This document shows positions 1 through 64,000 of a DNA stretch of 64,000 nucleotides, piece after piece; position 1 is the first letter of the stretch; every line of letters starts with the position of its first letter. The notes below the pieces were generated by a model. The model ran no database searches, was not told the DNA's origin, and was given only the letters and a program-made list of their open reading frames with translations. The position numbers and the translations under genes were made by a program. Source of the DNA: Gemmatimonadota bacterium (GTDB taxonomy: Bacteria; Gemmatimonadota; Gemmatimonadetes; Longimicrobiales; Gaopeijiaceae); the NCBI GenBank assembly GCA_040882465.1, contig JBBEBG010000035.1:1-64000 (forward strand), read 5' to 3'.

Positions 1-824
1 CGCCGGCTCTCCAGGAATTCGCCGAGATTCCCCTCCGGAAGGACTCGGTTGACGATGACACCGGTGACGGGAATCTGCGCCGCCGTAAGAGCCTGATAAG
101 CTCGGTATCCTTCTAGGATCGCCAGCTTCTCCGGAATCACGACCAGGACAAAGGCGCAGCGGCTCGCGTCCTGTAAGATTCGGCGAGCCCTCGAAAACCG
201 GTTCCTGCGGGCGTCCAGAATCTTGCGGATCCGTTGCGCGCGGGGGTCGGCGCCGCCTCCCTCCTCCTCGTCCATCGTCATTCCTCGCAGACTCTCGCGA
301 AAGCTCTCCGCCTTCTCCCTTCGCTTGAGAAGTCCCTCCATCCAGGCCGTCATGACTTCCGGCAAGGAGAGGAGGCGAAGGGTGGAGCCCGTCGGCGCCG
401 TGTCGAAGACGATCCGATCGTACGATTCCGACGACTCGAGCAGGATCCGGCTCATGCGTTCGAGGAGCGCGGCCTCCTGGGCGCCAGGGGCCATGCGCGT
501 GAGCTCGATCTGGCTGTCGATATCCTTGTACATTTCCGGCCGCACTAGCTCCCGGAGATTCTGGCGCACGGAGTCGAGGTAGTGGTCCACCTCGTCGTCC
601 GGATCGATCTCGAGTGCGTCGAGGCCGGGCACGATCTCCGTCCCCGGGTCCCCGATCGTCCGGTCGAAGAGGTCGCCGAGATTGTGCGCGGGGTCGGTGG
701 AGACGAGGAGAGTGCGTTTTCCCGATTCGGCGAACGCCAGTGCCAGTGCGGAGGCCGTGGTCGTCTTACCGACTCCACCTTTTCCTCCGACAAAAACGAT
801 CGGCCGGTCCGCGAACGCGAGCAT
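1..824 (-). CDS. ArsA/Get3-family ATPase, partial (C-terminus beyond left edge)
   Basis: P-loop ATPase of the ArsA/GET3 branch of the SIMIBI class. Family members use ATP-driven dimer switching for metalloid export or for handling tail-anchored membrane proteins. Starting at the ATG at 824, residues about 8-22 give the deviant Walker A GGKGGVGKTT, then STDPAHNLGD (switch I region) and, further on, DTAPTGSTLRLL (switch II/A-loop region). Those three signatures in that order are diagnostic. No CxxC pair is visible in the about 274 residues present, but the C-terminus lies outside the window. The gene begins 4 nt after the stop of the small Cys-Cys-ending protein at 829-1101, so the two are very likely translationally coupled. 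Family assignment is firm; whether the substrate is arsenite, a membrane protein or something else cannot be read from the sequence. Confidence 0.9.
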   Translation of the reverse strand, partial: MLAFADRPIVFVGGKGGVGKTTTASALALAFAESGKRTLLVSTDPAHNLGDLFDRTIGDPGTEIVPGLDALEIDPDDEVDHYLDSVRQNLRELVRPEMYKDIDSQIELTRMAPGAQEAALLERMSRILLESSESYDRIVFDTAPTGSTLRLLSLPEVMTAWMEGLLKRREKAESFRESLRGMTMDEEEGGGADPRAQRIRKILDARRNRFSRARRILQDASRCAFVLVVIPEKLAILEGYRAYQALTAAQIPVTGVIVNRVLPEGNLGEFLESR

Positions 825-828
825 CAGC

Positions 829-1101
829 TCAGCAACAGGCGATGTGGCTGAGAGGCGAGTGATCCATGCCCATGCGCCGGTGCCAATCGTGGAACCTCTC
901 CTGGAGGATGGGGAGCATCTCGAGCATGTAATAGGTGGCGGGATTCGGGATTCCCACCACCTCGGAATAAACGAGGAGCATGAAGAGGTCGTCCTCGTCC
1001 CTCGCCGCGCGGGAGAGAGTGCTGCGGTAAGGTGCGACGTAGAACTCGCGAAGGAGCTCGGCGATTTCCTTGATCCGTGACTTCGCGTCGTCATCCGGCA
1101 C
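829..1101 (-). CDS. Small protein ending in Cys-Cys (resembles the 'cory-CC-star' family)
   Basis: A 90-residue acidic, helical protein with no signal peptide or membrane segment. The reading frame can be extended upstream to 1188, but the GTG at 1101 is preceded at ideal distance by a perfect AAGGAGG, so I chose that start. Near the C-terminus it has PNPATYYMLEMLP and FHDWHRRMGMDHSP, and it finishes ACC immediately before the stop. From memory this matches a small family named in NCBI after its terminal Cys-Cys-stop; I cannot run the search. The exposed terminal Cys pair suggests metal binding, a thiol relay or lipidation, all inference. The stop lies 4 nt before the ArsA-type ATPase start, which implies a joint function. 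Confidence 0.75.
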   Translation of the reverse strand: MPDDDAKSRIKEIAELLREFYVAPYRSTLSRAARDEDDLFMLLVYSEVVGIPNPATYYMLEMLPILQERFHDWHRRMGMDHSPLSHIACC

Positions 1102-1184
1102 GGCGGCCTCCTTCGCTCGCGCTCCGGTCCTGGAAGCGGCGAAACCCGCGCCGCCCCCAGGACCGGGCCTTCTGGAATCTGGCC

Positions 1185-2888
1185 TCAAACTCCGGAATCG
1201 AAGACTTCGGCCGCCTTCCGGTCCAGCCCTTCCTTACGCGCCCGGGCAAGGGCGCCCAGCGCCTCGAGTGCGACCCAGATCGCAGCGCCCAGGATGATCA
1301 GGTCTACCCCGACGAGGAAATAATTGCCCTGGTCGTAAAACTTTCTGAGCTGGAAGATGAGGGCCCAGATCGTCATAACGAGGAGGAAGGAGAGGGGGGC
1401 GAGGGTATAGATGACCGGCCGGCCCAGCTTCATGAGAAGCGTCGAGAGCACGAGAAGGGTCAGGGCCCCGAGCAGCTGATTGGTCGTTCCAAAGAGTGGC
1501 CAGATGATGCGACCGCCGGAACCGCCACCTTCTCCGACCCCGAACGCGAGCCCCACGCAGCAGAGTACGACGACGAGTGTCGAGAGGTAGCGCCCGGTGA
1601 GAAACTTGAGGCCGTAGATCTGGCCCCACTCCTGCACGATATAGCGCTGGAGTCGCACTCCCGCATCCATCGTCGTGGCGGCGAAGAGGATGGCCATGAC
1701 CGCGAGGAGCGTTCCCGCGAAGCCCGCGGGCAGCCCGAGTCCTTGGGCCACGAGGGCGCCGCCGCCCTGCACCCAGCCGTTCATGCCGCCGCCGATGGAG
1801 CCGGACGAATAAAACGCCGTCCAGTCCGCCGTCGTGGCGAATCCCGCTGTGCACGCGATGATCGAGGCGAGCGCCAGGATCCCCTCGCCGGTGGAGCCGA
1901 GATATCCCACGAAGCGGGCATCCGTCTCCTTGTTTAGCTGCTTGGACGTCGTGCCCGAAGCGACGAGACCGTGGAATCCGGAGATGGCCCCGCAGGCGAT
2001 CGTCACGAAGAGGAGAGGGATCAGGGGGTCGGTACCCGCCGGCGGGTTCGGGTTGATGGCGGGTGCGACGATGGTCGGATTCGCGATGAGGACGGCGGTG
2101 TACAGCACGGCGAGGCCGACAAAGAGCTGAATCCCGTTGATGTAGTCCCTCGGTTGCAGGAGGAGCCAGACCGGGAGAATCGATGCGATGGCCGCGTAGA
2201 TGAAGAGGATCATCACCCATTGTTCCTCGGGTCCGTAACCGAGGATCTGGGCCGGAAGCTCGAGGGGAATCGCGTCCCCCACAAACATCGTCCCGTACAG
2301 AACGATCACGCCGATGGCGGTGACCCACACGAGCGAAAGACCCTTCCTGTAGATTCCCCATCCGATCGCCATGGCCACGGGGAGCACGGCCCAGACCGGG
2401 ATGACGCTGCTCGGCGTGCTGACGAAAAGCTCCCCGATGATGATCGCGAAAGTGGCGTTCACCATCAGGAGGAGGAGGAAGATCACGATCATGAAGACGT
2501 TGCGGGCGCGTTTTCCGACGATCGTCTCGGTGAGGGCGCCGATGGACTGTCCCTTGTGGCGCACGCTCGCCCAGAGCGCTCCGAAATCGTGGATCCCCGC
2601 GAAAAAGACCGTTCCGAGGGTGACCCAGAGGAAGGCCGGAAGCCAACCCCAGATCACGGCGATGGCGGGTCCGAGAATGGGAGCGGCGCCGGCCACGGCA
2701 GCGAAGTGGTGCCCCCAGAGCACGAACCGGTTGGTCGGGACGAAGTCTATGCCGTCTTCGAGCTCGTGCGCCGGCGTCACAAAGTCCTCGGAGAGCCGGT
2801 ACAGCTTCTCCGCGATGAACTTCGAGTAGAACCGATAACCGAGAGCGAAGGCGCCGAGACCGATGGCGGCCAGCAAGATCGCGTTCAT
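1185..2888 (-). CDS. cstA: Carbon starvation protein CstA family transporter
   Basis: A 567-residue polytopic inner-membrane protein of the CstA family, which imports peptides or pyruvate during carbon limitation. The N-terminus (NAILLAAIGLGAFALGYRFYS) is a membrane helix followed by the family hallmark FVPTNRFVLWGHHFAAVAGAAP and PILGPAIAVIWGW. Central and C-terminal hydrophobic helices continue to about residue 540, with the family segment GLVASGTTSKQLNKETDARFVGYLGS in between. It is shorter than the about 700-residue E. coli protein but of the usual length for many other phyla. A GGAG lies about 10 nt before the ATG. It is downstream of the thr operon on the same strand, separated by 87 bp. 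I see no carbon-starvation regulator site. Confidence 0.93.
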   Translation of the reverse strand: MNAILLAAIGLGAFALGYRFYSKFIAEKLYRLSEDFVTPAHELEDGIDFVPTNRFVLWGHHFAAVAGAAPILGPAIAVIWGWLPAFLWVTLGTVFFAGIHDFGALWASVRHKGQSIGALTETIVGKRARNVFMIVIFLLLLMVNATFAIIIGELFVSTPSSVIPVWAVLPVAMAIGWGIYRKGLSLVWVTAIGVIVLYGTMFVGDAIPLELPAQILGYGPEEQWVMILFIYAAIASILPVWLLLQPRDYINGIQLFVGLAVLYTAVLIANPTIVAPAINPNPPAGTDPLIPLLFVTIACGAISGFHGLVASGTTSKQLNKETDARFVGYLGSTGEGILALASIIACTAGFATTADWTAFYSSGSIGGGMNGWVQGGGALVAQGLGLPAGFAGTLLAVMAILFAATTMDAGVRLQRYIVQEWGQIYGLKFLTGRYLSTLVVVLCCVGLAFGVGEGGGSGGRIIWPLFGTTNQLLGALTLLVLSTLLMKLGRPVIYTLAPLSFLLVMTIWALIFQLRKFYDQGNYFLVGVDLIILGAAIWVALEALGALARARKEGLDRKAAEVFDSGV

Positions 2889-2975
2889 CCGCGGGCACTC
2901 CTCATGGTCGATCCCCTCGTATTAAGGTTGAACCACCGGTTACAAAGCCCCGCTAACTTCGGCGCGGACTGGCGA

Positions 2976-4328
2976 TCAGGCAATAGCGTTCGCAGCGTTC
3001 CTGACGAGGGTGCGGAGTTGGTCGGGATCCGGACCGAGCCGGACGGTGGCCTCTTCCCCTTTGCGGATCGCCGCGATTGCTTCGGAAGAGGTGCCTTCCC
3101 CCTCCCAATCGCCGCGCGCGGGGGGCGCCTGGCCGGTGGCCCGCAACACGGTTTCGGGGAACTTGGCGGGATCGGCCGTAGAGAGGATGAGTCCCGGTAC
3201 GGCGCCGCGCCCCTGGCGTACTTCCTCCAGCCCGAGGTATCCCACGGCGGTGTGGGGATCCATGAGGTAATTCCGCTCCTGGTGGACCCGACCCATCGCC
3301 TCGAGGACCTCCGCGTCGTCGTGCCGGGTCGGAGTGATCCGCTCACGGAGCGCGGGGATGTCCCGCTCGTAAATCGTGAGGATCCGCTCGAGGTTGCTCG
3401 GGCGCGCCACATCCATGGCGCTCGACAGCGTTTCGAGGGAAGGCCCTTCCGGGAGGCGGCCGGCCTCGAGGTAACGCCGCATCGCGTCGTTCGCGTTGCT
3501 CGCGGCCACGAAGTGCGAGATCGGGATCCCGATCGACTCCGCGATGATTCCGGCGGTGAGGTTGCCGAGATTCCCCGAGGGAACGCTCACGACCAGATTT
3601 TCGCGTTCCGCGTCGGGGAGAGATGCCCACCCGTACGCGTAATAAAAGGACTGAGGGATCAGGCGTCCCACGTTCACGGAGTTCGCGGATGTGAGCGTTC
3701 CCGGGAATCCCTTCCCCGGATCCGCGAGGACTTCCTTGACCATCCTCTGGCAATCGTCGAAGGAACCCTCCACTTCGACCGGGATCACCGAGCCGGAGCT
3801 CGCGGGGGCCTGGATCTGGCGGCGCTGGACGTCGCTGATGCGATTCCGGGGAAAAAGGACGACCGCCTTCACGCCCTCGAGGCCTCGGACGGCCTCGGCG
3901 ACGGCTCCGCCGGTGTCTCCGGAAGTCGCCACGAGGATCAATACCGGACCCTCGTCCACCTTCCGCAGGTGCGGGAGGAGTCGGGCGAGAAAGCGGGCCC
4001 CGAAGTCCTTGAACGACCCGGTCGGGCCGTGGAAGAGCTCGAGGATCCAGGTGCGCTCTCCCACGGGAACCACGGGAACGGGGAAGTCGAAGGCGCCGCG
4101 CACGATCTCCCGAACCACATCGCTCCCCAGCATCGGCTCGAGGAGGAGGAGGGCAATCCGCTCCGCGACTTCGGGGAAGGGAAGGCCGACCAGCGCGTCG
4201 CGCTCGCGCGACGACAGCCGAGGAAGGGATACGGGAAGGTAGAGCGCCCCACTCGGGGAAGGGTCTTCGAGCACCGCGTGGCGGAGCGAGACTTCCTCGA
4301 AGGGCGGCCGGGTCGAAACGAGTCGCAT
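2976..4328 (-). CDS. thrC: Threonine synthase
   Basis: PLP-dependent enzyme converting O-phosphohomoserine to threonine, the last step of the pathway; 450 residues from the ATG at 4328. The N-terminal part (STRPPFEEVSLRHAVLEDPS) is typical of the E. coli-type enzyme. The PLP lysine lies in HGPTGSFKDFGARF and the phosphate-binding loop is ATSGDTGGAV, with SVPSGNLGNLTAG later. Longer upstream starts to 4538 would run through thrB and add a basic, low-complexity tail, so I rejected them. The start lies 13 nt after the thrB stop. It is the third gene of thrA-thrB-thrC, controlled by the leader attenuator at 7914-8123. Confidence 0.95.
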   Translation of the reverse strand: MRLVSTRPPFEEVSLRHAVLEDPSPSGALYLPVSLPRLSSRERDALVGLPFPEVAERIALLLLEPMLGSDVVREIVRGAFDFPVPVVPVGERTWILELFHGPTGSFKDFGARFLARLLPHLRKVDEGPVLILVATSGDTGGAVAEAVRGLEGVKAVVLFPRNRISDVQRRQIQAPASSGSVIPVEVEGSFDDCQRMVKEVLADPGKGFPGTLTSANSVNVGRLIPQSFYYAYGWASLPDAERENLVVSVPSGNLGNLTAGIIAESIGIPISHFVAASNANDAMRRYLEAGRLPEGPSLETLSSAMDVARPSNLERILTIYERDIPALRERITPTRHDDAEVLEAMGRVHQERNYLMDPHTAVGYLGLEEVRQGRGAVPGLILSTADPAKFPETVLRATGQAPPARGDWEGEGTSSEAIAAIRKGEEATVRLGPDPDQLRTLVRNAANAIA

Positions 4329-4341
4329 CACCGTCGGGTCG

Positions 4342-5304
4342 TCAGCTGTCGGCGGCGCGATCATGGACGATGCGGGCACCGCGCGGCGAGACTGGAGAGA
4401 GGAAGAGCCGCGCTTCAACATCCGAAGCCTTCGCGAAGGCTTCGCGCATCGCCGCGCCGACGCGTTCGGCGCTTTCGGGAGTGCGGCAGAGGGACATGAT
4501 CGAAGGGCCCGCCCCCGAGATTCCGCATCCGACGGCACCCGCCCGGAGCGCCGCTGCCCGCACCGCGGCGAATCCGGGGATCCGGTGCGCCCGGTGCGGC
4601 TCCGCGATTCGATCCTCGAGGGAGTCGGCGACGAGTTCCCAGTCTCCGCTGTGCAGCCCCTGCACGAACGCGGACGTGTTCCCCCACTGGATGACCGCCG
4701 CGCTCAGCGGAACCGCGCTTCCGATCGCTACGCGCCCTTCGCGGGTGCTCATCTCGACGTTGGGATGGAGGAGCGCGACCGAGAGGCCGTGAGGAATGGG
4801 AAGCCTGACGACCGGCCGGACACGCGAAGGGCGGACCAGAAGTAGGCCGCCGAGGAGGGCAGGGGCGATGTTGTCGAGGTGCGCGCCGCCCGCCGCCATC
4901 CCTTCTCCAGCCAAGGCACACTCGAGAAGAGTCTCCGGTGACGAACGGGTGTCGAGGAGCGCGTCCGCTGCGAAGACGCCGGCCACCGAGCTCGCAGCGC
5001 TTCCCCCCATCCCGCCGGAGAGGGGAAGGCCCTTCTCCAGAACGATCTCGATTCCCTCTTTGCGTCCGGTCGCCTGAAGGAGCGCCTGGATGGCGACGGT
5101 GGCAGAGTTCTTGTCGGCCTCGGTGGGAAGGCGGCCTCCATCTCCCTCGATCCTGGTGATCCTCACTCCCGGGGATGCGCTGAGCCGGGCGCGCACGAGG
5201 TCACCCGGGGATTCGAGCGCGAGCCCGAAAGTGTCGAAGCCGCAGATGACGTTTCCGACGGTGGCCGGAGCGAAGGCCGCGACCTCCCGCTCAGGTGGCA
5301 TCAA
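4342..5304 (-). CDS. thrB: Homoserine kinase
   Basis: GHMP-family kinase phosphorylating homoserine with ATP; 320 residues, slightly longer than the E. coli enzyme. The N-terminus carries FAPATVGNVICGFDTFGLAL, the GHMP phosphate-binding loop is PLSGGMGGSAASSVAG, and the C-terminal region contains GCGISGAGPSIMSL, the third GHMP motif. The ATG overlaps the 3' end of thrA by 14 bp and the stop is 13 nt before thrC, so translation is probably coupled through the operon. The initial Met-Met leaves the exact start uncertain by one codon. Confidence 0.95.
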   Translation of the reverse strand: MMPPEREVAAFAPATVGNVICGFDTFGLALESPGDLVRARLSASPGVRITRIEGDGGRLPTEADKNSATVAIQALLQATGRKEGIEIVLEKGLPLSGGMGGSAASSVAGVFAADALLDTRSSPETLLECALAGEGMAAGGAHLDNIAPALLGGLLLVRPSRVRPVVRLPIPHGLSVALLHPNVEMSTREGRVAIGSAVPLSAAVIQWGNTSAFVQGLHSGDWELVADSLEDRIAEPHRAHRIPGFAAVRAAALRAGAVGCGISGAGPSIMSLCRTPESAERVGAAMREAFAKASDVEARLFLSPVSPRGARIVHDRAADS

Positions 5305-7852
5305 CGGGCTTCCGGAGGCCGTGGGTCACACGTTCGGAAGCGGCCAGGAGATCCGACATGAGCCCAGCGGCCGTGACGTTCGGTCCCGCGCCCGGACCCT
5401 GAATGAGCATGGGGTGGCGCGAGTAACGCATGGATCGGATCTCGAGGACGTTTTCCGTTCCGCGAATCCGCGCGGCCGGCCGGTCGAGGGGGACCTCGAC
5501 CATGCGGATTTCCGCGCCGTTCGCGTCCACTCGCCCCACGGTCGCGAGGCGGCATCCTTTTTCCGTGGCCGCGCGGCTGCGTTCGGCGATTTCGGCATCG
5601 AGCGCGGGGAGCCCCGCCATGAAGGCCTCGACCGACTCCGCCGCGAGGAGCTCCGCGGGCAGGATCGGCTCGACGCGGACGTCTTCCGGTTCGAGCTCCC
5701 AGCCGGCGGTCCTCGCCAGAATCACGAGCTTTCGGAGCACGTCCATGAGCCCCAAGTCTTCCCTGGGATCGGGTTCGGAGATCCCGCGCTCCTTGGCCTC
5801 TTTCACCGCCTCGCTGAAGGGCCGGCCGCGGGCCACCTCATCGAAGAGGAAGGTGAGCGTGCCGGAGAGGACGCCCTCCATGACCTCGATGCGGTCTCCG
5901 CTTCGCCGCTGTTCGGCGACGGTGCGTATGATCGGGAGGCCCGCGCCCACCGTCGTTTCGTAATGGATCCCTCCACCCCCCGCGGCGGCGCGGAAAATCG
6001 CGCGGTACTCTTCGATCGAGCGGGAGAGCGCGATCTTATTCGCGGTCACGACCGCGGCGCCGGAGCGGAGAAACTCCTGATACCGGCTCGCGACATCCGC
6101 GCTGGCGGTACAGTCCACGATCACGAGGGGATCGCCGGTCACGACCGACTCGACCACGTTTTTCGACGTGTGTTTCCCTTCGGCGAGGAGCTCGCGCCAG
6201 CGCCCCGGATCGAGTCCTTCGAGGTCCACCACCGCCCGCCCGCTCTGCGAGATGCCGACGAGGACCGGAAGAAGGCCGTGGGGAGCGAGCGCCTCCTTTC
6301 CGTGGTCCCGCAGCTGTTCGAGCAGCGCCCCTCCGACGCTCCCCACGCCCAGAACGACGATTCGCACCGGGTGCGGCTCCCCGGGGGGGGCGAAAAAGGC
6401 GCGATGCACGGCGCGGAGCGCGGGTCCTTCCTGTTCCGCGGCGACCACCCAGGAGATGTTCCGTTCCGAAGAGCCCTGCGCGACGGCATGCACGTTGACC
6501 TTGGCCGCCCCGAGGGTCGAAAAGAGCCTTCCGGCGATCCCCGGCGTGTCGCGCATTCCCTCTCCCACGATCGCCAGGATCGAACAACGCTCCTCGACGA
6601 AGGGGTCGCGGAGGAGCCCCGCGACCCGCTCGCGTCGGAACTCCGCCTGGATCGCGGCCAGGGCCTTCGAGAGGCGGCTCCGGGCAACGGCGAACGAAAC
6701 GGTGTGTGCGCTCGAATCCTGGGTGAAGAGGAGGGAATCCACCTCCGCCTGGCCCAGCGCCCGGAAGAGCCGCTCGCACGCTTCGACGACTCCCACCTGT
6801 TCGACCCCCTCCAGCCGGATCAGCGCCACGTCGCGAATCGCGGACATTCCCCGGACCGGTCGGTACGGGTCGGCCGGGAGGCGGCCCACCACGAGCGTAC
6901 CGGGGAGGGTGGGATCCAGCGTGCTCCGAATGCGGAGCGGGATCCCCGCCTTTCGAGCGGGTTCGACGGCGGGTGCGCACATGACTTTGGCCCCGAAGTG
7001 GGCCAGCTCGAGCAACTCTTCGTAACCGATCTCGCGGACGGGGGTGGCGTCCGGCACGCTCCGCGGGTCGGCCGTGAGCACGCCGTCCACATCGGTCCAG
7101 ATCTCGATTCCTTCCGCGGCGAGGGCGGAGCCGAGAAGGGTCGCGGTGTAATCCGAAGCGCCGCGGCCGAGCGTGGTTGTTTCGCCCTCGGGGGTCGCCC
7201 CGATGAAGCCGGTCACGACGGGCACTCCCACCGAACCGGGTAGGTGTGCGCGGATCAATGCGTTCGAAGCATCGAGGTCTACGCGGGCGGAGCCGAACCG
7301 GGCGTCGGTGCGGATGAGTTGGCGCGCGTCCACCGAACGGGAGGGCGTACCGCGCGCTCGCAAAGCCGCCGCGACCAGGATCGAGGAGAGGATCTCGCCG
7401 AAGGAGAGCATCCGGTCCCGGGTCCGCGGACTGCACTCCCCGAGGAGCTGCGCGCCCCGAGCTAGCTTCCGGAGTTCCTCGAAGGCTTCCCTGATCGTCT
7501 TTTGGAGCGCGGCGAGCTCCTCCGGTAGGGCGACCCCTTTCAGGATGCCCAGGTGGCGCTCCTCGAGCTTCCGCAGGCGGTCTTCGTAACCCCCGTTTCC
7601 CCGTCCCGCGAGATCGGCGGCGGCGTCGAGCTCGTTTGTCGTCCCCCCCACCGCTGAGACCACGACGATCGGGGTCACCTCCTTCCGCGCTTCTTCCACC
7701 AGCCCCGCCACGGCGCGAATCCGATCCGCGTCGGCGACCGAGCTTCCGCCGAATTTGAGGACCCGGACGCCGCGGCCTCCCGTGGGCACGGGCGCGCGCG
7801 CCGGCGATCCCTCGGGGGGATGGATCGGCTTCGGCGGGGCTTCCTGTTTCAC
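5291..7852 (-). CDS. thrA: Bifunctional aspartokinase / homoserine dehydrogenase
   Basis: An 853-residue fusion catalysing the first and third steps from aspartate to threonine. After a 29-residue Pro/Ala-rich extension, the aspartokinase domain starts at VLKFGGSSVADADRI and includes RGASDYTATLLGSAL and WTDVDGVLTADPR (to about residue 300). Two ACT-type regulatory segments follow (about 330-480), where threonine would inhibit. The homoserine dehydrogenase part begins at VVLGVGSVGGALLEQL, with DCTASADV, VTANKIAL, ETTVGAGLPI and EPDPREDLGLMDVLRKL. The start is a GTG at 7852 with a weak purine stretch; no better start is in frame. First structural gene of the thr operon, 61 nt downstream of the leader terminator. 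All key nucleotide-binding motifs are present. Confidence 0.96.
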   Translation of the reverse strand: MKQEAPPKPIHPPEGSPARAPVPTGGRGVRVLKFGGSSVADADRIRAVAGLVEEARKEVTPIVVVSAVGGTTNELDAAADLAGRGNGGYEDRLRKLEERHLGILKGVALPEELAALQKTIREAFEELRKLARGAQLLGECSPRTRDRMLSFGEILSSILVAAALRARGTPSRSVDARQLIRTDARFGSARVDLDASNALIRAHLPGSVGVPVVTGFIGATPEGETTTLGRGASDYTATLLGSALAAEGIEIWTDVDGVLTADPRSVPDATPVREIGYEELLELAHFGAKVMCAPAVEPARKAGIPLRIRSTLDPTLPGTLVVGRLPADPYRPVRGMSAIRDVALIRLEGVEQVGVVEACERLFRALGQAEVDSLLFTQDSSAHTVSFAVARSRLSKALAAIQAEFRRERVAGLLRDPFVEERCSILAIVGEGMRDTPGIAGRLFSTLGAAKVNVHAVAQGSSERNISWVVAAEQEGPALRAVHRAFFAPPGEPHPVRIVVLGVGSVGGALLEQLRDHGKEALAPHGLLPVLVGISQSGRAVVDLEGLDPGRWRELLAEGKHTSKNVVESVVTGDPLVIVDCTASADVASRYQEFLRSGAAVVTANKIALSRSIEEYRAIFRAAAGGGGIHYETTVGAGLPIIRTVAEQRRSGDRIEVMEGVLSGTLTFLFDEVARGRPFSEAVKEAKERGISEPDPREDLGLMDVLRKLVILARTAGWELEPEDVRVEPILPAELLAAESVEAFMAGLPALDAEIAERSRAATEKGCRLATVGRVDANGAEIRMVEVPLDRPAARIRGTENVLEIRSMRYSRHPMLIQGPGAGPNVTAAGLMSDLLAASERVTHGLRKPVDAT

Positions 7853-7913
7853 GTCGCTCTCTTGGTTCTGGCGTGCATCGCGGCATTCGCTCGATTCGGG
7901 AACGCGGCTCCGG

Positions 7914-7950
7914 AAAAAAAAACGACCCCGACCTTCGAGAGGGCCGGGGT
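7914..7950 (-). terminator. Intrinsic terminator of the thr operon attenuator
   Basis: On the minus strand a 9-bp GC-rich stem (7942-7950 with 7925-7933, one G-U pair, loop about 8 nt) is followed within 2 nt by nine consecutive T residues (7922-7914). It sits between the leader peptide stop (7988) and thrA (7852), where a transcription attenuator is expected. The segment at 8005-8011 (minus strand GGCCGGG) is a perfect complement of CCCGGCC in the upstream arm of the stem. It can therefore act as an antiterminator when a ribosome stalls on the Thr codons. Confidence 0.85.
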
Positions 7951-7987
7951 GGGGCGTCGGGTTCCGATTCGAGGGACGAAACTCAGA

Positions 7988-8095
7988 TCAAACTCGGGCG
8001 CCTTCCCGGCCGGTCCTCCGGGTCGTGGAGGTCGTCGGACGGCACGTCGTCGTCTCGAGTCGGATCGAGCTTCCCTGGGCAGTCATAGTGGACAT
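7988..8095 (-). CDS. thrL: Threonine operon leader peptide (attenuator)
   Basis: A 35-codon ORF starting at the ATG at 8095 and ending TGA at 7988. Ten of its 35 residues are Thr, clustered as TTT (residues 15-17), TTSTT (21-25) and T28. It lies 38 nt upstream of a strong intrinsic terminator and precedes thrA. The regulatory logic is classical: when charged tRNA-Thr is scarce the ribosome stalls on the Thr codons and an antiterminator forms; when plentiful it reaches the stop, covers 8005-8011 and the terminator forms. The start is ambiguous. ATG 8095 has GAGG six nt upstream, whereas ATG 8086 (32 residues, nine Thr) would be the very 5' end of a transcript from the promoter at 8094-8123. 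Only the leader role is claimed; the peptide itself probably has none. Confidence 0.85.
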   Translation of the reverse strand: MSTMTAQGSSIRLETTTCRPTTSTTRRTGREGARV

Positions 8096-8123
8096 TAATC
8101 GCCTCGGTTCTGGTGGGTGTCAA
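8094..8123 (-). promoter_or_regulatory. Probable promoter of the thr operon
   Basis: A consensus -35 TTGACA (8123-8118) is followed after 18 bp by ATTAAT (8099-8094, four of six matches to the -10 consensus). Counting 7 nt downstream puts the transcript start at or next to the A of the ATG at 8086, so the leader peptide may be translated from a leaderless mRNA. If an upstream promoter is used instead, ATG 8095 with its GAGG would serve. I see no other promoter in 8124-8300. Confidence 0.6.
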
Positions 8124-8302
8124 GGGCTTCGGGCCCCTTCCAAGGGCAGGGACCCGGGTGTACCGCGGCTTGATCCGGGAAGGCCGCAGGGCCAACTTCC
8201 TCCCCTCGGCGACGGAGTCCGCATGGGCCCGCGTGGGCCTTCTTCGCGCCACCCCTCACCCTTCTCTTGCGACCTGTTAGGTCCCGCCCTACGGCAGGCA
8301 CG

Positions 8303-9082
8303 ATGACCCCTTGGGTTCGCAGGCTCCTCTTCACGAATGTTGCCGTGTTTGTGGTGGCACCACCCCCGTTCGGCCTCCTTGGGCTCCTCCCCCCGGCGAT
8401 CATCGAGGCGACCTGGCTCGTCCCCGCCCTCGTGCCGCTTCGGCCCTGGACGGTTCTGACCTACCAATTCCTCCACGCCGGCGCTCTCCACCTACTCTTC
8501 AACATGATCGGTCTCTTTTTCTTCGGCCCCCATCTGGAGGCGAGGATTGGAAGCCGCCACTTCCTTGGGCTCTACCTCGTGAGCGGGGTCTTCGGGGCAA
8601 TCCTCTCGGTCGTGACGCCCAGCGCGGCGATCGTGGGGGCCTCCGGGGCGGTGTTCGGCGTATTCCTCGGATTCGCGAGGTACTGGCCCAACGAGCGTGT
8701 CTACATCTGGGGGATTCTTCCGGTCCCAGCCCGCATCCTCGTGATCGGGCTCGCGGTCATGTCCATCTGGGGCGGGATGGGGGTGGGCGGGGGGGGGATG
8801 GGAATCGCCCACTTCGCGCACCTCGGTGGATTCGTGGGCGGATGGCTCTACCTCGTCCTTCTCGAGCGGAACTCGCCCGCCCGCCGCTTCCGGGCGCAGG
8901 TAGAGGCGGCGACGCCGGTGAAGCCGGGCGGAAAGGATCTGAGCCGTTGGGAGTCGGTGGACCGGCAGGGGCTCCATCCGCTCAACCGGGAGGAGTTCGA
9001 GCGTCTTCTCGAAAAGGCCCGGCACCTGGGGTCTCCGTCGCTCACGGCTCAGGAGCGCGCCTTCATGGAGCGCTTCACGTAG
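8303..9082 (+). CDS. Rhomboid-family intramembrane serine protease
   Basis: A 259-residue polytopic membrane protein from the ATG at 8303; the frame opens at 8267, but the first 12 residues are non-hydrophobic and lie in the intergenic region. The rhomboid signatures are present: HAGALHLLFNMIGLFFFGP (helix 2, with the HxxxN-type motif), the catalytic Ser in VGASGAVFGVFLGF, and the catalytic His in IAHFAHLGGFVGGWLY. The last about 70 residues form a cytosolic tail ending in LTAQERAFMERF. Substrate unknown. It is divergent from the thr operon leader, 207 bp away. Confidence 0.92.
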   Translation: MTPWVRRLLFTNVAVFVVAPPPFGLLGLLPPAIIEATWLVPALVPLRPWTVLTYQFLHAGALHLLFNMIGLFFFGPHLEARIGSRHFLGLYLVSGVFGAILSVVTPSAAIVGASGAVFGVFLGFARYWPNERVYIWGILPVPARILVIGLAVMSIWGGMGVGGGGMGIAHFAHLGGFVGGWLYLVLLERNSPARRFRAQVEAATPVKPGGKDLSRWESVDRQGLHPLNREEFERLLEKARHLGSPSLTAQERAFMERFT

Positions 9083-9100
9083 AGCCGAGCCCCGGCTAGG

Positions 9101-9263
9101 AGTGGTTCGTCCCGGAAGTCTCTTGTAGCACCGAGGGTACGGATGGAGACCGTAGTGCTAGGCGCGAGGAGGAGTCGTAGCAACGCTACGGCGACGACGA
9201 GCAACGACGCAGGACGGGCTCCAGCCGCAGCCGAATGCCAAGAGACTTCCGGGACGAACCACT
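9101..9263. repeat. 163-bp MITE-like element with 25-bp perfect terminal inverted repeats
   Basis: Positions 9101-9125 and 9239-9263 are exact reverse complements over 25 bp. They enclose about 113 bp that itself has short hairpins: 9126-9131 with 9155-9160, and CGTAGC at 9176-9181 with GCTACG at 9185-9190. AGG directly abuts both outer ends (9098-9100 and 9264-9266), compatible with a 3-bp target duplication. It has no ORF and sits between the convergent rhomboid and release-factor-like genes. It could be a non-autonomous transposon relic, a genome-specific palindromic repeat, or a transcribed hairpin acting as a shared terminator. Confidence 0.7.
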
Positions 9264-9309
9264 AGGGTCTCGCGGGCGTGTCCCGAGCGCCCGTGATGCG
9301 AAGGGCCCA

Positions 9310-9687
9310 TCAACCTTCTGGGTCGGGGGGGCGGCGGAGCCCCTTCTTCGAGGATCGGCGGCGCTTCTGTTCGAGGCGCCGCTTTTTCTCCCCCTTGGGA
9401 ATGCGGGTCGCAATGCGGCGCTTGGGCTTTCGGCGCCTGGCCGCAAGCTTCTTCCTCAGCCGCTCGAGCGCGAGCGAGCGATTCCGGTGCTGGCTTCGCT
9501 CGGCGCGGGAAGTGACCACGATTCCGGTGGGCTCGTGAGTGAGCCGGACCCCCGACTCGGTCACGTTCTGGTGTTGCCCGCCTTTCCCCCCGGCGCGAAA
9601 GGTGTCCACTCGGCACGCCGCGAGGAGCTCGTCGTCGCTTTCCGGGACGAGCTCGAGCGAAGTCGTTTCGTGCGGCTCGTCACCCAC
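9310..9687 (-). CDS. Release-factor-like protein with GGQ domain (ribosome rescue candidate)
   Basis: A 125-residue protein consisting of only the catalytic RF-1 domain: the peptidyl-tRNA hydrolysis motif lies in [18 protein letters not shown], followed by THEPTGIVV. It then has a long Lys/Arg-rich C-terminal tail (residues about 75-125). It lacks the codon-recognition and N-terminal domains of RF1/RF2. In ArfB-type rescue factors the GGQ domain plus a basic tail that enters the empty mRNA channel releases stalled ribosomes; the same job is inferred here. GTG start at 9687 with GGGGAGG about 9 nt upstream. Alternative: a PrfH-like factor, although those are longer. Confidence 0.85.
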
Positions 9688-9896
9688 GGGTCGCGACCTC
9701 CCCTGCCGGTCTTCGGTGATGGATCGAGGACGCCCCCTCGAACCTGGCGTTCGATCCCGAAAAATCTAAGGTAGGAAGCTCCTCCTCCGGGCGCCCACCC
9801 CTAGCTTCGGGAACTCTCTCCAATGACATTCCAAGTTCGCGATTCCCGGGCGCCCCGGGAGGCGCGGAGCACCGCGGAGGGGAGACCGCGCGAGGA

Positions 9897-11003
9897 ATGG
9901 CCGAGAAGCGGAAGGGACAGGGTTCGGGGCAGAGCGATTGGGGGCCGGGCGCCCGCTTCCTCGTCGTGCTCGGAGGGGCCGTCGTCGTCATCGCGGGTCT
10001 CCGCGCCGGAAGGCCGATTCTCCTCCCCTCCGCTGTGGCGCTATTCCTGGCCATTCTGTCTCTCCCGATCATGCTCTGGCTCCAGCGCCGGCACGTTCCC
10101 GCTCCTATCGCGATTCTCCTCGCCGTGCTCGTCGAGGTCGCGATCTTCGGCGGGATCATCCTCATCGCGAGCCAGTCCGTCGCCGACTTCCAGGGACGCC
10201 TCCCGAGTTACGCGGAGCGGTTTCAGGTCCTGCTGGACGAATGGATTGCGGCTCTCCAGGCGCGCGGGCTCCCCGCCGCCGAATATTTCTCCGGTGAGTT
10301 TTTCAGCACGGAGAATGTGATGGCGTTCGTCCAGGGTGCGCTGTCGCAGGTGGCCAACTTCGTCTCGAACACCTTCCTCGTATTCCTCATCCTGGTTTTC
10401 ATGCTCGCCGAAGCTTCCATCTTTCCGAAAAAATTTCGAGCGGTCTTCGATGAAGGGGAGCACGACCTGGGCCGCTTTTCGAAGATCACGAGCGAGGTGC
10501 TCGACTATTTGGCGATCAAGACGATGGTCAGCCTCGCTACGGGGCTCTGCATCGGGCTATGGGCCTGGGTCATGGGACTCGACTTTCCCATCATTCTGGG
10601 GTTGCTCGGCTTCCTCCTGAACTACGTTCCGACCATCGGTTCGATCATCGCCGCCGTGCCGGCGGTCCTTCTAGCCCTTCTGCAGGGAAGCGGGCCCGGA
10701 GCCACCGTGCTCGTCATGCTGGGATACGTCGTGATCAACGTGATCTTCGGGAATCTCTTGGAGCCGAACCTTCAGGGCCGCCGTCTGGGCCTTTCGACGC
10801 TTGTCGTGATCCTCTCCCTCATGTTCTGGGCGTGGGCGTGGGGACCGGTCGGCGCGCTTCTCGCGGTCCCGCTGACCATGGTCGTGAAGATCATGTTGGA
10901 GAATACGGAGGACCTCCGCTGGGTCGCGGTGCTCCTGGACCGGGAGGCTCCAACTCAACCCAGTTCAGGTCCAGCGCGCATCGACCGGGACGAAGAAGTG
11001 TGA
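9897..11003 (+). CDS. AI-2E family (PerM/YdiK-type) membrane transporter
   Basis: A 368-residue inner-membrane protein. Two N-terminal helices (RFLVVLGGAVVVIAGLRAG and a second to about residue 60) are followed by a soluble stretch and then five or more helices. The family landmarks are present: GLDFPIILGLLGFLLNYVP-TIGSIIAAVP and the C-terminal NVIFGNLLEPNLQGRRLGLSTLVVILSLMFW. The family includes AI-2 exporters and Na+/H+ antiporters; substrate cannot be assigned. The stop TGA overlaps the GTG start of the next gene. A second paralogue is at 37862-39031. Confidence 0.9.
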   Translation: MAEKRKGQGSGQSDWGPGARFLVVLGGAVVVIAGLRAGRPILLPSAVALFLAILSLPIMLWLQRRHVPAPIAILLAVLVEVAIFGGIILIASQSVADFQGRLPSYAERFQVLLDEWIAALQARGLPAAEYFSGEFFSTENVMAFVQGALSQVANFVSNTFLVFLILVFMLAEASIFPKKFRAVFDEGEHDLGRFSKITSEVLDYLAIKTMVSLATGLCIGLWAWVMGLDFPIILGLLGFLLNYVPTIGSIIAAVPAVLLALLQGSGPGATVLVMLGYVVINVIFGNLLEPNLQGRRLGLSTLVVILSLMFWAWAWGPVGALLAVPLTMVVKIMLENTEDLRWVAVLLDREAPTQPSSGPARIDRDEEV

Positions 11004-11527
11004 ATTCCAAGGACGCATTGGCCCCATCCGCTTCCGACCTCCTCCCGGGCCTGCCGGATGCCGCGCGCTTATGGATCTTCGGGGTGAACCGTCCACTCGC
11101 ATCAACCGAAGAGGAACGGTTCCTGCACGAAGTCGACGCTTTCCTCGCGAACTGGAAGGCGCACGGCTCCAGCCTCGCGGCCGCGCGTGATTGGCGTTAC
11201 GGCCGGTTTCTCCTCGTGGGCGTGGACGAGAGGATCGCTCCACCCTCGGGGTGCTCGATCGATGCGCTGGTCGGGATTCTCCGTGGGCTCGAGGGCGAGC
11301 TCGGCATCGAGATCCTCGGCGGGGGGGCCATCTGGTACCGTGACGAGGCGCACGACGGCTTTCCCACGCGCGTTTCGCGGGAAGTCTTCGAGAAACTGGC
11401 CGAGAGCGGAGAGATTTCCGGGGATACGATGGTCTTCGACCTTTCTCTCACCCGGGTCGGGGAGGCGAGGGAAGGGAAGTGGGAAAGGCCGGCTCGAGAG
11501 GGCTGGCACCGGCGTTACCTCCGGTAG
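11000..11527 (+). CDS. Conserved protein of unknown function (family often mislabelled 'ABC transporter ATPase')
   Basis: A 175-residue soluble protein starting at the GTG that overlaps the AI-2E stop (GTGA). Characteristic pieces are ARLWIFGVNRPLASTEEERF, WKAHGSSLAAARDWRYGRF, VDERIAPPSGCSID and a C-terminal WERPAREGWHRRYL. I recognise this pattern from a family of about 160-170 residues common in Bacteroidota and labelled 'ABC transporter ATPase' in databases. No Walker A, signature or Walker B motif is present, so that label is unsupported. The conserved SGCSID cysteine is the obvious candidate functional residue. The next gene starts at its stop codon (TAGTG). Confidence 0.75.
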   Translation: MNSKDALAPSASDLLPGLPDAARLWIFGVNRPLASTEEERFLHEVDAFLANWKAHGSSLAAARDWRYGRFLLVGVDERIAPPSGCSIDALVGILRGLEGELGIEILGGGAIWYRDEAHDGFPTRVSREVFEKLAESGEISGDTMVFDLSLTRVGEAREGKWERPAREGWHRRYLR

Positions 11528-11832
11528 TGGCCGGTTCGGTGAAGGAGGGGCCCGATCCGATCACGACGGAGGGGGTGAAGCTCCCACCCCCCCTCCTCGC
11601 TCTCACCGAGCGGCTCGCCCGCCAGATCCACGACCTTTGGGCAGCGCGACGGTTGGGTGAGGGGTGGCGGTACGGTCCAAGCCGGGACGACTCCGCGAAG
11701 ACCCACCCCGGACTGGTGTCCTACGAAGACCTCTCGGAGTCCGAAAAGGAGTACGACCGACAGACCGCGCTGGAGGCGCTCCGCACCATCGTGGCGCTCG
11801 GCTACCGAATCGTTCCGCCCGAGGAGGACTGA
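11527..11832 (+). CDS. Stand-alone RyR-domain protein
   Basis: About 101 residues from the GTG at 11527 (TAGTG overlap with the preceding stop); an ATG at 11479 would give 117. Nearly all of it is one RyR (ryanodine-receptor repeat) domain: ARQIHDLWAARRLGEGWRYGPSRDD, LVSYEDLSESEKEYDR and ALEALRTIVALGYRI. The same domain ends the membrane protein encoded on the opposite strand (11802-13760), sharing L-EGWRYGP, D and L-ESE. The two genes overlap tail to tail by 31 bp. Bacterial RyR domains have no settled ligand. It may be a soluble partner or decoy of the channel-like protein. Confidence 0.8.
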   Translation: MAGSVKEGPDPITTEGVKLPPPLLALTERLARQIHDLWAARRLGEGWRYGPSRDDSAKTHPGLVSYEDLSESEKEYDRQTALEALRTIVALGYRIVPPEED

Positions 11833-13760
11833 CGCCACCTCGCCTCGATCAGCTCGACCTGTTCGTGATCCTTCTTCTGCTCCGACTCCGGCAGGTGCTC
11901 CCAGGCGCATAGGCTCTCGCGCAGCTTTTCGGTATCGCTTCGCGGGCCGTACCGCCACCCTTCCAGGAGACGTTCCGCGACGTAGCGGTTGTGCTCCATG
12001 CGCGCGAGCGCGTCGCGGGCCTCCGGTGGGAGGGCGGTTGGGCCGGCATCGGCCCCCAGCCGCTTCGCGGCGTCGAGCTTGATCGCCACATGGTGTGCCG
12101 CGGCCTCGCTCGAGCCCTTGAAGGCGTGCTCCAACCAGGCCGACCTCGCGGGGTCTACGGCGCCCTCCTCTCTGCCCGCCCGTCCATGCGCGATGTGAAA
12201 CGTGTCGGCGAGGTGAAAAACCTCCGCCTGGACCAGCCGCTCGTAAGAGCCGCAGTCGGCCGCGCTTCCGAACGCCTTCACCTCATCCAGGGTTCCCGCT
12301 CGCCGTCCCCGTTCGAGAAAAACGGCGAGCCCCTCTTCGTCCCCCAGATAAACGAAGAGCGGGAGGAGCGAGCCGCGCCGCGCCAGGGCCGCGCCGAGTG
12401 AAAGGGCGGCCTCGAGATTCCGGCGGTCCTCGTCGAAGGCGACGATGAGGACGGGGCGGGCTTCGGGGGACTGGCCGGGGGTCAGTCGCTCGGTGAGGAG
12501 ATCCGCGAACTCGGGCGAATCGAAGGAGGCCGGGAGGTCCACGAACTCGGCGTTCACCACGTACTCGGCCGCAATGGGTCGTCCGTCGCGGCCGATCGGG
12601 CTCTCGCGCCGCCATGCGGGGTGGAACGGGCGGCCCGCTCGCGCCGTCCATTCGTCCTTGGCCGGATCCGGCGCGTGGACGTAGGGGCCGAGATCGAAGG
12701 TCATCGGGTCGGGGGCGAACGCCGGATATCGCTCGAGGAAGGCGCTCCTGGCCCGCTCCGTCGCGGCATCCTTCCAGTCGTCCACGACGGTCATCCGTAG
12801 CCGGCGGCCGTTTTCGAAGTGCGCCAGCTTCGCGGCGTTGAGTGCGACGGCCTGCCCGACGGTCCCGAATCCCACAACGATGTAATACGCGACTTCCGTG
12901 AGTGACGGGGCATGGGCACGGCCGAGCTCTTCGACCATGAGGGCACGCGCCGCATTGTCGGGGAGGTTGAAAACACGCAGCCGAAAGCCATCGCCGGCAT
13001 CCGAAAAGATCGGATTGTCACGGGCGGCTTTCGCCAGGGTCGGGCTCGACACGCTGGCGATGCAGAGGAGCGGACGGGTTGGTCCCCCGGCGTCGTCCTC
13101 GACATCCGTCGCCACGAGGGCGGCCACATCGAGATTCGTCGCGTCGTCCCCGCAGGCGATAAAAAGCTCATCCGCGAGATCGAGCCGGGCCTTCTCGCGG
13201 CGCTTCTTGTCCGATGCGTTTCCGACGAGGACGACGGCGCCCCGTTCCCGAGCGGTTTCGATCGCGGGATTGTCGGGATCGATCTCGATCGCGATGACCC
13301 CGCGGCGCGCGCGCCGCTTCTCGTCGGTGAGATCGCGCACGAGCTGCGAGCCGACGCGTCCGAGCCCGCAGACCACGGCGAGCGAGAGGGTCCCGTGGTG
13401 TGCGCCCCTGGTGAAGCGGTGGAGCTTCACTTGCTCGTAGTTTCGGCGAACGAAGAGGGAGAATAGGTATGCGAGCCCGAATCCGACGGTCGCGATCGCC
13501 GAGATGATGGTGCCGATGTATGGGAGGGATTCGAAGGTGAGGGGATCCGTGAGCGTCGGGAACTCGTCGGCGAGTCCCTCGAACGCGATCATCCCGAAGA
13601 TCGTGTAGATCGCCCGGGGGAGCGCCGCGAGTCCCCCTCGCCCTTCGGCGAAGGGCCAGAGCGCCCAGAGTCCGAAGAGGAAGGTGAGCGCGGCCGCGAT
13701 ACGCCCGCCCCAGGCCACGAAGGCGGGAGGCGCTTTTTCTTCCCGGGGTCCGGAAGGCAC
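11802..13760 (-). CDS. Membrane protein with two TrkA-N/RCK folds and C-terminal RyR domain
   Basis: A 652-residue protein. Residues about 15-105 hold two or three membrane helices (AALTFLFGLWALWPF, AIYTIFGMIAF, YIGTIISAIATVGFGLAYLF). Then come a Rossmann NAD-binding fold starting VVCGLGRVGSQLVRDL (about 128), a second one at YYIVVGFGTVGQAVALNA (about 290), a long connecting region, and a RyR domain in the last about 65 residues (NRYVAERLLEGWRYGP to ESEQKKDHEQVELI). The plan is that of a small K+-channel-like pore gated by cytosolic nucleotide-binding domains. A TVGFG string lies inside the last helix rather than in a clear P-loop, so channel activity is unproven. GTG start at 13760 with no visible ribosome-binding site. 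Third gene after TIR and CsgG-like genes. Confidence 0.8.
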   Translation of the reverse strand: MPSGPREEKAPPAFVAWGGRIAAALTFLFGLWALWPFAEGRGGLAALPRAIYTIFGMIAFEGLADEFPTLTDPLTFESLPYIGTIISAIATVGFGLAYLFSLFVRRNYEQVKLHRFTRGAHHGTLSLAVVCGLGRVGSQLVRDLTDEKRRARRGVIAIEIDPDNPAIETARERGAVVLVGNASDKKRREKARLDLADELFIACGDDATNLDVAALVATDVEDDAGGPTRPLLCIASVSSPTLAKAARDNPIFSDAGDGFRLRVFNLPDNAARALMVEELGRAHAPSLTEVAYYIVVGFGTVGQAVALNAAKLAHFENGRRLRMTVVDDWKDAATERARSAFLERYPAFAPDPMTFDLGPYVHAPDPAKDEWTARAGRPFHPAWRRESPIGRDGRPIAAEYVVNAEFVDLPASFDSPEFADLLTERLTPGQSPEARPVLIVAFDEDRRNLEAALSLGAALARRGSLLPLFVYLGDEEGLAVFLERGRRAGTLDEVKAFGSAADCGSYERLVQAEVFHLADTFHIAHGRAGREEGAVDPARSAWLEHAFKGSSEAAAHHVAIKLDAAKRLGADAGPTALPPEARDALARMEHNRYVAERLLEGWRYGPRSDTEKLRESLCAWEHLPESEQKKDHEQVELIEARWRQSSSGGTIR

Positions 13761-13822
13761 GAAGGCGGGCGGCTTGTGGGGCGGGAGCGGGTGGGCCGGG
13801 CGTCAGCCCCGGAGGCTCGATC

Positions 13823-14746
13823 TCACGGGTTTTCTTCGCGCTCCAGCCGGTCTCCGACCTCGGCGGTCCCCTCCACGACGGTCGCCACGGAGGACTGCGA
13901 GAGGACCCGTGTCACCTGAAGAATGCCGACCCGGTCGGTGATCTCGTCGAGGACGTTTCCGTCGCGGTCGCGGATGACGTCCACGATCCGAACGACGCGG
14001 AAGCGAGTGCCCTCGAGGATCCCCGAGTCCGCGCCATCGTCAATGTAGATGGACCCGTCCTGTCCGATTCCAGTCACTTCGGCCGGCGCGGCCGCGACGA
14101 CTCCGCTCGTCGGCATTCGGTCGCGCTGTTCCACGAGGCTGGCCAGGATCGTCTGAATCGCCGGGCCCAGAGCCTGGTCCGCGATCGTCGGATTGTACTC
14201 CGTCGTCTCGGCCGTCCGGATAACGTCCGTGACGATTCCCCGCCCCAATACCTCGTTTCCCTGGGCCTGCGCCGCAGCCACGATCTCACCGGTTTCCACG
14301 CGGATGACGCGCACGTTCATCGCGCTTTCGGCACGCGTTTCCGACGCGCCCACCTGGAGCCCCCCAAGATTCAGCCCCCCGCCCCGCTGGCTGATGTTGA
14401 AGCCGGTGAGCTCACCGGTGATGAGGTATTCCGCCCCGAGGAGCTTCCCGAGCTCGACGGCCTGTTCCGGAGTCACCGCACCGGACTGCCCCATGTAAAG
14501 CTCATCGTGTACGCTCTCGACCTGTTGCCGCTCGAGCACCGCAAAGGCGCCGCTGTTCACGAGCCCCACGGTGAGCTGGCTCGCGGCGCTCGCGCCGAGC
14601 TGGCGTCCCCACCAGTCGGTCCGGTTCTCGAAGGATAGAACTGCCACGCGGGGGCGGTCCTGCGCGAGAGCCTCCACGGTGGTGGCCAGGGTGATTGCGG
14701 TGCCGAACGCGACCCAGGGTCCAGCGGTCCAGAATCTCGCCGTCAT
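13823..14746 (-). CDS. CsgG/FlgT-like envelope protein
   Basis: A 307-residue exported protein. The ATG at 14746 is preceded by GAAGGAGTG; an earlier ATG at 14773 lacks this. A signal peptide (FGTAITLATTVEALA, cut before QDRP) is followed by a CsgG-type domain: RVAVLSFENRTDWWGRQLGASAASQLT, a conserved VLERQQVESV, LGAEYLITGEL and VRVIRVETGEIV. The last about 90 residues (SIYIDDGADSGILEGTRF onward) resemble a C-terminal beta domain. CsgG proteins form outer-membrane secretion pores; others in the family are periplasmic adaptors. No Cys lipobox is present. It follows the TIR gene by 44 bp and precedes the RyR membrane protein by 62 bp, so all three are probably one operon. Confidence 0.82.
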   Translation of the reverse strand: MTARFWTAGPWVAFGTAITLATTVEALAQDRPRVAVLSFENRTDWWGRQLGASAASQLTVGLVNSGAFAVLERQQVESVHDELYMGQSGAVTPEQAVELGKLLGAEYLITGELTGFNISQRGGGLNLGGLQVGASETRAESAMNVRVIRVETGEIVAAAQAQGNEVLGRGIVTDVIRTAETTEYNPTIADQALGPAIQTILASLVEQRDRMPTSGVVAAAPAEVTGIGQDGSIYIDDGADSGILEGTRFRVVRIVDVIRDRDGNVLDEITDRVGILQVTRVLSQSSVATVVEGTAEVGDRLEREENP

Positions 14747-14790
14747 CGTCTCACTCCTTCGAAGCAGTCTCAATCGTCACGAACGCCGCT

Positions 14791-16167
14791 TCAGGGATTC
14801 GCCCGGCTGACCCAGCGGCGCAAGGTATTGACCGCGGAGCGTCCCACCTCCGCGGCAGCCCGGGAACGGGCCTGGTCCTCGCTTGCGGCGAGGTTTCCCG
14901 CGGTTCCCGCCCGCAGGACTTCGGCTCCGAGGAGAGAGCCCGTGGAAACCCTGTAGACCTTCAGGTCGAGCACGGCCGAGCCCGCGAAGAACTGGCCCAC
15001 GGCGGGAGTGGCGTTCGCGGTCAGGCCTCCGACGACGAGGAACTCGGCACCGTGTTCGCGGCTCAGGACGGCGAGCTCCGAAAAGTCTCCGCGATTGGCC
15101 GCTTCCACCGCGCCCTGCTGCCCACGCAGAAGACCGAGGCTGTTCGCATCGAGGGGGGCGACCTCCGGCATCTGAAGCAAGGAACGGAGAACCGTGGTTT
15201 CCACCTCCGCGGCGGAGCCTGGTTCGTTCCCGTAAATCAGGACGAGGACACCCGTGGCGGCGTTGGCCGGCGCGGCGGCGGGTGCGCCGTCCCCCGCGGC
15301 GTCGGTGACCCGCGTACCGGCCGGTGGAGCCGAAGTCGCCGAAGGCACCGCTACCGGTGCCGTAGTTCCCTCCGCCGAGGGGGTCGTGGCGGCCCGAGTG
15401 TCGCCGGCTCCGGAAGTAGTCGGGGAGCCGGAGAGTTGGGCTTCGGACCCGGCCGCATTCCCGGGGAGGTCCGTGGACACTGGAGTGTCCACGAGGCTTG
15501 CCGCGGCCGGGGAGCCCTGCACTTCCCCTGACGGGGCGCTCCCCGCGGGTGGGGGCGGATCACTTTCACCTCCCAGCCTCGACAGCCCGAAGGCCACGGA
15601 GGCGACGAGGAGGAGGCCCCCGACTCCGGCGGGGACGAGCCATCGCCGGCCACCCGACGGAGCCGCCGCGGCACCCCCGTTGGTGGGCACGCCGGGCTGA
15701 GGCTGCGAGCGGGAGATCGGTCCCGGAGGTGATGCGGGGGGCGGGGGAGCGGCTCCAGTTGTCTCGGGGGAGACGAGGAGGCGGACCGCGTGGAGGAGCC
15801 GGTCCAGGTGATTTTCCATCGGGTCGGAGAGCGCATCGAGCCAGTGCGCGGCCGCGAGACAATAATACATCTCGTCGTCCATCTGGACGTCTTCGATCCG
15901 GAAGGGAACGATGGGGTGCCCGGATTCGAAGGCGATATCCACCTCGCGCTTGACCTGGGGCGACCGGTTCGCTTGGCCGGAGAAGATGAGGACCATCACG
16001 CCCGCATCACGAATGGCCTGTACGATGTGCGGCTTCCAGGGCTGGCCCGGCGGGATGTCTCTGGGCGCGATCCAGCAACGGATCCCGTCCGCCTCGAGGA
16101 AGTGGCAGGCCGCATCCGCGGCGCTCTTGTCCCGGCTCGAATAGCTGATGAAGACGTCGTGAGCCAT
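14791..16167 (-). CDS. Membrane-anchored TIR-domain protein with periplasmic CsgG/LpoB-like domain
   Basis: A 458-residue protein. Residues 3-115 are a TIR domain: HDVFISYSSRDKSAADAAC, CWIAPRDIPPGQPW, VMVLIFSGQANRSPQV and IVPFRIEDVQ. The Glu in QVKREVDIAF (E75) sits where the NAD-hydrolysing Glu of TIR enzymes lies. After a Pro-rich stretch one helix (about 176-196, VPAGVGGLLLVASVAFGL) crosses the membrane, then a Pro/Ala/Ser/Thr-rich linker to about 305. The C-terminal domain (306-455), with TGVLVLIYGNEPG, GAEFLVVGGLTAN and SAVLDLKVYRVSTGSLLGAEVL, resembles the N-terminal fold of CsgG/LpoB proteins. Topology predicts TIR in the cytoplasm and the sensor-like domain in the periplasm. ATG with GGGAG nine nt upstream. 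First gene of the putative TIR-CsgG-RyR operon. Confidence 0.85.
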   Translation of the reverse strand: MAHDVFISYSSRDKSAADAACHFLEADGIRCWIAPRDIPPGQPWKPHIVQAIRDAGVMVLIFSGQANRSPQVKREVDIAFESGHPIVPFRIEDVQMDDEMYYCLAAAHWLDALSDPMENHLDRLLHAVRLLVSPETTGAAPPPPASPPGPISRSQPQPGVPTNGGAAAAPSGGRRWLVPAGVGGLLLVASVAFGLSRLGGESDPPPPAGSAPSGEVQGSPAAASLVDTPVSTDLPGNAAGSEAQLSGSPTTSGAGDTRAATTPSAEGTTAPVAVPSATSAPPAGTRVTDAAGDGAPAAAPANAATGVLVLIYGNEPGSAAEVETTVLRSLLQMPEVAPLDANSLGLLRGQQGAVEAANRGDFSELAVLSREHGAEFLVVGGLTANATPAVGQFFAGSAVLDLKVYRVSTGSLLGAEVLRAGTAGNLAASEDQARSRAAAEVGRSAVNTLRRWVSRANP

Positions 16168-16269
16168 CGCGGGAGCTCCCTCGAGCAGGACGAATCTTCG
16201 GGACAGCTGGACCCGCAGTGCGACCGAAGGGCAGGAGTCTCCGGGGCCACTTCATGGCGGGCGAGAGCG

Positions 16270-16309
16270 AAGGTAAGTGGGCCCGCGAGGGCGGTCAAAC
16301 CGATTTGAC
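16270..16309 (-). promoter_or_regulatory. Candidate promoter with overlapping perfect palindrome upstream of the TIR operon
   Basis: Reading the minus strand, TTGACC (16298-16293), a 17-bp spacer and TACCTT (16275-16270) could serve as a sigma-70 promoter about 100 nt before the TIR start. The perfect palindrome GTCAAA-CCGA-TTTGAC (16294-16309) overlaps the -35 hexamer, where a repressor or activator would bind. The remaining intergenic sequence 16168-16269 shows nothing else. Confidence 0.4.
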
Positions 16310-16319
16310 TGCCCGGAAA

Positions 16320-17375
16320 TCACGGCCCTTTCGGGGTCGGGCGCGGACCATCGCCGAATAGGATTCCCTGGAGGTAGCGGGCCGCTTCGCCCTCTGCCCA
16401 GAATCGAGGCCTCCACGGGGAGCTTTCCTCGACAAAACCTACGTGCCCTCCCTTCGGGTGAATGGCCCCGAGGAGCCACGGACTCTCCGACACGGCATCG
16501 GTGGGTACCGAGGCCGCGGGAAGGAAGGGATCGTCGAGCGCGTGCAGGAGAAGGGTCGGCACACGGATCCCGGGGAGACGCGGGCCGGAGGAGGCCTCGC
16601 GGTAATACTCCGCCGCGCTCGCGAAGCCGTGGAGGGGGGCCGTCGCCGCATCGTCGAACTCTCTCAGCGTACGGGCGGCGAGAATGCGCTCGAGATCCAC
16701 GACGCCGGCCAGGAGCGCTTCCTTGGCCCGGGCCTTCGCCTGAAGCGAACGGAGGAAGTACCGGGAGTAAAGGCGTCCCATCCGGCCGCCCTCGAGGAGT
16801 TTCGATCCTTCGGAGAGATCGTAGGGGACGGAAACCGCCGCGGCCCCCCCGAGGAGATCGCGGGCGGCGTCGCCCTTTTCCCCGAGGAACCGGAGGAGGA
16901 CATTGCCTCCCAAGGAGAATCCGAGCGCTCCGATCGGGCGGGTCGGATGTCGCTCCCGGAGGAAACGGAGAACGAACTCCAGGTCACCGATTTCGCCCGA
17001 GTGGTAGAAGCGCGGCTGGAGGTTGGGTTCGCCCGAGCACGACCGGAAGTTCATGCCCACGGCCCACATTCCCCGGCCGGTCAACTCCTCCATCGCAACC
17101 CGCATGTACCTGCGCCGGGTGGATCCCTCGAGGCCGTGCAGGACGAGGGCGATCGGTGCCTCGGGCCCCGGTTCGGGCCCGAGCTCCAAGTCGAGGAAGT
17201 CGGAGTCCGGAGTATGCACCCGTTCGCGGCGCACGAGGAGATCGGATTCGGGGCGGAGAACCCGGCCGAGCAGGGTCTGGCCGTGGGGGCCCCGCGCCCA
17301 CCCCGCCGGACGAAACGGGCGTGGAACGAAGCCCCGATGAGGTTCCGGGAGGGATGCAGAGTTTCGGTCGGGCAC
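16320..17375 (-). CDS. YheT-like alpha/beta-hydrolase
   Basis: A 351-residue cytosolic hydrolase of the YheT/embryogenesis-associated EMB8 family. I place the start at the GTG at 17375, which has AAGGA upstream; the frame remains open to 18185 but that extension runs antisense through the HEAT-repeat gene. The family opening GPHGQTLLGRVLR is followed by the oxyanion region VLHGLEGSTRRRYMR and NFRSCSGEPN. The nucleophile Ser is in GFSLGGNVLLRFLGE, the acidic residue in HALDDPFLP and the His in HPKGGHVGFVE, so the triad is complete. YheT-type proteins are poorly characterised esterases; substrate unknown. Confidence 0.88.
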   Translation of the reverse strand: MPDRNSASLPEPHRGFVPRPFRPAGWARGPHGQTLLGRVLRPESDLLVRRERVHTPDSDFLDLELGPEPGPEAPIALVLHGLEGSTRRRYMRVAMEELTGRGMWAVGMNFRSCSGEPNLQPRFYHSGEIGDLEFVLRFLRERHPTRPIGALGFSLGGNVLLRFLGEKGDAARDLLGGAAAVSVPYDLSEGSKLLEGGRMGRLYSRYFLRSLQAKARAKEALLAGVVDLERILAARTLREFDDAATAPLHGFASAAEYYREASSGPRLPGIRVPTLLLHALDDPFLPAASVPTDAVSESPWLLGAIHPKGGHVGFVEESSPWRPRFWAEGEAARYLQGILFGDGPRPTPKGP

Positions 17376-17565
17376 GATTCCTTGGGGTTGGCGTGACGAA
17401 CGGGTCCCGGTGGGCCACTTCGGGCACCACAATCTGACCCCGTGGGACCGCCGATTGAAGCCCCGGCCCGGTGGCGCGCGCGGTGGCGCGGGCCGCCCTG
17501 CCGAAGAAGCGGGGAGAAGGGTCGCGCGCTTGTTCCGGCGCGAACGTTGGGCGAAGATACACGCC

Positions 17566-19677
17566 ATGTCGCAATGGGCGAAGCGCCCCGCGCGGGCCCG
17601 CATCATCGGCTCCGGTCTCCTCTTCCTGACCCTCGGAGGTTGTGGCGCCGGCGGCACGGAGGCCGTGCAGGAGACGGCGGCCGCCCCACTCTTCGTTCCC
17701 GACCTCCCTCCCCCGGATGGACTTCTCGGCAGTCCCGAGCTCCAGGCGGTGGTGGATCTCCAGACGCGGCGGGACGGGGAAGCGCTGAGGGCATTTCTCG
17801 CGGACCCGGATCCGGCGGTGAGGGCCCGGGCGGCCCTCGCCCTCGCATCGGTCCAGGATCCGCGGGCCGAGGGAGCGCTCGCCTCGGCCCTTCTGGACGA
17901 AGATCCCTCGGTCCGGCGAGACGTCGCCTTCGCCCTCGGACAGATTCCCTGGGCCGAGAGTGGGGCGTTGGTCGTCCGCGCCCTCGAGTTGGAGCGCGAC
18001 CCGGAAGTGAGACTCCGGCTCGTCGAGGCGATCGGAAAACGAGGAGACCGGACCGCCGTCCGGGCGCTCCTCGAACCAGGTCCCGCGCCCGACGAAGGAG
18101 CCCCCTGGGTGCTCTCGCTCGCCCGCGCCGCGCTCCGGGAGATTCGTCCCCCGGGACTTCTCACCGAGCTCTTCTCCCGCCTCACCGACGCCGATCCCGC
18201 GGTGCGCTTCGCCGCCGCTTATTACTTCGGGCGGAGCTCGAACACGACCCCCTGGAGGCCGGAGGGCGCACGCCTCCGGACCGTCCTCGACGGATACGAG
18301 TGGGATGAGCCCGCCGCGACGTACCTAGTGACGGCGGTCGGACGCCTGGTCGAGACCGGCGAGGACGCGGAGCGGCTCGTGCGTTGGCTCCGGGAGGGGG
18401 TGGACTGGCGGGCGAGGGCGAACGTGGCCGCCGCGGTCCTGCATCCGACCTGGCTCGAGTCCCGGACGATTCGCGACGCGCTTTTTGCGGCCCTCTCCGA
18501 TCCGTCCGAGCATGTGAGGGTCGCGGCGGCGGCCTCGATCGCACTCGCCCTCTGGAATCTTTCCGACGACCGGGAACGCGGCGCGGAGATCGTGCGCGGG
18601 CCGGTGGAGGAGTGGAGGGTCCAGATGGCGATTCTTCCTCCTCTGGCCCAACAGGGTTTCGAATCGCTCGCGCTCGACTGGACCCGTCGTATGGCGTCCC
18701 ACCACCCCGTTCCGACGGCGCGCGGGATCGAGCTCCTGGCGAACCATGCGGGCACTGAGGTCACCGAGTTCCTCTTCGAGCTAGCGGACCATGCGGAGCC
18801 GGAGGTGCGCGCCGCGGCCACGACCGCGCTATCGCGGAGATGGCTCAGAGAGGGCGGTACCGAGTCCGACGCGCTGCGCCACCTGGATCTCTTCGTCCGC
18901 CTCCTCGGCGATGTGGCGCCACTTCCCGTCGCACGGGCGGCCGGGGCGCTCGCACATCCGGCGCTCCTGGCCCTCGGCGGGAACGAGGCGCTGCAAAACG
19001 CCTTCGAAGGGAAGAGGGCGGAGGGGGATCCAAACACCCTGGTCCCCCTGATCGAGGCGATGGGCCCCTCGTCCACGCCGCTCCTCCGAACTGTCTTGTC
19101 GGACCCGGACCCGACGCTCCGCAGGGCGGCGGCCGCCGCCCTCGAACGGGTTGCCGGAACGACCACCCCGGAGGCCGCTCTCGGGCCCGCACGCGTGGAA
19201 CGGGCGGTGGACTGGGTCGCGCTCGCGGGGTATGGTGCGGAGCCGAGGGTTCGAATCGTAACGGAACGCGGCGACATCATCGTGCGCCTCACCCCGGAAC
19301 AGGCTCCCATGTCGGTGGAGGCCTTCCTCGGCGAGGTCGCGCGCGGAGCCCACGACGGCGTGCGTTTCCACCGGGTGGTGTCGAACTTCGTCATCCAGGG
19401 AGGGGACGTCGGGCTCGGCGACGGGACTGGGAGCGCCGGGTACGAGCTTCGCACCGAGATCACACTTCTCCCCTTCGAACGGGGCGTGCTCGGGATGGCC
19501 TCGGCGGGGAAGGACACGGAAGGGTCGCAGTTTTTCCTCACGCACTCCGCGCAGCCTCACCTGGAAGGCGGATACACTGCCTTCGGCTGGATCGAAACTG
19601 GAGGGGAGGTTCTCGACCGCCTCCTCCAGGGCGACCGTGTCGTGCGGATGACGATCGAGGTGGCGGCTGGGACCTGA
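17566..19677 (+). CDS. Lipoprotein with HEAT repeats and C-terminal cyclophilin domain
   Basis: A 703-residue exported lipoprotein. From the ATG at 17566 the signal peptide ends in LFLTLGGC, a good lipobox. Residues about 60-540 are HEAT-like alpha repeats (units such as DPDPAVRARAALALASVQDP and DEDPSVRRDVAFALGQI). The last about 150 residues are a cyclophilin-type peptidyl-prolyl isomerase: VRFHRVVSNFVIQGGDVGLGDGTG, GVLGMASAGKDTEGSQFFLTHS and YTAFGWIETGGEVLDRL. The catalytic Arg (FHRVV) and the QFF motif are intact. Likely an envelope foldase with a large protein-binding solenoid. The ATG at 17410 would hide the signal peptide, so I rejected it. Confidence 0.88.
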   Translation: MSQWAKRPARARIIGSGLLFLTLGGCGAGGTEAVQETAAAPLFVPDLPPPDGLLGSPELQAVVDLQTRRDGEALRAFLADPDPAVRARAALALASVQDPRAEGALASALLDEDPSVRRDVAFALGQIPWAESGALVVRALELERDPEVRLRLVEAIGKRGDRTAVRALLEPGPAPDEGAPWVLSLARAALREIRPPGLLTELFSRLTDADPAVRFAAAYYFGRSSNTTPWRPEGARLRTVLDGYEWDEPAATYLVTAVGRLVETGEDAERLVRWLREGVDWRARANVAAAVLHPTWLESRTIRDALFAALSDPSEHVRVAAAASIALALWNLSDDRERGAEIVRGPVEEWRVQMAILPPLAQQGFESLALDWTRRMASHHPVPTARGIELLANHAGTEVTEFLFELADHAEPEVRAAATTALSRRWLREGGTESDALRHLDLFVRLLGDVAPLPVARAAGALAHPALLALGGNEALQNAFEGKRAEGDPNTLVPLIEAMGPSSTPLLRTVLSDPDPTLRRAAAAALERVAGTTTPEAALGPARVERAVDWVALAGYGAEPRVRIVTERGDIIVRLTPEQAPMSVEAFLGEVARGAHDGVRFHRVVSNFVIQGGDVGLGDGTGSAGYELRTEITLLPFERGVLGMASAGKDTEGSQFFLTHSAQPHLEGGYTAFGWIETGGEVLDRLLQGDRVVRMTIEVAAGT

Positions 19678-19768
19678 TCCGGTCCTTCCGAGTCCTCCCG
19701 CGCCATCCCGGGCGCCTTTTCCTCTCGGGCTGCGTTACGTCGCGGCGGCCGCTTTTTTCTTCTCCCTG

Positions 19769-20581
19769 ATGTCGCTTCTCGTGCGGCTGTCCGGAGGGGC
19801 GGGGTTGACGACGATGGAAGTCGTCCTCGGGCGGTCGCTGGTCGTCCTCGTTCTTTCGTGGACCTTCCTGAAACGACGGGGCCTTTCCGCATTGGGAGAG
19901 GATCGGACGCTCCTCTTCGTCCGGGGCGTCGTCGGCTTCATCGCGCTCTCCTGCTTCTATTTCGCGCTCATCCACCTCCCCCTCGCCGACGCCACGGTCA
20001 TCCAATACACGAACCCCGTTTGGACCGCGCTTCTGGCCGCGCTCCTCCTGGCCGAACCCATTGGGCGAAAGGAGGTGGCGCTCTCGCTCATCTCGCTGGG
20101 CGGCGTGGTCCTGATGGCCCGGCCGAGCTTCCTTTTCGGCGGGGGCGCCCCGGGTCTCCCGCCGGGTCCGGTGGCCGTCGGAGTCGTGGGCGCCTTGTTC
20201 AGCGGCCTCTCCTACGTGGCCGTTCGGCGGCTGGCGCGGAGCGACGCTCCCCTTGTTGTCGTCTACTGGTTCGCTCTGGTGAGCACCCTGGGCGCCATCC
20301 CCTTCGTGGTGCGGGACTTCACCCTTCCGGGCCCGCGCGCGCTCGCCCTCCTTGGCGCCGTCGGCGTCGCGACCTACCTGGGGCAGGTGCTCATCACCAT
20401 GGGGCTCCGTGAAGAACGGGCAGGACGAGCGATGGGGGTCGCCTACCTCCAGGTCGTCTTCGCCGCCACCTGGGGCGCGATCGTCCTTCGGGAGTTCCCG
20501 GACCGGTGGACCTTCGGTGGCGCCGCGGTCATCCTCGGCTCCACCTGGCTCCTCGCCCGGATGCGATCCCCCACCCTCTAG
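19769..20581 (+). CDS. EamA/DMT-superfamily transporter
   Basis: A 270-residue inner-membrane protein with ten predicted helices in two EamA repeats (first to about residue 120, second from GVVGALFSGLSYVAVRRLAR). The ATG at 19769 falls inside what looks like the first helix: the in-frame upstream codons encode LGLRYVAAAAFFFS, a normal EamA N-terminus. The true start may therefore be a non-ATG codon near 19730, and about 13 residues may be missing from this model. Substrate unknown. Lies 91 bp after the HEAT/cyclophilin gene and 70 bp before tetR. Confidence 0.87.
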   Translation: MSLLVRLSGGAGLTTMEVVLGRSLVVLVLSWTFLKRRGLSALGEDRTLLFVRGVVGFIALSCFYFALIHLPLADATVIQYTNPVWTALLAALLLAEPIGRKEVALSLISLGGVVLMARPSFLFGGGAPGLPPGPVAVGVVGALFSGLSYVAVRRLARSDAPLVVVYWFALVSTLGAIPFVVRDFTLPGPRALALLGAVGVATYLGQVLITMGLREERAGRAMGVAYLQVVFAATWGAIVLREFPDRWTFGGAAVILGSTWLLARMRSPTL

Positions 20582-20615
20582 TGAACGCCGTTACGCTACT
20601 GCTCCAACGGATGGG

Positions 20616-20644
20616 TTGACCAAAAGTTTCAGTTTGTTTACGCT
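20616..20644 (+). promoter_or_regulatory. Probable promoter of the tetR-efflux operon, apparently leaderless
   Basis: TTGACC (20616-20621), 17 bp, then TACGCT (20639-20644). Seven nt (20645-20651) separate the -10 from the tetR ATG at 20652. That places the expected transcript start on or next to the ATG, and no ribosome-binding site is visible. A repressor site for the TetR protein probably overlaps, but I see no clear long palindrome. Confidence 0.5.
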
Positions 20645-20651
20645 GTTCACC

Positions 20652-21251
20652 ATGGATAAAACACGGGATCGAATTCTCACCTGCGCGTGCGACCTCTACC
20701 TGGATGACGGGTTCGAGGGGTTTTCGATGCGGAAGCTCGCACGCAGCGTCGGGGTCACGGCACCTGCGCTCTACCGGCACTTCCTCGGAAAGGAGCAGGT
20801 CCTGCTCGAAGTCGTGGGTGAAGGGTACCGGACGCTGATCCAGTACCTCCACCCGGCGCTGGGCGGACGGACTCCGGAGGAGCGATTCAGCCTGGCGGGG
20901 GCGGGATACATGAACTTCGCCCTCGAGCACCCACGCTACTACGAGATCCTTTACTCCTACACGGAATTTCTCGGCCTCGAGGAGCTCCCGGAAGGGATCC
21001 GAAAGCTCGTAGCCGGAATCGACCAGTTCTGGCTCGATCGGGTTCGGGAGTGCATGGACGCGGGAATCTTGAAGCCGGACGATCCCGAGTTGGTCGGGCG
21101 AACGTTTTGGGCGGTCTCGCACGGCCTCGTCTCGATCTACCACAGGAAGATGCTTCGCCTCTCCGAAGAGGAATTTCGCGAGGCCTTCGCAGCGGCGATG
21201 AGACAGCTGATGACGGGCGTCGGGGTGGAGGAGGCTCCCTCGGCGGCATGA
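20652..21251 (+). CDS. TetR/AcrR-family transcriptional regulator
   Basis: A 199-residue regulator. The N-terminal helix-turn-helix (residues about 5-50) reads RDRILTCACDLYLDDGFEGF, SMRKLARSVGVTAPALYRHF, GKEQVLLEVV, the standard TetR pattern. The C-terminal ligand-binding domain has AGYMNFALEHPRYYEILYSY, common in TetR_C repressors. It is the first gene of a co-directional run tolC-like, adaptor and RND pump, so it is most likely the local repressor of that pump, relieved by an unknown toxic ligand. Its stop codon overlaps an ATG (ATGA at 21248) in the tolC frame. Confidence 0.93.
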   Translation: MDKTRDRILTCACDLYLDDGFEGFSMRKLARSVGVTAPALYRHFLGKEQVLLEVVGEGYRTLIQYLHPALGGRTPEERFSLAGAGYMNFALEHPRYYEILYSYTEFLGLEELPEGIRKLVAGIDQFWLDRVRECMDAGILKPDDPELVGRTFWAVSHGLVSIYHRKMLRLSEEEFREAFAAAMRQLMTGVGVEEAPSAA

Positions 21252-21346
21252 ATCCACGCACCGGTCACTCCGTATGGGATCGGGGAGCCGGAAACCAGGG
21301 CGCGAGCCCGACACGACGAATGGACCAAGATCGCGGGGCACCGGAT

Positions 21347-22888
21347 ATGGCGACGGTAAGGATAGAAGTGGGGGGATGGGGGGTGGAGTCCCGACGGGCG
21401 GCCGGGTCGCTCCGGCGAATTTCGAGGCGAGGCGGCTTCGGGGCGCCGGCCGTGGTTCTTACGGCGGCGATCCTCCTTCTGCCGGGATCCATCCTCGGTC
21501 AGGGGGCGGAGGCGGGGCGCTCGTTGACCCTGGACGCGGCCGTGAACCTCGCGCTCGACGGAAACCGGGATGTCCGACGCGCTCGGCTCACTCTCGCCGA
21601 AGCGGAGGGCCGGGTTTCGGAGGCGTGGGGAAGCGTATTCCCGAGCATTGACCTCACGACCTCGTACAACCGGAATCTCACTCCGCCGGGATCGTTTCTC
21701 CCGGCCATTTTCGTGGACCCGGATGCAGCTCCGGATGAGCTCCGCTTCATCCAGTTCGGCGCGGACAACGTCTGGTCGAACCAGATCTACCTGGAGCAGA
21801 CCCTCTTCGAGGCCCGTGCCTTCATCGGTGTGGGGGCGGCCGGACGTTACCAGGCCTTTCAGGAAGAGGGTGTGCGAGGGGTGATCCACGACGTCGTGAC
21901 GCGGGTCAGGACCCTCTATTACGACCTCCTCCTCGCCCGCGAGCAAGCCCGGCTGATCGAGCGATCCGTTGAGCGGGTCGTGCAGTCCCTCGAGGAGACG
22001 CGGGCCCTCAATCGTGCCGGCCTCTCTTCGGACTACGATGTCCTGCGCCTCGAAGTGGAGCTGGCGAACCTCGAGCCCCAACTCCGTCGCGCCGAGAACG
22101 AATTCCGCCGGATGGAGCGAGAGCTCGTGACCGAGCTCGACCTCCCTCCGGGGACGACGCTAGAGGTCCAGGGCGCACTTGCCGAGATGAACCTCGACGA
22201 TCTCGCGCTCAATTCGCCCGAGAACTTGCGGATCCTCGAGTTCGCCGGAGTGGAGCCACCTGCGACGGTGGATGACGCGGCGGCCGAAGCGCTCTACGAA
22301 CGGGCACGTGTCGCGAATGCGCAGCTCCAGCAAGCGAGTCTGAACGAGGAGCTCCGGAACGCGGAGCTCCAGGTCGAGCGATCGGAGTATCTCCCTCGGC
22401 TTGCCCTTTTTGGGAGCTACGACATCCAGGCCCAGCAGAACGGAAGTCCCGACTTTTTCGGGGGTGCGGGGCAGCGCGGCTACGGGCGCAACATCGGACT
22501 TCGGCTGACGATTCCGATCTTCACCGGTTTCGAGCGGAGCGCGCGCGTGGAGCAACGGCGCGCCACGCTGGGCGCGGCCCAGGTCGAGACCGAGCTCGCC
22601 GAGGATCGGATTCGCGACGAAGTGCGGTCGCTCCTCGACGAGGTGGACGAAGCTCGGCTGCGGGCGCGGAGCCAGGCGCTGGCCGTGCGACAGGCCGAAC
22701 GGGGCTTCGAGATCGCGAGCGCCCAGTACCGCGAGGGGCTCGGGAGCCAGCTGGAGTTGACCGACGCCGAGGTCGCGCTGCGGCAGAGCGAGTTCAACTA
22801 CGCCCAGGCCGTGTTCGACTACCTGTCGGCGCGCGCGCGGTTGGATCGGACGGTAGGAGAGGTGCCCTTGCCCGCCGCCGGTTCTTGA
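21347..22888 (+). CDS. TolC-family outer-membrane efflux protein
   Basis: 513 residues from the ATG at 21347. The frame also offers an ATG at 21248 overlapping the tetR stop, but that would place the signal peptide (FGAPAVVLTAAILLLPGSILG) more than 60 residues in. Two outer-membrane efflux protein repeats are visible: LTLDAAVNLALDGNRDVRRARL with PSIDLTTSYNRN, and the second half with YLPRLALFGSYDI, LRLTIPIFTGFERSARVEQ and coiled-coil helices ending AQYREGLGSQLELTDAEVALRQSEFNYAQAVFDYL-type text. It forms the trimeric outer-membrane channel for the adaptor and pump encoded next. Confidence 0.93.
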   Translation: MATVRIEVGGWGVESRRAAGSLRRISRRGGFGAPAVVLTAAILLLPGSILGQGAEAGRSLTLDAAVNLALDGNRDVRRARLTLAEAEGRVSEAWGSVFPSIDLTTSYNRNLTPPGSFLPAIFVDPDAAPDELRFIQFGADNVWSNQIYLEQTLFEARAFIGVGAAGRYQAFQEEGVRGVIHDVVTRVRTLYYDLLLAREQARLIERSVERVVQSLEETRALNRAGLSSDYDVLRLEVELANLEPQLRRAENEFRRMERELVTELDLPPGTTLEVQGALAEMNLDDLALNSPENLRILEFAGVEPPATVDDAAAEALYERARVANAQLQQASLNEELRNAELQVERSEYLPRLALFGSYDIQAQQNGSPDFFGGAGQRGYGRNIGLRLTIPIFTGFERSARVEQRRATLGAAQVETELAEDRIRDEVRSLLDEVDEARLRARSQALAVRQAERGFEIASAQYREGLGSQLELTDAEVALRQSEFNYAQAVFDYLSARARLDRTVGEVPLPAAGS

Positions 22889-22929
22889 GGCCGGAGGTGG
22901 GGCGGAGACCGGAAGAAACCACATAAGCG

Positions 22930-24075
22930 ATGAGAGCTTCGAAATCCATGTTTAGACGCTGGAAGAAGGCCCAGAGCCCGGAACGGGCGGCGGGGATGCG
23001 TGCGGTCACGATTCTAGTGCTGGGGGCGGCGCTTTCGGCCTGCGGTGATGCGGAAGCGGGAAGCCAGGCGGGCGCGGACGCCTTCCAGCGCGTCGTGAAT
23101 GTGGAGGTGCTCCCTATCGAGGCCCGCTCCTTCGAGGAGACGATCCGCATCGCCGGGACGGTGCAAGCGAACGTGGACGTCATGATTTCCGCGGAGGAGC
23201 CCGGTGTCGTGCGGGAGACTTTCGCGGAGAGGGGTGCCATCGTTCGGTCGGGAGATGCAATCCTCCAGGTGGACGACCGGATCCTCCGCTCTCAGGTCGC
23301 GGAGGCCGAGGCACGAGCCAATCTCGCCCGGGAAACGTGGGAGCGCCGGCGCCGTCTCTTCGAGGAGGACGGGGTGGGGTCGGAGCTCGCCTACCTCGAG
23401 GCGAGGTATCAAGCCGACCAGGCCGACGCGGTCCTGGCCTCCCTGCGGGAGCGCCTCGACCGGACGCTGATTCTCGCGCCGATCGCCGGAGTGTTGGAGG
23501 CACGGCCCGTAGAGGTAGGAACGATGGTGGGGATCGGCACCCCGGTCGCGCGCATCGTCCAGGTGGACCCCATCAAGGTTCTGGCCGGCGTGCCGGAACG
23601 CTTCGCCGGGCTCGTGGGGCCGGCCTCGCGCGCGACCGTGACCTTCGATGCCCTCGGGCCAGAGGTCCACGAGGCGCGCGTACGGTATATCGGCGCGACT
23701 GTGAACCCCAGCAACCGCACCTTCGAGGTCGAGCTCAGCATTCCGAATCAGGAACGATCCATCAAGCCCGAGATGGTGGCGAATGTCAACGTGGTCCTGC
23801 GGGAGCGCGAAGGCGCCATCGTCATTCCCCAGGAGTCGGTCGTGCGGGTCGAGGAGGGGTTCGTGGCCTTCGTCGTGAGGGATGAGGGAGAGGCCTCGAT
23901 TGCCGAGGTTCGCCCAATCCGGCTCGGCGCGACCCAGAGGAACGAGGTCGTGGTCGAAGAGGGGCTCGCGGTGGGAGAGCGACTCATCGTTCTGGGACAG
24001 AACCAGGTGGCGAACGGTGACCATGTCCAGGTCGTGCGAACGCGCGAGACCACCGTAACGGGAGGTGGCTCATGA
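22930..24075 (+). CDS. RND efflux periplasmic adaptor (membrane fusion protein)
   Basis: A 381-residue adaptor. A lipoprotein signal ends in VLGAALSAC; the ATG at 22996 would give a compact 17-residue signal, while 22930 adds 22 basic residues, so the start is uncertain. Then follow a beta-barrel/lipoyl half (VQANVDVMISAEEPGVVRETF, GDAILQVDDRILRSQV), a short coiled-coil hairpin, the second lipoyl half (RTLILAPIAGVLEARPVEVGT) and the membrane-proximal domain (AIVIPQESVVRVEEGFVAFV). It bridges the TolC-like channel and the RND pump. The stop overlaps the pump start (ATGA). Confidence 0.93.
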   Translation: MRASKSMFRRWKKAQSPERAAGMRAVTILVLGAALSACGDAEAGSQAGADAFQRVVNVEVLPIEARSFEETIRIAGTVQANVDVMISAEEPGVVRETFAERGAIVRSGDAILQVDDRILRSQVAEAEARANLARETWERRRRLFEEDGVGSELAYLEARYQADQADAVLASLRERLDRTLILAPIAGVLEARPVEVGTMVGIGTPVARIVQVDPIKVLAGVPERFAGLVGPASRATVTFDALGPEVHEARVRYIGATVNPSNRTFEVELSIPNQERSIKPEMVANVNVVLREREGAIVIPQESVVRVEEGFVAFVVRDEGEASIAEVRPIRLGATQRNEVVVEEGLAVGERLIVLGQNQVANGDHVQVVRTRETTVTGGGS

Positions 24076-27000
24076 CGGAGGGGCGCGAGGGATATGTGGG
24101 TCCGAACGACCCGTCGCGAGCCAACCTCGCCTACCTCGAGGGCGTGCGCGTGAAAATTCCGGAAGACGATCCGACTTTTCTCGCGCAGTACAAGGAGCTC
24201 AAGCTGACGTCGTTTGCGGTCGGGCACCGCACCATGGTCGTCATGCTTTTCCTCATCCTCTCCTTCGCGGGGCTCGTTTCTTATTCGACGATTCCCAAAG
24301 AAGCGGCCCCCGAAGTCACGATGCCGATGGTGGCGGTGAACACCATGTATCCGGGCGTGTCGCCCGCGGACATCGAGACGCTCGTGACCCGCCCTCTGGA
24401 AGAAGAGCTGAACACGATGTCCGACGTGGAGGAGATGATCTCCACTTCGGTCGAGGGCTACTCCTCCATCTCCGTCGAGTTCTCGGTCGGGACGGATCTG
24501 AATGAGGCCCTGCAGAAGGTCCGGGAGAAGGTGGATCTCGCGCGTCCGGACCTCCCCTCCGACGCGGAAGAGCCGAGCATCCTGGAGTTTAATTCGTCCG
24601 AATTCCCGATCATGCAGGTCAACATCGCCGGCGATTATGGGCTGGTGCGCCTCAAGGAGATCGGCGAGGACCTTCAGGACCGGATCGAGCAGATCCCCGA
24701 GGTACAGAGAGTGGACCTGCGGGGCGGGCTCGAACGCGAGGTCAAGGTGGAGGTCAACCTCATTCGCCTGAAGTACTACGGGCTCGCGATGAGCGACGTC
24801 GTGGACGCGATCCGCGACGAAAATGTGAACATCCCGGGTGGTTCAATCGAAGTCGGTCCGGTCAACTACCTCGTCCGCGTAGACGGGGAGTTCGTAGATC
24901 CCACCGTCATTCAAGATCTCGTCGTGGGGACCTTCGACAGCCGTCCCGTCTACGTGCGCGACGTCGCGGCGGTGGAATTCGGGTTCTCGGATCGCACCAG
25001 CCACGCCCGCCTGAACGGCAGCCCGGTGGTCACCCTGGACGTGATCAAGCGCGCCGGGGACAACATCATTGACGCCGCGGAGTCGGTGAAGGCGATTCTG
25101 GCGGAGCTTGAGCCGACCTTCCCGCCCGCGACACAGGTCTCCATCACCGGGGATCAGTCGCGTGACATCTACATGATGGTGAGCAGCCTCGAGAACAACA
25201 TCATCTCCGGGCTGATCCTCATCCTCGCCGTCCTTCTCTTCTTCCTCGGCGTGAGGACGGCCGCCTTCGTGGCGGTCGCGATTCCGACCTCCATGCTGAT
25301 TTCCTTCGTGATCCTGGGGCTTCTGGGGATCACGATGAACATGGTCGTGCTCTTTTCGCTGATCCTCGCGCTCGGCATGCTCGTGGACAACGCGATCGTC
25401 GTGGTGGAGAACATTTACCGGTACGTGGGCGAGGGGTGGAGTCCCCCGATGGCCGCGAAAAAGGCCACGGGAGAAGTCGCCGTCCCCGTCATCGCATCCA
25501 CCCTGACGACGCTCGCGGCGTTCGCGCCTCTCGCCTTCTGGCCGGGGATGGTCGGGGAGTTCATGGGGTACCTTCCGATCACGCTCATCATCACCCTCTC
25601 GAGTTCGCTCTTCGTGGCGCTCGTCGTGGTGCCGACCTTCTGCGCCATGATGCTCCGCCCGTTGGATGCGCCTCCCCGGCCGCTCACGCGCACGACTCGT
25701 TGGACGCTGGTCGGGGTCACTGTCCTGGTGCTGCTCGTGGTGGGGGCCAGCAACCCGCTCACGGCCCTCCTCTTCGCCCTGACGGGGGTCGGCCTGTACC
25801 TCCTCCACCGCTTCGTGTTCGACCGGTTGGGCCGGATTTTTCAGACGCGCGGCCTAGCCGCGCTCATGCGACGCTACGAGCGGTCGCTGCGCTGGTCGCT
25901 CGACCACAGGGGAGCGGTGCTCGGGATCGTCGGCGTCGTTTTCGTGGGGAGCTTCGGGCTCTTCACGGTCTTCAACAACGGCGTCGAATTTTTCCCCGAG
26001 GACATTCCTCCGATCCAGCTTTTTGTGGACATGGAGGCACCGACCGGTACACGAGTGTCCTTTAGCGACGATGTGGCGCGGCGGATCGAGGCTGAGGTTC
26101 GTGAGCTCCCGGGATACCAAGACGTCGAGTCAGCGGTCGCGACGGTCGGCGGCACCGGGGGCGGAGCCGACATGTTCGGAGTGGGAGGCCCCACCGCGGA
26201 GCATCAGGCGCGGGTGAGCTTCTCGATGATCAGCTTCGAAGACCGGGAATTCGACACCTTCGACTTCCTCGCGCATCTCCAGGAAGACCTGGGGAAGGAG
26301 ATCCCTGGGGTCGAGATCAGCGCGAACCCGATGGCGCAAGGACCGCCCGCGGGGCCTCCGGTGAACATCGAGGTCGTTGGAGCCGACCCAGCGGTCCTGA
26401 AGCGGCTTTCTGACGAGATCCTGACGGTCCTCCGAAATTCCCCCGTGGCGGAGCGCCTCGTCGGGCTCGAAAGTGATTTGAACGACGCGCGGCCGGAGCT
26501 CTTCATCTCGGTGGATCGGGAGCTCGCCTCCCTCTATGGACTCTCCACGATCGAGGTGGGGAACGCGGTTCGCGGAGCGATCCAGGGGGTGGAGGCGGCG
26601 AAGTACCGGACCGGAAACGACGAGTACGACATCGTCGTCCGGCTCGCGGAGGAGGATCGGCAGGAGCTTTCTTCGCTCGAGGAATTCGTGGTCGTCGCGG
26701 ACGGCGGCGCCCAGGTGCCGCTTCTGTCGGTGGCGACCTGGGAGGTGGGGGAGGGGCTCGGGTCCATCCGGAGGAAGGACATGGATCGCCTTGCCACGAT
26801 TTCGGCGAACGTGCGGTCCGGCTACAACCAGAACGCGATGCTTGCCGAAGTGCAGGCGGAGCTGGTGCCATTCGTGGCCCAGCTTCCACCTGGATACCAG
26901 CTTCGTTACACGGGGCAGCTCGAAGAGCAGATGGAGGCGCAGGAGTTCCTAACGCTGGCGTTTGGCATCGCGCTCATGCTGATCGCGTTTATCCTGATCA

Positions 27001-27674
27001 GCCAGTTCAACTCGGTGGTAAAGCCATTGATCATACTGACTTCGGTCATCATGTCCACGGTCGGGGTTCTCTGGGGACTCATGGTCTTCAACATGCCTTT
27101 CGTGGTCATCATGACCGGCGTTGGGATCATCTCCCTCGCCGGAATCGTGGTGAACAACGCGATCGTGTTGATCGATTACATCGACATCCTGCGGAGTCGA
27201 GACGGGATGAACCGGCGGGAAGCGCTGGTCCAGGGGGGGATGACGAGGCTTCGCCCCGTGCTCCTGACGGCCGTGACCACGGCCCTCGGGCTCGTGCCGC
27301 TCGCGATCGGGCTCAACTTCGACTTCTTCGGCCTCTACGCGAGCCTCAACCCGGACCTCTATTGGGGCGGGGAGCAGGCCGCGTGGTGGGGCTCGATGGC
27401 CATCGCCGTGATCGTGGGGATTATGGTGGCGACCGCGCTCACGCTCATCGTCGTTCCGGTGATGTATTCCCTGGTGGACGATCTGGCGGCCTTCTTCCGG
27501 AGGCACTACGTGGGAGAGCCCGCGATGGCGGTCGCGGGGGGGAGCACTCCGAGCGCCCAGCCGCGCCTGGAGCCCGTGGATTCGCGTCCGCAGCCGGTTC
27601 CCTTGCCAGAAGCTGAGCCCGCGATGGTGCGGAAGGGCTTCCGCCCGGGCGACCTTGCCGCGGATCACAGTTGA
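24072..27674 (+). CDS. RND-family multidrug efflux pump subunit (AcrB/HAE-1 type)
   Basis: A 1200-residue inner-membrane pump, a little longer than AcrB because of N- and C-terminal tails. After about 50 residues the first helix (TMVVMLFLILSFAGLVSYS) leads into a periplasmic porter domain (YPGVSPADIETLVTRPLEE). The TM4 proton-relay region is LILALGMLVDNAIVVVENIY, with the essential Asp but Asn in place of the second Asp of AcrB. The second half repeats the plan (FNNGVEFFPEDIPPIQLFVD; GIALMLIAFILISQFNSVVKP; GIISLAGIVVNNAIVLIDYI). Energised by proton import. It forms a tripartite complex with the two preceding gene products; its drug range cannot be inferred. Confidence 0.95.
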   Translation: MTEGREGYVGPNDPSRANLAYLEGVRVKIPEDDPTFLAQYKELKLTSFAVGHRTMVVMLFLILSFAGLVSYSTIPKEAAPEVTMPMVAVNTMYPGVSPADIETLVTRPLEEELNTMSDVEEMISTSVEGYSSISVEFSVGTDLNEALQKVREKVDLARPDLPSDAEEPSILEFNSSEFPIMQVNIAGDYGLVRLKEIGEDLQDRIEQIPEVQRVDLRGGLEREVKVEVNLIRLKYYGLAMSDVVDAIRDENVNIPGGSIEVGPVNYLVRVDGEFVDPTVIQDLVVGTFDSRPVYVRDVAAVEFGFSDRTSHARLNGSPVVTLDVIKRAGDNIIDAAESVKAILAELEPTFPPATQVSITGDQSRDIYMMVSSLENNIISGLILILAVLLFFLGVRTAAFVAVAIPTSMLISFVILGLLGITMNMVVLFSLILALGMLVDNAIVVVENIYRYVGEGWSPPMAAKKATGEVAVPVIASTLTTLAAFAPLAFWPGMVGEFMGYLPITLIITLSSSLFVALVVVPTFCAMMLRPLDAPPRPLTRTTRWTLVGVTVLVLLVVGASNPLTALLFALTGVGLYLLHRFVFDRLGRIFQTRGLAALMRRYERSLRWSLDHRGAVLGIVGVVFVGSFGLFTVFNNGVEFFPEDIPPIQLFVDMEAPTGTRVSFSDDVARRIEAEVRELPGYQDVESAVATVGGTGGGADMFGVGGPTAEHQARVSFSMISFEDREFDTFDFLAHLQEDLGKEIPGVEISANPMAQGPPAGPPVNIEVVGADPAVLKRLSDEILTVLRNSPVAERLVGLESDLNDARPELFISVDRELASLYGLSTIEVGNAVRGAIQGVEAAKYRTGNDEYDIVVRLAEEDRQELSSLEEFVVVADGGAQVPLLSVATWEVGEGLGSIRRKDMDRLATISANVRSGYNQNAMLAEVQAELVPFVAQLPPGYQLRYTGQLEEQMEAQEFLTLAFGIALMLIAFILISQFNSVVKPLIILTSVIMSTVGVLWGLMVFNMPFVVIMTGVGIISLAGIVVNNAIVLIDYIDILRSRDGMNRREALVQGGMTRLRPVLLTAVTTALGLVPLAIGLNFDFFGLYASLNPDLYWGGEQAAWWGSMAIAVIVGIMVATALTLIVVPVMYSLVDDLAAFFRRHYVGEPAMAVAGGSTPSAQPRLEPVDSRPQPVPLPEAEPAMVRKGFRPGDLAADHS

Positions 27675-27807
27675 GGCCCCGGGGGGGCTTCCCTCCGCGG
27701 CCAAACGCCGTAACACTTTAGGGGCTTCAGGTGTCTTAGGCTATCGAGGTTCGGCCGGGGATCGGCCGGGGAGGTTTCAGGATCCACCACGGGCGCGGAG
27801 CGAGTTG

Positions 27808-29295
27808 ATGACAGGGTCGAGAACGCGGCAGGGAGAGAGGACCATCCGACTCCCGGGTCGCTTCGGCATTGCGGCCACTGCGCTCGGACTCCTGGCCGCG
27901 GCTTTCGTCGTGCCGGCGTCCGGTTCTGCGCAGCTCACCTCGGCGGCGGCGGGCGCCGCCATGCCTCGGATCGCGCCCCGCGTATTCCTGGAGTGCGAAG
28001 CACCAGTTCCCTGCAATCAGGGGCTCCTCCGCGGCGACGTCGGCTGGGTGGAGTGGCTCGAGGTCCCGGAGGGGGCGGATGTCCTGGTCACGATCCGCGG
28101 AGCGAGCCCGACCGAGGGGACTTCGGGCCAGAGATTCGTTCTCGACTTCGCCGGCGCCGGGACGATGGAGCGCCTCACGGACCAACTGACCTACGCGGTT
28201 TCCACTCCCGAGGACGCCTCGGAGACTACCGCAGGACTCGCGCGTCTCATCGCCATGGGACTCGTCCGGTACGGCGTCGAAGCGGGGCTCGGCACCGACA
28301 TGGCCCTCGCGGTTTCGCCGCGCCTCGTCGCGGCCACTGCGGGATCCGCCGCGGACACCGGGGGCGCTTCGGGCACGCCGGCCGCCGTCGCGTACGACCC
28401 CTGGAACTACTGGGTCTTCCGGGTGGGGCTATCCGGCAACGTCAACATCGAGGAAAATCGCGAGATCATTCAGTTGAATCCGAGCTTCGGGGCCGACCGG
28501 GTGACGGACAACTGGAAGCTCAATTTCAATATGAACTTCAACCTGAATCGTGATACGCGGACAATTCCCGCGACGAGCACCTCCCCGGCTCGCGAAATCA
28601 ATAACGACCGCGACAACTGGGGGATCAGCACGCTCGTGGTGAAGAGCATCAGCGGCCATGTCTCCACCGGCATTGACATCGGGGCGGGAAATTCGATCCA
28701 GAACAACCAGCAGGCGCGAATCACCGTCGCTCCCGGGATCGAGTGGAATTATTACCCGTATGCCGAGCAGAACCGACGGCAGCTGATCGCGCACTATGCG
28801 GTGGGTGCGCAATACAACAACTATGCGGATACCACGATCCTGGGCGTGGCCCGAGAGACGGTCCCGCTCCACAAGGTCGGGGTCCAGTACCGCGCTTCGG
28901 AAGATTGGGGGAATGCGGGGATCAGCCTGAACGCCGCCCAGTACCTGCATCAGGGTGGCCTCTACAGCTTCGGGGCCAGCGGAAATCTCCAGTTCCGCAT
29001 CATTCGCGGCCTGGATCTGAATTTGAACGCCTCCGGCGGGAAGATCGCGGATCAGATCTATCTCCCCGCCTCGGCGCTTTCGGAAGAGGATGTCCTCCTG
29101 GGGAGGGCGGCTCTCCCGACGGGCTACGACTTCCAGTTCTCGGTCGGCCTCAATTACCGCTGGGGGTCGAGCTTCTCGACCATCGTCAACTCGCGAATGC
29201 AGAGCATGGGCGGGGGTGGGGGCGGCGGTTTTGGAGGAGGACCGCCGGGCGGCGGTGGTGGTGGAGGCGGTCGTGGAGGCGGTCCGCCGCGCTGA
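27808..29295 (+). CDS. Exported barrel-like protein, copy 1 (Gly-rich tail)
   Basis: A 495-residue secreted protein; GGAG seven nt before the ATG at 27808. The signal peptide is ATALGLLAAAFVVPASGSAQ. Residues about 50-190 form an alpha/beta domain with a Cys pair (FLECEAPVPCNQ) and VGWVEWLEVPEGADVLVTI. From DPWNYWVFRVGL (about 195) to the end, alternating beta segments (NWKLNFNMNFNLNRDT; EWNYYPYAEQNRRQLIAHYA; FQFSVGLNYRWGSSFSTIVN) look like an outer-membrane barrel. The last about 30 residues are almost pure Gly/Pro/Arg, absent from copy 2. I do not recognise a named family. Lies 133 bp after the RND operon; could be co-transcribed. Confidence 0.75.
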   Translation: MTGSRTRQGERTIRLPGRFGIAATALGLLAAAFVVPASGSAQLTSAAAGAAMPRIAPRVFLECEAPVPCNQGLLRGDVGWVEWLEVPEGADVLVTIRGASPTEGTSGQRFVLDFAGAGTMERLTDQLTYAVSTPEDASETTAGLARLIAMGLVRYGVEAGLGTDMALAVSPRLVAATAGSAADTGGASGTPAAVAYDPWNYWVFRVGLSGNVNIEENREIIQLNPSFGADRVTDNWKLNFNMNFNLNRDTRTIPATSTSPAREINNDRDNWGISTLVVKSISGHVSTGIDIGAGNSIQNNQQARITVAPGIEWNYYPYAEQNRRQLIAHYAVGAQYNNYADTTILGVARETVPLHKVGVQYRASEDWGNAGISLNAAQYLHQGGLYSFGASGNLQFRIIRGLDLNLNASGGKIADQIYLPASALSEEDVLLGRAALPTGYDFQFSVGLNYRWGSSFSTIVNSRMQSMGGGGGGGFGGGPPGGGGGGGGRGGGPPR

Positions 29296-29437
29296 CCGAC
29301 GTCCAACTCCCCTTTATGGGGGAACGCGACCCAATGAAGCGGGATGTGTTGAAAGGGAAGGTGGCGGAGGGCGCAGGAAGGGAACTGACGAGACGGATTC
29401 ACGATAGATGCGGATCAGACGAAGAGGAGCGGTGAGC

Positions 29438-30826
29438 ATGGTATCTCGGCCCACAATGGACCGATGGGGACGCCCCGCGCGCGAAGCCGCGCGGGGGAGT
29501 GCCCTGACTCTCCTATTTGTCGCTTTGGCCTCGGCTCTCCTTCCCGCGGAAGGGACGGCTCAGGTAAGCGCCGACGTGCTCGCGAACCCGCAAGCGGCCC
29601 TCCGCGTCTTCCTCGATTGCCAGGGACAGGTGCCTTGTGACCGAAACCACTTCCGCACCGAGATCCAGTGGATCAACTGGATGAACGACCGGGAGGACGC
29701 GGACGTTCACATGATCATCACGAGCGAGGCGGTGGGCGGCGGCGGGCGCCGCTTCAACCTCGATTTCATCGGTCGTGAGGCGATGGAGCACTTGACCGAC
29801 GCGCTCACCTATACTTCCAGTGGCACCGACGTCCAAATCGAGACCCTGGACGGAATCACCCAGGCCATGCGCCTCGGTCTGATGCGGTACGCCGTCGAAG
29901 CGGGGCTGGGCGCCGAATTCGAGGTCAACTTCGACCGCACGCTGGCTTCGACGAGCGGAGCGGGGGACGCCGCATCCGGCACTCCCGAAGCGCCCGCCTT
30001 CTACGATCCGTGGAACTACTGGACCTTCCGCGCGGGGCTCCAGGGGAACATGTCCGTCGAGGAGCTCCGGAAGGGATATCGCTTCAACCCCTCTTTCGGC
30101 GCGGACCGAGTGACCGAAAACTGGAAGTTCAATTTCTTCGCGAACCTGAATCTGAACCGCGAAACGACGACCTTCCCGGCGACTGCGACATCGCCCGAGC
30201 GTGACGTCGTGAACAATCGCGACGGATGGAACGCCAACACGACGCTCGTGCGGAGCATCAACGCGCACACCTCGATGGGAGCGACCTTTGGCGGGGGAAG
30301 CTCGACGCAGAACAATCGGAAAGTTCGCGTGACGGTCACCCCCGCGATCGAGTGGAACTACTATCCCTACGTCGAGGCGAACCGGCGGCAGCTGATCGCG
30401 CACTACAGCGCGGGCGTGCAGTATAACAGCTACGAGGAGGAGACCGTCTTTGGCGTGACGCAGGAGACGATCCCCCTCCACCGGATCGGGGTCCAGTATC
30501 GCGCCGTGGAAGGTTGGGGGAACGCGGGCATCAGCCTGGATGCCTCGCAGTACCTGCACGAGGGCGGGCTCTACAGCGTCGGGGCGAGCGGGAACATCTC
30601 CTTCAGGCTGATCCGGGGGCTCGAGCTCTCCTTTTCGGCCTCGGGCCAGAAGATCGAGGACCAGATCCACATCCAGAAAGCGGACTTCAACGAAGAAGAT
30701 GTCCTCCTCGGAAACATTTCGCTTCCGACGAGCTACAACTACCAGGCTTCCATCGGGTTGAACTACCGCTGGGGCTCGAGCTTCTCGAACATCGTGAACA
30801 CTCGCTTCCCGCAGTCGGCGCGCTGA
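29438..30826 (+). CDS. Exported barrel-like protein, copy 2
   Basis: A 462-residue paralogue of the preceding gene; GAGGAG about 11 nt before the ATG at 29438. An ATG at 29408 has no ribosome-binding site. Signal peptide LTLLFVALASALLPAEGTAQ, then the same domain order: Cys pair in FLDCQGQVPCDRNHF, WINWMNDREDADVHMII, RYAVEAGLGAEF, DPWNYWTFRAGLQGNMSVEE, NPSFGADRVTENWKFNF, EWNYYPYVEANRRQLIAHY and a terminal NYRWGSSFSNIVNTRF. It ends directly after the last barrel-like strand, without the Gly-rich tail. Tandem duplication followed by divergence is evident. Function unknown; envelope location inferred. A strong hairpin terminator follows. Confidence 0.75.
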   Translation: MVSRPTMDRWGRPAREAARGSALTLLFVALASALLPAEGTAQVSADVLANPQAALRVFLDCQGQVPCDRNHFRTEIQWINWMNDREDADVHMIITSEAVGGGGRRFNLDFIGREAMEHLTDALTYTSSGTDVQIETLDGITQAMRLGLMRYAVEAGLGAEFEVNFDRTLASTSGAGDAASGTPEAPAFYDPWNYWTFRAGLQGNMSVEELRKGYRFNPSFGADRVTENWKFNFFANLNLNRETTTFPATATSPERDVVNNRDGWNANTTLVRSINAHTSMGATFGGGSSTQNNRKVRVTVTPAIEWNYYPYVEANRRQLIAHYSAGVQYNSYEEETVFGVTQETIPLHRIGVQYRAVEGWGNAGISLDASQYLHEGGLYSVGASGNISFRLIRGLELSFSASGQKIEDQIHIQKADFNEEDVLLGNISLPTSYNYQASIGLNYRWGSSFSNIVNTRFPQSAR

Positions 30827-30859
30827 GCGCGCCGGCAGGTCGGGTGGAAAAAGTAGGGA

Positions 30860-30892
30860 GGCGCCGCGGGGTCCGCGGCGCCTTGTTCATTT
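30860..30892 (+). terminator. Intrinsic terminator, possibly bidirectional
   Basis: A perfect 10-bp stem (30860-30869 with 30873-30882, loop of three) is followed by TTGTTCATTT. It lies 33 bp after the stop of the second barrel-like gene and overlaps the end of the convergent VOC gene (stop at 30887), so it may end both transcripts. Confidence 0.75.
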
Positions 30893-31270
30893 CAGGGAAT
30901 GCAGAGCGATGCGATTTCCCTCGGAATCCCTGAACACCGCCATGAATCCCACGTCTTCCGAGATCTGCTTTCGCGGCACGAGGACTTCGCCACCCGCCGC
31001 CTCGACCCGCCCGAGCTCGTTGCGAAGGTCTCCCGTCGGGGATGTGAAGTAGACGAGGACTCCGTCCTCCGAGGGATGGTAGAATGCCTCGTGGCGTACC
31101 AGGGACCCGGCCGCGCCGGGGCCAGATCCGGTCGGGAACCAGGCCATGTCGAGCATCCCCATCGTGTGGCGGCCTAACTCGATCCCCAGGACCGCTTGGT
31201 AAAAGGCGATCGCCCGGTCCATCTCCGACACGGGGATCTCGAACCAGCCGACGAGGTTTTCCGTCTTCAT
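30887..31270 (-). CDS. VOC (glyoxalase/bleomycin-resistance fold) family protein
   Basis: A 127-residue single-domain VOC protein. The ATG at 31270 has GGGAGGAG immediately upstream; the open frame to 31507 has no comparable site. Two beta-alpha-beta-beta modules are visible: LVGWFEIPVSEMDRAIAFYQAVLG with MLDMAWFP, and GVLVYFTSPTGDLRNELGRVEAAGGEVLVPRKQI with GFMAVFRDSEGNRIALHS. The terminal Glu-Gly-Asn-Arg pattern is typical. The reaction cannot be assigned; metal ligands at the usual positions are only partly present. Confidence 0.87.
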   Translation of the reverse strand: MKTENLVGWFEIPVSEMDRAIAFYQAVLGIELGRHTMGMLDMAWFPTGSGPGAAGSLVRHEAFYHPSEDGVLVYFTSPTGDLRNELGRVEAAGGEVLVPRKQISEDVGFMAVFRDSEGNRIALHSLK

Positions 31271-31418
31271 CACTCCTCCCTGGAAACCGCGCCGCGATTT
31301 CGCCATCCTCCATGGCGCTTCGGTCGATCCCAATATGGGCTCCGGGGAAACTAGGAGCCATGGGGGGCGGTTCGGTTCCTGAGGCGGACACGGGTGGGCG
31401 AGGGAAGGTGCATCGACC

Positions 31419-32795
31419 ATGAGTCGAACGAGGCTGCCGTTTTGGCGGCGTATGTCGCCGCCCCGGTTGCTGGCGGTCTCATTTCTCGGCCTCATCGCCG
31501 TGGGCACGATCGGCCTCGGCGCCGTCCCCGCCTTTTACGTGGGTGGCGTTCCCCTCTCCTGGGTGGACGCCCTTTTTACGGCGACGAGCGCGGTCTGCGT
31601 GACCGGCCTCATCGTGGTGGACACGGCGACCCACTTCACGCGGCTCGGCCAAGGATTTCTCCTCCTGCTGATCCAGCTCGGCGGCCTCGGGATGATCACG
31701 ATCACGACGCTGATCATCCTGACCCTGGGACGGAGAATTTCGCTTCGGGTTGCTTCCGTTGCCGCCCAGATGACGGGCCCGGTGCCGGAAGTCGAGCTCA
31801 GAATCCTCGTACGCCGCATCGTCGTCCTCACCCTCGGGCTCGAAGCGGTGGGAGCGCTCGTCCTCTTCGGCTCCTTCCAAGGTGTGTTCCCGATGGGCGA
31901 AGCGGCGTGGCATGCCCTCTTCCACGCCGTCAGCGCCTTTTGCAACGCCGGGTTTTCGACCTTTTCCGACTCCCTGGTCGGCTGGACCCGGAGTGAACCG
32001 GTCCTCTGGACGGTGATGGCGCTCGTCACCCTGGGCGGGATCGGATTTCTCACGATCGAGGAGGTCGGCGCGTCGTTCCGGCGGAGGAAAGAAAAGGGAG
32101 GAACGCGCCTCTCCCTCCATTCCCGCATCGTACTCGCGGGCTCCGCCCTTCTCCTCGTGGCCGGATGGGTGACCTACGCGGCCTTCGAATGGGGCGGCGT
32201 CCTCGCGGAGATGACCGGAGCGGACAAGCTTCAGAACGCCCTGTTCATGAGCGTGACGGCGCGGACGGCGGGATTCAATACGGTGGCCTATGCCGACGCC
32301 TCTCCCGCGACCAATTTCCTGACCATCCTCCTGATGTCGGTCGGGGGTTCGCCCGGCTCCACCGCGGGCGGACTCAAGACCACGACCTTTTTCCTGATTG
32401 GCTTGTTGGCCTGGTCCCGTTTTCGCGGACGGACCCATGTCTCGGCCTGGTCCCGCACCGTTCCCGAAGAGACCGTACAAAGGGCGGTCGGAGTGTGTGT
32501 CCTCGCGTTCGGGACGATCTCCCTCGCGATCTTCCTCTACGTCGCGTTCGGGTCGGTTGGGGGCGGGACGGACCCATTTCTGTCTCTGATGTTCGAAGCC
32601 GTCAGCGCGTTTAATACGGTCGGACTCTCGATGGGGATGACCACCGGGCTCGACACCGCGTCCCGGATTCTCACTTCAATCCTCATGTTCGTCGGTCGGA
32701 TCGGGCCGCTATCTTTCGCGGCGGCGCTCGCTGTGAAGGCGCAGGCCGCCACTCACTCCTACCACTTTGCCCGGGAAGACGTCTCGATCGGGTGA
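31419..32795 (+). CDS. Potassium uptake protein, TrkH/KtrB family
   Basis: A 458-residue inner-membrane K+ translocator. It has the four membrane-pore-membrane repeats of the superfamily, each with a recognisable filter loop: TSAVCVTGLIVVD, VSAFCNAGFSTFSD, TARTAGFNTVAYAD and VSAFNTVGLSMGMT. Length matches KtrB rather than the longer TrkH. The adjacent downstream gene encodes the cytosolic KtrA-type regulatory subunit, 15 bp away, so together they form a nucleotide-gated K+ uptake system. Start at 31419 has GGAAGG about 11 nt upstream. Confidence 0.94.
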   Translation: MSRTRLPFWRRMSPPRLLAVSFLGLIAVGTIGLGAVPAFYVGGVPLSWVDALFTATSAVCVTGLIVVDTATHFTRLGQGFLLLLIQLGGLGMITITTLIILTLGRRISLRVASVAAQMTGPVPEVELRILVRRIVVLTLGLEAVGALVLFGSFQGVFPMGEAAWHALFHAVSAFCNAGFSTFSDSLVGWTRSEPVLWTVMALVTLGGIGFLTIEEVGASFRRRKEKGGTRLSLHSRIVLAGSALLLVAGWVTYAAFEWGGVLAEMTGADKLQNALFMSVTARTAGFNTVAYADASPATNFLTILLMSVGGSPGSTAGGLKTTTFFLIGLLAWSRFRGRTHVSAWSRTVPEETVQRAVGVCVLAFGTISLAIFLYVAFGSVGGGTDPFLSLMFEAVSAFNTVGLSMGMTTGLDTASRILTSILMFVGRIGPLSFAAALAVKAQAATHSYHFAREDVSIG

Positions 32796-32810
32796 GGACG
32801 TGCGAACCTG

Positions 32811-33467
32811 ATGAAGCGGATCGTGGTCATCGGACTCGGAAACTTCGGATCGGCGGTCGCGGAGGCGCTCGCTGGAAAGGGTCACGACGTGATTGCCGTG
32901 GACCACTCCCAGGAGGCCGTGGATCGGATCGCGTCGCGTGTGGCGCGCGCGGTCGTGGCCGACGGAACGAATCTCTCGGTCCTCGCCGAAGTGGGGTGCG
33001 CGAAGGCAGACGCGGGGGTCATCAGCACCGGAGACGACATTACAGCCTCGATACTCGCGACCCTCTCCCTTCGTGACCTCGAGGTCGCGAATATCTATGT
33101 GAAAGTGATTTCGACACCCCATGCCCGCGTGATCGAAAAGATCGGCGCCACGGAGACCGTATTTCCTGAACGCGATTCGGGAATTCGCCTTGCCGAGAGC
33201 ATTTCGACCACGTCGATCCTGAACTACGTCGCTCTCGGCCCCGGCTTCTCCTTTCAGGAGATGGCGGTCCCCGAGGCCTGGATCGGGCGGACGCTCCGGG
33301 ACCTGGACCTTCGCCAGTCGAAACGCGTGACGATCGTGGCGCTCCACGACTTCCTCAGAAACGAGGTCGTGACAGCGCCGAACCCCGACGCCCCGCTGAA
33401 GGAGAGCGACACCCTGTTCGTGGTCGGCTCCAGGAATGCCCTCGAGGCGCTCGGCGAGATCCAGTGA
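32811..33467 (+). CDS. Potassium uptake regulatory subunit KtrA (TrkA-N/TrkA-C)
   Basis: A 218-residue RCK protein. The N-terminal Rossmann fold starts RIVVIGLGNFGSAVAEALAG, binding NAD(H) or ATP/ADP in the family, with AVVADGTN and GVISTGDDITASI further on. The C-terminal TrkA-C domain (from about residue 135) includes IGRTLRDLDL and DTLFVVGSRNALEAL. An octameric ring of this protein gates KtrB. Its stop overlaps the GTG of the next gene (GTGA). Confidence 0.94.
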   Translation: MKRIVVIGLGNFGSAVAEALAGKGHDVIAVDHSQEAVDRIASRVARAVVADGTNLSVLAEVGCAKADAGVISTGDDITASILATLSLRDLEVANIYVKVISTPHARVIEKIGATETVFPERDSGIRLAESISTTSILNYVALGPGFSFQEMAVPEAWIGRTLRDLDLRQSKRVTIVALHDFLRNEVVTAPNPDAPLKESDTLFVVGSRNALEALGEIQ

Positions 33468-34267
33468 CGCGACTTTCCCTCCCCATGAAGACGCGCGCCC
33501 GGCTCGGCCCGATTTCCCTTCGTGCTTTGTTCCTGGCCCTGAGCCTCGCGGCATGTGGGGGAGGACAACTTCCCCGGGAACGCCCCGAGGTCCTGCGCAT
33601 CCTCCCCCACGACGCCGGGGCTTACACGCAGGGGCTCATCTACCACGAGGGGCGTCTCTTCGAGAGCACTGGCCAATACGGATCCTCCACACTTCGCGAA
33701 GTCGCCCTCGAGAGTGGAGAGATCCTGCGCTCCGTCGAACTTCCGGAGGAGTACTTCGCCGAAGGGCTCGAGCGGATGGGAGATCGCCTCGTCCAGCTGA
33801 CCTGGAAGGAGGGGATCGCGCTGGTCTACGACCTCGAATCGTTCGAGGAAGCCGGCAGTTTCGAATACGAGGGAGAGGGGTGGGGACTCTGTTTCGACGG
33901 AGAGTCCCTCTTCATGACGACCGGGGGATCCTTTCTCTACCGCCGCGACCCGGAAACTTTCGCCGTTCTCGAAAGCATGCAGATCACGCAAGGAGGGAGT
34001 GCACTCTTCCAGGTGAATGAGCTCGCCTGCGTGGGCGACCACGTCTATGGAAACGTGTACCTCACGGATCGGATCGTCCGAATCGACAAGCAAACCGGGC
34101 GGGTCGTCGCCGAGGTGGACGGGAGCTCCCTTGTGCCGCCGGGCGGTCGCCCGCGCGCTGTGGACGCGGTCCTGAACGGGATTGCCTACGATGGCGCGTC
34201 CGGAGTTTTTTACCTTACGGGGAAGCTCTGGCCGGTGGTCTTCGAAGTTCGGTTCGTCCCGGAGTGA
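33464..34267 (+). CDS. Secreted glutaminyl-peptide cyclotransferase (lipoprotein)
   Basis: A 267-residue exported protein of the plant/bacterial glutamine cyclotransferase family (five-bladed propeller), which converts N-terminal Gln to pyroglutamate. Signal peptide and lipobox FLALSLAAC; an ATG at 33485 is an alternative to the GTG at 33464 that overlaps the KtrA stop. Family features include FTQGL-like AYTQGLIYHEGRLFESTGQYG, the conserved FAEGLERMGDRLVQLTWK, VNELACVGDHVYGNVY, and the C-terminal VLNGIAYDGASGVFYLTGKLWP. Co-transcription with KtrAB looks accidental rather than functional. Confidence 0.9.
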   Translation: MTRLSLPMKTRARLGPISLRALFLALSLAACGGGQLPRERPEVLRILPHDAGAYTQGLIYHEGRLFESTGQYGSSTLREVALESGEILRSVELPEEYFAEGLERMGDRLVQLTWKEGIALVYDLESFEEAGSFEYEGEGWGLCFDGESLFMTTGGSFLYRRDPETFAVLESMQITQGGSALFQVNELACVGDHVYGNVYLTDRIVRIDKQTGRVVAEVDGSSLVPPGGRPRAVDAVLNGIAYDGASGVFYLTGKLWPVVFEVRFVPE

Positions 34268-34289
34268 GGCGGGGGTCTCCGGCGGCGCG

Positions 34290-35213
34290 TCAGTGCGTCA
34301 TGGCATACAGGATGAAGTTCATCCCCATCTGGAGGGCGTAGTTCGAGCGGTCCCACGGGTAGTCCGGCTGCTCGGCCCACTCCCATGCGTCGCCCAGGTC
34401 GCTGTTCCAGGCGATCGCGACCATGAGCCGTCCAGTATCGTCGAAGATCCCGCGCATGTGAGGGACGCACCCACTGCACTCGGCGTATTGCCCGGCCCGC
34501 GCGTTTCCGATCGAGGGGACCTGGAGCACTTCGCTCACCGGATAAACGATTCGGAAGACCAGGTGGTCCATCGGGAGCTCGACGATCTTGTGCTCGGGGA
34601 AGACCTTTCGCATCTCCCTCTCGAAGTTCTGCCACTCGTAGGGCCCCCAGAAGTCGTCCGCGAGGAGGAATCCGCCTTGAAGCAGATAACTCCGGAGCCC
34701 TTCTACTTCGGGCGGCGTCATCCCCATGTATCCAACTTCCACCATGTAGAGAAAGGGGAAGCGGCGGAGCGAGGGATTGTCGAGGAGTATGGGGTTCTCG
34801 CACGAATAAGCGTCGATCGGGAGGACCCGCTCCACCACGATCATGAACTGGCGGTCGGCCTTTTCGTAGTCCGTCGCCCAGGAGCTTCCGCGGTAGCTGT
34901 AGGGATCGCTCGAATATGCGCCACGGGTGAAATAGAAGGAGTGGCGGATCTCCGACACGGTACGGTTGGCCGCGAACGGGGGGCAACGATCCACCCCGAA
35001 GACCTGAGGAATCCCGGCCGACTCGGCGTAGGGAGGGCGGGACGGGCGCGGCGTGATCGAGGGGGGAAGGGAACCCACCCCGACAGAAACTCCGGTTTCG
35101 GCGGAGCCGCCGGACGCCTCACCCTCGGAGGGAGTCCTGAAGTTCCCCGTGGCGACGATCGCCGCGGTGCCGGCGGACGCCATCAATACGACGACAGCAC
35201 GAATCCAGGTCAT
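34290..35213 (-). CDS. DUF4159 domain-containing exported protein
   Basis: A 307-residue protein with an N-terminal signal or anchor (IRAVVVLMASAGTAAIVA), a Ser/Gly/Pro-rich stretch to about residue 65 and then a DUF4159 domain: RHSFYFTRGAYSSD, YMVEVGYMGMTPPEVEGLRSYL, GGFLLADDFWGPYEWQNFER, HKIVELPMDHLVFRIVYPV, and the C-terminal IAWNSDLGDAWEWAEQPDYP. The fold resembles glutamine-amidotransferase-like proteins; function unknown. These genes often neighbour MoxR-type ATPases, but none is present here. Divergent from nothing; it is convergent with the cyclotransferase gene. Confidence 0.88.
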   Translation of the reverse strand: MTWIRAVVVLMASAGTAAIVATGNFRTPSEGEASGGSAETGVSVGVGSLPPSITPRPSRPPYAESAGIPQVFGVDRCPPFAANRTVSEIRHSFYFTRGAYSSDPYSYRGSSWATDYEKADRQFMIVVERVLPIDAYSCENPILLDNPSLRRFPFLYMVEVGYMGMTPPEVEGLRSYLLQGGFLLADDFWGPYEWQNFEREMRKVFPEHKIVELPMDHLVFRIVYPVSEVLQVPSIGNARAGQYAECSGCVPHMRGIFDDTGRLMVAIAWNSDLGDAWEWAEQPDYPWDRSNYALQMGMNFILYAMTH

Positions 35214-35299
35214 GGTTTCGAAATATACACATGGGGCGCCGTCCGTGGGGCCGGTGCCGCATCCTTCGGGGGCCCGGGAGGGCCCCGCCTACCGCGCGT

Positions 35300-36154
35300 T
35301 CACCCCACGAGCTCCCTGGCGATCCGCTCCGCCAGTACTCGGTACCCGATCCAGAAACTCCCGAATTCGGCGTAGATCGCGCTGACCTCGTCGTAACGCA
35401 TCTCGGTGACCAGCGCTTTCAGGTCGAGAGGATCGCAGGCGAAAAGTGTCACGGCCCACTCCCAGTCGTCCATTCCGACCGATCCCGAGATGATCTGGGA
35501 GATCCGTCCGGCATAACGCCGGCCCGTGTTCCCATGTTCGACCATGAGCGACGCGCGCTCCGTGAGGGGGAGCATGTACCAGTTCTGCCCCACGTTGCGG
35601 CGCTTGTCCATCGGGTAGAAGCAGACGTAGGGCATCTCTTCCGGCTGGGTGGGGCGTAGGCGGGCCTGCACGTGCCGCTTCTCGCGCTCCTCGGCGAGGT
35701 GCTTTTCCACGACGGCCTGCCACTCCTCCGACCCGGGAGCGATTCCCGCGGCCGCGGCTTCCCGGAGAAGAGTGTCCGTCAGCCCGTACAGCCCGAGCTC
35801 CACGACGGAGACGTAGTCTCCGGTCGGCTCGAAATGGCGGAGAAAGGGTGTGCGCGCGAGGTCCCGTTCCGCCTCTCCCAGCGCCCTGAGAGAGTCGCGG
35901 AAGTGGACGATCATATAGTCCGTGCCGCCACCAACGATTCGGTAGAGCCCGGACCACCCCCGGTCGCCCAGATTGTCCCACATCGTCAGGATTCCGGCGA
36001 AGGCGTCCGCTTCGGCCGCGAGCTCCGTGGCGTCGGGGGCTCCCGACTCGGCGAGCGAGTCGGGGTCAAGGCGAAAAAATTGGTGGAGGACGAACCAGCC
36101 GTCCAAGACGAGGGGCGCGAGAATCTGATGGGCCATCGAAACGTGTCCGCTCAT
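35300..36154 (-). CDS. HemQ-like coproheme decarboxylase (chlorite dismutase family)
   Basis: 284 residues from the ATG at 36154. The frame remains open to 36406, but that would overlap the divergent RidA gene, and its extra residues are low complexity. The family core begins LDGWFVLHQFFRLD. The Tyr that forms the catalytic radical in HemQ proteins is in YVCFYPMDKRR, followed by NWYMLPLTERASLMVEHGNTGRRY, which contains the proximal haem His, and GMDDWEWAVTLFACDPLDLK. HemQ decarboxylates coproheme III to haem b in the coproporphyrin-dependent pathway. A chlorite dismutase is less likely, because the Tyr/Lys-Arg pattern is the HemQ one. Confidence 0.87.
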   Translation of the reverse strand: MSGHVSMAHQILAPLVLDGWFVLHQFFRLDPDSLAESGAPDATELAAEADAFAGILTMWDNLGDRGWSGLYRIVGGGTDYMIVHFRDSLRALGEAERDLARTPFLRHFEPTGDYVSVVELGLYGLTDTLLREAAAAGIAPGSEEWQAVVEKHLAEEREKRHVQARLRPTQPEEMPYVCFYPMDKRRNVGQNWYMLPLTERASLMVEHGNTGRRYAGRISQIISGSVGMDDWEWAVTLFACDPLDLKALVTEMRYDEVSAIYAEFGSFWIGYRVLAERIARELVG

Positions 36155-36333
36155 CGCCCGAAGGGCGGCGCTCCGGGTCAGAGGTTCGGCCTGAGGGGTC
36201 GCCGTGAACCCTCCGCCGTCGGGGAAGCTCTCTCCGGAGAGCGCCCCTGGCAACCCGTCTCCGGTCCCCCGGTTCCTCGGCGGGACGCCGTTCTCCGGTC
36301 TTTCGTCGCGGCCTTCGGCGAAGTGGAGGCGGC

Positions 36334-36768
36334 ATGACCGGGGGGGGAGATGCGGCGGGAGGAGCGAATCGCCGCACCTTCGAATCCGGCGCTCCGTGGG
36401 AGGCACGGGTCGGTTATTCGCGCGCCGTTCGGGTGGGGTCCTTCATCTGGGTCTCGGGGACGACCGCCACCGACGGAGACGGCTCGATCGTAGGCGCAGG
36501 AAACCCCTACGCGCAGGCGAAACAAGCGCTCACGAACATCGAGAGGGCCCTCGCGCAGGTCGCGGCATCCCTCGCGGACGTCGTCCGCACGAGAATCTAC
36601 CTGACCGATATCTCCCGGTGGGAGGAGGTCGGACGGGCGCATGTCGAGGTTTTCGGGACGATTCGGCCCGCGGCCACCATGGTCGAGGTGAGCCGCCTCA
36701 TCGCCCCGGAGATTCTCGTCGAGATCGAGGTGGACGCAGTGGTGTCGGCGAGTTCGATCTCCCGCTGA
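36334..36768 (+). CDS. RidA/YjgF-family protein
   Basis: A 144-residue RidA-fold protein; trimeric family members deaminate reactive enamine/imine intermediates such as 2-aminoacrylate. Visible features are VGYSRAVRVGSFIWVSGTTA, QAKQALTNIERAL, VVRTRIYLTDISRWEEVGRAH and the substrate-binding Arg in IRPAATMVEVSRLI. The first about 15 residues are Gly/Ala-rich, so a later start is possible. It is divergent from the hemQ-like gene. Confidence 0.92.
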   Translation: MTGGGDAAGGANRRTFESGAPWEARVGYSRAVRVGSFIWVSGTTATDGDGSIVGAGNPYAQAKQALTNIERALAQVAASLADVVRTRIYLTDISRWEEVGRAHVEVFGTIRPAATMVEVSRLIAPEILVEIEVDAVVSASSISR

Positions 36769-36805
36769 CTCGGTCGAAGTGCGGGGCCCGGATGGTGATT
36801 CCGAC

Positions 36806-37744
36806 TCAGAGTTCCGGGCAGAGCGCCCTAAATTGCGCGATGTCTTCCTCATGCAGACGCGGCCTTCCCTCGCCTCGCTCGACCGTGGCGGCCGCATGCA
36901 TGAGAGCACCGGGTTCTTCGGAGTGCTCGAGCCCGATCGCATGTCCGAGAACGTGTGCCAGGACGCGGTGGAGGTGGTTCCGGTCTTCGAAGTGGAAGAC
37001 GTCGATCTCCCGGGCGGCGTTCGAAAAGAACCCCCCACGCGACCGGCGATACTCGGCGGACTCCACCACCCCGGCCGGAAGCTCCGCGTCGAGGGCGATG
37101 CGGGCCTCGTTGAGCGCGGTGATCTGCGCGTTGAGCTCGTCGGCCTCGCGGTTGACCTCGCCCACCACCCGATTGACCGCCTCCAGCTCGGCGTCCACGA
37201 CGCGCCTGAGCTCCGCGATCTCCTCTTCCATCGCACGTAACCGTTCGAACTCCGCCGGCGGGGCACCTCCGGCACGGTTCCAATACTCGACCGTGCGATT
37301 GTGGCTTTCCTGACGTTCTTGGAAGTCGAGCGCCCGCCGCCCGTGCGCCGTGCGGCGCCGGTCGAGCTCCATGCGGCTTGCTTCGAGAGCCGAGGTCCCC
37401 TCCTCGACCGCCCGCGCTCTCTCATCGATCTCCGCGCTGCTGCTGCGCCGCTCGAGCGCCGTCTCCATTCTTTCGTCGAAGACGAAGCGAATGGGGATTC
37501 CTTCCGAGGATTCCTGGAAAAGGAGAGGAAGGCCGGTCCCGTCGCCCCACACCATGCCGGCCTGGCGCACCGCGTCCGCGGCTTCGAGCTCGCTCAGGCC
37601 AAAGCGTGGATCCACCGCCTCGATTCGCCAGCGGAGAGGCGCCTCACAGTCCAGGCTCGGCGCGGGCGCTTCCGCGGGGCCAGCGAGCGGCAACAGACCC
37701 AAGCCCCCGAAGAACAAGGGGAAGGTGAGCGTTCTTGCGTTCAT
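36806..37744 (-). CDS. Exported zincin-like (matrixin-type) protein lacking the catalytic Glu
   Basis: A 312-residue secreted protein: signal peptide PLFFGGLGLLPLAGPAEA, an N-terminal matrixin-like segment (LRWRIEAVDPRFGLSELEAADAVRQA), a central coiled coil (about 95-215, heptad-like, rich in Glu and Arg) and a C-terminal zinc-site region. There the text is LAHVLGHAIGLEHSEEPGALMH: the three His of HExxHxxGxxH and a Met-turn are present, but the Glu is replaced by Val (codon GTT), which should abolish peptidase activity. A long coiled-coil insertion between the two halves of the fold is also unusual. It is therefore a probable pseudo-protease or structural zinc protein. Family membership is inferred from the zinc motif. 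Confidence 0.75.
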   Translation of the reverse strand: MNARTLTFPLFFGGLGLLPLAGPAEAPAPSLDCEAPLRWRIEAVDPRFGLSELEAADAVRQAGMVWGDGTGLPLLFQESSEGIPIRFVFDERMETALERRSSSAEIDERARAVEEGTSALEASRMELDRRRTAHGRRALDFQERQESHNRTVEYWNRAGGAPPAEFERLRAMEEEIAELRRVVDAELEAVNRVVGEVNREADELNAQITALNEARIALDAELPAGVVESAEYRRSRGGFFSNAAREIDVFHFEDRNHLHRVLAHVLGHAIGLEHSEEPGALMHAAATVERGEGRPRLHEEDIAQFRALCPEL

Positions 37745-37861
37745 AAGCCTATCGGGAAGCGGGACCCGCGCCGTTCCATCGTGCGAAGGACAATCGAATT
37801 GTCGTGAAGCACTCCTGCGCGCGCAATTCCACGGTCACTATCTGAACGGGGGAATGCCCGG

Positions 37862-39031
37862 TCAGCCGTCGCCCCCACTCCCCTCATCGCCTCCGTCTCC
37901 AGGCGGCGGAATGGGCGTCTCGGCTGCGGCGAGAGGAGCGGGCGCCCCGACCTCCGGCAGCCATCGGCTGAACGTTTCTCCGTATATGTGCCACACGGTC
38001 ACGAAGAGGGCCGCCACGATGGGGCCGACGATGAACCCGAGGACGCCGAAGAAAAGGATCCCGCCGAGCGTGCTGAGCAGAATCAAGAGGTCGGACATCT
38101 TTGCGTCCCGACCGATCAGAAGGGGGCGAAGGAAGTTGTCCACGGAGCTCACCACGACCACGCACCAGGAAAGCAGGAGGACTCCGGCCAGGGCCTCTCC
38201 GCGGAGAAACAGATACAGGACTGCCGGCACCCATACGAGCCCCGAGCCGATCGCCGGAATGATCGAAAGGACAACCATGACCGTTCCCCAGAAAGCGGCC
38301 CCCGGCACACCGGCGGCCCAGAAGGCGAGGCCGGCCAGCCCCCCTTGAATCACGCCGATGAGGAGAGAGCCCTTCAGGGTCGCCCGCGTCACCGAGACGA
38401 AGCGCTCGAGGAGGCTGTTTTCCTCCTCTGGCCGGAGCGGGATGTAGTAAAGGATCGTGCGGAGGATCTCGGGGCCGTCCTTGAGAAAGAAATAGAGGGA
38501 GTAAAGCACGATGAAAGTCTGGAGGAGGAAATTCGCCGTTCCCCTCGTGGCCGCCGCGAAGGCGCCCATGAGGACCGGTCCGGTTCGTCCCGCGAGCTCG
38601 CGGAATTGCTCGACCAGTACTTCTCCCTCGGGGATGAGGGGCCCCATCAAGGGGAGGCGCTCGAGGAACCCGCGCACCTGCTCCAGCCGGCCCGACTGGC
38701 CTTCCAGCCAGGCGCCCGCGCCCTGGCTGACCTGCACGGCTTCGTTCGCGACGAGGGCGAAAAAGCCGGCCAGAGGGACTCCGACGAGGAGAAGGAGGAC
38801 GAGAATGACGATGACGGCCGCGAGCCTGCGGCGGTCCCCGAGATGTCTCAGAAGCCACGCGTAGAGGGGCGACGAAACGCCCGCGATTACCGCGGCGAGG
38901 AAGACCGAAAGGAGAAAGTTGCGGATGACCAGTAGGAAGAGGATCGAGATCCCGACCACCAGGAGGAGCAGGAAAGCCTGCCGGAATCGCACGGCCCCAG
39001 GGGTCGGATCCTTTGCGGCGGGTTCATTCAT
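37862..39031 (-). CDS. AI-2E family membrane transporter (second copy)
   Basis: A 389-residue protein with the AI-2E exporter plan: two N-terminal helices (FLLLLVVGISILFLLVIRN and following), a soluble region, and C-terminal helices with GVPGAAFWGTVMVVLSIIPAIGSGLVW, DNFLRPLLIGRDAKMSDLLILLSTLGG and FGVLGFIVGPIVAALFVTVW, the family signature. The C-terminal tail is Gly/Pro/Asp-rich. It is diverged from the copy at 9897-11003. A 7-bp stem (39071-39077 with 39084-39090) lies in the upstream region 39032-39202, which otherwise shows nothing clear. Confidence 0.9.
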   Translation of the reverse strand: MNEPAAKDPTPGAVRFRQAFLLLLVVGISILFLLVIRNFLLSVFLAAVIAGVSSPLYAWLLRHLGDRRRLAAVIVILVLLLLVGVPLAGFFALVANEAVQVSQGAGAWLEGQSGRLEQVRGFLERLPLMGPLIPEGEVLVEQFRELAGRTGPVLMGAFAAATRGTANFLLQTFIVLYSLYFFLKDGPEILRTILYYIPLRPEEENSLLERFVSVTRATLKGSLLIGVIQGGLAGLAFWAAGVPGAAFWGTVMVVLSIIPAIGSGLVWVPAVLYLFLRGEALAGVLLLSWCVVVVSSVDNFLRPLLIGRDAKMSDLLILLSTLGGILFFGVLGFIVGPIVAALFVTVWHIYGETFSRWLPEVGAPAPLAAAETPIPPPGDGGDEGSGGDG

Positions 39032-39202
39032 CGGTGCTCGAGGACGTCCTGGAGTGATCGTCCACGGGGCAAAGGCGGGAGATCGCCTTTAAGGGTTGCC
39101 TCATGCGTTCTGGAGGGAGGGCTCCGGTCGGTGGGTGGACGGGGCGTGAAGTGCCGTCAAAAAGTAGTCGTCCCGTACGGCCTGCGATACCTCGGCCGTG
39201 CT

Positions 39203-40243
39203 CTATTGCCAGCGGAAGAGGCGCAGGGCCGCGAGGAAGGCTGCCACGGTCCAAAAGACGATGACGCCCAGCTCGGGGAGAACGGTGAGCAGCCCGCTTC
39301 CATCGTTGTAGACCGCGCGAAGTGCGTCGTTCACGGCGGTGAGCGGAAGGGCACGGATGAGAAGCTGTGCGGTGTCGGGGAAACGCTCGACGGAAAAAAA
39401 GACACCGGAAAGGATGAGCATCGGCATCATGATGACGTTGATGATCCCGCTGACCCCCTCCGAGGTCCGGGCTCGAGAGGCGGCGAGGAGGCCGAGCCCC
39501 GAGAAGCAGGTGGCTCCGAGGATCACGATTAGGACGACCGATCCGAGTGCGCCTTCGATCGGGACGCCGAAGGCGAGCCAGGCGAAGATCATGATCACCG
39601 GCACTTCGCCGAGGAGGAAGACGTAGCGTGCGAGGATCTGCGCGAGGAGGAAATCGCTCCTCCGCATGGGCGTCGCGACGAGGCGGCGGAGGACTCGGGT
39701 TTCGCGAACCTGTGTCGTATAAAAGCCGACGCTCCAGAGCCCGGTCCCCATCAAGTTGAAGCCGATGAGACCCGGGATCAGCCAGTCAATGTACCGCTGG
39801 CCCCGCGCCAGCACTTCCTCTTCCCGGATGGCGAGGGGACGAGTCGCCCCCGCCGCCTCCTGGAACGCGGCCTCGGTGAGGGCGCGGGCCGCACGCGCTT
39901 CCGGGCGGGTCGGATCGTACCGGAAGATCAGGGTCCCGCCCGCGATCCCTTCCGCGACCAGGGCGACCTCACCTCGGCGGAGCGCTTCCCCGCTCCCGCC
40001 TGCGTCCAGAAGGACGGGCTCGAGCTCGGGGTTCGCGGCCAACGCGGCCACATACGCTTCGGCGGCAGATCCCCGCTCTACGCCGATCCGGAATCGCTCC
40101 GGCGAGCGGTCGGCGAAGGCGACTCCGATTCCGAGGGCGAGGAGGACGGGAAAAAAGAAGACCCAGAACAGGACCTCCGGCTCCCGGAACATCACCCGCA
40201 CCCGGGTGAGGACGAGCTCCTTCAGGGCGACGGGATCAGTCAT
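39203..40243 (-). CDS. ABC-2 type export permease
   Basis: A 346-residue membrane protein with the ABC-2 layout: one N-terminal helix (PEVLFWVFFFPVLLALGIGVAFA), an extracytoplasmic domain of about 140 residues, and five C-terminal helices starting DWLIPGLIGFNLMGTGLWSVGF. Family text includes TRVLRRLVATPMRRSDFLLAQIL and IMMPMLILSGVFFSVERFP. It overlaps the ATP-binding gene by 8 bp and must form its transporter. Related pairs export drugs, polyketides or polysaccharides; substrate unknown. Confidence 0.92.
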   Translation of the reverse strand: MTDPVALKELVLTRVRVMFREPEVLFWVFFFPVLLALGIGVAFADRSPERFRIGVERGSAAEAYVAALAANPELEPVLLDAGGSGEALRRGEVALVAEGIAGGTLIFRYDPTRPEARAARALTEAAFQEAAGATRPLAIREEEVLARGQRYIDWLIPGLIGFNLMGTGLWSVGFYTTQVRETRVLRRLVATPMRRSDFLLAQILARYVFLLGEVPVIMIFAWLAFGVPIEGALGSVVLIVILGATCFSGLGLLAASRARTSEGVSGIINVIMMPMLILSGVFFSVERFPDTAQLLIRALPLTAVNDALRAVYNDGSGLLTVLPELGVIVFWTVAAFLAALRLFRWQ

Positions 40244-41147
40244 CGCGGAGTTGGCGTCCCGTCAACGTCAAGAAGACATCGTCCAGAGTGGCGCGGTGTG
40301 TGTTGAGGGAGGCGAGCTCGGCCCCGCGCGCGGCCAGGAGCTCGAGGAGAGCCGGGACCGCTCGATGGGACTCGTTGACGGTGAGAAAGAGCTGGCTCCC
40401 ATGGACGACCACGCGCCGGACCGAAGGGAGCATCTCGAGCGCTTCGACCTCGAGGGGCATCGTCGTCTCGAACTCGATCGTGTGCTCTCCGGCGAGCTGG
40501 TTGATGAGCTCCGCGGGGGCGCCCTGGACGAGAATTCGCCCATGGTCCATGATCGCGACGCGGTCCGCCAGCCGCTCGGCTTCGTCCATGAAATGGGTGG
40601 TCAGGAGGATCGTGCCTCCTTCCTCCTGGAATCGCTCGCAAATGTCCCAGAGGCTGCGACGGGACTGCGGGTCGAGTCCCGTGGTGGGCTCGTCGAGAAA
40701 GAGGATATCCGGAGATCCCGCCAGGGCGCAGGCGACCGACAGCCTCTGGCGTTGGCCGCCCGAGAGGTCACGCACGAAGGCCCGGCGCTTTTCCTCGAGC
40801 TGGACGCGCCCGAGGAGCTCGTCCACGGTCGGCCCGGTCGGATAAAAGGCGCGGAAGAGGCGAACGACCTCCTCCACCCGCTGCTTTCCGGTGAGACGCG
40901 TCTCCTGGAGCTGGATGCCCAGGCGCGGGCGGATCCGGACCGCGTCGGAGCGCCAGGACATTCCCAGGACCTCGACCTCCCCTCCGTCGGGCTCGGTGAG
41001 CCCTTCGAGGATTTCGATCGTCGTCGTTTTGCCGGCGCCGTTTGGGCCGAGGAGTCCGAAACACTCACCGCGCCGGATCGTAAGGTCGAGCCCACGCACC
41101 GCAATGACCTCCCCGTACCGCTTCTGGAGGTTTCGCGCGACGATCAC
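40236..41147 (-). CDS. ABC transporter ATP-binding protein (DrrA-like)
   Basis: 303 residues from the GTG at 41147, which begins right at the conserved VARNLQKRYGEVIAVRGLDL. Upstream open frame to 41315 lacks similarity to the family. Walker A is GPNGAGKTTTIEIL, the Q-loop GIQLQETRL, the signature LSGGQRQRLSVA, Walker B DILFLDEPTTGLD, and the H-loop ILLTTHFMDEAERL. A C-terminal extension (about 220-303) is typical of the DrrA/NatA export branch. It energises the ABC-2 permease encoded next. Confidence 0.94.
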   Translation of the reverse strand: MIVARNLQKRYGEVIAVRGLDLTIRRGECFGLLGPNGAGKTTTIEILEGLTEPDGGEVEVLGMSWRSDAVRIRPRLGIQLQETRLTGKQRVEEVVRLFRAFYPTGPTVDELLGRVQLEEKRRAFVRDLSGGQRQRLSVACALAGSPDILFLDEPTTGLDPQSRRSLWDICERFQEEGGTILLTTHFMDEAERLADRVAIMDHGRILVQGAPAELINQLAGEHTIEFETTMPLEVEALEMLPSVRRVVVHGSQLFLTVNESHRAVPALLELLAARGAELASLNTHRATLDDVFLTLTGRQLRDD

Positions 41148-41476
41148 GGTTCCCGCGTCCCCTGTCGCGGGTGCAACGGGGCGCCTATGCGCCTCGAAGG
41201 CGCGGGAGGCTTGTGGGCTCGGCAATGGGTTTCCGATCTGCAATGACGGGCGCCCTGACCGGGCGGCGCAAGGTCTGATTTCGGCGGGCCAGAAAGCGGG
41301 GAGGACCGGCCGCACCAGACTACCGGAGACGCGGCTCAGGCGTCAACATGAGTGGCCGCGGCCACGCTCCCGTCCCAATCTAGTGTAACGGGCGCGGGGG
41401 GTCCCCTTACTCTCGCGACAACCTCGCAAGGAGTTCGTCGCGGGGGTTCGTCAAGCCAGATCATCCGGAGGAACAC
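41148..41476. other. Intergenic region with divergent control elements
   Basis: 329 bp without a supported gene. On the minus strand TTGACG (41346-41341), 18 bp, TAGTCT (41322-41317) could be the promoter of the ABC exporter, leaving a long 5' UTR of about 160 nt. On the plus strand the VOC gene at 41477 has GGAGG at usual spacing; I see no clear -35/-10 pair for it. Confidence 0.4.
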
Positions 41477-42001
41477 ATGGACGGGACGATCGATCGGCTC
41501 GTTGGGCTCTACGAAGGGGGAAAAGTGTCGCGAAGGGACCTCGTGCGGTCGCTCGCCGCTCTGGCGCTCGGGCTCCCGCTACGCGGCTCGGCGCAGACGG
41601 CCCAGCCGCCGATTCCGGTCGTCTCGCTGAATCATGTGACCTGCTTTGCTTCCGACATTCCCCGCACGGTGGCCTTCTACCAGGAGCTCTTCGGGATGCC
41701 GGTCCTGAGCGATCAGGGAACGGGGATCAATCTCCGCGCGGGATCCGACACGACGTTCGTCGGGATCTACGGCGCGGGGGCGGGGGAGCCGCGCATTGAC
41801 CACCTCTGCCTCGGCGTCCAGGGATTCGACGTGGACCGCATCATGGGGATTCTCCAGGCGCGAGGAATCCAGGCCAATGTGCGGATGCGCGACGGATCGG
41901 TCCCGGAGATCTACATGACCGATCCGGATGGCCTCCGCATCCAGCTCCAGGATCCCACCTACTGTGGTGGATCCGGACCGCTGGGCAACGCCTGCGCCTG
42001 A
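41477..42001 (+). CDS. Tat-exported VOC-family protein
   Basis: A 174-residue protein with a twin-Arg signal (VSRRDLVRSLAALALGLPL) preceded by a 17-residue n-region, then a VOC domain: LNHVTCFASDIPRTVAFYQELFG, IDHLCLGVQGFDVDRIMGIL and EIYMTDPDGLRIQLQDP. The His in LNHVT, the one in IDHLC and the Glu in EIYM lie where VOC metal ligands usually fall. Tat export implies folding and cofactor loading in the cytoplasm. Substrate unknown. Convergent with the mocA-like gene. Confidence 0.87.
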   Translation: MDGTIDRLVGLYEGGKVSRRDLVRSLAALALGLPLRGSAQTAQPPIPVVSLNHVTCFASDIPRTVAFYQELFGMPVLSDQGTGINLRAGSDTTFVGIYGAGAGEPRIDHLCLGVQGFDVDRIMGILQARGIQANVRMRDGSVPEIYMTDPDGLRIQLQDPTYCGGSGPLGNACA

Positions 42002-42023
42002 CCCGAGACGGCGGGGAGAGGGG

Positions 42024-42677
42024 CTACTCCGTTTCGAGGAGGCGCAGGTAGTCCTCCTCCGTGTCCACCTCGATCGGAGGAGGGGAGGGGAGCGCGATCG
42101 TCGCAACCCGCTCGGGATGCATCGCGATCCAGGCGCGCGCGCCCACGTCGCCCGAGTCCGCGCCGAGCTCCTGCCAGACGGACTGTTCGAGGACCACGGG
42201 GTGCCCGGGGACTCCCGCATAGGCTGTGCGGACGACCGGCGCTCCCGAGCGCTTGTGCTCCTCGAGCACCATGCGAAGGACCTCCGCGCCGATTCCCGGC
42301 TGGTCCCCCAGGAGGATGACGGCGGAAGACCATCCGTCCCCGGCCGAGGCGAGCCCTGCGCGAAGAGACGCCCCCTGTCCGGAGGCGTAGTCCGGGTTCA
42401 GGACAGCGCGGGCGTTGGACGGGAAGGTGAGCGCGGATTGGATCTCATCCGCCGCGTGTCCGAGGACCACGATCACTTCCGGGAGAAGGGGAGCGGCCAG
42501 GTCGAGAGTGTGCTGGAGGAGCGGTTTTCCCCGGTAGGGAAGGAGCTGCTTCGGGCGCCCCATACGGGAGGAGGAGCCGGCCGCGAGGATGATCCCGACG
42601 GTGCGGCGCCCCGCGGATGCCCTTTTGGTCACGACCTCGGCGTCCCGCCGTTCATGGCCGCCCTTCCCCGCGTTCAC
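42024..42677 (-). CDS. MocA/MobA-like molybdopterin nucleotidyltransferase
   Basis: A 217-residue NTP transferase. The nucleotide-binding loop is GIILAAGSSSRMGRPKQLLPYRG, followed by VIVVLGHAADEIQSAL, NPDYASGQGASLRAGL and ILLGDQPGIGAEVL (metal-binding Asp). The absence of MobA-specific features and the XdhC/xanthine-oxidase context favour a MocA role, adding CMP to molybdopterin for xanthine-oxidase-type enzymes. Its start overlaps the stop of the MoeA-like gene (ATGA). The first about 25 residues are poorly conserved, so a later start is possible. Confidence 0.88.
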   Translation of the reverse strand: MNAGKGGHERRDAEVVTKRASAGRRTVGIILAAGSSSRMGRPKQLLPYRGKPLLQHTLDLAAPLLPEVIVVLGHAADEIQSALTFPSNARAVLNPDYASGQGASLRAGLASAGDGWSSAVILLGDQPGIGAEVLRMVLEEHKRSGAPVVRTAYAGVPGHPVVLEQSVWQELGADSGDVGARAWIAMHPERVATIALPSPPPIEVDTEEDYLRLLETE

Positions 42678-43660
42678 CGCTTTCGCGGGTCAGAAAGGAG
42701 GCCCCCATGGCCCAGCGCCTGGAGGTCGCTTCGCGTGAGCTTTTCGCCGGCGAGGAGGCGAGGGAGCACCGCGTGGAAACCGTCCGGCGACGGGCTCCGG
42801 ACGCATCCGGGGGCGCCCACGACCGGGATCCCCTCGAGGTCGGCGAGAAGAAGGAGGTGGCCGGGGTCCATCGCGAGGCCGAGGTGCTCGACACGTCCCC
42901 CCGCCCGCCGGATGCCGCGCGGAATCAGGTCGCCGGCGTCCATGATGGCCGTCTCCCCCGCGACCACCACGACCCGCGCACCGCCGGACACCTGCCTTCG
43001 AAGAACTTCGGCGAGGGCGACCTCGTCCATCGGGGCAAAGGCGGGAGGCGTCGTGGCGCACCCGAGCGCCTCCACCCGTCCGCGAATCGCTTCCCCGAGA
43101 CCTGACTCCAAATTCCCCCACGCCCCGCGGCTTCCGACGAGGACGATGCCGACCTCCTGCGGAGCGATCGGGCGGACCGAGACGATGGGGCTCGCTCCCG
43201 CGAGCGCTTCGGCCCGAGCCACCGCCTCCCAGGGGACGGCGTACGGGATGATCTTGATGGTAGCGACCCGATCGCCCGGCCGGACCACCGAATGGGTCGC
43301 GAGCGTCGCGACGGTGAACCCCTCGATCTGGTTCAAGCGGGAGAGGGCGTCGGCGTCAACCCGCAGGACCCCGAGCGCGTCGGCGTGCACGTTCACCCGT
43401 CCGGCGTGCGCGGGAGCGGCGCTCACCCCCGGTCCCAACATGACGGAGGCCACCGTCGCCGCGGCCCGGTCCTCGTGTACGTCGTCCGCCTGGAGCGCCG
43501 CGACGTAAACCGAAGCCTGACCGAGGTCGCGAAGAGTCGCGACGACCGCGTCGTCCACCTCTTGCCCCTTCCGCAGGACGCGCCGGCCGTCCGGATCGGT
43601 CATGTTGTGCGCCAGGATCTTCCCGCGCGCCTCCTCGACCGGGACGGGGCCGAACTTCAT
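42674..43660 (-). CDS. Molybdopterin-binding protein (MoeA/CinA-like)
   Basis: 328 residues from the ATG at 43660. The N-terminal part starts KFGPVPVEEARGKILAHNM and has GRRVLRKGQEVDDAVVATL, as in the MoeA-related proteins of Moco clusters. The C-terminal about 150 residues form a MoCF-biosynthesis domain (VGIVLVGSRGAWGNLESGL to VVVVAGETAIMDAGDLIPRG). It likely handles molybdopterin before or after metal insertion. In some genomes this domain is fused to a MocA-like transferase; here the two are separate with a 4-bp overlap. It also overlaps the xdhC stop. Confidence 0.85.
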   Translation of the reverse strand: MKFGPVPVEEARGKILAHNMTDPDGRRVLRKGQEVDDAVVATLRDLGQASVYVAALQADDVHEDRAAATVASVMLGPGVSAAPAHAGRVNVHADALGVLRVDADALSRLNQIEGFTVATLATHSVVRPGDRVATIKIIPYAVPWEAVARAEALAGASPIVSVRPIAPQEVGIVLVGSRGAWGNLESGLGEAIRGRVEALGCATTPPAFAPMDEVALAEVLRRQVSGGARVVVVAGETAIMDAGDLIPRGIRRAGGRVEHLGLAMDPGHLLLLADLEGIPVVGAPGCVRSPSPDGFHAVLPRLLAGEKLTRSDLQALGHGGLLSDPRKR

Positions 43661-44409
43661 CGGGGACCCCCCGCACCGTCCGCGGCCCACGCGCCATTTC
43701 GGACGGCGACGATCTCGGCCATCGTCGCGAGCGCGATCTCCTGAGGGGTGCGGGCCCCGATTTCCAGTCCAATGGGCGCATGGATCCGCCCGATCTCTTC
43801 GTCCGAGAGCCCGGCTTCCCGCAGCGCCTTCATCCGGCGTGCGTGCGTGCGCTTGGAGCCGAGGGCGCCGACATAGGGAGCGGGGCTCCGCAGCGCGGCG
43901 ACCAGCGCGGGATTGTCGAGCTTCGCGTCGTGTGTGATCACGACCACATAACTGAACTCGTCGAGCTGGAGCTGGGGGAGGACCTCGCTCGGCCACCCCA
44001 GGATGAGCTCGTCCACGTCGGGAAAGCGCTCCGGCGTCGCGAAGCGTCCCCGTGCATCCGAGACCACCACGCGAAACCCCATCTCGCGAGCGAGGCGGCC
44101 GAGGGTGATCGCGATGTGGACGGCACCGACGATCACGAGCCGGGGAGGAGGGAGGTGGACCTCGATGAAGACGCGGACGGGTCCCGCTTCGAAAACTTCC
44201 GACGCGCCCTCGCGGAGGAGTGCGGCCGTACGTTCGCGGACGCTCCGGTCCAGCGCCTCGTCCCCGAGGGTGCCGCCAAGGATCCCGCTCCGGTCCAGGA
44301 GCATCCGCGCGCCGGTTGCGCCAGGCCCCTCGATGACGGTGGCGAGCGCCGCGGGTTTTCCCTCGCGAACCTTTTCGACGAACTCTCCGAAGAGCTCGCC
44401 GGAGGTCAC
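43657..44409 (-). CDS. XdhC-family molybdenum cofactor maturation protein
   Basis: 250 residues from a GTG at 44409 that overlaps the preceding stop. An N-terminal XdhC/CoxI domain (LFGEFVEKVREGKPAALATVIEG) and a C-terminal Rossmann domain (RLVIVGAVHIAITLGRLAREMGFRVVVSD; FSYVVVITHDAKLDNPALVAAL; YVGALGSKRTHARRMKALREAG; RIHAPIGLEIGARTPQEIALA) match full-length XdhC. XdhC binds, sulfurates and inserts the cofactor into xanthine-oxidase-type enzymes, here presumably the complex encoded at 46795-51849. The stop overlaps the MoeA-like start. Confidence 0.92.
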   Translation of the reverse strand: MTSGELFGEFVEKVREGKPAALATVIEGPGATGARMLLDRSGILGGTLGDEALDRSVRERTAALLREGASEVFEAGPVRVFIEVHLPPPRLVIVGAVHIAITLGRLAREMGFRVVVSDARGRFATPERFPDVDELILGWPSEVLPQLQLDEFSYVVVITHDAKLDNPALVAALRSPAPYVGALGSKRTHARRMKALREAGLSDEEIGRIHAPIGLEIGARTPQEIALATMAEIVAVRNGAWAADGAGGPR

Positions 44410-44720
44410 CACTCGAGCGGCTCCACGAAGACCTCGATGGTGCCACCGCAGGAGAGTCCCACGGCCCACGCCTCCTCGTCGGCAACGCCGAACTTGAGGA
44501 GCTTGGGCGCGCGCGTCTTCAGCACCTCGAGTGCGGCTTCGGACACCGCGCCCTCCACGCAACCGCCGCTCACCGACCCCACCATCTTCTCCGAAGCGGT
44601 GACGGCCATCTTGGCGCCGACGGGGCGGGGAGAGGATCCGACGGTCCGGACCACCGTGGCGAGCGCGATCTCTTCGCCCGCCGCCTTCCAGGCCTCCAGG
44701 GTCGGGAGAATGTCGTTCAC
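44406..44720 (-). CDS. Short XdhC/CoxI-domain protein
   Basis: A 104-residue protein that is just the N-terminal XdhC/CoxI domain: ALATVVRTVGSSPRPVGAKM, VGSVSGGCVEGAVSEAALEVL and AVGLSCGGTIEVFVEPL. The SGGCVE and SCGG cysteines, conserved in XdhC and implicated in cofactor or sulfur binding, are both present here, whereas the following full-length XdhC lacks this arrangement. The pair may work as split partners. GTG start at 44720, 12 nt after moaA; stop overlaps the next start. Confidence 0.9.
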   Translation of the reverse strand: MNDILPTLEAWKAAGEEIALATVVRTVGSSPRPVGAKMAVTASEKMVGSVSGGCVEGAVSEAALEVLKTRAPKLLKFGVADEEAWAVGLSCGGTIEVFVEPLEW

Positions 44721-44732
44721 GGGGTCCCCAGG

Positions 44733-45824
44733 TCAGCCGCCGATACGGGACATTTCGACCCGGGGAAGGCCGACCGTGGCGCGGCTCCGGATCTCGGAAT
44801 AGCGATCGGTCCGGCGGGTCCAGATGTCGCGGATTCGATCGGCGACTTCCGTGCCGGACGCACCCGAGCGGAGGAGGTCGCGAAGGGGATGCCCCCGGCT
44901 CGCGAAAAGGCAGGTGAAAAATTCGCCGTCGGCCGTGAGGCGCGCCCGCGAGCAAGTGGCGCAGAAGGGACGAGTGACCGAGGCGATGATGCCGATCTCG
45001 CCGCCGCCGTCCAGGTAACGGTACCGCTCGGCGACTTCTCCGGCGTAGTTCGCGCCGATGGGCTCGAGGGGCCAACGCGCGTCGATCGTGTCCCGGATCT
45101 CACGCGCCGAAACCACGTCGTCGAGTTTCCATCCATTGGACGTGCCGACGTCCATGAACTCGATGAAACGCAGGATGTGGCCGGTCCCGCGAAAGTGCTC
45201 GGCCATCTTGAGAATCTGGCCTTCGTTCGTGGCCCGCTTCACCACCATGTTGACCTTGATCGGGGCGAGCCCGGCCTTCTCGGCCGCGCGAATGCCCGCG
45301 AGAACCGTCGCGACGGGGACTTCGACGTCACTCATCGCCCGGAACGCGACGTCGTCCAGCGCGTCCAGGCTCACCGTGATCCGCTGGAGGCCCGCGTCGC
45401 CGAGCGCCTTTGCCTGGCGGGCGAGGAGCGAAGCGTTCGTCGTGAGCGTGAGATCGGTGATCCCTTCGACCCCGGCCAACATGGCCACGAGCGACTCGAG
45501 CTCCCGCCGGAGCAACGGCTCTCCCCCGGTGATCCGCACCTTTTCCACTCCGAGCCCCACAAAAATGGTTACCAACCTGTGGATTTCCTCGAAGGTCAGG
45601 ATCTCTTCCTTCGGAAGGAAGGCGAACCCCGGCCCGAATACCTCCCGCGGCATGCAATACACGCAGCGGAAGTTGCACCGGTCGGTGACCGAGATGCGCA
45701 GGTCGTGGAGAGGCCGGTCGAGGGTGTCCCGTGGCTGGAGAGGCCCGGTTCCGCGGTGCGGCTGGACGGATGCCCCTCGCGTGGAAGGGCTGGCGCCGGC
45801 TCGTTCCTCATTCTTCATGTTCAT
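44733..45824 (-). CDS. moaA: GTP 3',8-cyclase (radical SAM)
   Basis: A 363-residue radical-SAM enzyme opening the molybdenum cofactor pathway. The SAM-binding cluster is DRCNFRCVYCMP, followed by VRITGGEPLLRRELESLV, TNASLLA and ITVSLDALDD. The C-terminal substrate-side cluster is RPFCATCSRARLTADGEFFTCLF. The protein ends RIGG, matching the C-terminal Gly-Gly needed for catalysis. About 35 N-terminal residues precede the family start, so the initiation site is uncertain. First gene of the minus-strand Moco operon, divergent from moaD. Confidence 0.96.
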   Translation of the reverse strand: MNMKNEERAGASPSTRGASVQPHRGTGPLQPRDTLDRPLHDLRISVTDRCNFRCVYCMPREVFGPGFAFLPKEEILTFEEIHRLVTIFVGLGVEKVRITGGEPLLRRELESLVAMLAGVEGITDLTLTTNASLLARQAKALGDAGLQRITVSLDALDDVAFRAMSDVEVPVATVLAGIRAAEKAGLAPIKVNMVVKRATNEGQILKMAEHFRGTGHILRFIEFMDVGTSNGWKLDDVVSAREIRDTIDARWPLEPIGANYAGEVAERYRYLDGGGEIGIIASVTRPFCATCSRARLTADGEFFTCLFASRGHPLRDLLRSGASGTEVADRIRDIWTRRTDRYSEIRSRATVGLPRVEMSRIGG

Positions 45825-45920
45825 GCTTTCAGAAAGGTACTCGACTCATCCCGGGGCGTACACGGGAACCGGGCCCAGGTCCCCGAGGCACTCTCCGGCT
45901 CCGTTCGGGTATGGGGTGCC

Positions 45921-46169
45921 ATGGAGGTCGAAGTCACTTTCTACGGCACGCTCGTCCAGCCGGCCGGCGGTCGGAAACAAACGGTTCGCGTCCCCGGCGA
46001 TCCGCCTACGGTCGCGGACTTGCGGGCGGCCATCGCGCGTGCGCTCCCCGCGGTCGCTCCCCAACTCCATCACGCGGCGGTGGGAATGGGGCCGGAGCTT
46101 TTCCCCGATGAGGCGATTCTCCGGCCGGATGAAGAGATTTCAATCCTCCCACCCGTGAGCGGCGGATAG
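45921..46169 (+). CDS. moaD: Molybdopterin synthase sulfur-carrier subunit
   Basis: An 82-residue ubiquitin-fold protein from the ATG at 45921. It starts EVEVTFYGTLVQPAGGRK and ends EEISILPPVSGG, with the C-terminal Gly-Gly that is thiocarboxylated and donates sulfur to precursor Z. The remaining segment PPTVADLRAAIARALP is typical. Separated by 4 nt from moaE; the pair forms the synthase heterotetramer. In the 96 bp between it and moaA I see no clear Moco-riboswitch pattern. Confidence 0.92.
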   Translation: MEVEVTFYGTLVQPAGGRKQTVRVPGDPPTVADLRAAIARALPAVAPQLHHAAVGMGPELFPDEAILRPDEEISILPPVSGG

Positions 46170-46173
46170 GCGC

Positions 46174-46656
46174 GTGGGGAATCGGATCCGGGCGGAACCC
46201 CTCTCCTTGGACGAGCTCCTCCGGGACACCGGAGGCACGGAGTCGGGTGCCCTCGTCGTTTTCGCCGGGACGGTCCGCGGCGCGGAGGAGGGGCGTGAAG
46301 TGGTGGCCCTCGAATACGACGTGCACCCTGCCATGGCGGAGCGGGTGCTGGCGGCGATCGAAGAAGAGATCGCAGGGCGCGACGGGATCGCCGCCTGCCG
46401 CATCGTGCACCGCGTGGGCGCCGTCCCCGCGGGAGAACCGAGCGTTTATGTGGTCGTGCGCGGGCGACATCGGCCCGAAGCGTTCGAGGCGGCGCGCGAA
46501 GGAATCGATCGCGTGAAGCGCGAGGCCCCGATCTGGAAGACGATTCTCCACCCGGACGGAAGCCGAACCGCCGGTCGGGAGTCGGTTCCGCTGGGTCTCG
46601 GGATTTTGCCTCGGACCCCTGCGCCATCCGCTGCGAGCGCGCGGAATCGAGGTTGA
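46174..46656 (+). CDS. moaE: Molybdopterin synthase catalytic subunit
   Basis: A 160-residue MoaE. GTG start at 46174. Conserved text: GALVVFAGTVRGAEEGREVVALEYDVH, CRIVHRVGAVPAGEPSVYVVV, and RVKREAPIWKTILHPDGS, containing the catalytic Lys and the PIWK motif. The C-terminal about 20 residues are not conserved. It uses the MoaD thiocarboxylate to make molybdopterin. Its stop overlaps the TTGACA promoter of the oxidoreductase operon. Confidence 0.94.
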   Translation: MGNRIRAEPLSLDELLRDTGGTESGALVVFAGTVRGAEEGREVVALEYDVHPAMAERVLAAIEEEIAGRDGIAACRIVHRVGAVPAGEPSVYVVVRGRHRPEAFEAAREGIDRVKREAPIWKTILHPDGSRTAGRESVPLGLGILPRTPAPSAASARNRG

Positions 46657-46682
46657 CACTTGTGAAGGGCCCACCTTAAGAT
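46653..46682 (+). promoter_or_regulatory. Strong promoter candidate for the exported molybdoenzyme operon
   Basis: Consensus TTGACA (46653-46658), 18-bp spacer, TAAGAT (46677-46682, four of six). It overlaps the moaE stop codon and lies about 110 nt before the start of the [2Fe-2S] subunit gene, leaving an untranslated leader of about 105 nt. It gives the molybdoenzyme operon its own promoter. Confidence 0.65.
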
Positions 46683-46794
46683 TGCGCCAGTGTAGCGGGA
46701 GTCTGCCCCAGCGGTTGCTGAAGTTCCAGCGATGACCGCACCGGGCCGCCCTGTGCGGCTGACCCGAAGGACTACAGCGGAGGAGGGTTGCTCG

Positions 46795-47424
46795 ATGGAA
46801 ATCCAGGAGATCCTCGTCGCGGACCGTGGTGTCTCGCGCCGATCGTTCATCAAGGGTGTCATCGCGGCAGGAGCGACCGTTTCCTCCGCCTCGTACCTCT
46901 TTCGGTCGCCGGGCACGGCATTCGCGCAGGCGGCGCAAGGGACGGTCGAGCGGCTGGTCACGTTGAACGTGAACGGGCAGGCGCGTCCCGTGGATGTCGC
47001 CCCCCAGGAGACACTCGGTACGACCCTCCGGTATAAGCTGGGTCTCACGGGGACGAAGTATGGGTGTGACAGGGCCGAATGTGGCGCATGTACCGTGCTC
47101 ATTGACGGTGCGCCCCACTATTCGTGCTCTCTCCTCACGCATCAGGTTCGCGGTCGGCAGGTCACGACCATTGAAGGTCTCGCGGCGCCGAACGGCACCC
47201 TTTCCGTGGTCCAGCAGGCGGTGCTCGAGGAAGCCGGCTTCCAGTGCGCTTTCTGCTCCTCGGGCTTCATCATGGCGATGACCGGCATGCTCAACCGGAA
47301 TCCGAATCCGACGCGCGAAGAGGCTCGCCGACACCTTTCGGGCAACCTCTGCCGGTGTGGCGACTACGATAAGATCCTCGCGAGCGCGATGCGCGCCATC
47401 GAGCTCTCGCGGGCGACCGCCTGA
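46795..47424 (+). CDS. Tat-exported [2Fe-2S] subunit of xanthine-oxidase-family hydroxylase
   Basis: 209 residues from the ATG at 46795, which has GGAGGAGGG upstream. Twin-Arg signal VSRRSFIKGVIAAGATV, cut near AFAQA. Then the plant-ferredoxin [2Fe-2S] domain (KYGCDRAECGACTVLIDG with the fourth Cys in PHYSCSLL) and the alpha-helical second [2Fe-2S] domain (FQCAFCSSGF and GNLCRCGDYDKI). All eight Cys are present. It relays electrons from the molybdenum site to the FAD subunit; its Tat signal would carry the folded complex out of the cytoplasm, as in PaoABC. Confidence 0.93.
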   Translation: MEIQEILVADRGVSRRSFIKGVIAAGATVSSASYLFRSPGTAFAQAAQGTVERLVTLNVNGQARPVDVAPQETLGTTLRYKLGLTGTKYGCDRAECGACTVLIDGAPHYSCSLLTHQVRGRQVTTIEGLAAPNGTLSVVQQAVLEEAGFQCAFCSSGFIMAMTGMLNRNPNPTREEARRHLSGNLCRCGDYDKILASAMRAIELSRATA

Positions 47425-47484
47425 GCGTAGAACCTCGCGGACGTACTTCTTGCCGGGGCGAACCCCCGAGGGAGGCATAGGACG

Positions 47485-49926
47485 ATGGCCGACTACAGGT
47501 TGATCGGGACTAGCCAGGCGCCGAAGGACCTGGTCGCGAAGATCACCGGAAGAGCCAGATACGCCGAGGACTACCGGGTGGACGGGATGGTCTTCGCGAA
47601 GCTCCTCTTGAGTCCCGTGCCGAATGGCCGGGTGACACGCCTGGACGTGAGCCGCGCCCTCGAGGTCCCTGGGGTGCTCGGCGTGTTGACTCCGGACGAC
47701 CTCGAACCACAGGAAGGAACGGGCGAACCCCTCCTGGCCAGCGAGCCCAAGTACCAGGGTCAGCCGCTCGCCGCCGTGGCCGCGGTGGACGAGACAGCAG
47801 CGGCGGAAGGGGTTGCCGCCATCGTGCTCGAGATCGAGCGGAAGCCCTTCGTGCTCGATCCGATCGAATCCCTCCGCCCGGGTGGTCCCAACTCATGGGA
47901 GATCCCGAACGAGGAGGACCCCGAGGGTCCGTTGCTGTCCGTGAACAGCTTCGAGGGCTTCGGAATGGCTGAGATCAAGTGGTCCGAAGCCGACATCGCG
48001 GCGCTCGAGGGCGATACCTTCCCGGAGGGGGAGTTCCCCGGCGCCACCGGCTTCGAGAAGGGCGACCTCGCGGATGCCTTTGCCCGGTCCGCGGTGATCG
48101 TCGAGCAACCGATCGTTTACGCCTCGCACTCGCACCACCCGATGGAGCCCAGAAGCTCCATGGCTTACTGGCAGGGCGGGAAGTGCTTCGTGCATTGCTC
48201 CACGCAGAGCACCGCGCGGACCGCTCGGAGCTACGCGGGCCGGCTCGGGCTCGAAGAGGCCGATCTCGTCCTCATCAGTCCCTTCGTCGGCGGTGGGTTC
48301 GGGAGCAAGATCGGGGGAAGCGTCACCGACCTGATTCCCGCGCACCTCTCCCGGAAGATCAATCGCCCGGTCATGCTCCGCGTGTCCCGCGACGAGGAGA
48401 CCTACTTCGGGCGGGCCCGTCCCGGACTCCAGGGGTGGGTGAAGATGGGATTCCGCGCGGACGGAAGGGTCCTCGCGGTGGACCTCCTCGTGATCCAGGA
48501 GAATGGTCCGTACGGGCGCCAGGGGGACATGGGGCAGGCCGGAAACGTCACCTCCCTGATTCTCCAGCCCGAGGCCATGCGCCATCGGGCGATCGCGGTC
48601 CTGACGAACACGCCGCCAAAGTCAGCCCAGCGTGGCCCCGGTGGCGCGCAGGTTGTTCCCATGATCACGACGGTCCTGGAGATGGGCGCGAAGCAGCTCG
48701 GCGTGGACCGGGTGGACATGATGCTCCTGAACGCGCCCGAGAACCGGGCTGCCTTCGGGGGCGGAAACGCCCGCGTCTCGACGGCCTTCGTCCGCGAAGC
48801 GATCCAGATGGGCCGCGAGCAATTCAATTGGGATCAGAAGCGGAACCTCAGCGGCCAGGTGAACGGGAGCAAGGTGACGGGGGTCGGTCTCTCCCTGAGC
48901 TCCTACGTCGCGGGAAGCTCAGGAATGGACGGGCTCGTCGTGATCCGCCCGGATGGAAGCGTGACGATCCACTCCGGAATCGGAAATCTCGGCACCCACT
49001 CGGTTTTCGACACCGGGATGGCGGCGGCAGAGGTACTCGGAGTGAATTGGGACGAAGTGCAGTACGTCTGGGGTGACTCGAGCCAGGGGCTCCCCTGGAG
49101 TTCTTCGCAGTCGGGCAGCCAGACGACGCACGCCCATACCCGCGCGAACTGGGCCGCGGGCCACGACGCCCTCCGGAAGCTCCAGGAGATCGCGGCGCGC
49201 GATCTCGGCGGGAATCCGGGCGACTACACGGTGGATGGCCGCCGTGTCTTCCGCGCCAGCAGCCCGTCGGTCGGGATGACTTTCGCGCAGGCGGCGCAAC
49301 GCGCCATCGCGCTCGGGGGGCGGTACGACGGCCACGAGCTCCCCGAGGACATCAACTCGATGACGGTCGCCACGGTCCAGACCCACCTGGTCGGGCAGGG
49401 GCTGATCGGCGTTGCGCGGGACACCTATGGCGGTCAGGGATCCGTCTGGTCCAGCACCGTCTCCTTCGCTGTCGTGGAGGTGGACCGGGAGACGGGAGTC
49501 ATCGAGGTGAAGGAAATGCTCACCGTCGGCGATGTCGGAACGATCCTCAATCCGCGAAGCCTCAACGCTCAGATCAACGGCGGGGTGCTCCAGGGGATGA
49601 GCGCCGCCCGATTCGAGCACTGGGCATTCGATCCGCGGTGGGGCGTCAACCAGAACAAGGGCTTCCATTCGGTGAAGCCCTTTTCGATCCTCGACGTTCC
49701 GGAGCAGATGACGGCGATGGCGGTCAACATCGCGGACGACCAGACTCCCGTGGGTTCGCGAGGCGTCGGGGAGCCGCCCGTAGGGGGAGGCGCCGGCGCG
49801 ATCGTCTCGGCTGTCTACGACGCCATCGGCGTACCGATCTACCGCACGCCGCTCACGCCGGACAAGATTTTGAATGCCATCGAAGGTGGTGCCACGGGTT
49901 ATACCACCCTCCAGACCCACGTCTGA
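47485..49926 (+). CDS. Molybdopterin-binding subunit of xanthine-oxidase-family hydroxylase
   Basis: An 813-residue catalytic subunit. Starts with the a/b hammerhead domain (APKDLVAKITGRARYAEDY) and continues with cofactor-binding segments: VGGGFGSKIGGSVTDLIPAHLSRK, RGPGGAQVVPMITTVLEMGAKQLG, LSLSSYVAGSSGMDGLVV, and the active-site Glu in SRGVGEPPVGGGAGAIVSAV. It lacks its own Tat signal, so it must be exported together with the small subunit. Substrate is unknown; the family hydroxylates aldehydes, purines or aromatic N-heterocycles. The about 55-residue insertion at 130-190 is rich in acidic residues and unusual. Confidence 0.92.
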   Translation: MADYRLIGTSQAPKDLVAKITGRARYAEDYRVDGMVFAKLLLSPVPNGRVTRLDVSRALEVPGVLGVLTPDDLEPQEGTGEPLLASEPKYQGQPLAAVAAVDETAAAEGVAAIVLEIERKPFVLDPIESLRPGGPNSWEIPNEEDPEGPLLSVNSFEGFGMAEIKWSEADIAALEGDTFPEGEFPGATGFEKGDLADAFARSAVIVEQPIVYASHSHHPMEPRSSMAYWQGGKCFVHCSTQSTARTARSYAGRLGLEEADLVLISPFVGGGFGSKIGGSVTDLIPAHLSRKINRPVMLRVSRDEETYFGRARPGLQGWVKMGFRADGRVLAVDLLVIQENGPYGRQGDMGQAGNVTSLILQPEAMRHRAIAVLTNTPPKSAQRGPGGAQVVPMITTVLEMGAKQLGVDRVDMMLLNAPENRAAFGGGNARVSTAFVREAIQMGREQFNWDQKRNLSGQVNGSKVTGVGLSLSSYVAGSSGMDGLVVIRPDGSVTIHSGIGNLGTHSVFDTGMAAAEVLGVNWDEVQYVWGDSSQGLPWSSSQSGSQTTHAHTRANWAAGHDALRKLQEIAARDLGGNPGDYTVDGRRVFRASSPSVGMTFAQAAQRAIALGGRYDGHELPEDINSMTVATVQTHLVGQGLIGVARDTYGGQGSVWSSTVSFAVVEVDRETGVIEVKEMLTVGDVGTILNPRSLNAQINGGVLQGMSAARFEHWAFDPRWGVNQNKGFHSVKPFSILDVPEQMTAMAVNIADDQTPVGSRGVGEPPVGGGAGAIVSAVYDAIGVPIYRTPLTPDKILNAIEGGATGYTTLQTHV

Positions 49927-49949
49927 CCAGGGAGTAGAGGAGAGCGACC

Positions 49950-50951
49950 ATGGGCGAGATTCGGGACATGATGGGAACGTTCGAGCTCTATCAGCCGATG
50001 GAGCTCGATGGGGCCCTCGACCTCCTGCGGCGCCATGGATCCGATGCTTGGGTCCTGGGGGGGGGATTGGACACCTTCGGTTGGCTCAAGGACCGCGCGA
50101 AGTCCACCCCTGTCGTGGTGGACTTGGGAGGGATCGCCGAGCTGCGCGGGATCCAGGTCAATGAAGACGGAGTCCGGATCGGGGGACTGACGAGTGTCTG
50201 GGACGTCGCCACGCACCCGGACATCGCGACCCGCTTTCCGGTACTGGCTCGGTCCGCCGAGTCGGTCGCGACGCCACAGATCCGCACGCAGGGAACGATC
50301 GGCGGGAACGTGGCGCAGGATACCCGGTGCTGGTACTACCGGAGCGGTTGGCCCTGCTATCGCGCCGGCGGCAATACCTGTTACGCCAACGCGCCGGGCG
50401 CCCTCAATCGCGAGCACGCGCTCTTCGAGTCGAGCCGTTGCGTCGCCGTCACTCCGTCCGACGTCGCCACGGCCCTGGTCGCTCTCGACGCTGAGATGGA
50501 GATCCGGACTGTGGGCGGAACGAAGTCGGTGCGGGCGCGCGATTTCTTCATCGGCCCCGCCATTGATATCCGCCGGATGACCGCGCTCGGATCCGACGAG
50601 ATCCTCACGGCGATCACGATCCCGAACACCTGGGCGAGCAAGCCCGCCTATTACGAGAAAGTCCAGGACCGGAAGTCCTGGGACTTCGCCCTCGCAAACG
50701 TGGCCTCGGTCCTCGACGTGCAGGGAGGAGTGATCCAGGATGCCAGGATCGTGGTCGGCGGTGTCGCCGCACGGCCTCTTCGCATGGAACGGGTGGAGAG
50801 CGCCATTCGTGGACGGGCGATCAACGAAGCGACGCTCGAGGAGGCGGGACGGCTCGCGGTTCAGGGTGCGCGTCCTCTCCAGTACAATGCGTACAAGATC
50901 GCCCTCACGCGGAATCTCGTGAAGCGGGCGATTCGGGAGGCCAGCGCCTAG
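49950..50951 (+). CDS. FAD-binding subunit with Cys-rich (probable [4Fe-4S]) insertion
   Basis: A 333-residue CoxM/XdhB-type FAD subunit: LGGGLDTFGWLKDRAK and TQGTIGGNVAQD for FAD, then a Cys-rich insertion RCWYYRSGWPCYRAGGNTCYA with a fourth Cys in FESSRCVAV (C127, C136, C144, C164). This resembles the [4Fe-4S] loop of 4-hydroxybenzoyl-CoA reductase HcrB, absent from ordinary xanthine dehydrogenases. An extra cluster between FAD and the outside would suit electron delivery to the membrane cytochrome b encoded next. No signal peptide, so export relies on the Tat partner. Confidence 0.9.
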   Translation: MGEIRDMMGTFELYQPMELDGALDLLRRHGSDAWVLGGGLDTFGWLKDRAKSTPVVVDLGGIAELRGIQVNEDGVRIGGLTSVWDVATHPDIATRFPVLARSAESVATPQIRTQGTIGGNVAQDTRCWYYRSGWPCYRAGGNTCYANAPGALNREHALFESSRCVAVTPSDVATALVALDAEMEIRTVGGTKSVRARDFFIGPAIDIRRMTALGSDEILTAITIPNTWASKPAYYEKVQDRKSWDFALANVASVLDVQGGVIQDARIVVGGVAARPLRMERVESAIRGRAINEATLEEAGRLAVQGARPLQYNAYKIALTRNLVKRAIREASA

Positions 50952-50952
50952 T

Positions 50953-51849
50953 ATGGAATGGGTTCGGGTCGCGCTAAACCCATGGGGTGAAGAGGTCGTT
51001 CTCGGGCTCGCATGGAACGTGGCCTGGTTGGTTGCGGTGGTAACCGCGGTCGGCCTCGTGGGGCACGCCCTCCTCGCGAACAAAAGAGAAGATCGCGTCA
51101 CCAAGGCCCCCGTTGACCCGGCGGTCGCCGCGGCCGTCCCCGCACATGTCACACGGCACAACAAGAGCGCCCGGATTTCCCACTGGTTGCTCGCCGCCTC
51201 GACCCTGACGCTGCTCGTGACGGCCTTCGTCCCGATGCTGGGTCTCCAGTTTCCCTGGCTGACGATCCATTGGGTCGCGGGACTGGTGCTCGGAGTGTAC
51301 ATCGTCTACCACATCCTGGACACCACGGTTCGTCTCAGCTGGGGCAAGATGTGGATCGGCTTCCGCGACATCGGGGAGTCGTTCAGCCGGGTCCGGGATT
51401 TCTTCGCCCGTGCCGACAACGCGGAGACGCATCCCGGCAAATGGGCGCTCGAGAACAAGCTCTTTCACCACGTCACCGCGCTCGCCGGGTTCGCCGTCGT
51501 CATCACCGGCGTTCTGATGATGGCCCGGCTTGATACCTGGTTCTGGTCGGCGAACCCGTACGTCCTGGAGATCAGCGACGCGGATTGGGGAACCGTCTTC
51601 CTGATCCATGGGGTGGCGGCGGTCGCGTTCGTGGGGCTGATCATGCTCCACCTTTACCTCGCCTTCCGGCCGGAAAATCTCTGGATTACGCGCTCGATGA
51701 TCAAAGGCTGGATCACGCGCGACGAGTATCTGGAACACCACCATCCCGACCGCTGGAAGCTCTCGAAGAATGGTGATCGGCAGCAGCCTCGGCGGGAGGA
51801 AGCCGTAACGGCGGGGTCCTCGACCTCGTCGTCCGCTTCGCGGGACTGA
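50953..51849 (+). CDS. Cytochrome b subunit (FdhI/HydC-like membrane anchor)
   Basis: A 298-residue membrane protein with five hydrophobic segments. After an N-terminal helix (WNVAWLVAVVTAVGLVGHALL) the haem region resembles formate-dehydrogenase gamma and hydrogenase cytochromes b: RHNKSARISHWLLAASTLTLLVTAF, TIHWVAGLVLGVYIVYHI, NKLFHHVTALAGFAVVITGVLMM, and VFLIHGVAAVAFVGLIMLHLYLAF, with His in the expected ligand positions. Starts 2 bp after the FAD gene. It probably anchors the exported hydroxylase and passes electrons to quinone. The C-terminal tail is Ser/Arg-rich. Confidence 0.87.
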   Translation: MEWVRVALNPWGEEVVLGLAWNVAWLVAVVTAVGLVGHALLANKREDRVTKAPVDPAVAAAVPAHVTRHNKSARISHWLLAASTLTLLVTAFVPMLGLQFPWLTIHWVAGLVLGVYIVYHILDTTVRLSWGKMWIGFRDIGESFSRVRDFFARADNAETHPGKWALENKLFHHVTALAGFAVVITGVLMMARLDTWFWSANPYVLEISDADWGTVFLIHGVAAVAFVGLIMLHLYLAFRPENLWITRSMIKGWITRDEYLEHHHPDRWKLSKNGDRQQPRREEAVTAGSSTSSSASRD

Positions 51850-51855
51850 GGGCCG

Positions 51856-52302
51856 ATGGCCAAGGCGGCTCGCGAGGAGCTTCGCGAGCGGATTGACGCC
51901 ATCGAGGGTGCCTACGAGTACTTCCTCGCTTATGCCGCTCAAGGGATTCGGGAAGAGAGCGAGGGTGCCCGGGTAATCGGCCAGTTCCGGAGACACGTTG
52001 ACGGAATGGCGGAAGGGATTTCGGGGATCGGGGGATGTCTCCGGAGGCTTCTGGCCGAAGAGGAGATCCACGCCGCGGACCGCTTCGAGGCCTTCGCCGA
52101 GGTCGTCACCGCGGATGCCGCCCGTGCCGGGAGCGCGATCGAACTCGTCCGGGCCCAGCGCTTCGCAACCTCCCAGCTGGTGGACAATCTCAACGCTTCC
52201 ACCCACCTCCGGGCTCTCCTCACGGACCTCTTCCTCGTGGACGAGCTGCTCGGCTTGGGCGTGGACCTTTCTCCCGCCGCGCGCGCACCCGAGCCCGCGT
52301 AG
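51856..52302 (+). CDS. Uncharacterised helical protein of the molybdoenzyme operon
   Basis: A 148-residue protein I do not recognise. No signal peptide or membrane segment; mainly predicted helix with high Ala, Glu and Leu (EELRERIDAIEGAYEYFLAYAAQG; FRRHVDGMAEGISGIGGCL; RFATSQLVDNLNASTHL). A single Cys. It starts 7 bp after the cytochrome b gene and is transcribed with the complex, so it may be a dedicated chaperone or cofactor-loading factor, analogous in position to small assembly genes of other molybdoenzymes. That role is an inference from position only. Confidence 0.75.
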   Translation: MAKAAREELRERIDAIEGAYEYFLAYAAQGIREESEGARVIGQFRRHVDGMAEGISGIGGCLRRLLAEEEIHAADRFEAFAEVVTADAARAGSAIELVRAQRFATSQLVDNLNASTHLRALLTDLFLVDELLGLGVDLSPAARAPEPA

Positions 52303-52329
52303 CCGACCCATTTTTCCGGACAGCCGATC

Positions 52330-53229
52330 ATGACCTGGGCCTTCCTGGCGGGGGGGGCGGCGATCTTTTATGCCCTGCACGGAGCCTGGTCGGCGCGGGT
52401 CGCGCGGGCGGCCGGGCCCCTTTTATCCGGATGGGCGCTCTTCACCTTCGCGCTCCCTTTTCTCTTTGCCTACCTCGCGGCAACGGGACTGTCCGCAGTC
52501 GGAATCGGGTATTGGCCCGTGTGGATCATCAATTCGCTCATCAATCTCGGCGCCTCGTATCTCTTCATGTCCGCGCTGAGGATCGGAGACCTGGGACTCA
52601 CCTATCCGCTCCTCGCGCTCACCCCGGTCTTCGTGATTCCCATCGAGTGGGGCCTGCTGGGAGAGCTCCCGGGGCCCTGGGGTGGGGTCGGGATCGCGCT
52701 GGTGGTCCTCGGGGTCTACCTCCTCAATTTTCGGGAGCGGAGGGGCGGGCTCCTCGCCCCATTTCGAGCGCTCGCGAGTGACCCGGGGGCCGTGCGAATG
52801 CTCGTCGTCGCCGTGCTCTGGTCCGTGAGCGGGACCCTCGATCGGGTCGCGGTGCTCGAATCCTCTCCCGCCTTTTACGGCTTCACCCTGTCGGCCGCCC
52901 TCTCGATCCTGTACCTCCCTCTGGTGCTCCGCGCCGGACGGCGGAGCCGCACCGAACCGGGACTGCCGGCGGGGGTTCTGGGACGGATATCGGGAGCGGG
53001 CGTATGGGTCCTGGTCCTCCACGGCTTGCTCTTTGCGGCCATGTTGACCCTTCAGATGACCAGCCTCTCGATGGCGCTCGCCTCCTATGTCCTCAGCATC
53101 AAGCGTTCGGGGGCGATCTTCGCTGTCCTCCTCGGGTACCTGGCCTTTCGTGAAGGCACCCTCGGGCCTCGGCTGGTCGGGGCCGCTGTGGTCGTCTCCG
53201 GTGCCTGCGTCCTCGTGATCTGGGGCTGA
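52330..53229 (+). CDS. EamA/DMT-superfamily transporter
   Basis: A 299-residue protein with ten helices and two EamA repeats (first with INSLINLGASYLFMSALRIGDLGLTYPLLALTPVF, second with SLSMALASYVLSIKRSGAIFAVLLGYLAFRE). It differs markedly from the copy at 19769. Starts 28 bp after the previous gene, so read-through is possible, but it shows no link to the molybdoenzyme. Substrate unknown. Confidence 0.9.
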   Translation: MTWAFLAGGAAIFYALHGAWSARVARAAGPLLSGWALFTFALPFLFAYLAATGLSAVGIGYWPVWIINSLINLGASYLFMSALRIGDLGLTYPLLALTPVFVIPIEWGLLGELPGPWGGVGIALVVLGVYLLNFRERRGGLLAPFRALASDPGAVRMLVVAVLWSVSGTLDRVAVLESSPAFYGFTLSAALSILYLPLVLRAGRRSRTEPGLPAGVLGRISGAGVWVLVLHGLLFAAMLTLQMTSLSMALASYVLSIKRSGAIFAVLLGYLAFREGTLGPRLVGAAVVVSGACVLVIWG

Positions 53230-53237
53230 CCGTCCGG

Positions 53238-53266
53238 TTGACCCCTCTTCGGGACCGGACTAGTGT
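53238..53266 (+). promoter_or_regulatory. Possible thrS promoter
   Basis: TTGACC (53238-53243), 17 bp, TAGTGT (53261-53266). Transcript start is expected near 53273, about 27 nt before the annotated thrS ATG. The -10 matches the consensus at only three positions, so this is tentative. Confidence 0.4.
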
Positions 53267-53299
53267 TCTGCGCCACTACACTGGCTTCTCACCCGCCCA

Positions 53300-55255
53300 A
53301 TGACCGGCTTCCTGGCATCCGCTTCGATGGCATCCGACTCGCCGCTTCGTATCACCCTCCCCGACGGGAAGGTGTTGGAGCTTCCACGGGGTTCGTCCGG
53401 AGCCGACGTCGCCGCCGCCATCGGTCCGGGGCTCGCCAAGGCGGCCCTCGCGGCGGAGGTGGACGGGCAGCTCGTGGACCTCTCCCGACCCATCGAGGGG
53501 GACGCGCGGGTGCGCCTGATCACGGAGCGGGACCCCGAGGCCACGCCGCTCCTTCGTCACTCCGCCGCGCACGTCCTGGCCACGGCGGTCCGGACCCTCC
53601 GGCCGGGTGCCGAGATCGGATTCGGGCCGGCGATCGAGGACGGATTTTATTACGACTTCGGGGTCGAGGAGCCCTTCACTCCGGAGGACCTCGAAGCCTT
53701 CGAGGCCGCGATGCGGAAGGTCATCGAGGCGGACTTCCCCTTCGAGCGGCGCCGGGTCTCCAAGGCGGAAGCGCGGCAACTCTTCCAGGATGACCCTCTC
53801 AAGCTGGAGCGCCTCGAGGAGCTCGGCGACGACGAGATCATTACCGTTTACACGGATGGTCCCTTCCTCGACCTCTGCCGCGGGCCTCACGTCCCTTCGA
53901 CCGGGAGGCTCGCGCACTTTCGCCTCCTCTCCGCGGCCGGGGCCTATTGGCGGGGAGATGAGCGCCGACAGATGCTCCAGCGCATCTACGGCACCGCCTT
54001 CTTCAAGGAAAAAGAGCTCGGGGAGCACCTCGAGCGCCTGGAAGAGGCGAAGCGCCGCGACCACCGGGTCCTCGGCCGCGAGCTGGATCTATTCACGGTG
54101 GATCGGCGTGTCGGGCCGGGGCTCATTCTCTGGCAGCCCCACGGCGCGATCGTACGGAGCGAGATCGAGAACTTCGAGCGGGAGTTGATCCTCCGGCATG
54201 GTTACGACCTCGTCTACACTCCGCACCTGATGAGCGAAAAGCTCTTCGAGATCTCCGGGCACCTGGAGAACTTCAAGGAAAGCATGTTCGCGGCGGTGGA
54301 AGTGGAAGGGGGCCGTTACCGGCCCAAGCCGATGAACTGTCCGGGGCACATCTGCATTTACGAATCCGGCCAGCGCTCCTACCGCGACCTCCCGATTCGG
54401 TACGCCGAATTCGGAACCGTGTACCGTTATGAGCGGAGCGGCGTCCTTCACGGGATGCTCAGGGTGCGAGGGTTCACTCAGGACGATGCGCACGTCTTCT
54501 GCACGGAAGAACAGGTTCCGTCGGAGGTGGAGGCGCTCCTCGACCTGGTGGACGAGATGCTCCGGACCTTCGGGTATCCGTACACGATCGAACTGGCCAC
54601 CCGCCCCGAGAAGGCGATCGGCTCGGAGGCACAGTGGGCCAGGGCCGAGGCCGTCCTCCGGGCGGTTTTGGAGAAGAGGGGGATCGACTACGCCGTGGAC
54701 GAGGGGGGCGGCGCATTTTATGGCCCCAAGCTTGACTTCAAGCTCATCGATGCGATCGGGAGAAATTGGCAGGGCCCGACCGTCCAGCTCGATTTCAATC
54801 TTCCCGAACGTTTCGGCCTCGAGTACGTGGGGGACGACAACGAGCGGCATCGCCCCGCGATGTTGCACCGCGTCCTGGTGGGGTCCATGGAGCGCTTCGT
54901 GGGTGGGCTCATCGAACACTACGCGGGCGCGTTTCCCCTCTGGCTCGCGCCCGAGCAGGTCCGAATTCTTCCGATCTCCGAGGACTCGCGGGAGGACGCG
55001 GCGGCCTTCACCGCCGAGCTGAAGGACCAGCGGATACGGGCCACCCTGGTCGAGCGGGAGACCCTCGGTTATCGGATCCGGGAGGCCGAGATGAGGAAGG
55101 TCCCGTACATGGGTGTCATCGGCGAGCGGGAAGCCGCCGAGGGGACGGTTGCCGTGCGGAAGCGAGGCGCGGGGAAGAAGCAGGAGATCATGCCCCGAGG
55201 GGTCTTCCGCGATCGGCTCCTGGAAGACATCCGCCGCCGGGCTCTCGACTTCTGA
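53300..55255 (+). CDS. thrS: Threonyl-tRNA synthetase
   Basis: A 651-residue class II synthetase. TGS domain at residues 10-75 (PLRITLPDGKVLELPRG); editing domain with LRHSAAHVLATAVRTL and the zinc-type CRGPHVPSTGRL; catalytic core with MKPMNCPGHICIY-like PKPMNCPGHICIYE, motif 2 YRYERSGVLHGMLRVRGFTQDDAHVFC, and motif 3 HRPAMLHRVLVGSMERF; C-terminal anticodon domain to VAVRKRGAGKKQEIM. The ATG at 53327 is an alternative start. Neither start has a clear ribosome-binding site. Full length. Confidence 0.97.
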   Translation: MTGFLASASMASDSPLRITLPDGKVLELPRGSSGADVAAAIGPGLAKAALAAEVDGQLVDLSRPIEGDARVRLITERDPEATPLLRHSAAHVLATAVRTLRPGAEIGFGPAIEDGFYYDFGVEEPFTPEDLEAFEAAMRKVIEADFPFERRRVSKAEARQLFQDDPLKLERLEELGDDEIITVYTDGPFLDLCRGPHVPSTGRLAHFRLLSAAGAYWRGDERRQMLQRIYGTAFFKEKELGEHLERLEEAKRRDHRVLGRELDLFTVDRRVGPGLILWQPHGAIVRSEIENFERELILRHGYDLVYTPHLMSEKLFEISGHLENFKESMFAAVEVEGGRYRPKPMNCPGHICIYESGQRSYRDLPIRYAEFGTVYRYERSGVLHGMLRVRGFTQDDAHVFCTEEQVPSEVEALLDLVDEMLRTFGYPYTIELATRPEKAIGSEAQWARAEAVLRAVLEKRGIDYAVDEGGGAFYGPKLDFKLIDAIGRNWQGPTVQLDFNLPERFGLEYVGDDNERHRPAMLHRVLVGSMERFVGGLIEHYAGAFPLWLAPEQVRILPISEDSREDAAAFTAELKDQRIRATLVERETLGYRIREAEMRKVPYMGVIGEREAAEGTVAVRKRGAGKKQEIMPRGVFRDRLLEDIRRRALDF

Positions 55256-55270
55256 CCCTCACCCCCACGC

Positions 55271-55298
55271 TTGACGCCCCCCTCCTCGGCGGTATCTT
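55271..55298 (+). promoter_or_regulatory. Probable promoter of the infC-rpmI-rplT operon
   Basis: TTGACG (55271-55276), 16-bp spacer, TATCTT (55293-55298, four of six). It would start a leader of about 205 nt before infC that contains the terminator at 55437-55467. Confidence 0.5.
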
Positions 55299-55436
55299 TC
55301 CTTCAGGAAAAACGCGGAAGTGAGGGGGGAGAGCCCCTTCCACCTTTCGGCACTCCCTCCGCACCGGGGAGGTTGGCCGCCGGGTCCGAATTGCCTTGGT
55401 GCGGGCTCAGTTGGCCTACCCGCCCTACGGCTTGAT

Positions 55437-55467
55437 CGGCCCGGACAACGCCGGGCCGCTTTTTTTT
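55437..55467 (+). terminator. Leader terminator between thrS and infC
   Basis: A perfect 8-bp stem, CGGCCCGG (55437-55444) with CCGGGCCG (55451-55458), six-nt loop, then C and eight T. It ends 42 nt before the infC start and lies inside the leader defined by the promoter at 55271. It therefore either ends thrS transcription or works as an attenuator of the ribosomal operon, as known for L20 or IF3 leaders in other bacteria. GCGGG near 55401 and CCCGC near 55420 offer an alternative pairing. Confidence 0.75.
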
Positions 55468-55509
55468 GTGGTTGGTCCGAACGCATCCGTTCCCATCGGA
55501 GGTACGACC

Positions 55510-56031
55510 ATCAAGGAACAAAAGGTTCGCGTAAACGAGCAGATCCGAATCAGCCCCATCCGCCTCATTGACGCCGACGGGGGCCAGGTCGGGATCATTT
55601 CTCTCGACGACGCCCGGACCAGGGCGGCAGAAACTGGCCTGGATCTCGTTGAAGTCGCGCCGGACGCGCGGCCGCCGGTTTGCCGTTTGATGGACTATGG
55701 GAAGTTCAAGTACGAGGAAGCTCGGCGGGCCCGGGAGGCACGGAAGAAGCAACACACGATTCAGGTGAAGGAAGTGAAATACCGCCCGGGGATCGAAGAG
55801 CACGACTACGAGTTCAAGACCCGGCACGTCCGGCGATTTCTCGAGGAAGGGGACAAGGTGAAGGTCACCATGATGTTCCGGGGCCGCCAACTTTCCCATC
55901 CGGAGTTCGGACTCGAAGTCCTCGAACGTGTCCTCGTGGACGTGGAGGACGTGGGAAAAATCGAAAGTCAGCCGACGCGCGAGGGCCGCACGATGACGAT
56001 GGTGCTCGCGCCCGTCAACACGAAAGCATAG
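55510..56031 (+). CDS. infC: Translation initiation factor IF-3, AUC start
   Basis: 173 residues if started at the ATC at 55510. GGAGGT ends six nt before that codon, and the sequence [21 protein letters not shown] is where IF3 proteins begin; an ATG at 55396 would lie inside the leader and the terminator hairpin. Rare start codons (AUU, AUC) are a known feature of infC that allow IF3 to repress its own mRNA. IF3-N and IF3-C motifs ([71 protein letters not shown]) are complete. Confidence 0.94.
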
Positions 56032-56068
56032 CAGGGCGCCCGGGAGCCGGGCCCGCCAGGAGACGAAG

Positions 56069-56266
56069 ATGCCGAAGATGAAGTCGAACCGCGCTGCCGC
56101 GAAGCGGTTCAAGCGCACCGGGACCGGCAAGATTCGCCGCCGGAAGGCTTACAAGAGCCACATCCTCACGAAGAAGTCCCCCAAGAGGAAGCGGCATTTG
56201 CGAAAGGCCACCCTCGTATCGGCGGCCGATGAGAAGCGCGTCAAGCGGATGCTTCCGGGCATCTAA
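56069..56266 (+). CDS. rpmI: Ribosomal protein bL35
   Basis: A 65-residue, strongly basic protein with the bL35 pattern [30 protein letters not shown] followed by [17 protein letters not shown] and a terminal KRMLPGI. Second gene of infC-rpmI-rplT, 37 bp after infC and 32 bp before rplT. AGGAG precedes the ATG. Confidence 0.97.
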
Positions 56267-56298
56267 CGCGCCCACAATCTCAACGAGGGAGTCAAGCC

Positions 56299-56661
56299 AT
56301 GCCACGGTCTACGGGCGCCCCGGCGCGCAAGGATAGAAAGCGGAAGATCCTGAAGGAAGCGAAGGGCTACTTCGGGGGAAGGAAAAAGCTCTACCGGACC
56401 GCCAAGGATGCGGTGGAGAAGGGGTGGGAACACGCCTATCGCGACCGGAAAAAGAAGAAACGCAACTTTCGGCGCCTCTGGATTACCCGGATCAACGCGG
56501 CGGCACGCCAGCACGATCTCTCGTATTCCCGCCTCATGAACGGGCTTCGCGAGTCCGGCGTGGAGCTCGACCGAAGGGCATTGGCGGAGCTCGCCATCAA
56601 GGATCCGGTCGCCTTCGGCGTCCTCGCAGGCCAGGCCAAGGAGAAGCTCGGCCTCGGCTGA
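56299..56661 (+). CDS. rplT: Ribosomal protein bL20
   Basis: A 120-residue protein: [41 protein letters not shown] and [26 protein letters not shown] are diagnostic of bL20. The first about 10 residues are slightly unusual ([13 protein letters not shown]), still basic. bL20 is the usual feedback regulator of this operon in other bacteria, acting through the leader RNA. Confidence 0.97.
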
Positions 56662-56678
56662 TCCCCCCCCGGAGCCCC

Positions 56679-57713
56679 ATGTCCAACGAAGGAGAGCTGG
56701 TCGAGGCGCTCAAGCGGCTGGAGGCCGAGGCCGTAGAGGGTGTGCGCCTTGCGTCCGACGCCCGCGCGCTCGAGGCGGTCCGGGTCGCCTTCCTGGGGCG
56801 GAAGGACGGCCGGATTTCCGGCATCCTCCGGCACCTCGGGGAGCTTCCAGAGGCCGAACGTCCACGCGTCGGCGCCGAGGCGAATCGGGTTAAGGAGCGG
56901 CTCCAGGGTGCGCTCGACGACCGCGAAGCCGAGCTCGCGGGCGCGGGCGAGGCGGAGGCTCCCGCCGAGGACCTGACACTCCCGGGGCGCCCGGAATGGA
57001 CGGGTGCGCGGCATCCGGTGACTCGGGTCATCGATGAGCTCGTAGGGATTTTCCGCGGGCTCGGTTTCACCCTCGCGCGGGGCCCTGAGGCCGAGACGGA
57101 GTGGTACAACTTCGAGGCGCTGAACACCCCCCTCGACCACCCAGCCGCTGACGAGCAGGACACCCTCTACCTCAAGAGTGGCCACCTCCTGCGAAGCCAC
57201 ACCTCCCCCGTACAGATCCGGATCATGGAGCGGCATCCTCCGCCGATTCGAATCCTCGCACCGGGAATGGTCTACCGCCGCGATTCGTACGACGCGACCC
57301 ACACCCCCGCCTTCATGCAGCTCGAGGGGCTCGCCGTGGACGAAGGGATCACCTTCGTGGATCTCAAGGCGACGCTCGCCGAATTCGCGCGCCGGTATTG
57401 GGGTCCGGGGACACGGGTCCGCTTCCGCCCTTCCTTCTTTCCCTTCACGGAACCCTCGGCCGAAGTGGATGTGAAACGCGTCTTCCGAGACGAGGAGGGC
57501 GTCGAGCGCGAGTCGGACTGGATCGAGATCATGGGGGCGGGAATGGTGGATCCCGCCGTCCTCGAGGGTTGTGGCCTCGATCCCGAACGCTACACCGGGT
57601 TCGCCTTCGGAATGGGGCCTGGCCGGATCGGGCTTCTCCGATACGGGGTTCCGGATCTGCGCCTCTTTTTCGAAAACGACATGCGCTTTCTCCGCCAGTT
57701 CGCGGACGCATGA
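56679..57713 (+). CDS. pheS: Phenylalanyl-tRNA synthetase alpha subunit
   Basis: 344 residues from the ATG at 56679; earlier in-frame text belongs to the rplT region. N-terminal coiled coil (to about 90), then class II motifs: HPVTRVIDELVGIFRGLGFTLARGPE, RSHTSPVQIRIMERHPPPIRILAPGMVYRRD (motif 2), HTPAFMQLEGLAVDEGITF and the C-terminal motif 3 GFAFGMGPGRIGLLRYGVPDLR. Stop overlaps the pheT start (ATGA). 18 bp after rplT. Confidence 0.97.
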   Translation: MSNEGELVEALKRLEAEAVEGVRLASDARALEAVRVAFLGRKDGRISGILRHLGELPEAERPRVGAEANRVKERLQGALDDREAELAGAGEAEAPAEDLTLPGRPEWTGARHPVTRVIDELVGIFRGLGFTLARGPEAETEWYNFEALNTPLDHPAADEQDTLYLKSGHLLRSHTSPVQIRIMERHPPPIRILAPGMVYRRDSYDATHTPAFMQLEGLAVDEGITFVDLKATLAEFARRYWGPGTRVRFRPSFFPFTEPSAEVDVKRVFRDEEGVERESDWIEIMGAGMVDPAVLEGCGLDPERYTGFAFGMGPGRIGLLRYGVPDLRLFFENDMRFLRQFADA

Positions 57714-60148
57714 AGGTCTCTCTCCGCTGGTTGCGGGAGCTCGCTCCCGGGCTCGACGGGCACCCCGAGGAGCTCGCGGAGCGCCTCGCCGCGCTCGGCG
57801 CGCCTGTCGAGACGGTCGAGCCGCTCGCCCAAGGACTCTCGCAAATCGTGGTCGCGAAGGTGAAGGAGGTCCGTCCGCACCCGAACGCCGATCGCCTCCG
57901 GGTGTGTGACGTGGACGCCGGAGGGGCGACACTTCAGGTCGTCTGCGGTGCCGACAACGTGGCGGCAGGCGGGGTCTATCCGTTCGCGCCGGTGGGCGCG
58001 ACGCTTCCCGGTGGCATGACGATCGGAAAGGCCAAACTCCGGGGCGAAGTCTCCGAGGGGATGCTCTGCTCGGAGCGCGAGTTGGGCCTTGGGCACGGAT
58101 CTCAGGGGCTGATGGTGCTGAACGAGTCCCTCCGTCCCGGCACGACCCTCGTAGACGCGCTTTCCCTCGACGACGTGCGGATGGACGTCGAGGTCACGTC
58201 GAACCGGCCGGACCTCCTCTCGCACGAGGGGATCGCCCGGGAGCTGGCTCACGGCGGCCACGCGGCCCTCGTCCTTCCGGCATTTCCCGACGAGGAGTCC
58301 GCGGCGATCGCCCACGTCGAAGGGTTGGAGCTCCGCACGGCCGCGAACGAAGTGTCCGCCGGCGAGGTCTCCGTCCGGATCGAGGCGCCGGAGCTCTGCC
58401 CTCGTTATCTGGGCCTCGTCGTTCGGGGGGTGCGGGTGGCCCCGTCACCCCTCTGGCTCCAGAACCGCCTCCGGGCCGCGGGCGCCCGCCCGATCAACAA
58501 CGTCGTGGACGCGACGAACTACGTCCTCCTCGAGCTCGGGCAGCCCCTCCATGCGTTCGATCTGGACCGCCTGGAGAAGCGCACCATCGTCGTGCGGGCG
58601 GTGGGGCCGGGGGAACGGCTCCGGACGCTGGACGGAGTGGATCGAAAGCTCTCCAAGGGGATGCTCGCGATCTGCGACGCGGTGCGCCCAGCCGCGGTCG
58701 CGGGCGTCATGGGAGGGGCCGACTCGGAGGTCGGTTCCCGGACGAACGACCTCATTCTCGAGTGCGCCCACTTCACGCCCGGGCCGATCCGCGCCACCCG
58801 GAAAGCGCTCGCACTCAGCACGGACGCTTCCTACCGCTTCGAACGGGGGGTGGATCCCGAGGGGATGGTTCGGGCGATGCACCGCGCGGCCCGGCTGATT
58901 CTCGCGACCGCGGGGGGCAAGATCAACGGACCGATCCTGGACTGCGCCGCGCGTCCCTTCGCACGTTCGACGGTGAGCCTTCGCGCCGCGCGGGTCGAGC
59001 GGGTCTTGGGGTTGGCTTTCTCCGAGACGGAAATCCGCACGCTGCTCGAACCGCTGGGCTTCGAGGTGGCCGGTGGCGGTGGGGCGCTGGCCGTCCAGGT
59101 TCCGGGTTTTCGAAGCTTCGACGTGACACGGGAGGTGGATCTCATCGAAGAGATCGCGCGCCGGAAGGGATTCGACGCCTTTCCCGACGCGCTCGGACCG
59201 TTCCGGCCGAGCACCGTCCCGGATCATCCCCTCTTCGACCTCGAGGAGCGGCTCCGCCGGCTCCTCGAGGGTGCGGGACTCTGCGAGGCGCAGACCCCCG
59301 CCTTCGCTCCGGCCTCGGAAGGGGAAGTGGAGCTCCTCAATCCGATTTCGGCGGAGGAGGGCTCTCTTCGGACCGGCCTCCTCCCTGGCCTGGTTCGGCG
59401 ACTCGAGCACAACCTGGCGCGCGGGGTCCGTGACGTGCGGCTCTTCGAGATCGGCACCGTTTTCCACCGCGGCGCGCCCGGTGAGCTCCCCCGCGAGGAG
59501 ACCCGGCTCGCGGCGATTCTCCACGGATCCCGACGGCCGGCGCACTGGAGCGGGGCGGCGGACCCCCTGGACCTCTGGGACCTCAAAGGGCTTCTCGAGC
59601 GGGTGGTCCAGGTTGCTTGCGGGGTGGGGTCACGGTTGAGTCCGGCCGACAAGTCCGCCGCCCTGGCGGCCGGCCTCCTCTCGGAATCGGCCTTTGCCGC
59701 GACCGGCGATGGAGGTCACCTCCTGGGCGTCGGCGGACGGCTGATGCCCGGCCGGGGAGACCTCCCCCCCTGGGCCTCGGAGGTCTGGGCGCTCGAGGTT
59801 CCTCTCGCGGCCAACCCTGCGCCCGCGCCGGTTCCCGCTTACGTTCCACTCCCGATCCATCCCGGCGCCGAGCGCGACCTCGCGCTCCTTGTTCCGGGCG
59901 AGGTCGCTGTGGAGAGGGTCCTCTCCCTCGTCCGGGCTCGGGGCGGGGAGGTGCTGGAAGAGGTTGGGGTTTTTGATCTCTACCGGGACGAAACCATGGC
60001 GGAGGGCGCGCGCTCCGTGGCGATCCGGCTCAACTTCCGGGCCCGCGACCGCACGTTGACCGACGGAGAGGTGGAGGGCACGGTGAGGCGAATCGTCCAC
60101 GATCTCGCAGAGGAGCTCCATGTCGGTGTCCGGGGATCCCAAGGCTGA
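57710..60148 (+). CDS. pheT: Phenylalanyl-tRNA synthetase beta subunit
   Basis: An 812-residue protein. It starts KVSLRWLRELAPGLDGHPEELAERL, then an EMAP-like tRNA-binding domain (VVAKVKEVRPHPNADRLRVCDVDAG), the B3/B4 editing region (NNVVDATNYVLLELGQPLHAFDLDRL), B5 (ETEIRTLLEPLGFEV), the pseudo-catalytic core and the C-terminal ferredoxin-fold anticodon-binding domain (YVPLPIHPGAERDLALLVPGE to the end). It forms the (alpha-beta)2 enzyme with PheS. The next small gene overlaps its last 29 bp. Confidence 0.97.
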   Translation: MKVSLRWLRELAPGLDGHPEELAERLAALGAPVETVEPLAQGLSQIVVAKVKEVRPHPNADRLRVCDVDAGGATLQVVCGADNVAAGGVYPFAPVGATLPGGMTIGKAKLRGEVSEGMLCSERELGLGHGSQGLMVLNESLRPGTTLVDALSLDDVRMDVEVTSNRPDLLSHEGIARELAHGGHAALVLPAFPDEESAAIAHVEGLELRTAANEVSAGEVSVRIEAPELCPRYLGLVVRGVRVAPSPLWLQNRLRAAGARPINNVVDATNYVLLELGQPLHAFDLDRLEKRTIVVRAVGPGERLRTLDGVDRKLSKGMLAICDAVRPAAVAGVMGGADSEVGSRTNDLILECAHFTPGPIRATRKALALSTDASYRFERGVDPEGMVRAMHRAARLILATAGGKINGPILDCAARPFARSTVSLRAARVERVLGLAFSETEIRTLLEPLGFEVAGGGGALAVQVPGFRSFDVTREVDLIEEIARRKGFDAFPDALGPFRPSTVPDHPLFDLEERLRRLLEGAGLCEAQTPAFAPASEGEVELLNPISAEEGSLRTGLLPGLVRRLEHNLARGVRDVRLFEIGTVFHRGAPGELPREETRLAAILHGSRRPAHWSGAADPLDLWDLKGLLERVVQVACGVGSRLSPADKSAALAAGLLSESAFAATGDGGHLLGVGGRLMPGRGDLPPWASEVWALEVPLAANPAPAPVPAYVPLPIHPGAERDLALLVPGEVAVERVLSLVRARGGEVLEEVGVFDLYRDETMAEGARSVAIRLNFRARDRTLTDGEVEGTVRRIVHDLAEELHVGVRGSQG

Positions 60149-60413
60149 CTTCCAGGAGCGCGAGGCCCTCGCGCGCCTGGACAAAGCCGTCGGCAAGCTT
60201 CTCGACGAACGGATCGCCCTCCTCGGGCGGGTCGGGGAGCTGGAAGCGCTCCTCGACCGAATGCGGAAGGGAAAGGCCGACCCCGTCGAGTTACAGAACC
60301 GGCTCTCCCGGATGGAATCCGAAAATCGCGAGCTCGAGGGGAGGATCGAAGAAGGAAGGGACGGGATAGACCGACTCCTCTCCCGGCTTCGCTTCCTCGA
60401 AAGCCAGCGCTGA
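60120..60413 (+). CDS. Short coiled-coil protein upstream of zapA (ZapB-like candidate)
   Basis: A 97-residue protein, almost entirely coiled coil: KAVGKLLDERIALLGRVGELEALLDRM and ELQNRLSRMESENRELEGRI show heptads. It starts inside pheT (29-bp overlap), with GAGGAG four nt before the ATG. Its place next to zapA and its length suggest a division-associated coiled-coil protein comparable to ZapB. No sequence motif proves this, because coiled coils are poorly distinctive. Confidence 0.75.
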   Translation: MSVSGDPKADFQEREALARLDKAVGKLLDERIALLGRVGELEALLDRMRKGKADPVELQNRLSRMESENRELEGRIEEGRDGIDRLLSRLRFLESQR

Positions 60414-60480
60414 GCGGGCAGGTGGCCGGAGCGGTCGGCTCGAACGCCCGGTGAGTAGGCCCTTCGAACGGAGGATCCGC

Positions 60481-60783
60481 ATGAGCAAGGAGTCACCGCG
60501 GAGTACGGTCACGGTCCGGATCGGTGGAGAGGAGCACGTCCTCCGGTCCACGGCCGAACCCGAATACGCGAAACAGTGCGCGGACTTCCTCGATAAACGC
60601 GTGCGCGAGGTCCGACAGCTCGGCGGTAGCACCGAGACCCACCGCGCGGTGATCCTGGCTGCACTCGCCATCACCGACGAGTACTTTCGCGCGCGCGAGG
60701 AGCTGAATGACCTCCGCCAGGAGGTCACCGCTCGTTCCCTCGACCTCGCCCGCAAGGTCGAAGAGGCGGTAGCGGGCCGCTGA
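60481..60783 (+). CDS. zapA: Cell division protein ZapA
   Basis: 100 residues from the ATG at 60481, which has GGAGG six nt upstream; a frame start at 60451 lacks one. The globular head is STVTVRIGGEEHVLRSTAEPEYAKQCADFLDKRVREV, the long helix ILAALAITDEYFRAREELNDLRQEV follows. ZapA tetramers cross-link FtsZ filaments. The placement upstream of rny is common in several phyla. Confidence 0.9.
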   Translation: MSKESPRSTVTVRIGGEEHVLRSTAEPEYAKQCADFLDKRVREVRQLGGSTETHRAVILAALAITDEYFRAREELNDLRQEVTARSLDLARKVEEAVAGR

Positions 60784-60928
60784 GCGCGCGCCGCGCGAGG
60801 CGCCCGGCGCCCGGGGCCCGCGTCCCGCGGGGCCTCAGCGGCCGCTTGCTCTGAGCCGCCGCGGGGTCGGTCCCGGCCCTCGACGGGACTGCCGCAGGGC
60901 CTTTCCTGGGCCTCCATAGGCCCCGGCC
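60784..60928 (+). ncRNA. Structured, GC-rich intergenic region; possible small RNA
   Basis: No gene is visible between zapA and rny (60784-61063). The first part folds extensively: 60811-60818 pairs exactly with 60919-60926, enclosing a hairpin 60824-60830/60859-60865 (with inner CTCAG/CTGAG) and another at 60870-60875/60884-60889. In many bacteria the 6S RNA gene lies right after zapA, which makes it a candidate, but this fold is branched rather than the long rod with a central bubble expected for 6S. I see no T-run terminator. Confidence 0.35.
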
Positions 60929-60958
60929 TTGCGGCCGTTCGTAGACGATTCCTATTCT
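60929..60958 (+). promoter_or_regulatory. Possible rny promoter
   Basis: Weak -35 TTGCGG (60929-60934), 18 bp, TATTCT (60953-60958, four of six), in the only AT-richer stretch of the zapA-rny interval. It would give a leader of about 100 nt. Confidence 0.3.
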
Positions 60959-61063
60959 AACGCCAACTTTCGTAATGGAGGGCCGACCGGTCCGGTCTGG
61001 TCTGGAGGCCCCTGAACGAGCCTTCCTTCGGGTGTCGTTCGCGCCCGATCGCGGAGTGTATAA

Positions 61064-62638
61064 ATGTCCCCGCAGGCCACCGCCGTCGTGGTCGCTCTTC
61101 TCGCGCTTGCGGGCCTCGGTGCGGGTTTTCTCTTCGGGAGGGGCCGGGAGCGGGCCCGTCAGGCCGCGGAACGGGCTCAGGCCCGCGACGAGGCCTCACG
61201 AATCCTCGCACGGGCCCGGGAAGAAGGAGAGACCGCTCGCAAAGAGGCCGCCCTCGCGGGACGCGAGGAGGCGCTCCGGCTTCGCGAGGAATGGGACAAG
61301 GAGGAGGCGCGGAGGCGGGAGGAGCTCGAACGCACCGAACGCCGCCTCGCGGAACGTTCCGAGTCCTTGGACCACAAGTTCGACCTGCTGAATGGCCGGG
61401 ACGCCGCCCAGGAGGTGCGCACCAGCGAGCTCCGGGAGCGCGAGGCGGCCATCGAGGCCAGAGACCGCGATTCGATCCACGTCCAGGGCCAGTTCCGTCA
61501 ACGGCTAGAGGCGCTCGCCGGGATCTCCGCGCACGAGGCGAAGGAGCAGCTTCAGGCCGAGCTGATCGACGAGGCCCGTGCCCGGGCCGCCCAACAGATT
61601 CGAGAGGTCCGCGAGGAAGCTCAGCGCACCGCGAATCGCGAAGGGAAAAACGTCATCGCGCTCGCGATCCAGCGGATGGCCGCCGAGGAGACGGCCCAGG
61701 CCACCGTCTCCGTGGTCCAGCTCCCCTCCGACGAAATGAAGGGCCGGATCATCGGCAGAGAAGGTCGAAACATCCGCGCCTTCGAGCAAGCCACCGGCAT
61801 TGACGTCATCATTGACGACACTCCCGAGGCCATCGTCCTGTCGGGCTTCGATCCGGTCCGCCGCGAGATCGCCCGGATCGCCATGGAGAAGCTGATCGAG
61901 GACGGGCGGATCCACCCGGGGCGGATCGAGGAGATCGTGGAGAAGAGCCGCGCCGAGGTGGAGGAGGGAATGAAGGAGGCGGCCGAGCAGACGCTCTACG
62001 ACCTCGGCATTCACCAGGTCCATCCCGAGATCATGAAGGTGCTTGGGCGCCTCAAGTTCCGGACCTCTTACGGGCAAAACCAGCTCCGCCATTCGAAAGA
62101 AGTCGCGCGCCTCGCGGGGCTCATGGCCACCGAGATGGGGCTCGACGCGCAGATGGCCAAGCGGGCCGGGCTTCTGCACGACGTTGGGAAGGGAATGACG
62201 CACGACCACGAGGGAACCCACGTGGAGCTCGGGTATGAGTTGTGTAAGCGCCATGGGGAACCGGACGTCGTCCTGAACACGATCCGCGCGCACCACGACG
62301 AGGAGCCGCACGCTTCGGCAGAGGCCTTCCTCGTGACGGCGGCGGACGCGATCTCCGGCTCCCGTCCCGGCGCGCGCCGCGAGATGTTCGACACCTACGT
62401 GAAGCGGCTGGAGCGGCTCGAGGAGTTGGCCATGGAATTTCCGGGAGTGGAACGGTGCTTCGCCGTCCAGGCCGGACGGGAGGTCCGTGTCATGGTCCAG
62501 CCCGAAAAGGTCACCGATGCGGAGATGGCGCAGATCTCAGAAAAAGTGGCGCGCCGCTTCGAGGAAGAGCTCCAATATCCGGGGCAGATCAAAGTCATCG
62601 TCATCCGGGAAACCAGGGCCATCGACTTCGCGCGGTGA
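61064..62638 (+). CDS. rny: Ribonuclease Y
   Basis: A 524-residue membrane-anchored endoribonuclease initiating mRNA decay. Short N-terminal helix (AVVVALLALAGLGAGFLFG), a long charged coiled coil to about residue 200, the KH domain with GRIIGREGRNIRAFEQATGI, and an HD domain (RHSKEVARLAGLMATEMGL, RAGLLHDVGKG, THVELGYEL, IRAHHDEEP) with metal-binding His/Asp intact. Starts after a structured intergenic region. FolD follows 23 bp downstream. Confidence 0.96.
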   Translation: MSPQATAVVVALLALAGLGAGFLFGRGRERARQAAERAQARDEASRILARAREEGETARKEAALAGREEALRLREEWDKEEARRREELERTERRLAERSESLDHKFDLLNGRDAAQEVRTSELREREAAIEARDRDSIHVQGQFRQRLEALAGISAHEAKEQLQAELIDEARARAAQQIREVREEAQRTANREGKNVIALAIQRMAAEETAQATVSVVQLPSDEMKGRIIGREGRNIRAFEQATGIDVIIDDTPEAIVLSGFDPVRREIARIAMEKLIEDGRIHPGRIEEIVEKSRAEVEEGMKEAAEQTLYDLGIHQVHPEIMKVLGRLKFRTSYGQNQLRHSKEVARLAGLMATEMGLDAQMAKRAGLLHDVGKGMTHDHEGTHVELGYELCKRHGEPDVVLNTIRAHHDEEPHASAEAFLVTAADAISGSRPGARREMFDTYVKRLERLEELAMEFPGVERCFAVQAGREVRVMVQPEKVTDAEMAQISEKVARRFEEELQYPGQIKVIVIRETRAIDFAR

Positions 62639-62661
62639 CACGGAGGGGGGAGGGCGGGGAC

Positions 62662-63555
62662 ATGGGGGCTGAGATCATCTCGGGAACCGAAGTCGCGCAG
62701 GCGATCCGGCGAGAGGTGGCGGAAGGGGTGAAGGCACGCGTCGCCTCGGGGAAGGGCCCACCCGGCCTCGCGACCGTCCTCGTAGGCGAAGACCCGGCGA
62801 GCCAGGCGTATGTCCGCATGAAAAACCGGGCGGCGCGGGAAGCCGGAATCCAGTCGCGGCAGATCGATCTCCCCGCCGCGACTTCCGAAGGGGATCTCCT
62901 CGCCCTCATCCGCGAGCTGAACGCGGATCCGGAGATCCACGGGATCCTCGTCCAGCTTCCGCTCCCGTCCCAGATCGAGGAGGGGAGGATTCTGGAAGCG
63001 GTGGATCCATCGAAGGATGTGGACGGCTTCCACCCGATCAACGTCGGGCGCCTCAATGCGGGCGATCCCGGGGTTCTCGCCCCCTGCACCCCGCGCGGCA
63101 TCATCGAGCTCCTCCTCCGCAGCGGGCACGACCCGGCGGGGAAACATGTCGTCGTGGTGGGTCGCTCGAACATCGTCGGGCGCCCCATGGTCTCTCTCCT
63201 TCTGGGACGCGGTCGCGGGGGGAACGCCACCGTCACCGTGGCGCACTCCCGAACGCCGGATCTCGGGGCGGTGACTCGCCTCGGCGATATCCTCATCGTC
63301 GCGATCGGGCGCCCGGAGCTCGTCAAAGCCGACATGATCCGCCCTGGCGCGGTCGTGATCGATGTCGGGGTCAACCGGGTGGACGACCCTTCCGCCGAGC
63401 GCGGTTACCGCCTCACTGGGGACGTGGACTTCGAAGGAGTGAAGGAAGTCGCCGCCGCGATCACCCCCGTCCCCGGTGGCGTCGGCCCCATGACGATCGC
63501 AATCCTCCTGCAGAACACGCTCGACGCCTCGAACGCCGCCCGAGGGAAGAAGTGA
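62662..63555 (+). CDS. folD: Methylenetetrahydrofolate dehydrogenase/cyclohydrolase
   Basis: 297 residues from the ATG at 62662. Bifunctional enzyme interconverting 5,10-methylene- and 10-formyl-THF with NADP. Motifs: VGEDPASQAYVRMKNRAAREAGI (with the active-site Lys), GILVQLPLPSQIEEGRILEAVDPSKDVDGFHPINVG, VVVVGRSNIVGRPMVSLLL for NADP and PVPGGVGPMTIAILLQNTL. The stop overlaps an in-frame GTG of xseA. Confidence 0.96.
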   Translation: MGAEIISGTEVAQAIRREVAEGVKARVASGKGPPGLATVLVGEDPASQAYVRMKNRAAREAGIQSRQIDLPAATSEGDLLALIRELNADPEIHGILVQLPLPSQIEEGRILEAVDPSKDVDGFHPINVGRLNAGDPGVLAPCTPRGIIELLLRSGHDPAGKHVVVVGRSNIVGRPMVSLLLGRGRGGNATVTVAHSRTPDLGAVTRLGDILIVAIGRPELVKADMIRPGAVVIDVGVNRVDDPSAERGYRLTGDVDFEGVKEVAAAITPVPGGVGPMTIAILLQNTLDASNAARGKK

Positions 63556-63569
63556 CCACGGGGGAGGGG

Positions 63570-64000
63570 ATGCCTCTCGACCTCTTTGCGGTACCGCCAG
63601 TCCCCGAAGGGCCCTCCATCCCGGAGGAAAGGGTCTGGACCATCTCCGAGCTCAATCGGACGGTTCGCACCCTGCTCGAATCGTGGATGCCGGAGCTCTG
63701 GGTTGGTGGCGAAATCGCGAATTGGACACGGGCGCGCTCGGGACACCTCTACTTCTCGCTCAAGGACGAGGCCGCTCAGCTTCGGTGCGTGATGTGGAAG
63801 CGCGATGCGGTGCGGCTTCCAGTGGACCCCGATGAAGGGATGCGGGTCCGGGCACTCGGCTCTCTCACCCTGTACGAGGCCCGGGGCGAGTACCAGCTCA
63901 CGGTCCGGAGACTCGAAGGGGAGGGTGAGGAGGGGCTCTGGCGGCTCGCCTTCGAGCGGCTTCGCACCCGGCTCGCCGAAGAAGGGCTCCTCGATCCGGC
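63570..64000 (+). CDS. xseA: Exodeoxyribonuclease VII large subunit, partial (5' part)
   Basis: The first about 143 residues before the right edge. OB-fold nucleic-acid binding domain: VWTISELNRTVRTLLES, LWVGGEIANWTRARSGHLYFSLKDEAAQLRCVMWKRDA and LGSLTLYEARGEYQLTVRRLE are diagnostic. The catalytic part lies outside. Start: ATG at 63570, immediately after a GGGGGAGGGG run; a GTG at 63552 that overlaps the folD stop is an in-frame alternative adding six residues. Confidence 0.93.
   Translation, partial: MPLDLFAVPPVPEGPSIPEERVWTISELNRTVRTLLESWMPELWVGGEIANWTRARSGHLYFSLKDEAAQLRCVMWKRDAVRLPVDPDEGMRVRALGSLTLYEARGEYQLTVRRLEGEGEEGLWRLAFERLRTRLAEEGLLDP

Follow-up and report, generated by a model that had tools for sequence, protein, structure and literature searches.

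Does an uncultured Gemmatimonadota bacterium govern its threonine-synthesis genes with an attenuator of the type known from Escherichia coli thrL, and if so, where does the switch come from? Almost all threonine attenuators on record come from Gammaproteobacteria. In 2013, a survey with Rfam models counted 45 Thr leaders; it proposed a gammaproteobacterial origin of amino-acid attenuators, followed by few transfers (PMC3766115). On the minus strand of the window, by which we mean the whole 64,000-nt stretch of DNA that was analysed, the threonine-synthesis genes are preceded by the parts of a thrL-type leader. An earlier note on this stretch had proposed the thrL mechanism in a Gemmatimonadota-like window. 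The affiliation is supported by ThrA, which is 67-68 % identical to that of a named Gemmatimonadetes MAG in the same family. The mechanism is supported as well: because of the anatomy of the locus, the thrABC genes downstream, the recurrence of Thr codons in relatives, a leader-terminator complementarity above that of shuffled sequences and a ribosome-position model, a thrL-type attenuator is the best explanation, and thrABC is in all likelihood controlled by ribosome-mediated transcription attenuation.

Architecture of the leader upstream of thrABC

The leader lies between thrABC and a divergently transcribed rhomboid protease gene. The locus comprises the following features:

8118..8123, minus strand: -35 hexamer TTGACA, with the same spacing kept upstream of thrA in relatives
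8095..8100, minus strand: -10 hexamer GATTAA, with a 17-nt spacer to the -35 hexamer; GATAAA in four relatives
7988..8086, minus strand: leader ORF MTAQGSSIRLETTTCRPTTSTTRRTGREGARV and stop, 32 codons with nine Thr and one Ile, starting 8 nt past the -10 hexamer
8045..8053, minus strand: first Thr cluster, codons 12-14 (ACG ACG ACG), where a modelled stall suppresses the terminator
8021..8035, minus strand: second Thr cluster T-T-S-T-T, codons 18-22, with a T-S-T core common to leaders L023-L026
8015..8031, minus strand: hairpin CCTCC-ACGACCC-GGAGG within the leader ORF, immediately ahead of the antiterminator 5' strand
7999..8011, minus strand: predicted antiterminator 5' strand GGCCGGG-AA-GGCG, from duplex energy compared with shuffles
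7942..7956, minus strand: predicted antiterminator 3' strand CGCC-(CCAC)-CCCGGCC, which shares bases with the terminator 5' arm
7925..7950, minus strand: intrinsic terminator stem-loop ACCCCGGCC-CTCTCGAA-GGTCGGGGT, 9 bp, arms ACCCCGGCC and GGTCGGGGT
7914..7922, minus strand: T9 tract, with CG between the stem and the T's
5291..7852, minus strand: thrA, bifunctional aspartate kinase / homoserine dehydrogenase I, NF006959 over its cut-off
4342..5304, minus strand: thrB, homoserine kinase, over the NCBIfam cut-off
2976..4538, minus strand: thrC, threonine synthase, over the NCBIfam cut-off; the true start is probably inside the ORF

All parts named in the earlier note are present, among them the TTGACA promoter element, the 9-bp stem followed by nine T, and the complementarity of 8011-8005 (GGCCGGG) to the terminator 5' arm, which is an exact 7-bp match to CCCGGCC at 7948-7942. 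The antiterminator is in fact longer, since GGCG (8002-7999) can form a second helix with CGCC (7956-7953) beyond the 7-bp one. Taken alone, GATTAA is a weak match to TATAAT; its position is conserved in relatives. The leader ORF had been described as 35 codons with ten Thr in tight clusters. The ORF and its clusters are present, and its start and Thr count need correction. Two in-frame ATGs exist, at 8095 (35 codons, ten Thr) and at 8086 (32 codons, nine Thr), and the former shares the last base of the -10 hexamer. It is thus upstream of the likely transcription start, so that the usable start, and very likely the true one, is 8086. The stop codon is a TGA at 7990-7988, 135 nt from thrA.

A short ORF rich in codons for the end product lies between the promoter and the first gene, an intrinsic terminator sits between this ORF and thrA, and the antiterminator pairing excludes the terminator and overlaps the end of the leader. 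On all features that can be read from sequence, with the exception of compensatory change, the leader thus appears to be a member of the class of ribosome-mediated attenuators.

An ordinary terminator next to a Thr-rich ORF that is a mere product of ACG/ACC-rich DNA would mimic such an arrangement. The genome is GC-rich, about six terminator-like sites per 8 kb are expected by chance, and Thr makes up 6.8 % of the residues in random small ORFs. At this local frequency, the probability of at least 9 Thr in 31 codons is 1.5e-4. Both strands of the window together hold 1,341 small ORFs (10-60 aa), which we also tested: only the thrA leader reaches 6 Thr in 10 residues, and among those with at least 5 Thr in ten residues it is the only one that precedes a terminator, which makes the pair of ORF and terminator unique in the window. 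Furthermore, the nearest upstream gene (rhomboid protease) is divergent, so the hairpin ends no other gene.

Threonine leaders in related genomes

ThrA searches covered the family, order and class of the window together with named genomes, and the upstream regions, all brought into the same orientation, were scanned with a single rule that asks for an ATG ORF with four or more Thr in ten residues and then for a terminator after the ORF. A Thr-clustered ATG ORF was present in 14 of the 53 thrA/AK upstream regions of the order, 13 of them also with a terminator, compared with 4/53 and 0/53 in the reverse-strand control. Elsewhere in the class, 2/60 upstream regions had such an ORF and 0/60 a terminator after it, and no Thr leader was found upstream of thrA in the Cytophaga, Saprospiraceae, Treponema and Acidobacteriota relatives. 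One of the 13 terminator-bearing cases (G035, L040), a 45-codon ORF outside the promoter layout, looks like a chance case. For one leader of the 14 (L025) the rule returned no terminator, although inspection by eye shows T7 and a hairpin with slight imperfections.

The Thr leaders with terminators span three families and several unrelated sequence designs. Design A comprises the window, G032, G055, G023 and G050, and more loosely G001; design B is found in G067, G028 and G053 (for example MLTTTRTTTITGPHFGG and MMRITAMTTTITGPRFR), and design C in families f2 and f3 (for example MTSAAICTTCTTTTTTTRVTG, MRHAATRRTTTLTATTRSTG and MHALRAGTTYTTTTTRVTTTTG). Leaders of relatives read MLTTTRTTTITGPHF in G067, MTSAAICTTCTTTTTTTRVTG in G132, MHALRAGTTYTTTTTRVTTTTG in G147 and MITIHANIRNIITTFRLTTSTT in G050; those of G023 and G050 add Ile, like E. 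coli ThrL. In the f2 leaders, the terminator 3' arm (CACGGGCCG) is repeated in the leader, which is hence able to pair with the 5' arm. In L027/L003, promoter and terminator are kept and the leader is down to four scattered Thr codons, so that it appears to be decayed.

This recurrence across the order relative to the reverse-strand controls, and the persistence of the same Thr code in different sequences of three families, make an origin of the window leader by chance very improbable. As a separate observation, L060 (G135, upstream of thrA) retains an f2-type terminator with its Thr codons out of frame of the ATG, which may reflect decay or an assembly indel. The CCTCC/GGAGG-type hairpin in the leader ORF (8031-8015 in the window) is kept in L023-L026 and matches the anti-SD and SD cores; it is a possible protector or pause hairpin.

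Leader-terminator pairing and the predicted switch

In each of 15 leaders, we took the best duplex that the leader ORF forms with the terminator 5' arm and set it against those from 1,000 dinucleotide-shuffled versions of the leader. In the window, the duplex reaches -22.3 kcal/mol versus -15.9 kcal/mol for the shuffles (p 0.026). Values of p < 0.03 were obtained for seven of the 15 leaders, and the combined Fisher p of ~1e-10 is overstated because the sequences are related and not independent. Complementarity of the leader to the terminator arm is kept between unrelated designs. A plain fold of the whole window leader is similar to that of shuffles (z -0.10), a single-structure fold being uninformative for a two-state switch.

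The earlier note had called for a comparison upstream of thrA with compensatory changes in both helices. Thr codons and leader-terminator pairing do recur, and the column-wise analysis of seven close leaders revealed no double changes. One stem pair varies between AU, GU and GC among them, and the distal antiterminator helix is in a different register in L025/L026. Since the stems are almost invariant in this close clade, covariation is silent rather than contrary.

In a model of the switch, the footprint of a ribosome was placed on each codon in turn and the equilibrium fold was calculated. With the A-site in Thr codons 12-14, the modelled terminator probability in the window is 3-6 %; at codon 20 it is 97 %, and it keeps this value up to the stop. 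The E. coli K-12 thrL control gave 3-16 % in part of the Thr/Ile run, then 99-100 % to the stop. Five further leaders (L025, L026, L035, L042, L045) switch like the window in outline and L024 is ambiguous. In the remaining eight (L023, L027, L044, L055, L058, L059, L062, L063), the terminator is favoured at nearly all ribosome positions at equilibrium, and the antiterminator forms only in a transcript truncated before the terminator 3' arm. Such a truncated co-transcriptional fold would follow the order of events in the cell, yet it is a weaker test of the switch.

These folds, several of which hardly ever leave the terminator state, would also suit a control in which the ribosome position governs Rho access or the translation of thrA and not an antiterminator. 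Against this stand the intrinsic terminator with T tract in nearly all leaders and the leader strand that is complementary to the terminator arm above shuffles; a direct coupling of leader and thrA is unlikely because of the 135 nt between them. We regard this alternative, like an origin by chance, as very improbable. An RNA that binds a ligand or protein (riboswitch, T-box or similar) and holds the ORF by accident is more improbable still, as the Rfam scan at strict and permissive settings returned nothing credible in the window or 20 relatives and the Thr codons persist while sequence and structure differ between clades, even though GTGTGATCTGAG is conserved both around and after the stop codon in L023, L025 and L026 and, less exactly, in the window.

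The analysis shows the parts of the attenuator, their recurrence and complementarity and the equilibrium model; where transcription begins, that the ORF is translated, how the steps are timed and how the switch responds to threonine are inferred as follows. RNA polymerase would begin at or beside the A of ATG 8086 and the ribosome would load on a leaderless message. If charged Thr-tRNA ran short, the ribosome would stall in the Thr clusters and leave 8011-7999 (GGCCGGG-AA-GGCG) free to pair with 7956-7942 as soon as this is made, so that the terminator 5' arm would be occupied and transcription would read through into thrA. With ample threonine, the ribosome at the stop codon would cover the antiterminator 5' strand, terminator 7950-7925 would form and transcription would end in the T tract. 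We have high confidence that the leader is predicted correctly to work like thrL. With E. coli thrL/thrLABC (Rfam RF00506) it shares Thr and Ile codons, the downstream order thrA-thrB-thrC, an alternative antiterminator, a GC-rich terminator with T tract and the same modelled switch. It differs in length (32 codons versus 21 in E. coli) and bears no recognisable sequence kinship.

Probable leaderless layout, origins and further candidate leaders

The start codon in the window lies at or beside the predicted 5' end of the transcript, unlike E. coli thrL, which has an untranslated stretch ahead of its ATG. The distance from the end of the -10 element to the leader ATG is 6-8 nt in 13 of the 15 leaders, if the earlier of the two ATGs in G147 is used; L044 and L045 lack a clear promoter. 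This short distance suggests a leaderless, or nearly leaderless, message. An independent hint that starts at such a distance may serve leaderless translation comes from genus g12 (L029-L034), where, in five of nine genomes (MIKPNHPYPIRVM...), 6-7 nt separate the promoter known from the Thr leader and the thrA ATG, and leader and terminator are gone, as if thrA had become leaderless by their deletion. By its ThrA, g12 is sister to L027, the relative with the decayed leader. The attenuator RNA of Sinorhizobium meliloti trpL likewise begins with the ATG of its leader ORF (PMC7298713); the layout, predicted in our case, is alike, whereas that system concerns tryptophan and Alphaproteobacteria. A leaderless layout implies immediate initiation by the regulatory ribosome and opens the question of how transcription and translation are timed in attenuators.

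Mapping of the attenuator onto the ThrA tree requires four changes, gains or losses, at least three of which are forced by well-supported branches. As the f2 ThrA is placed elsewhere in the tree than that of the window and the leader sequences are unrelated, more than one origin of the threonine leader within the order is likely, though not proven. Neither in the window nor in relatives did the Thr_leader covariance model (RF00506) give a match above its gathering score; the leader is not a member of this family. The Gemmatimonadota switch apparently evolved separately from that of E. coli, and the repeated occurrence of threonine leaders without sequence kinship in a second phylum points to convergence. 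It also shows that model-based annotation misses such elements. The leaders have no match in any Rfam family and are too short for most gene callers.

Leader-peptide attenuators outside Gammaproteobacteria were predicted in Actinobacteria by genome comparison for trp, ilvB and leuS, none of them for threonine (PMC1262725). Among the papers searched, none joins attenuation, leader peptides and Gemmatimonadota; threonine attenuators may already have been reported from other phyla. The mechanism is known, while the lineage, the leaderless layout and the probable independent origins appear to be new.

Threonine is not the only candidate in this genome. A candidate His leader (MITHARKHLHTHRRRSRTGRVEVGVRA; L136, G000:C33) precedes hisG, with a terminator with T9, and its modelled switch works at the first His codons. 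Across the order, 31 genomes were compared (L136 and L145-L174): 28 have a His-rich ORF ahead of hisG, and in 24 a terminator follows it by a simple rule; the reverse-strand control yielded two His-rich ORFs, neither with a terminator. These hisG leaders carry His runs, are candidate leaderless attenuators and mostly have strong GC terminators. Upstream of leuA (L143, G000:C21), a candidate Leu attenuator (MTIVLFGVLSATFGLLGLLLV..., MTIVLFGVLSATFGLLGLLLVSEGLR...) with a GC-rich hairpin and T8 has a longer 5' leader. No such leader was found for ilvB and two anthranilate-synthase-type genes of the same genome. Attenuation looks like a general strategy in the order, and the candidate His and Leu leaders thereby raise the prior for the threonine case. 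We see slightly better than even chances for a broader picture, in which the order runs Thr, His and perhaps Leu synthesis largely by leaderless attenuators independent of the proteobacterial ones, the Thr switch was invented more than once, and one sister clade lost the attenuator, so that its promoter was joined directly to a leaderless thrA.

Upstream of aspartokinase genes, two short ORFs are each followed by a strong terminator, one with Met, Thr and Lys codons (MVHRSNSMIMCTTRKKAHTKMC...; L068, G007) and one with Lys codons (MFVFATDTAKREKPKAAS...; L071, G119); they are possibly attenuators for other amino acids of the aspartate family.
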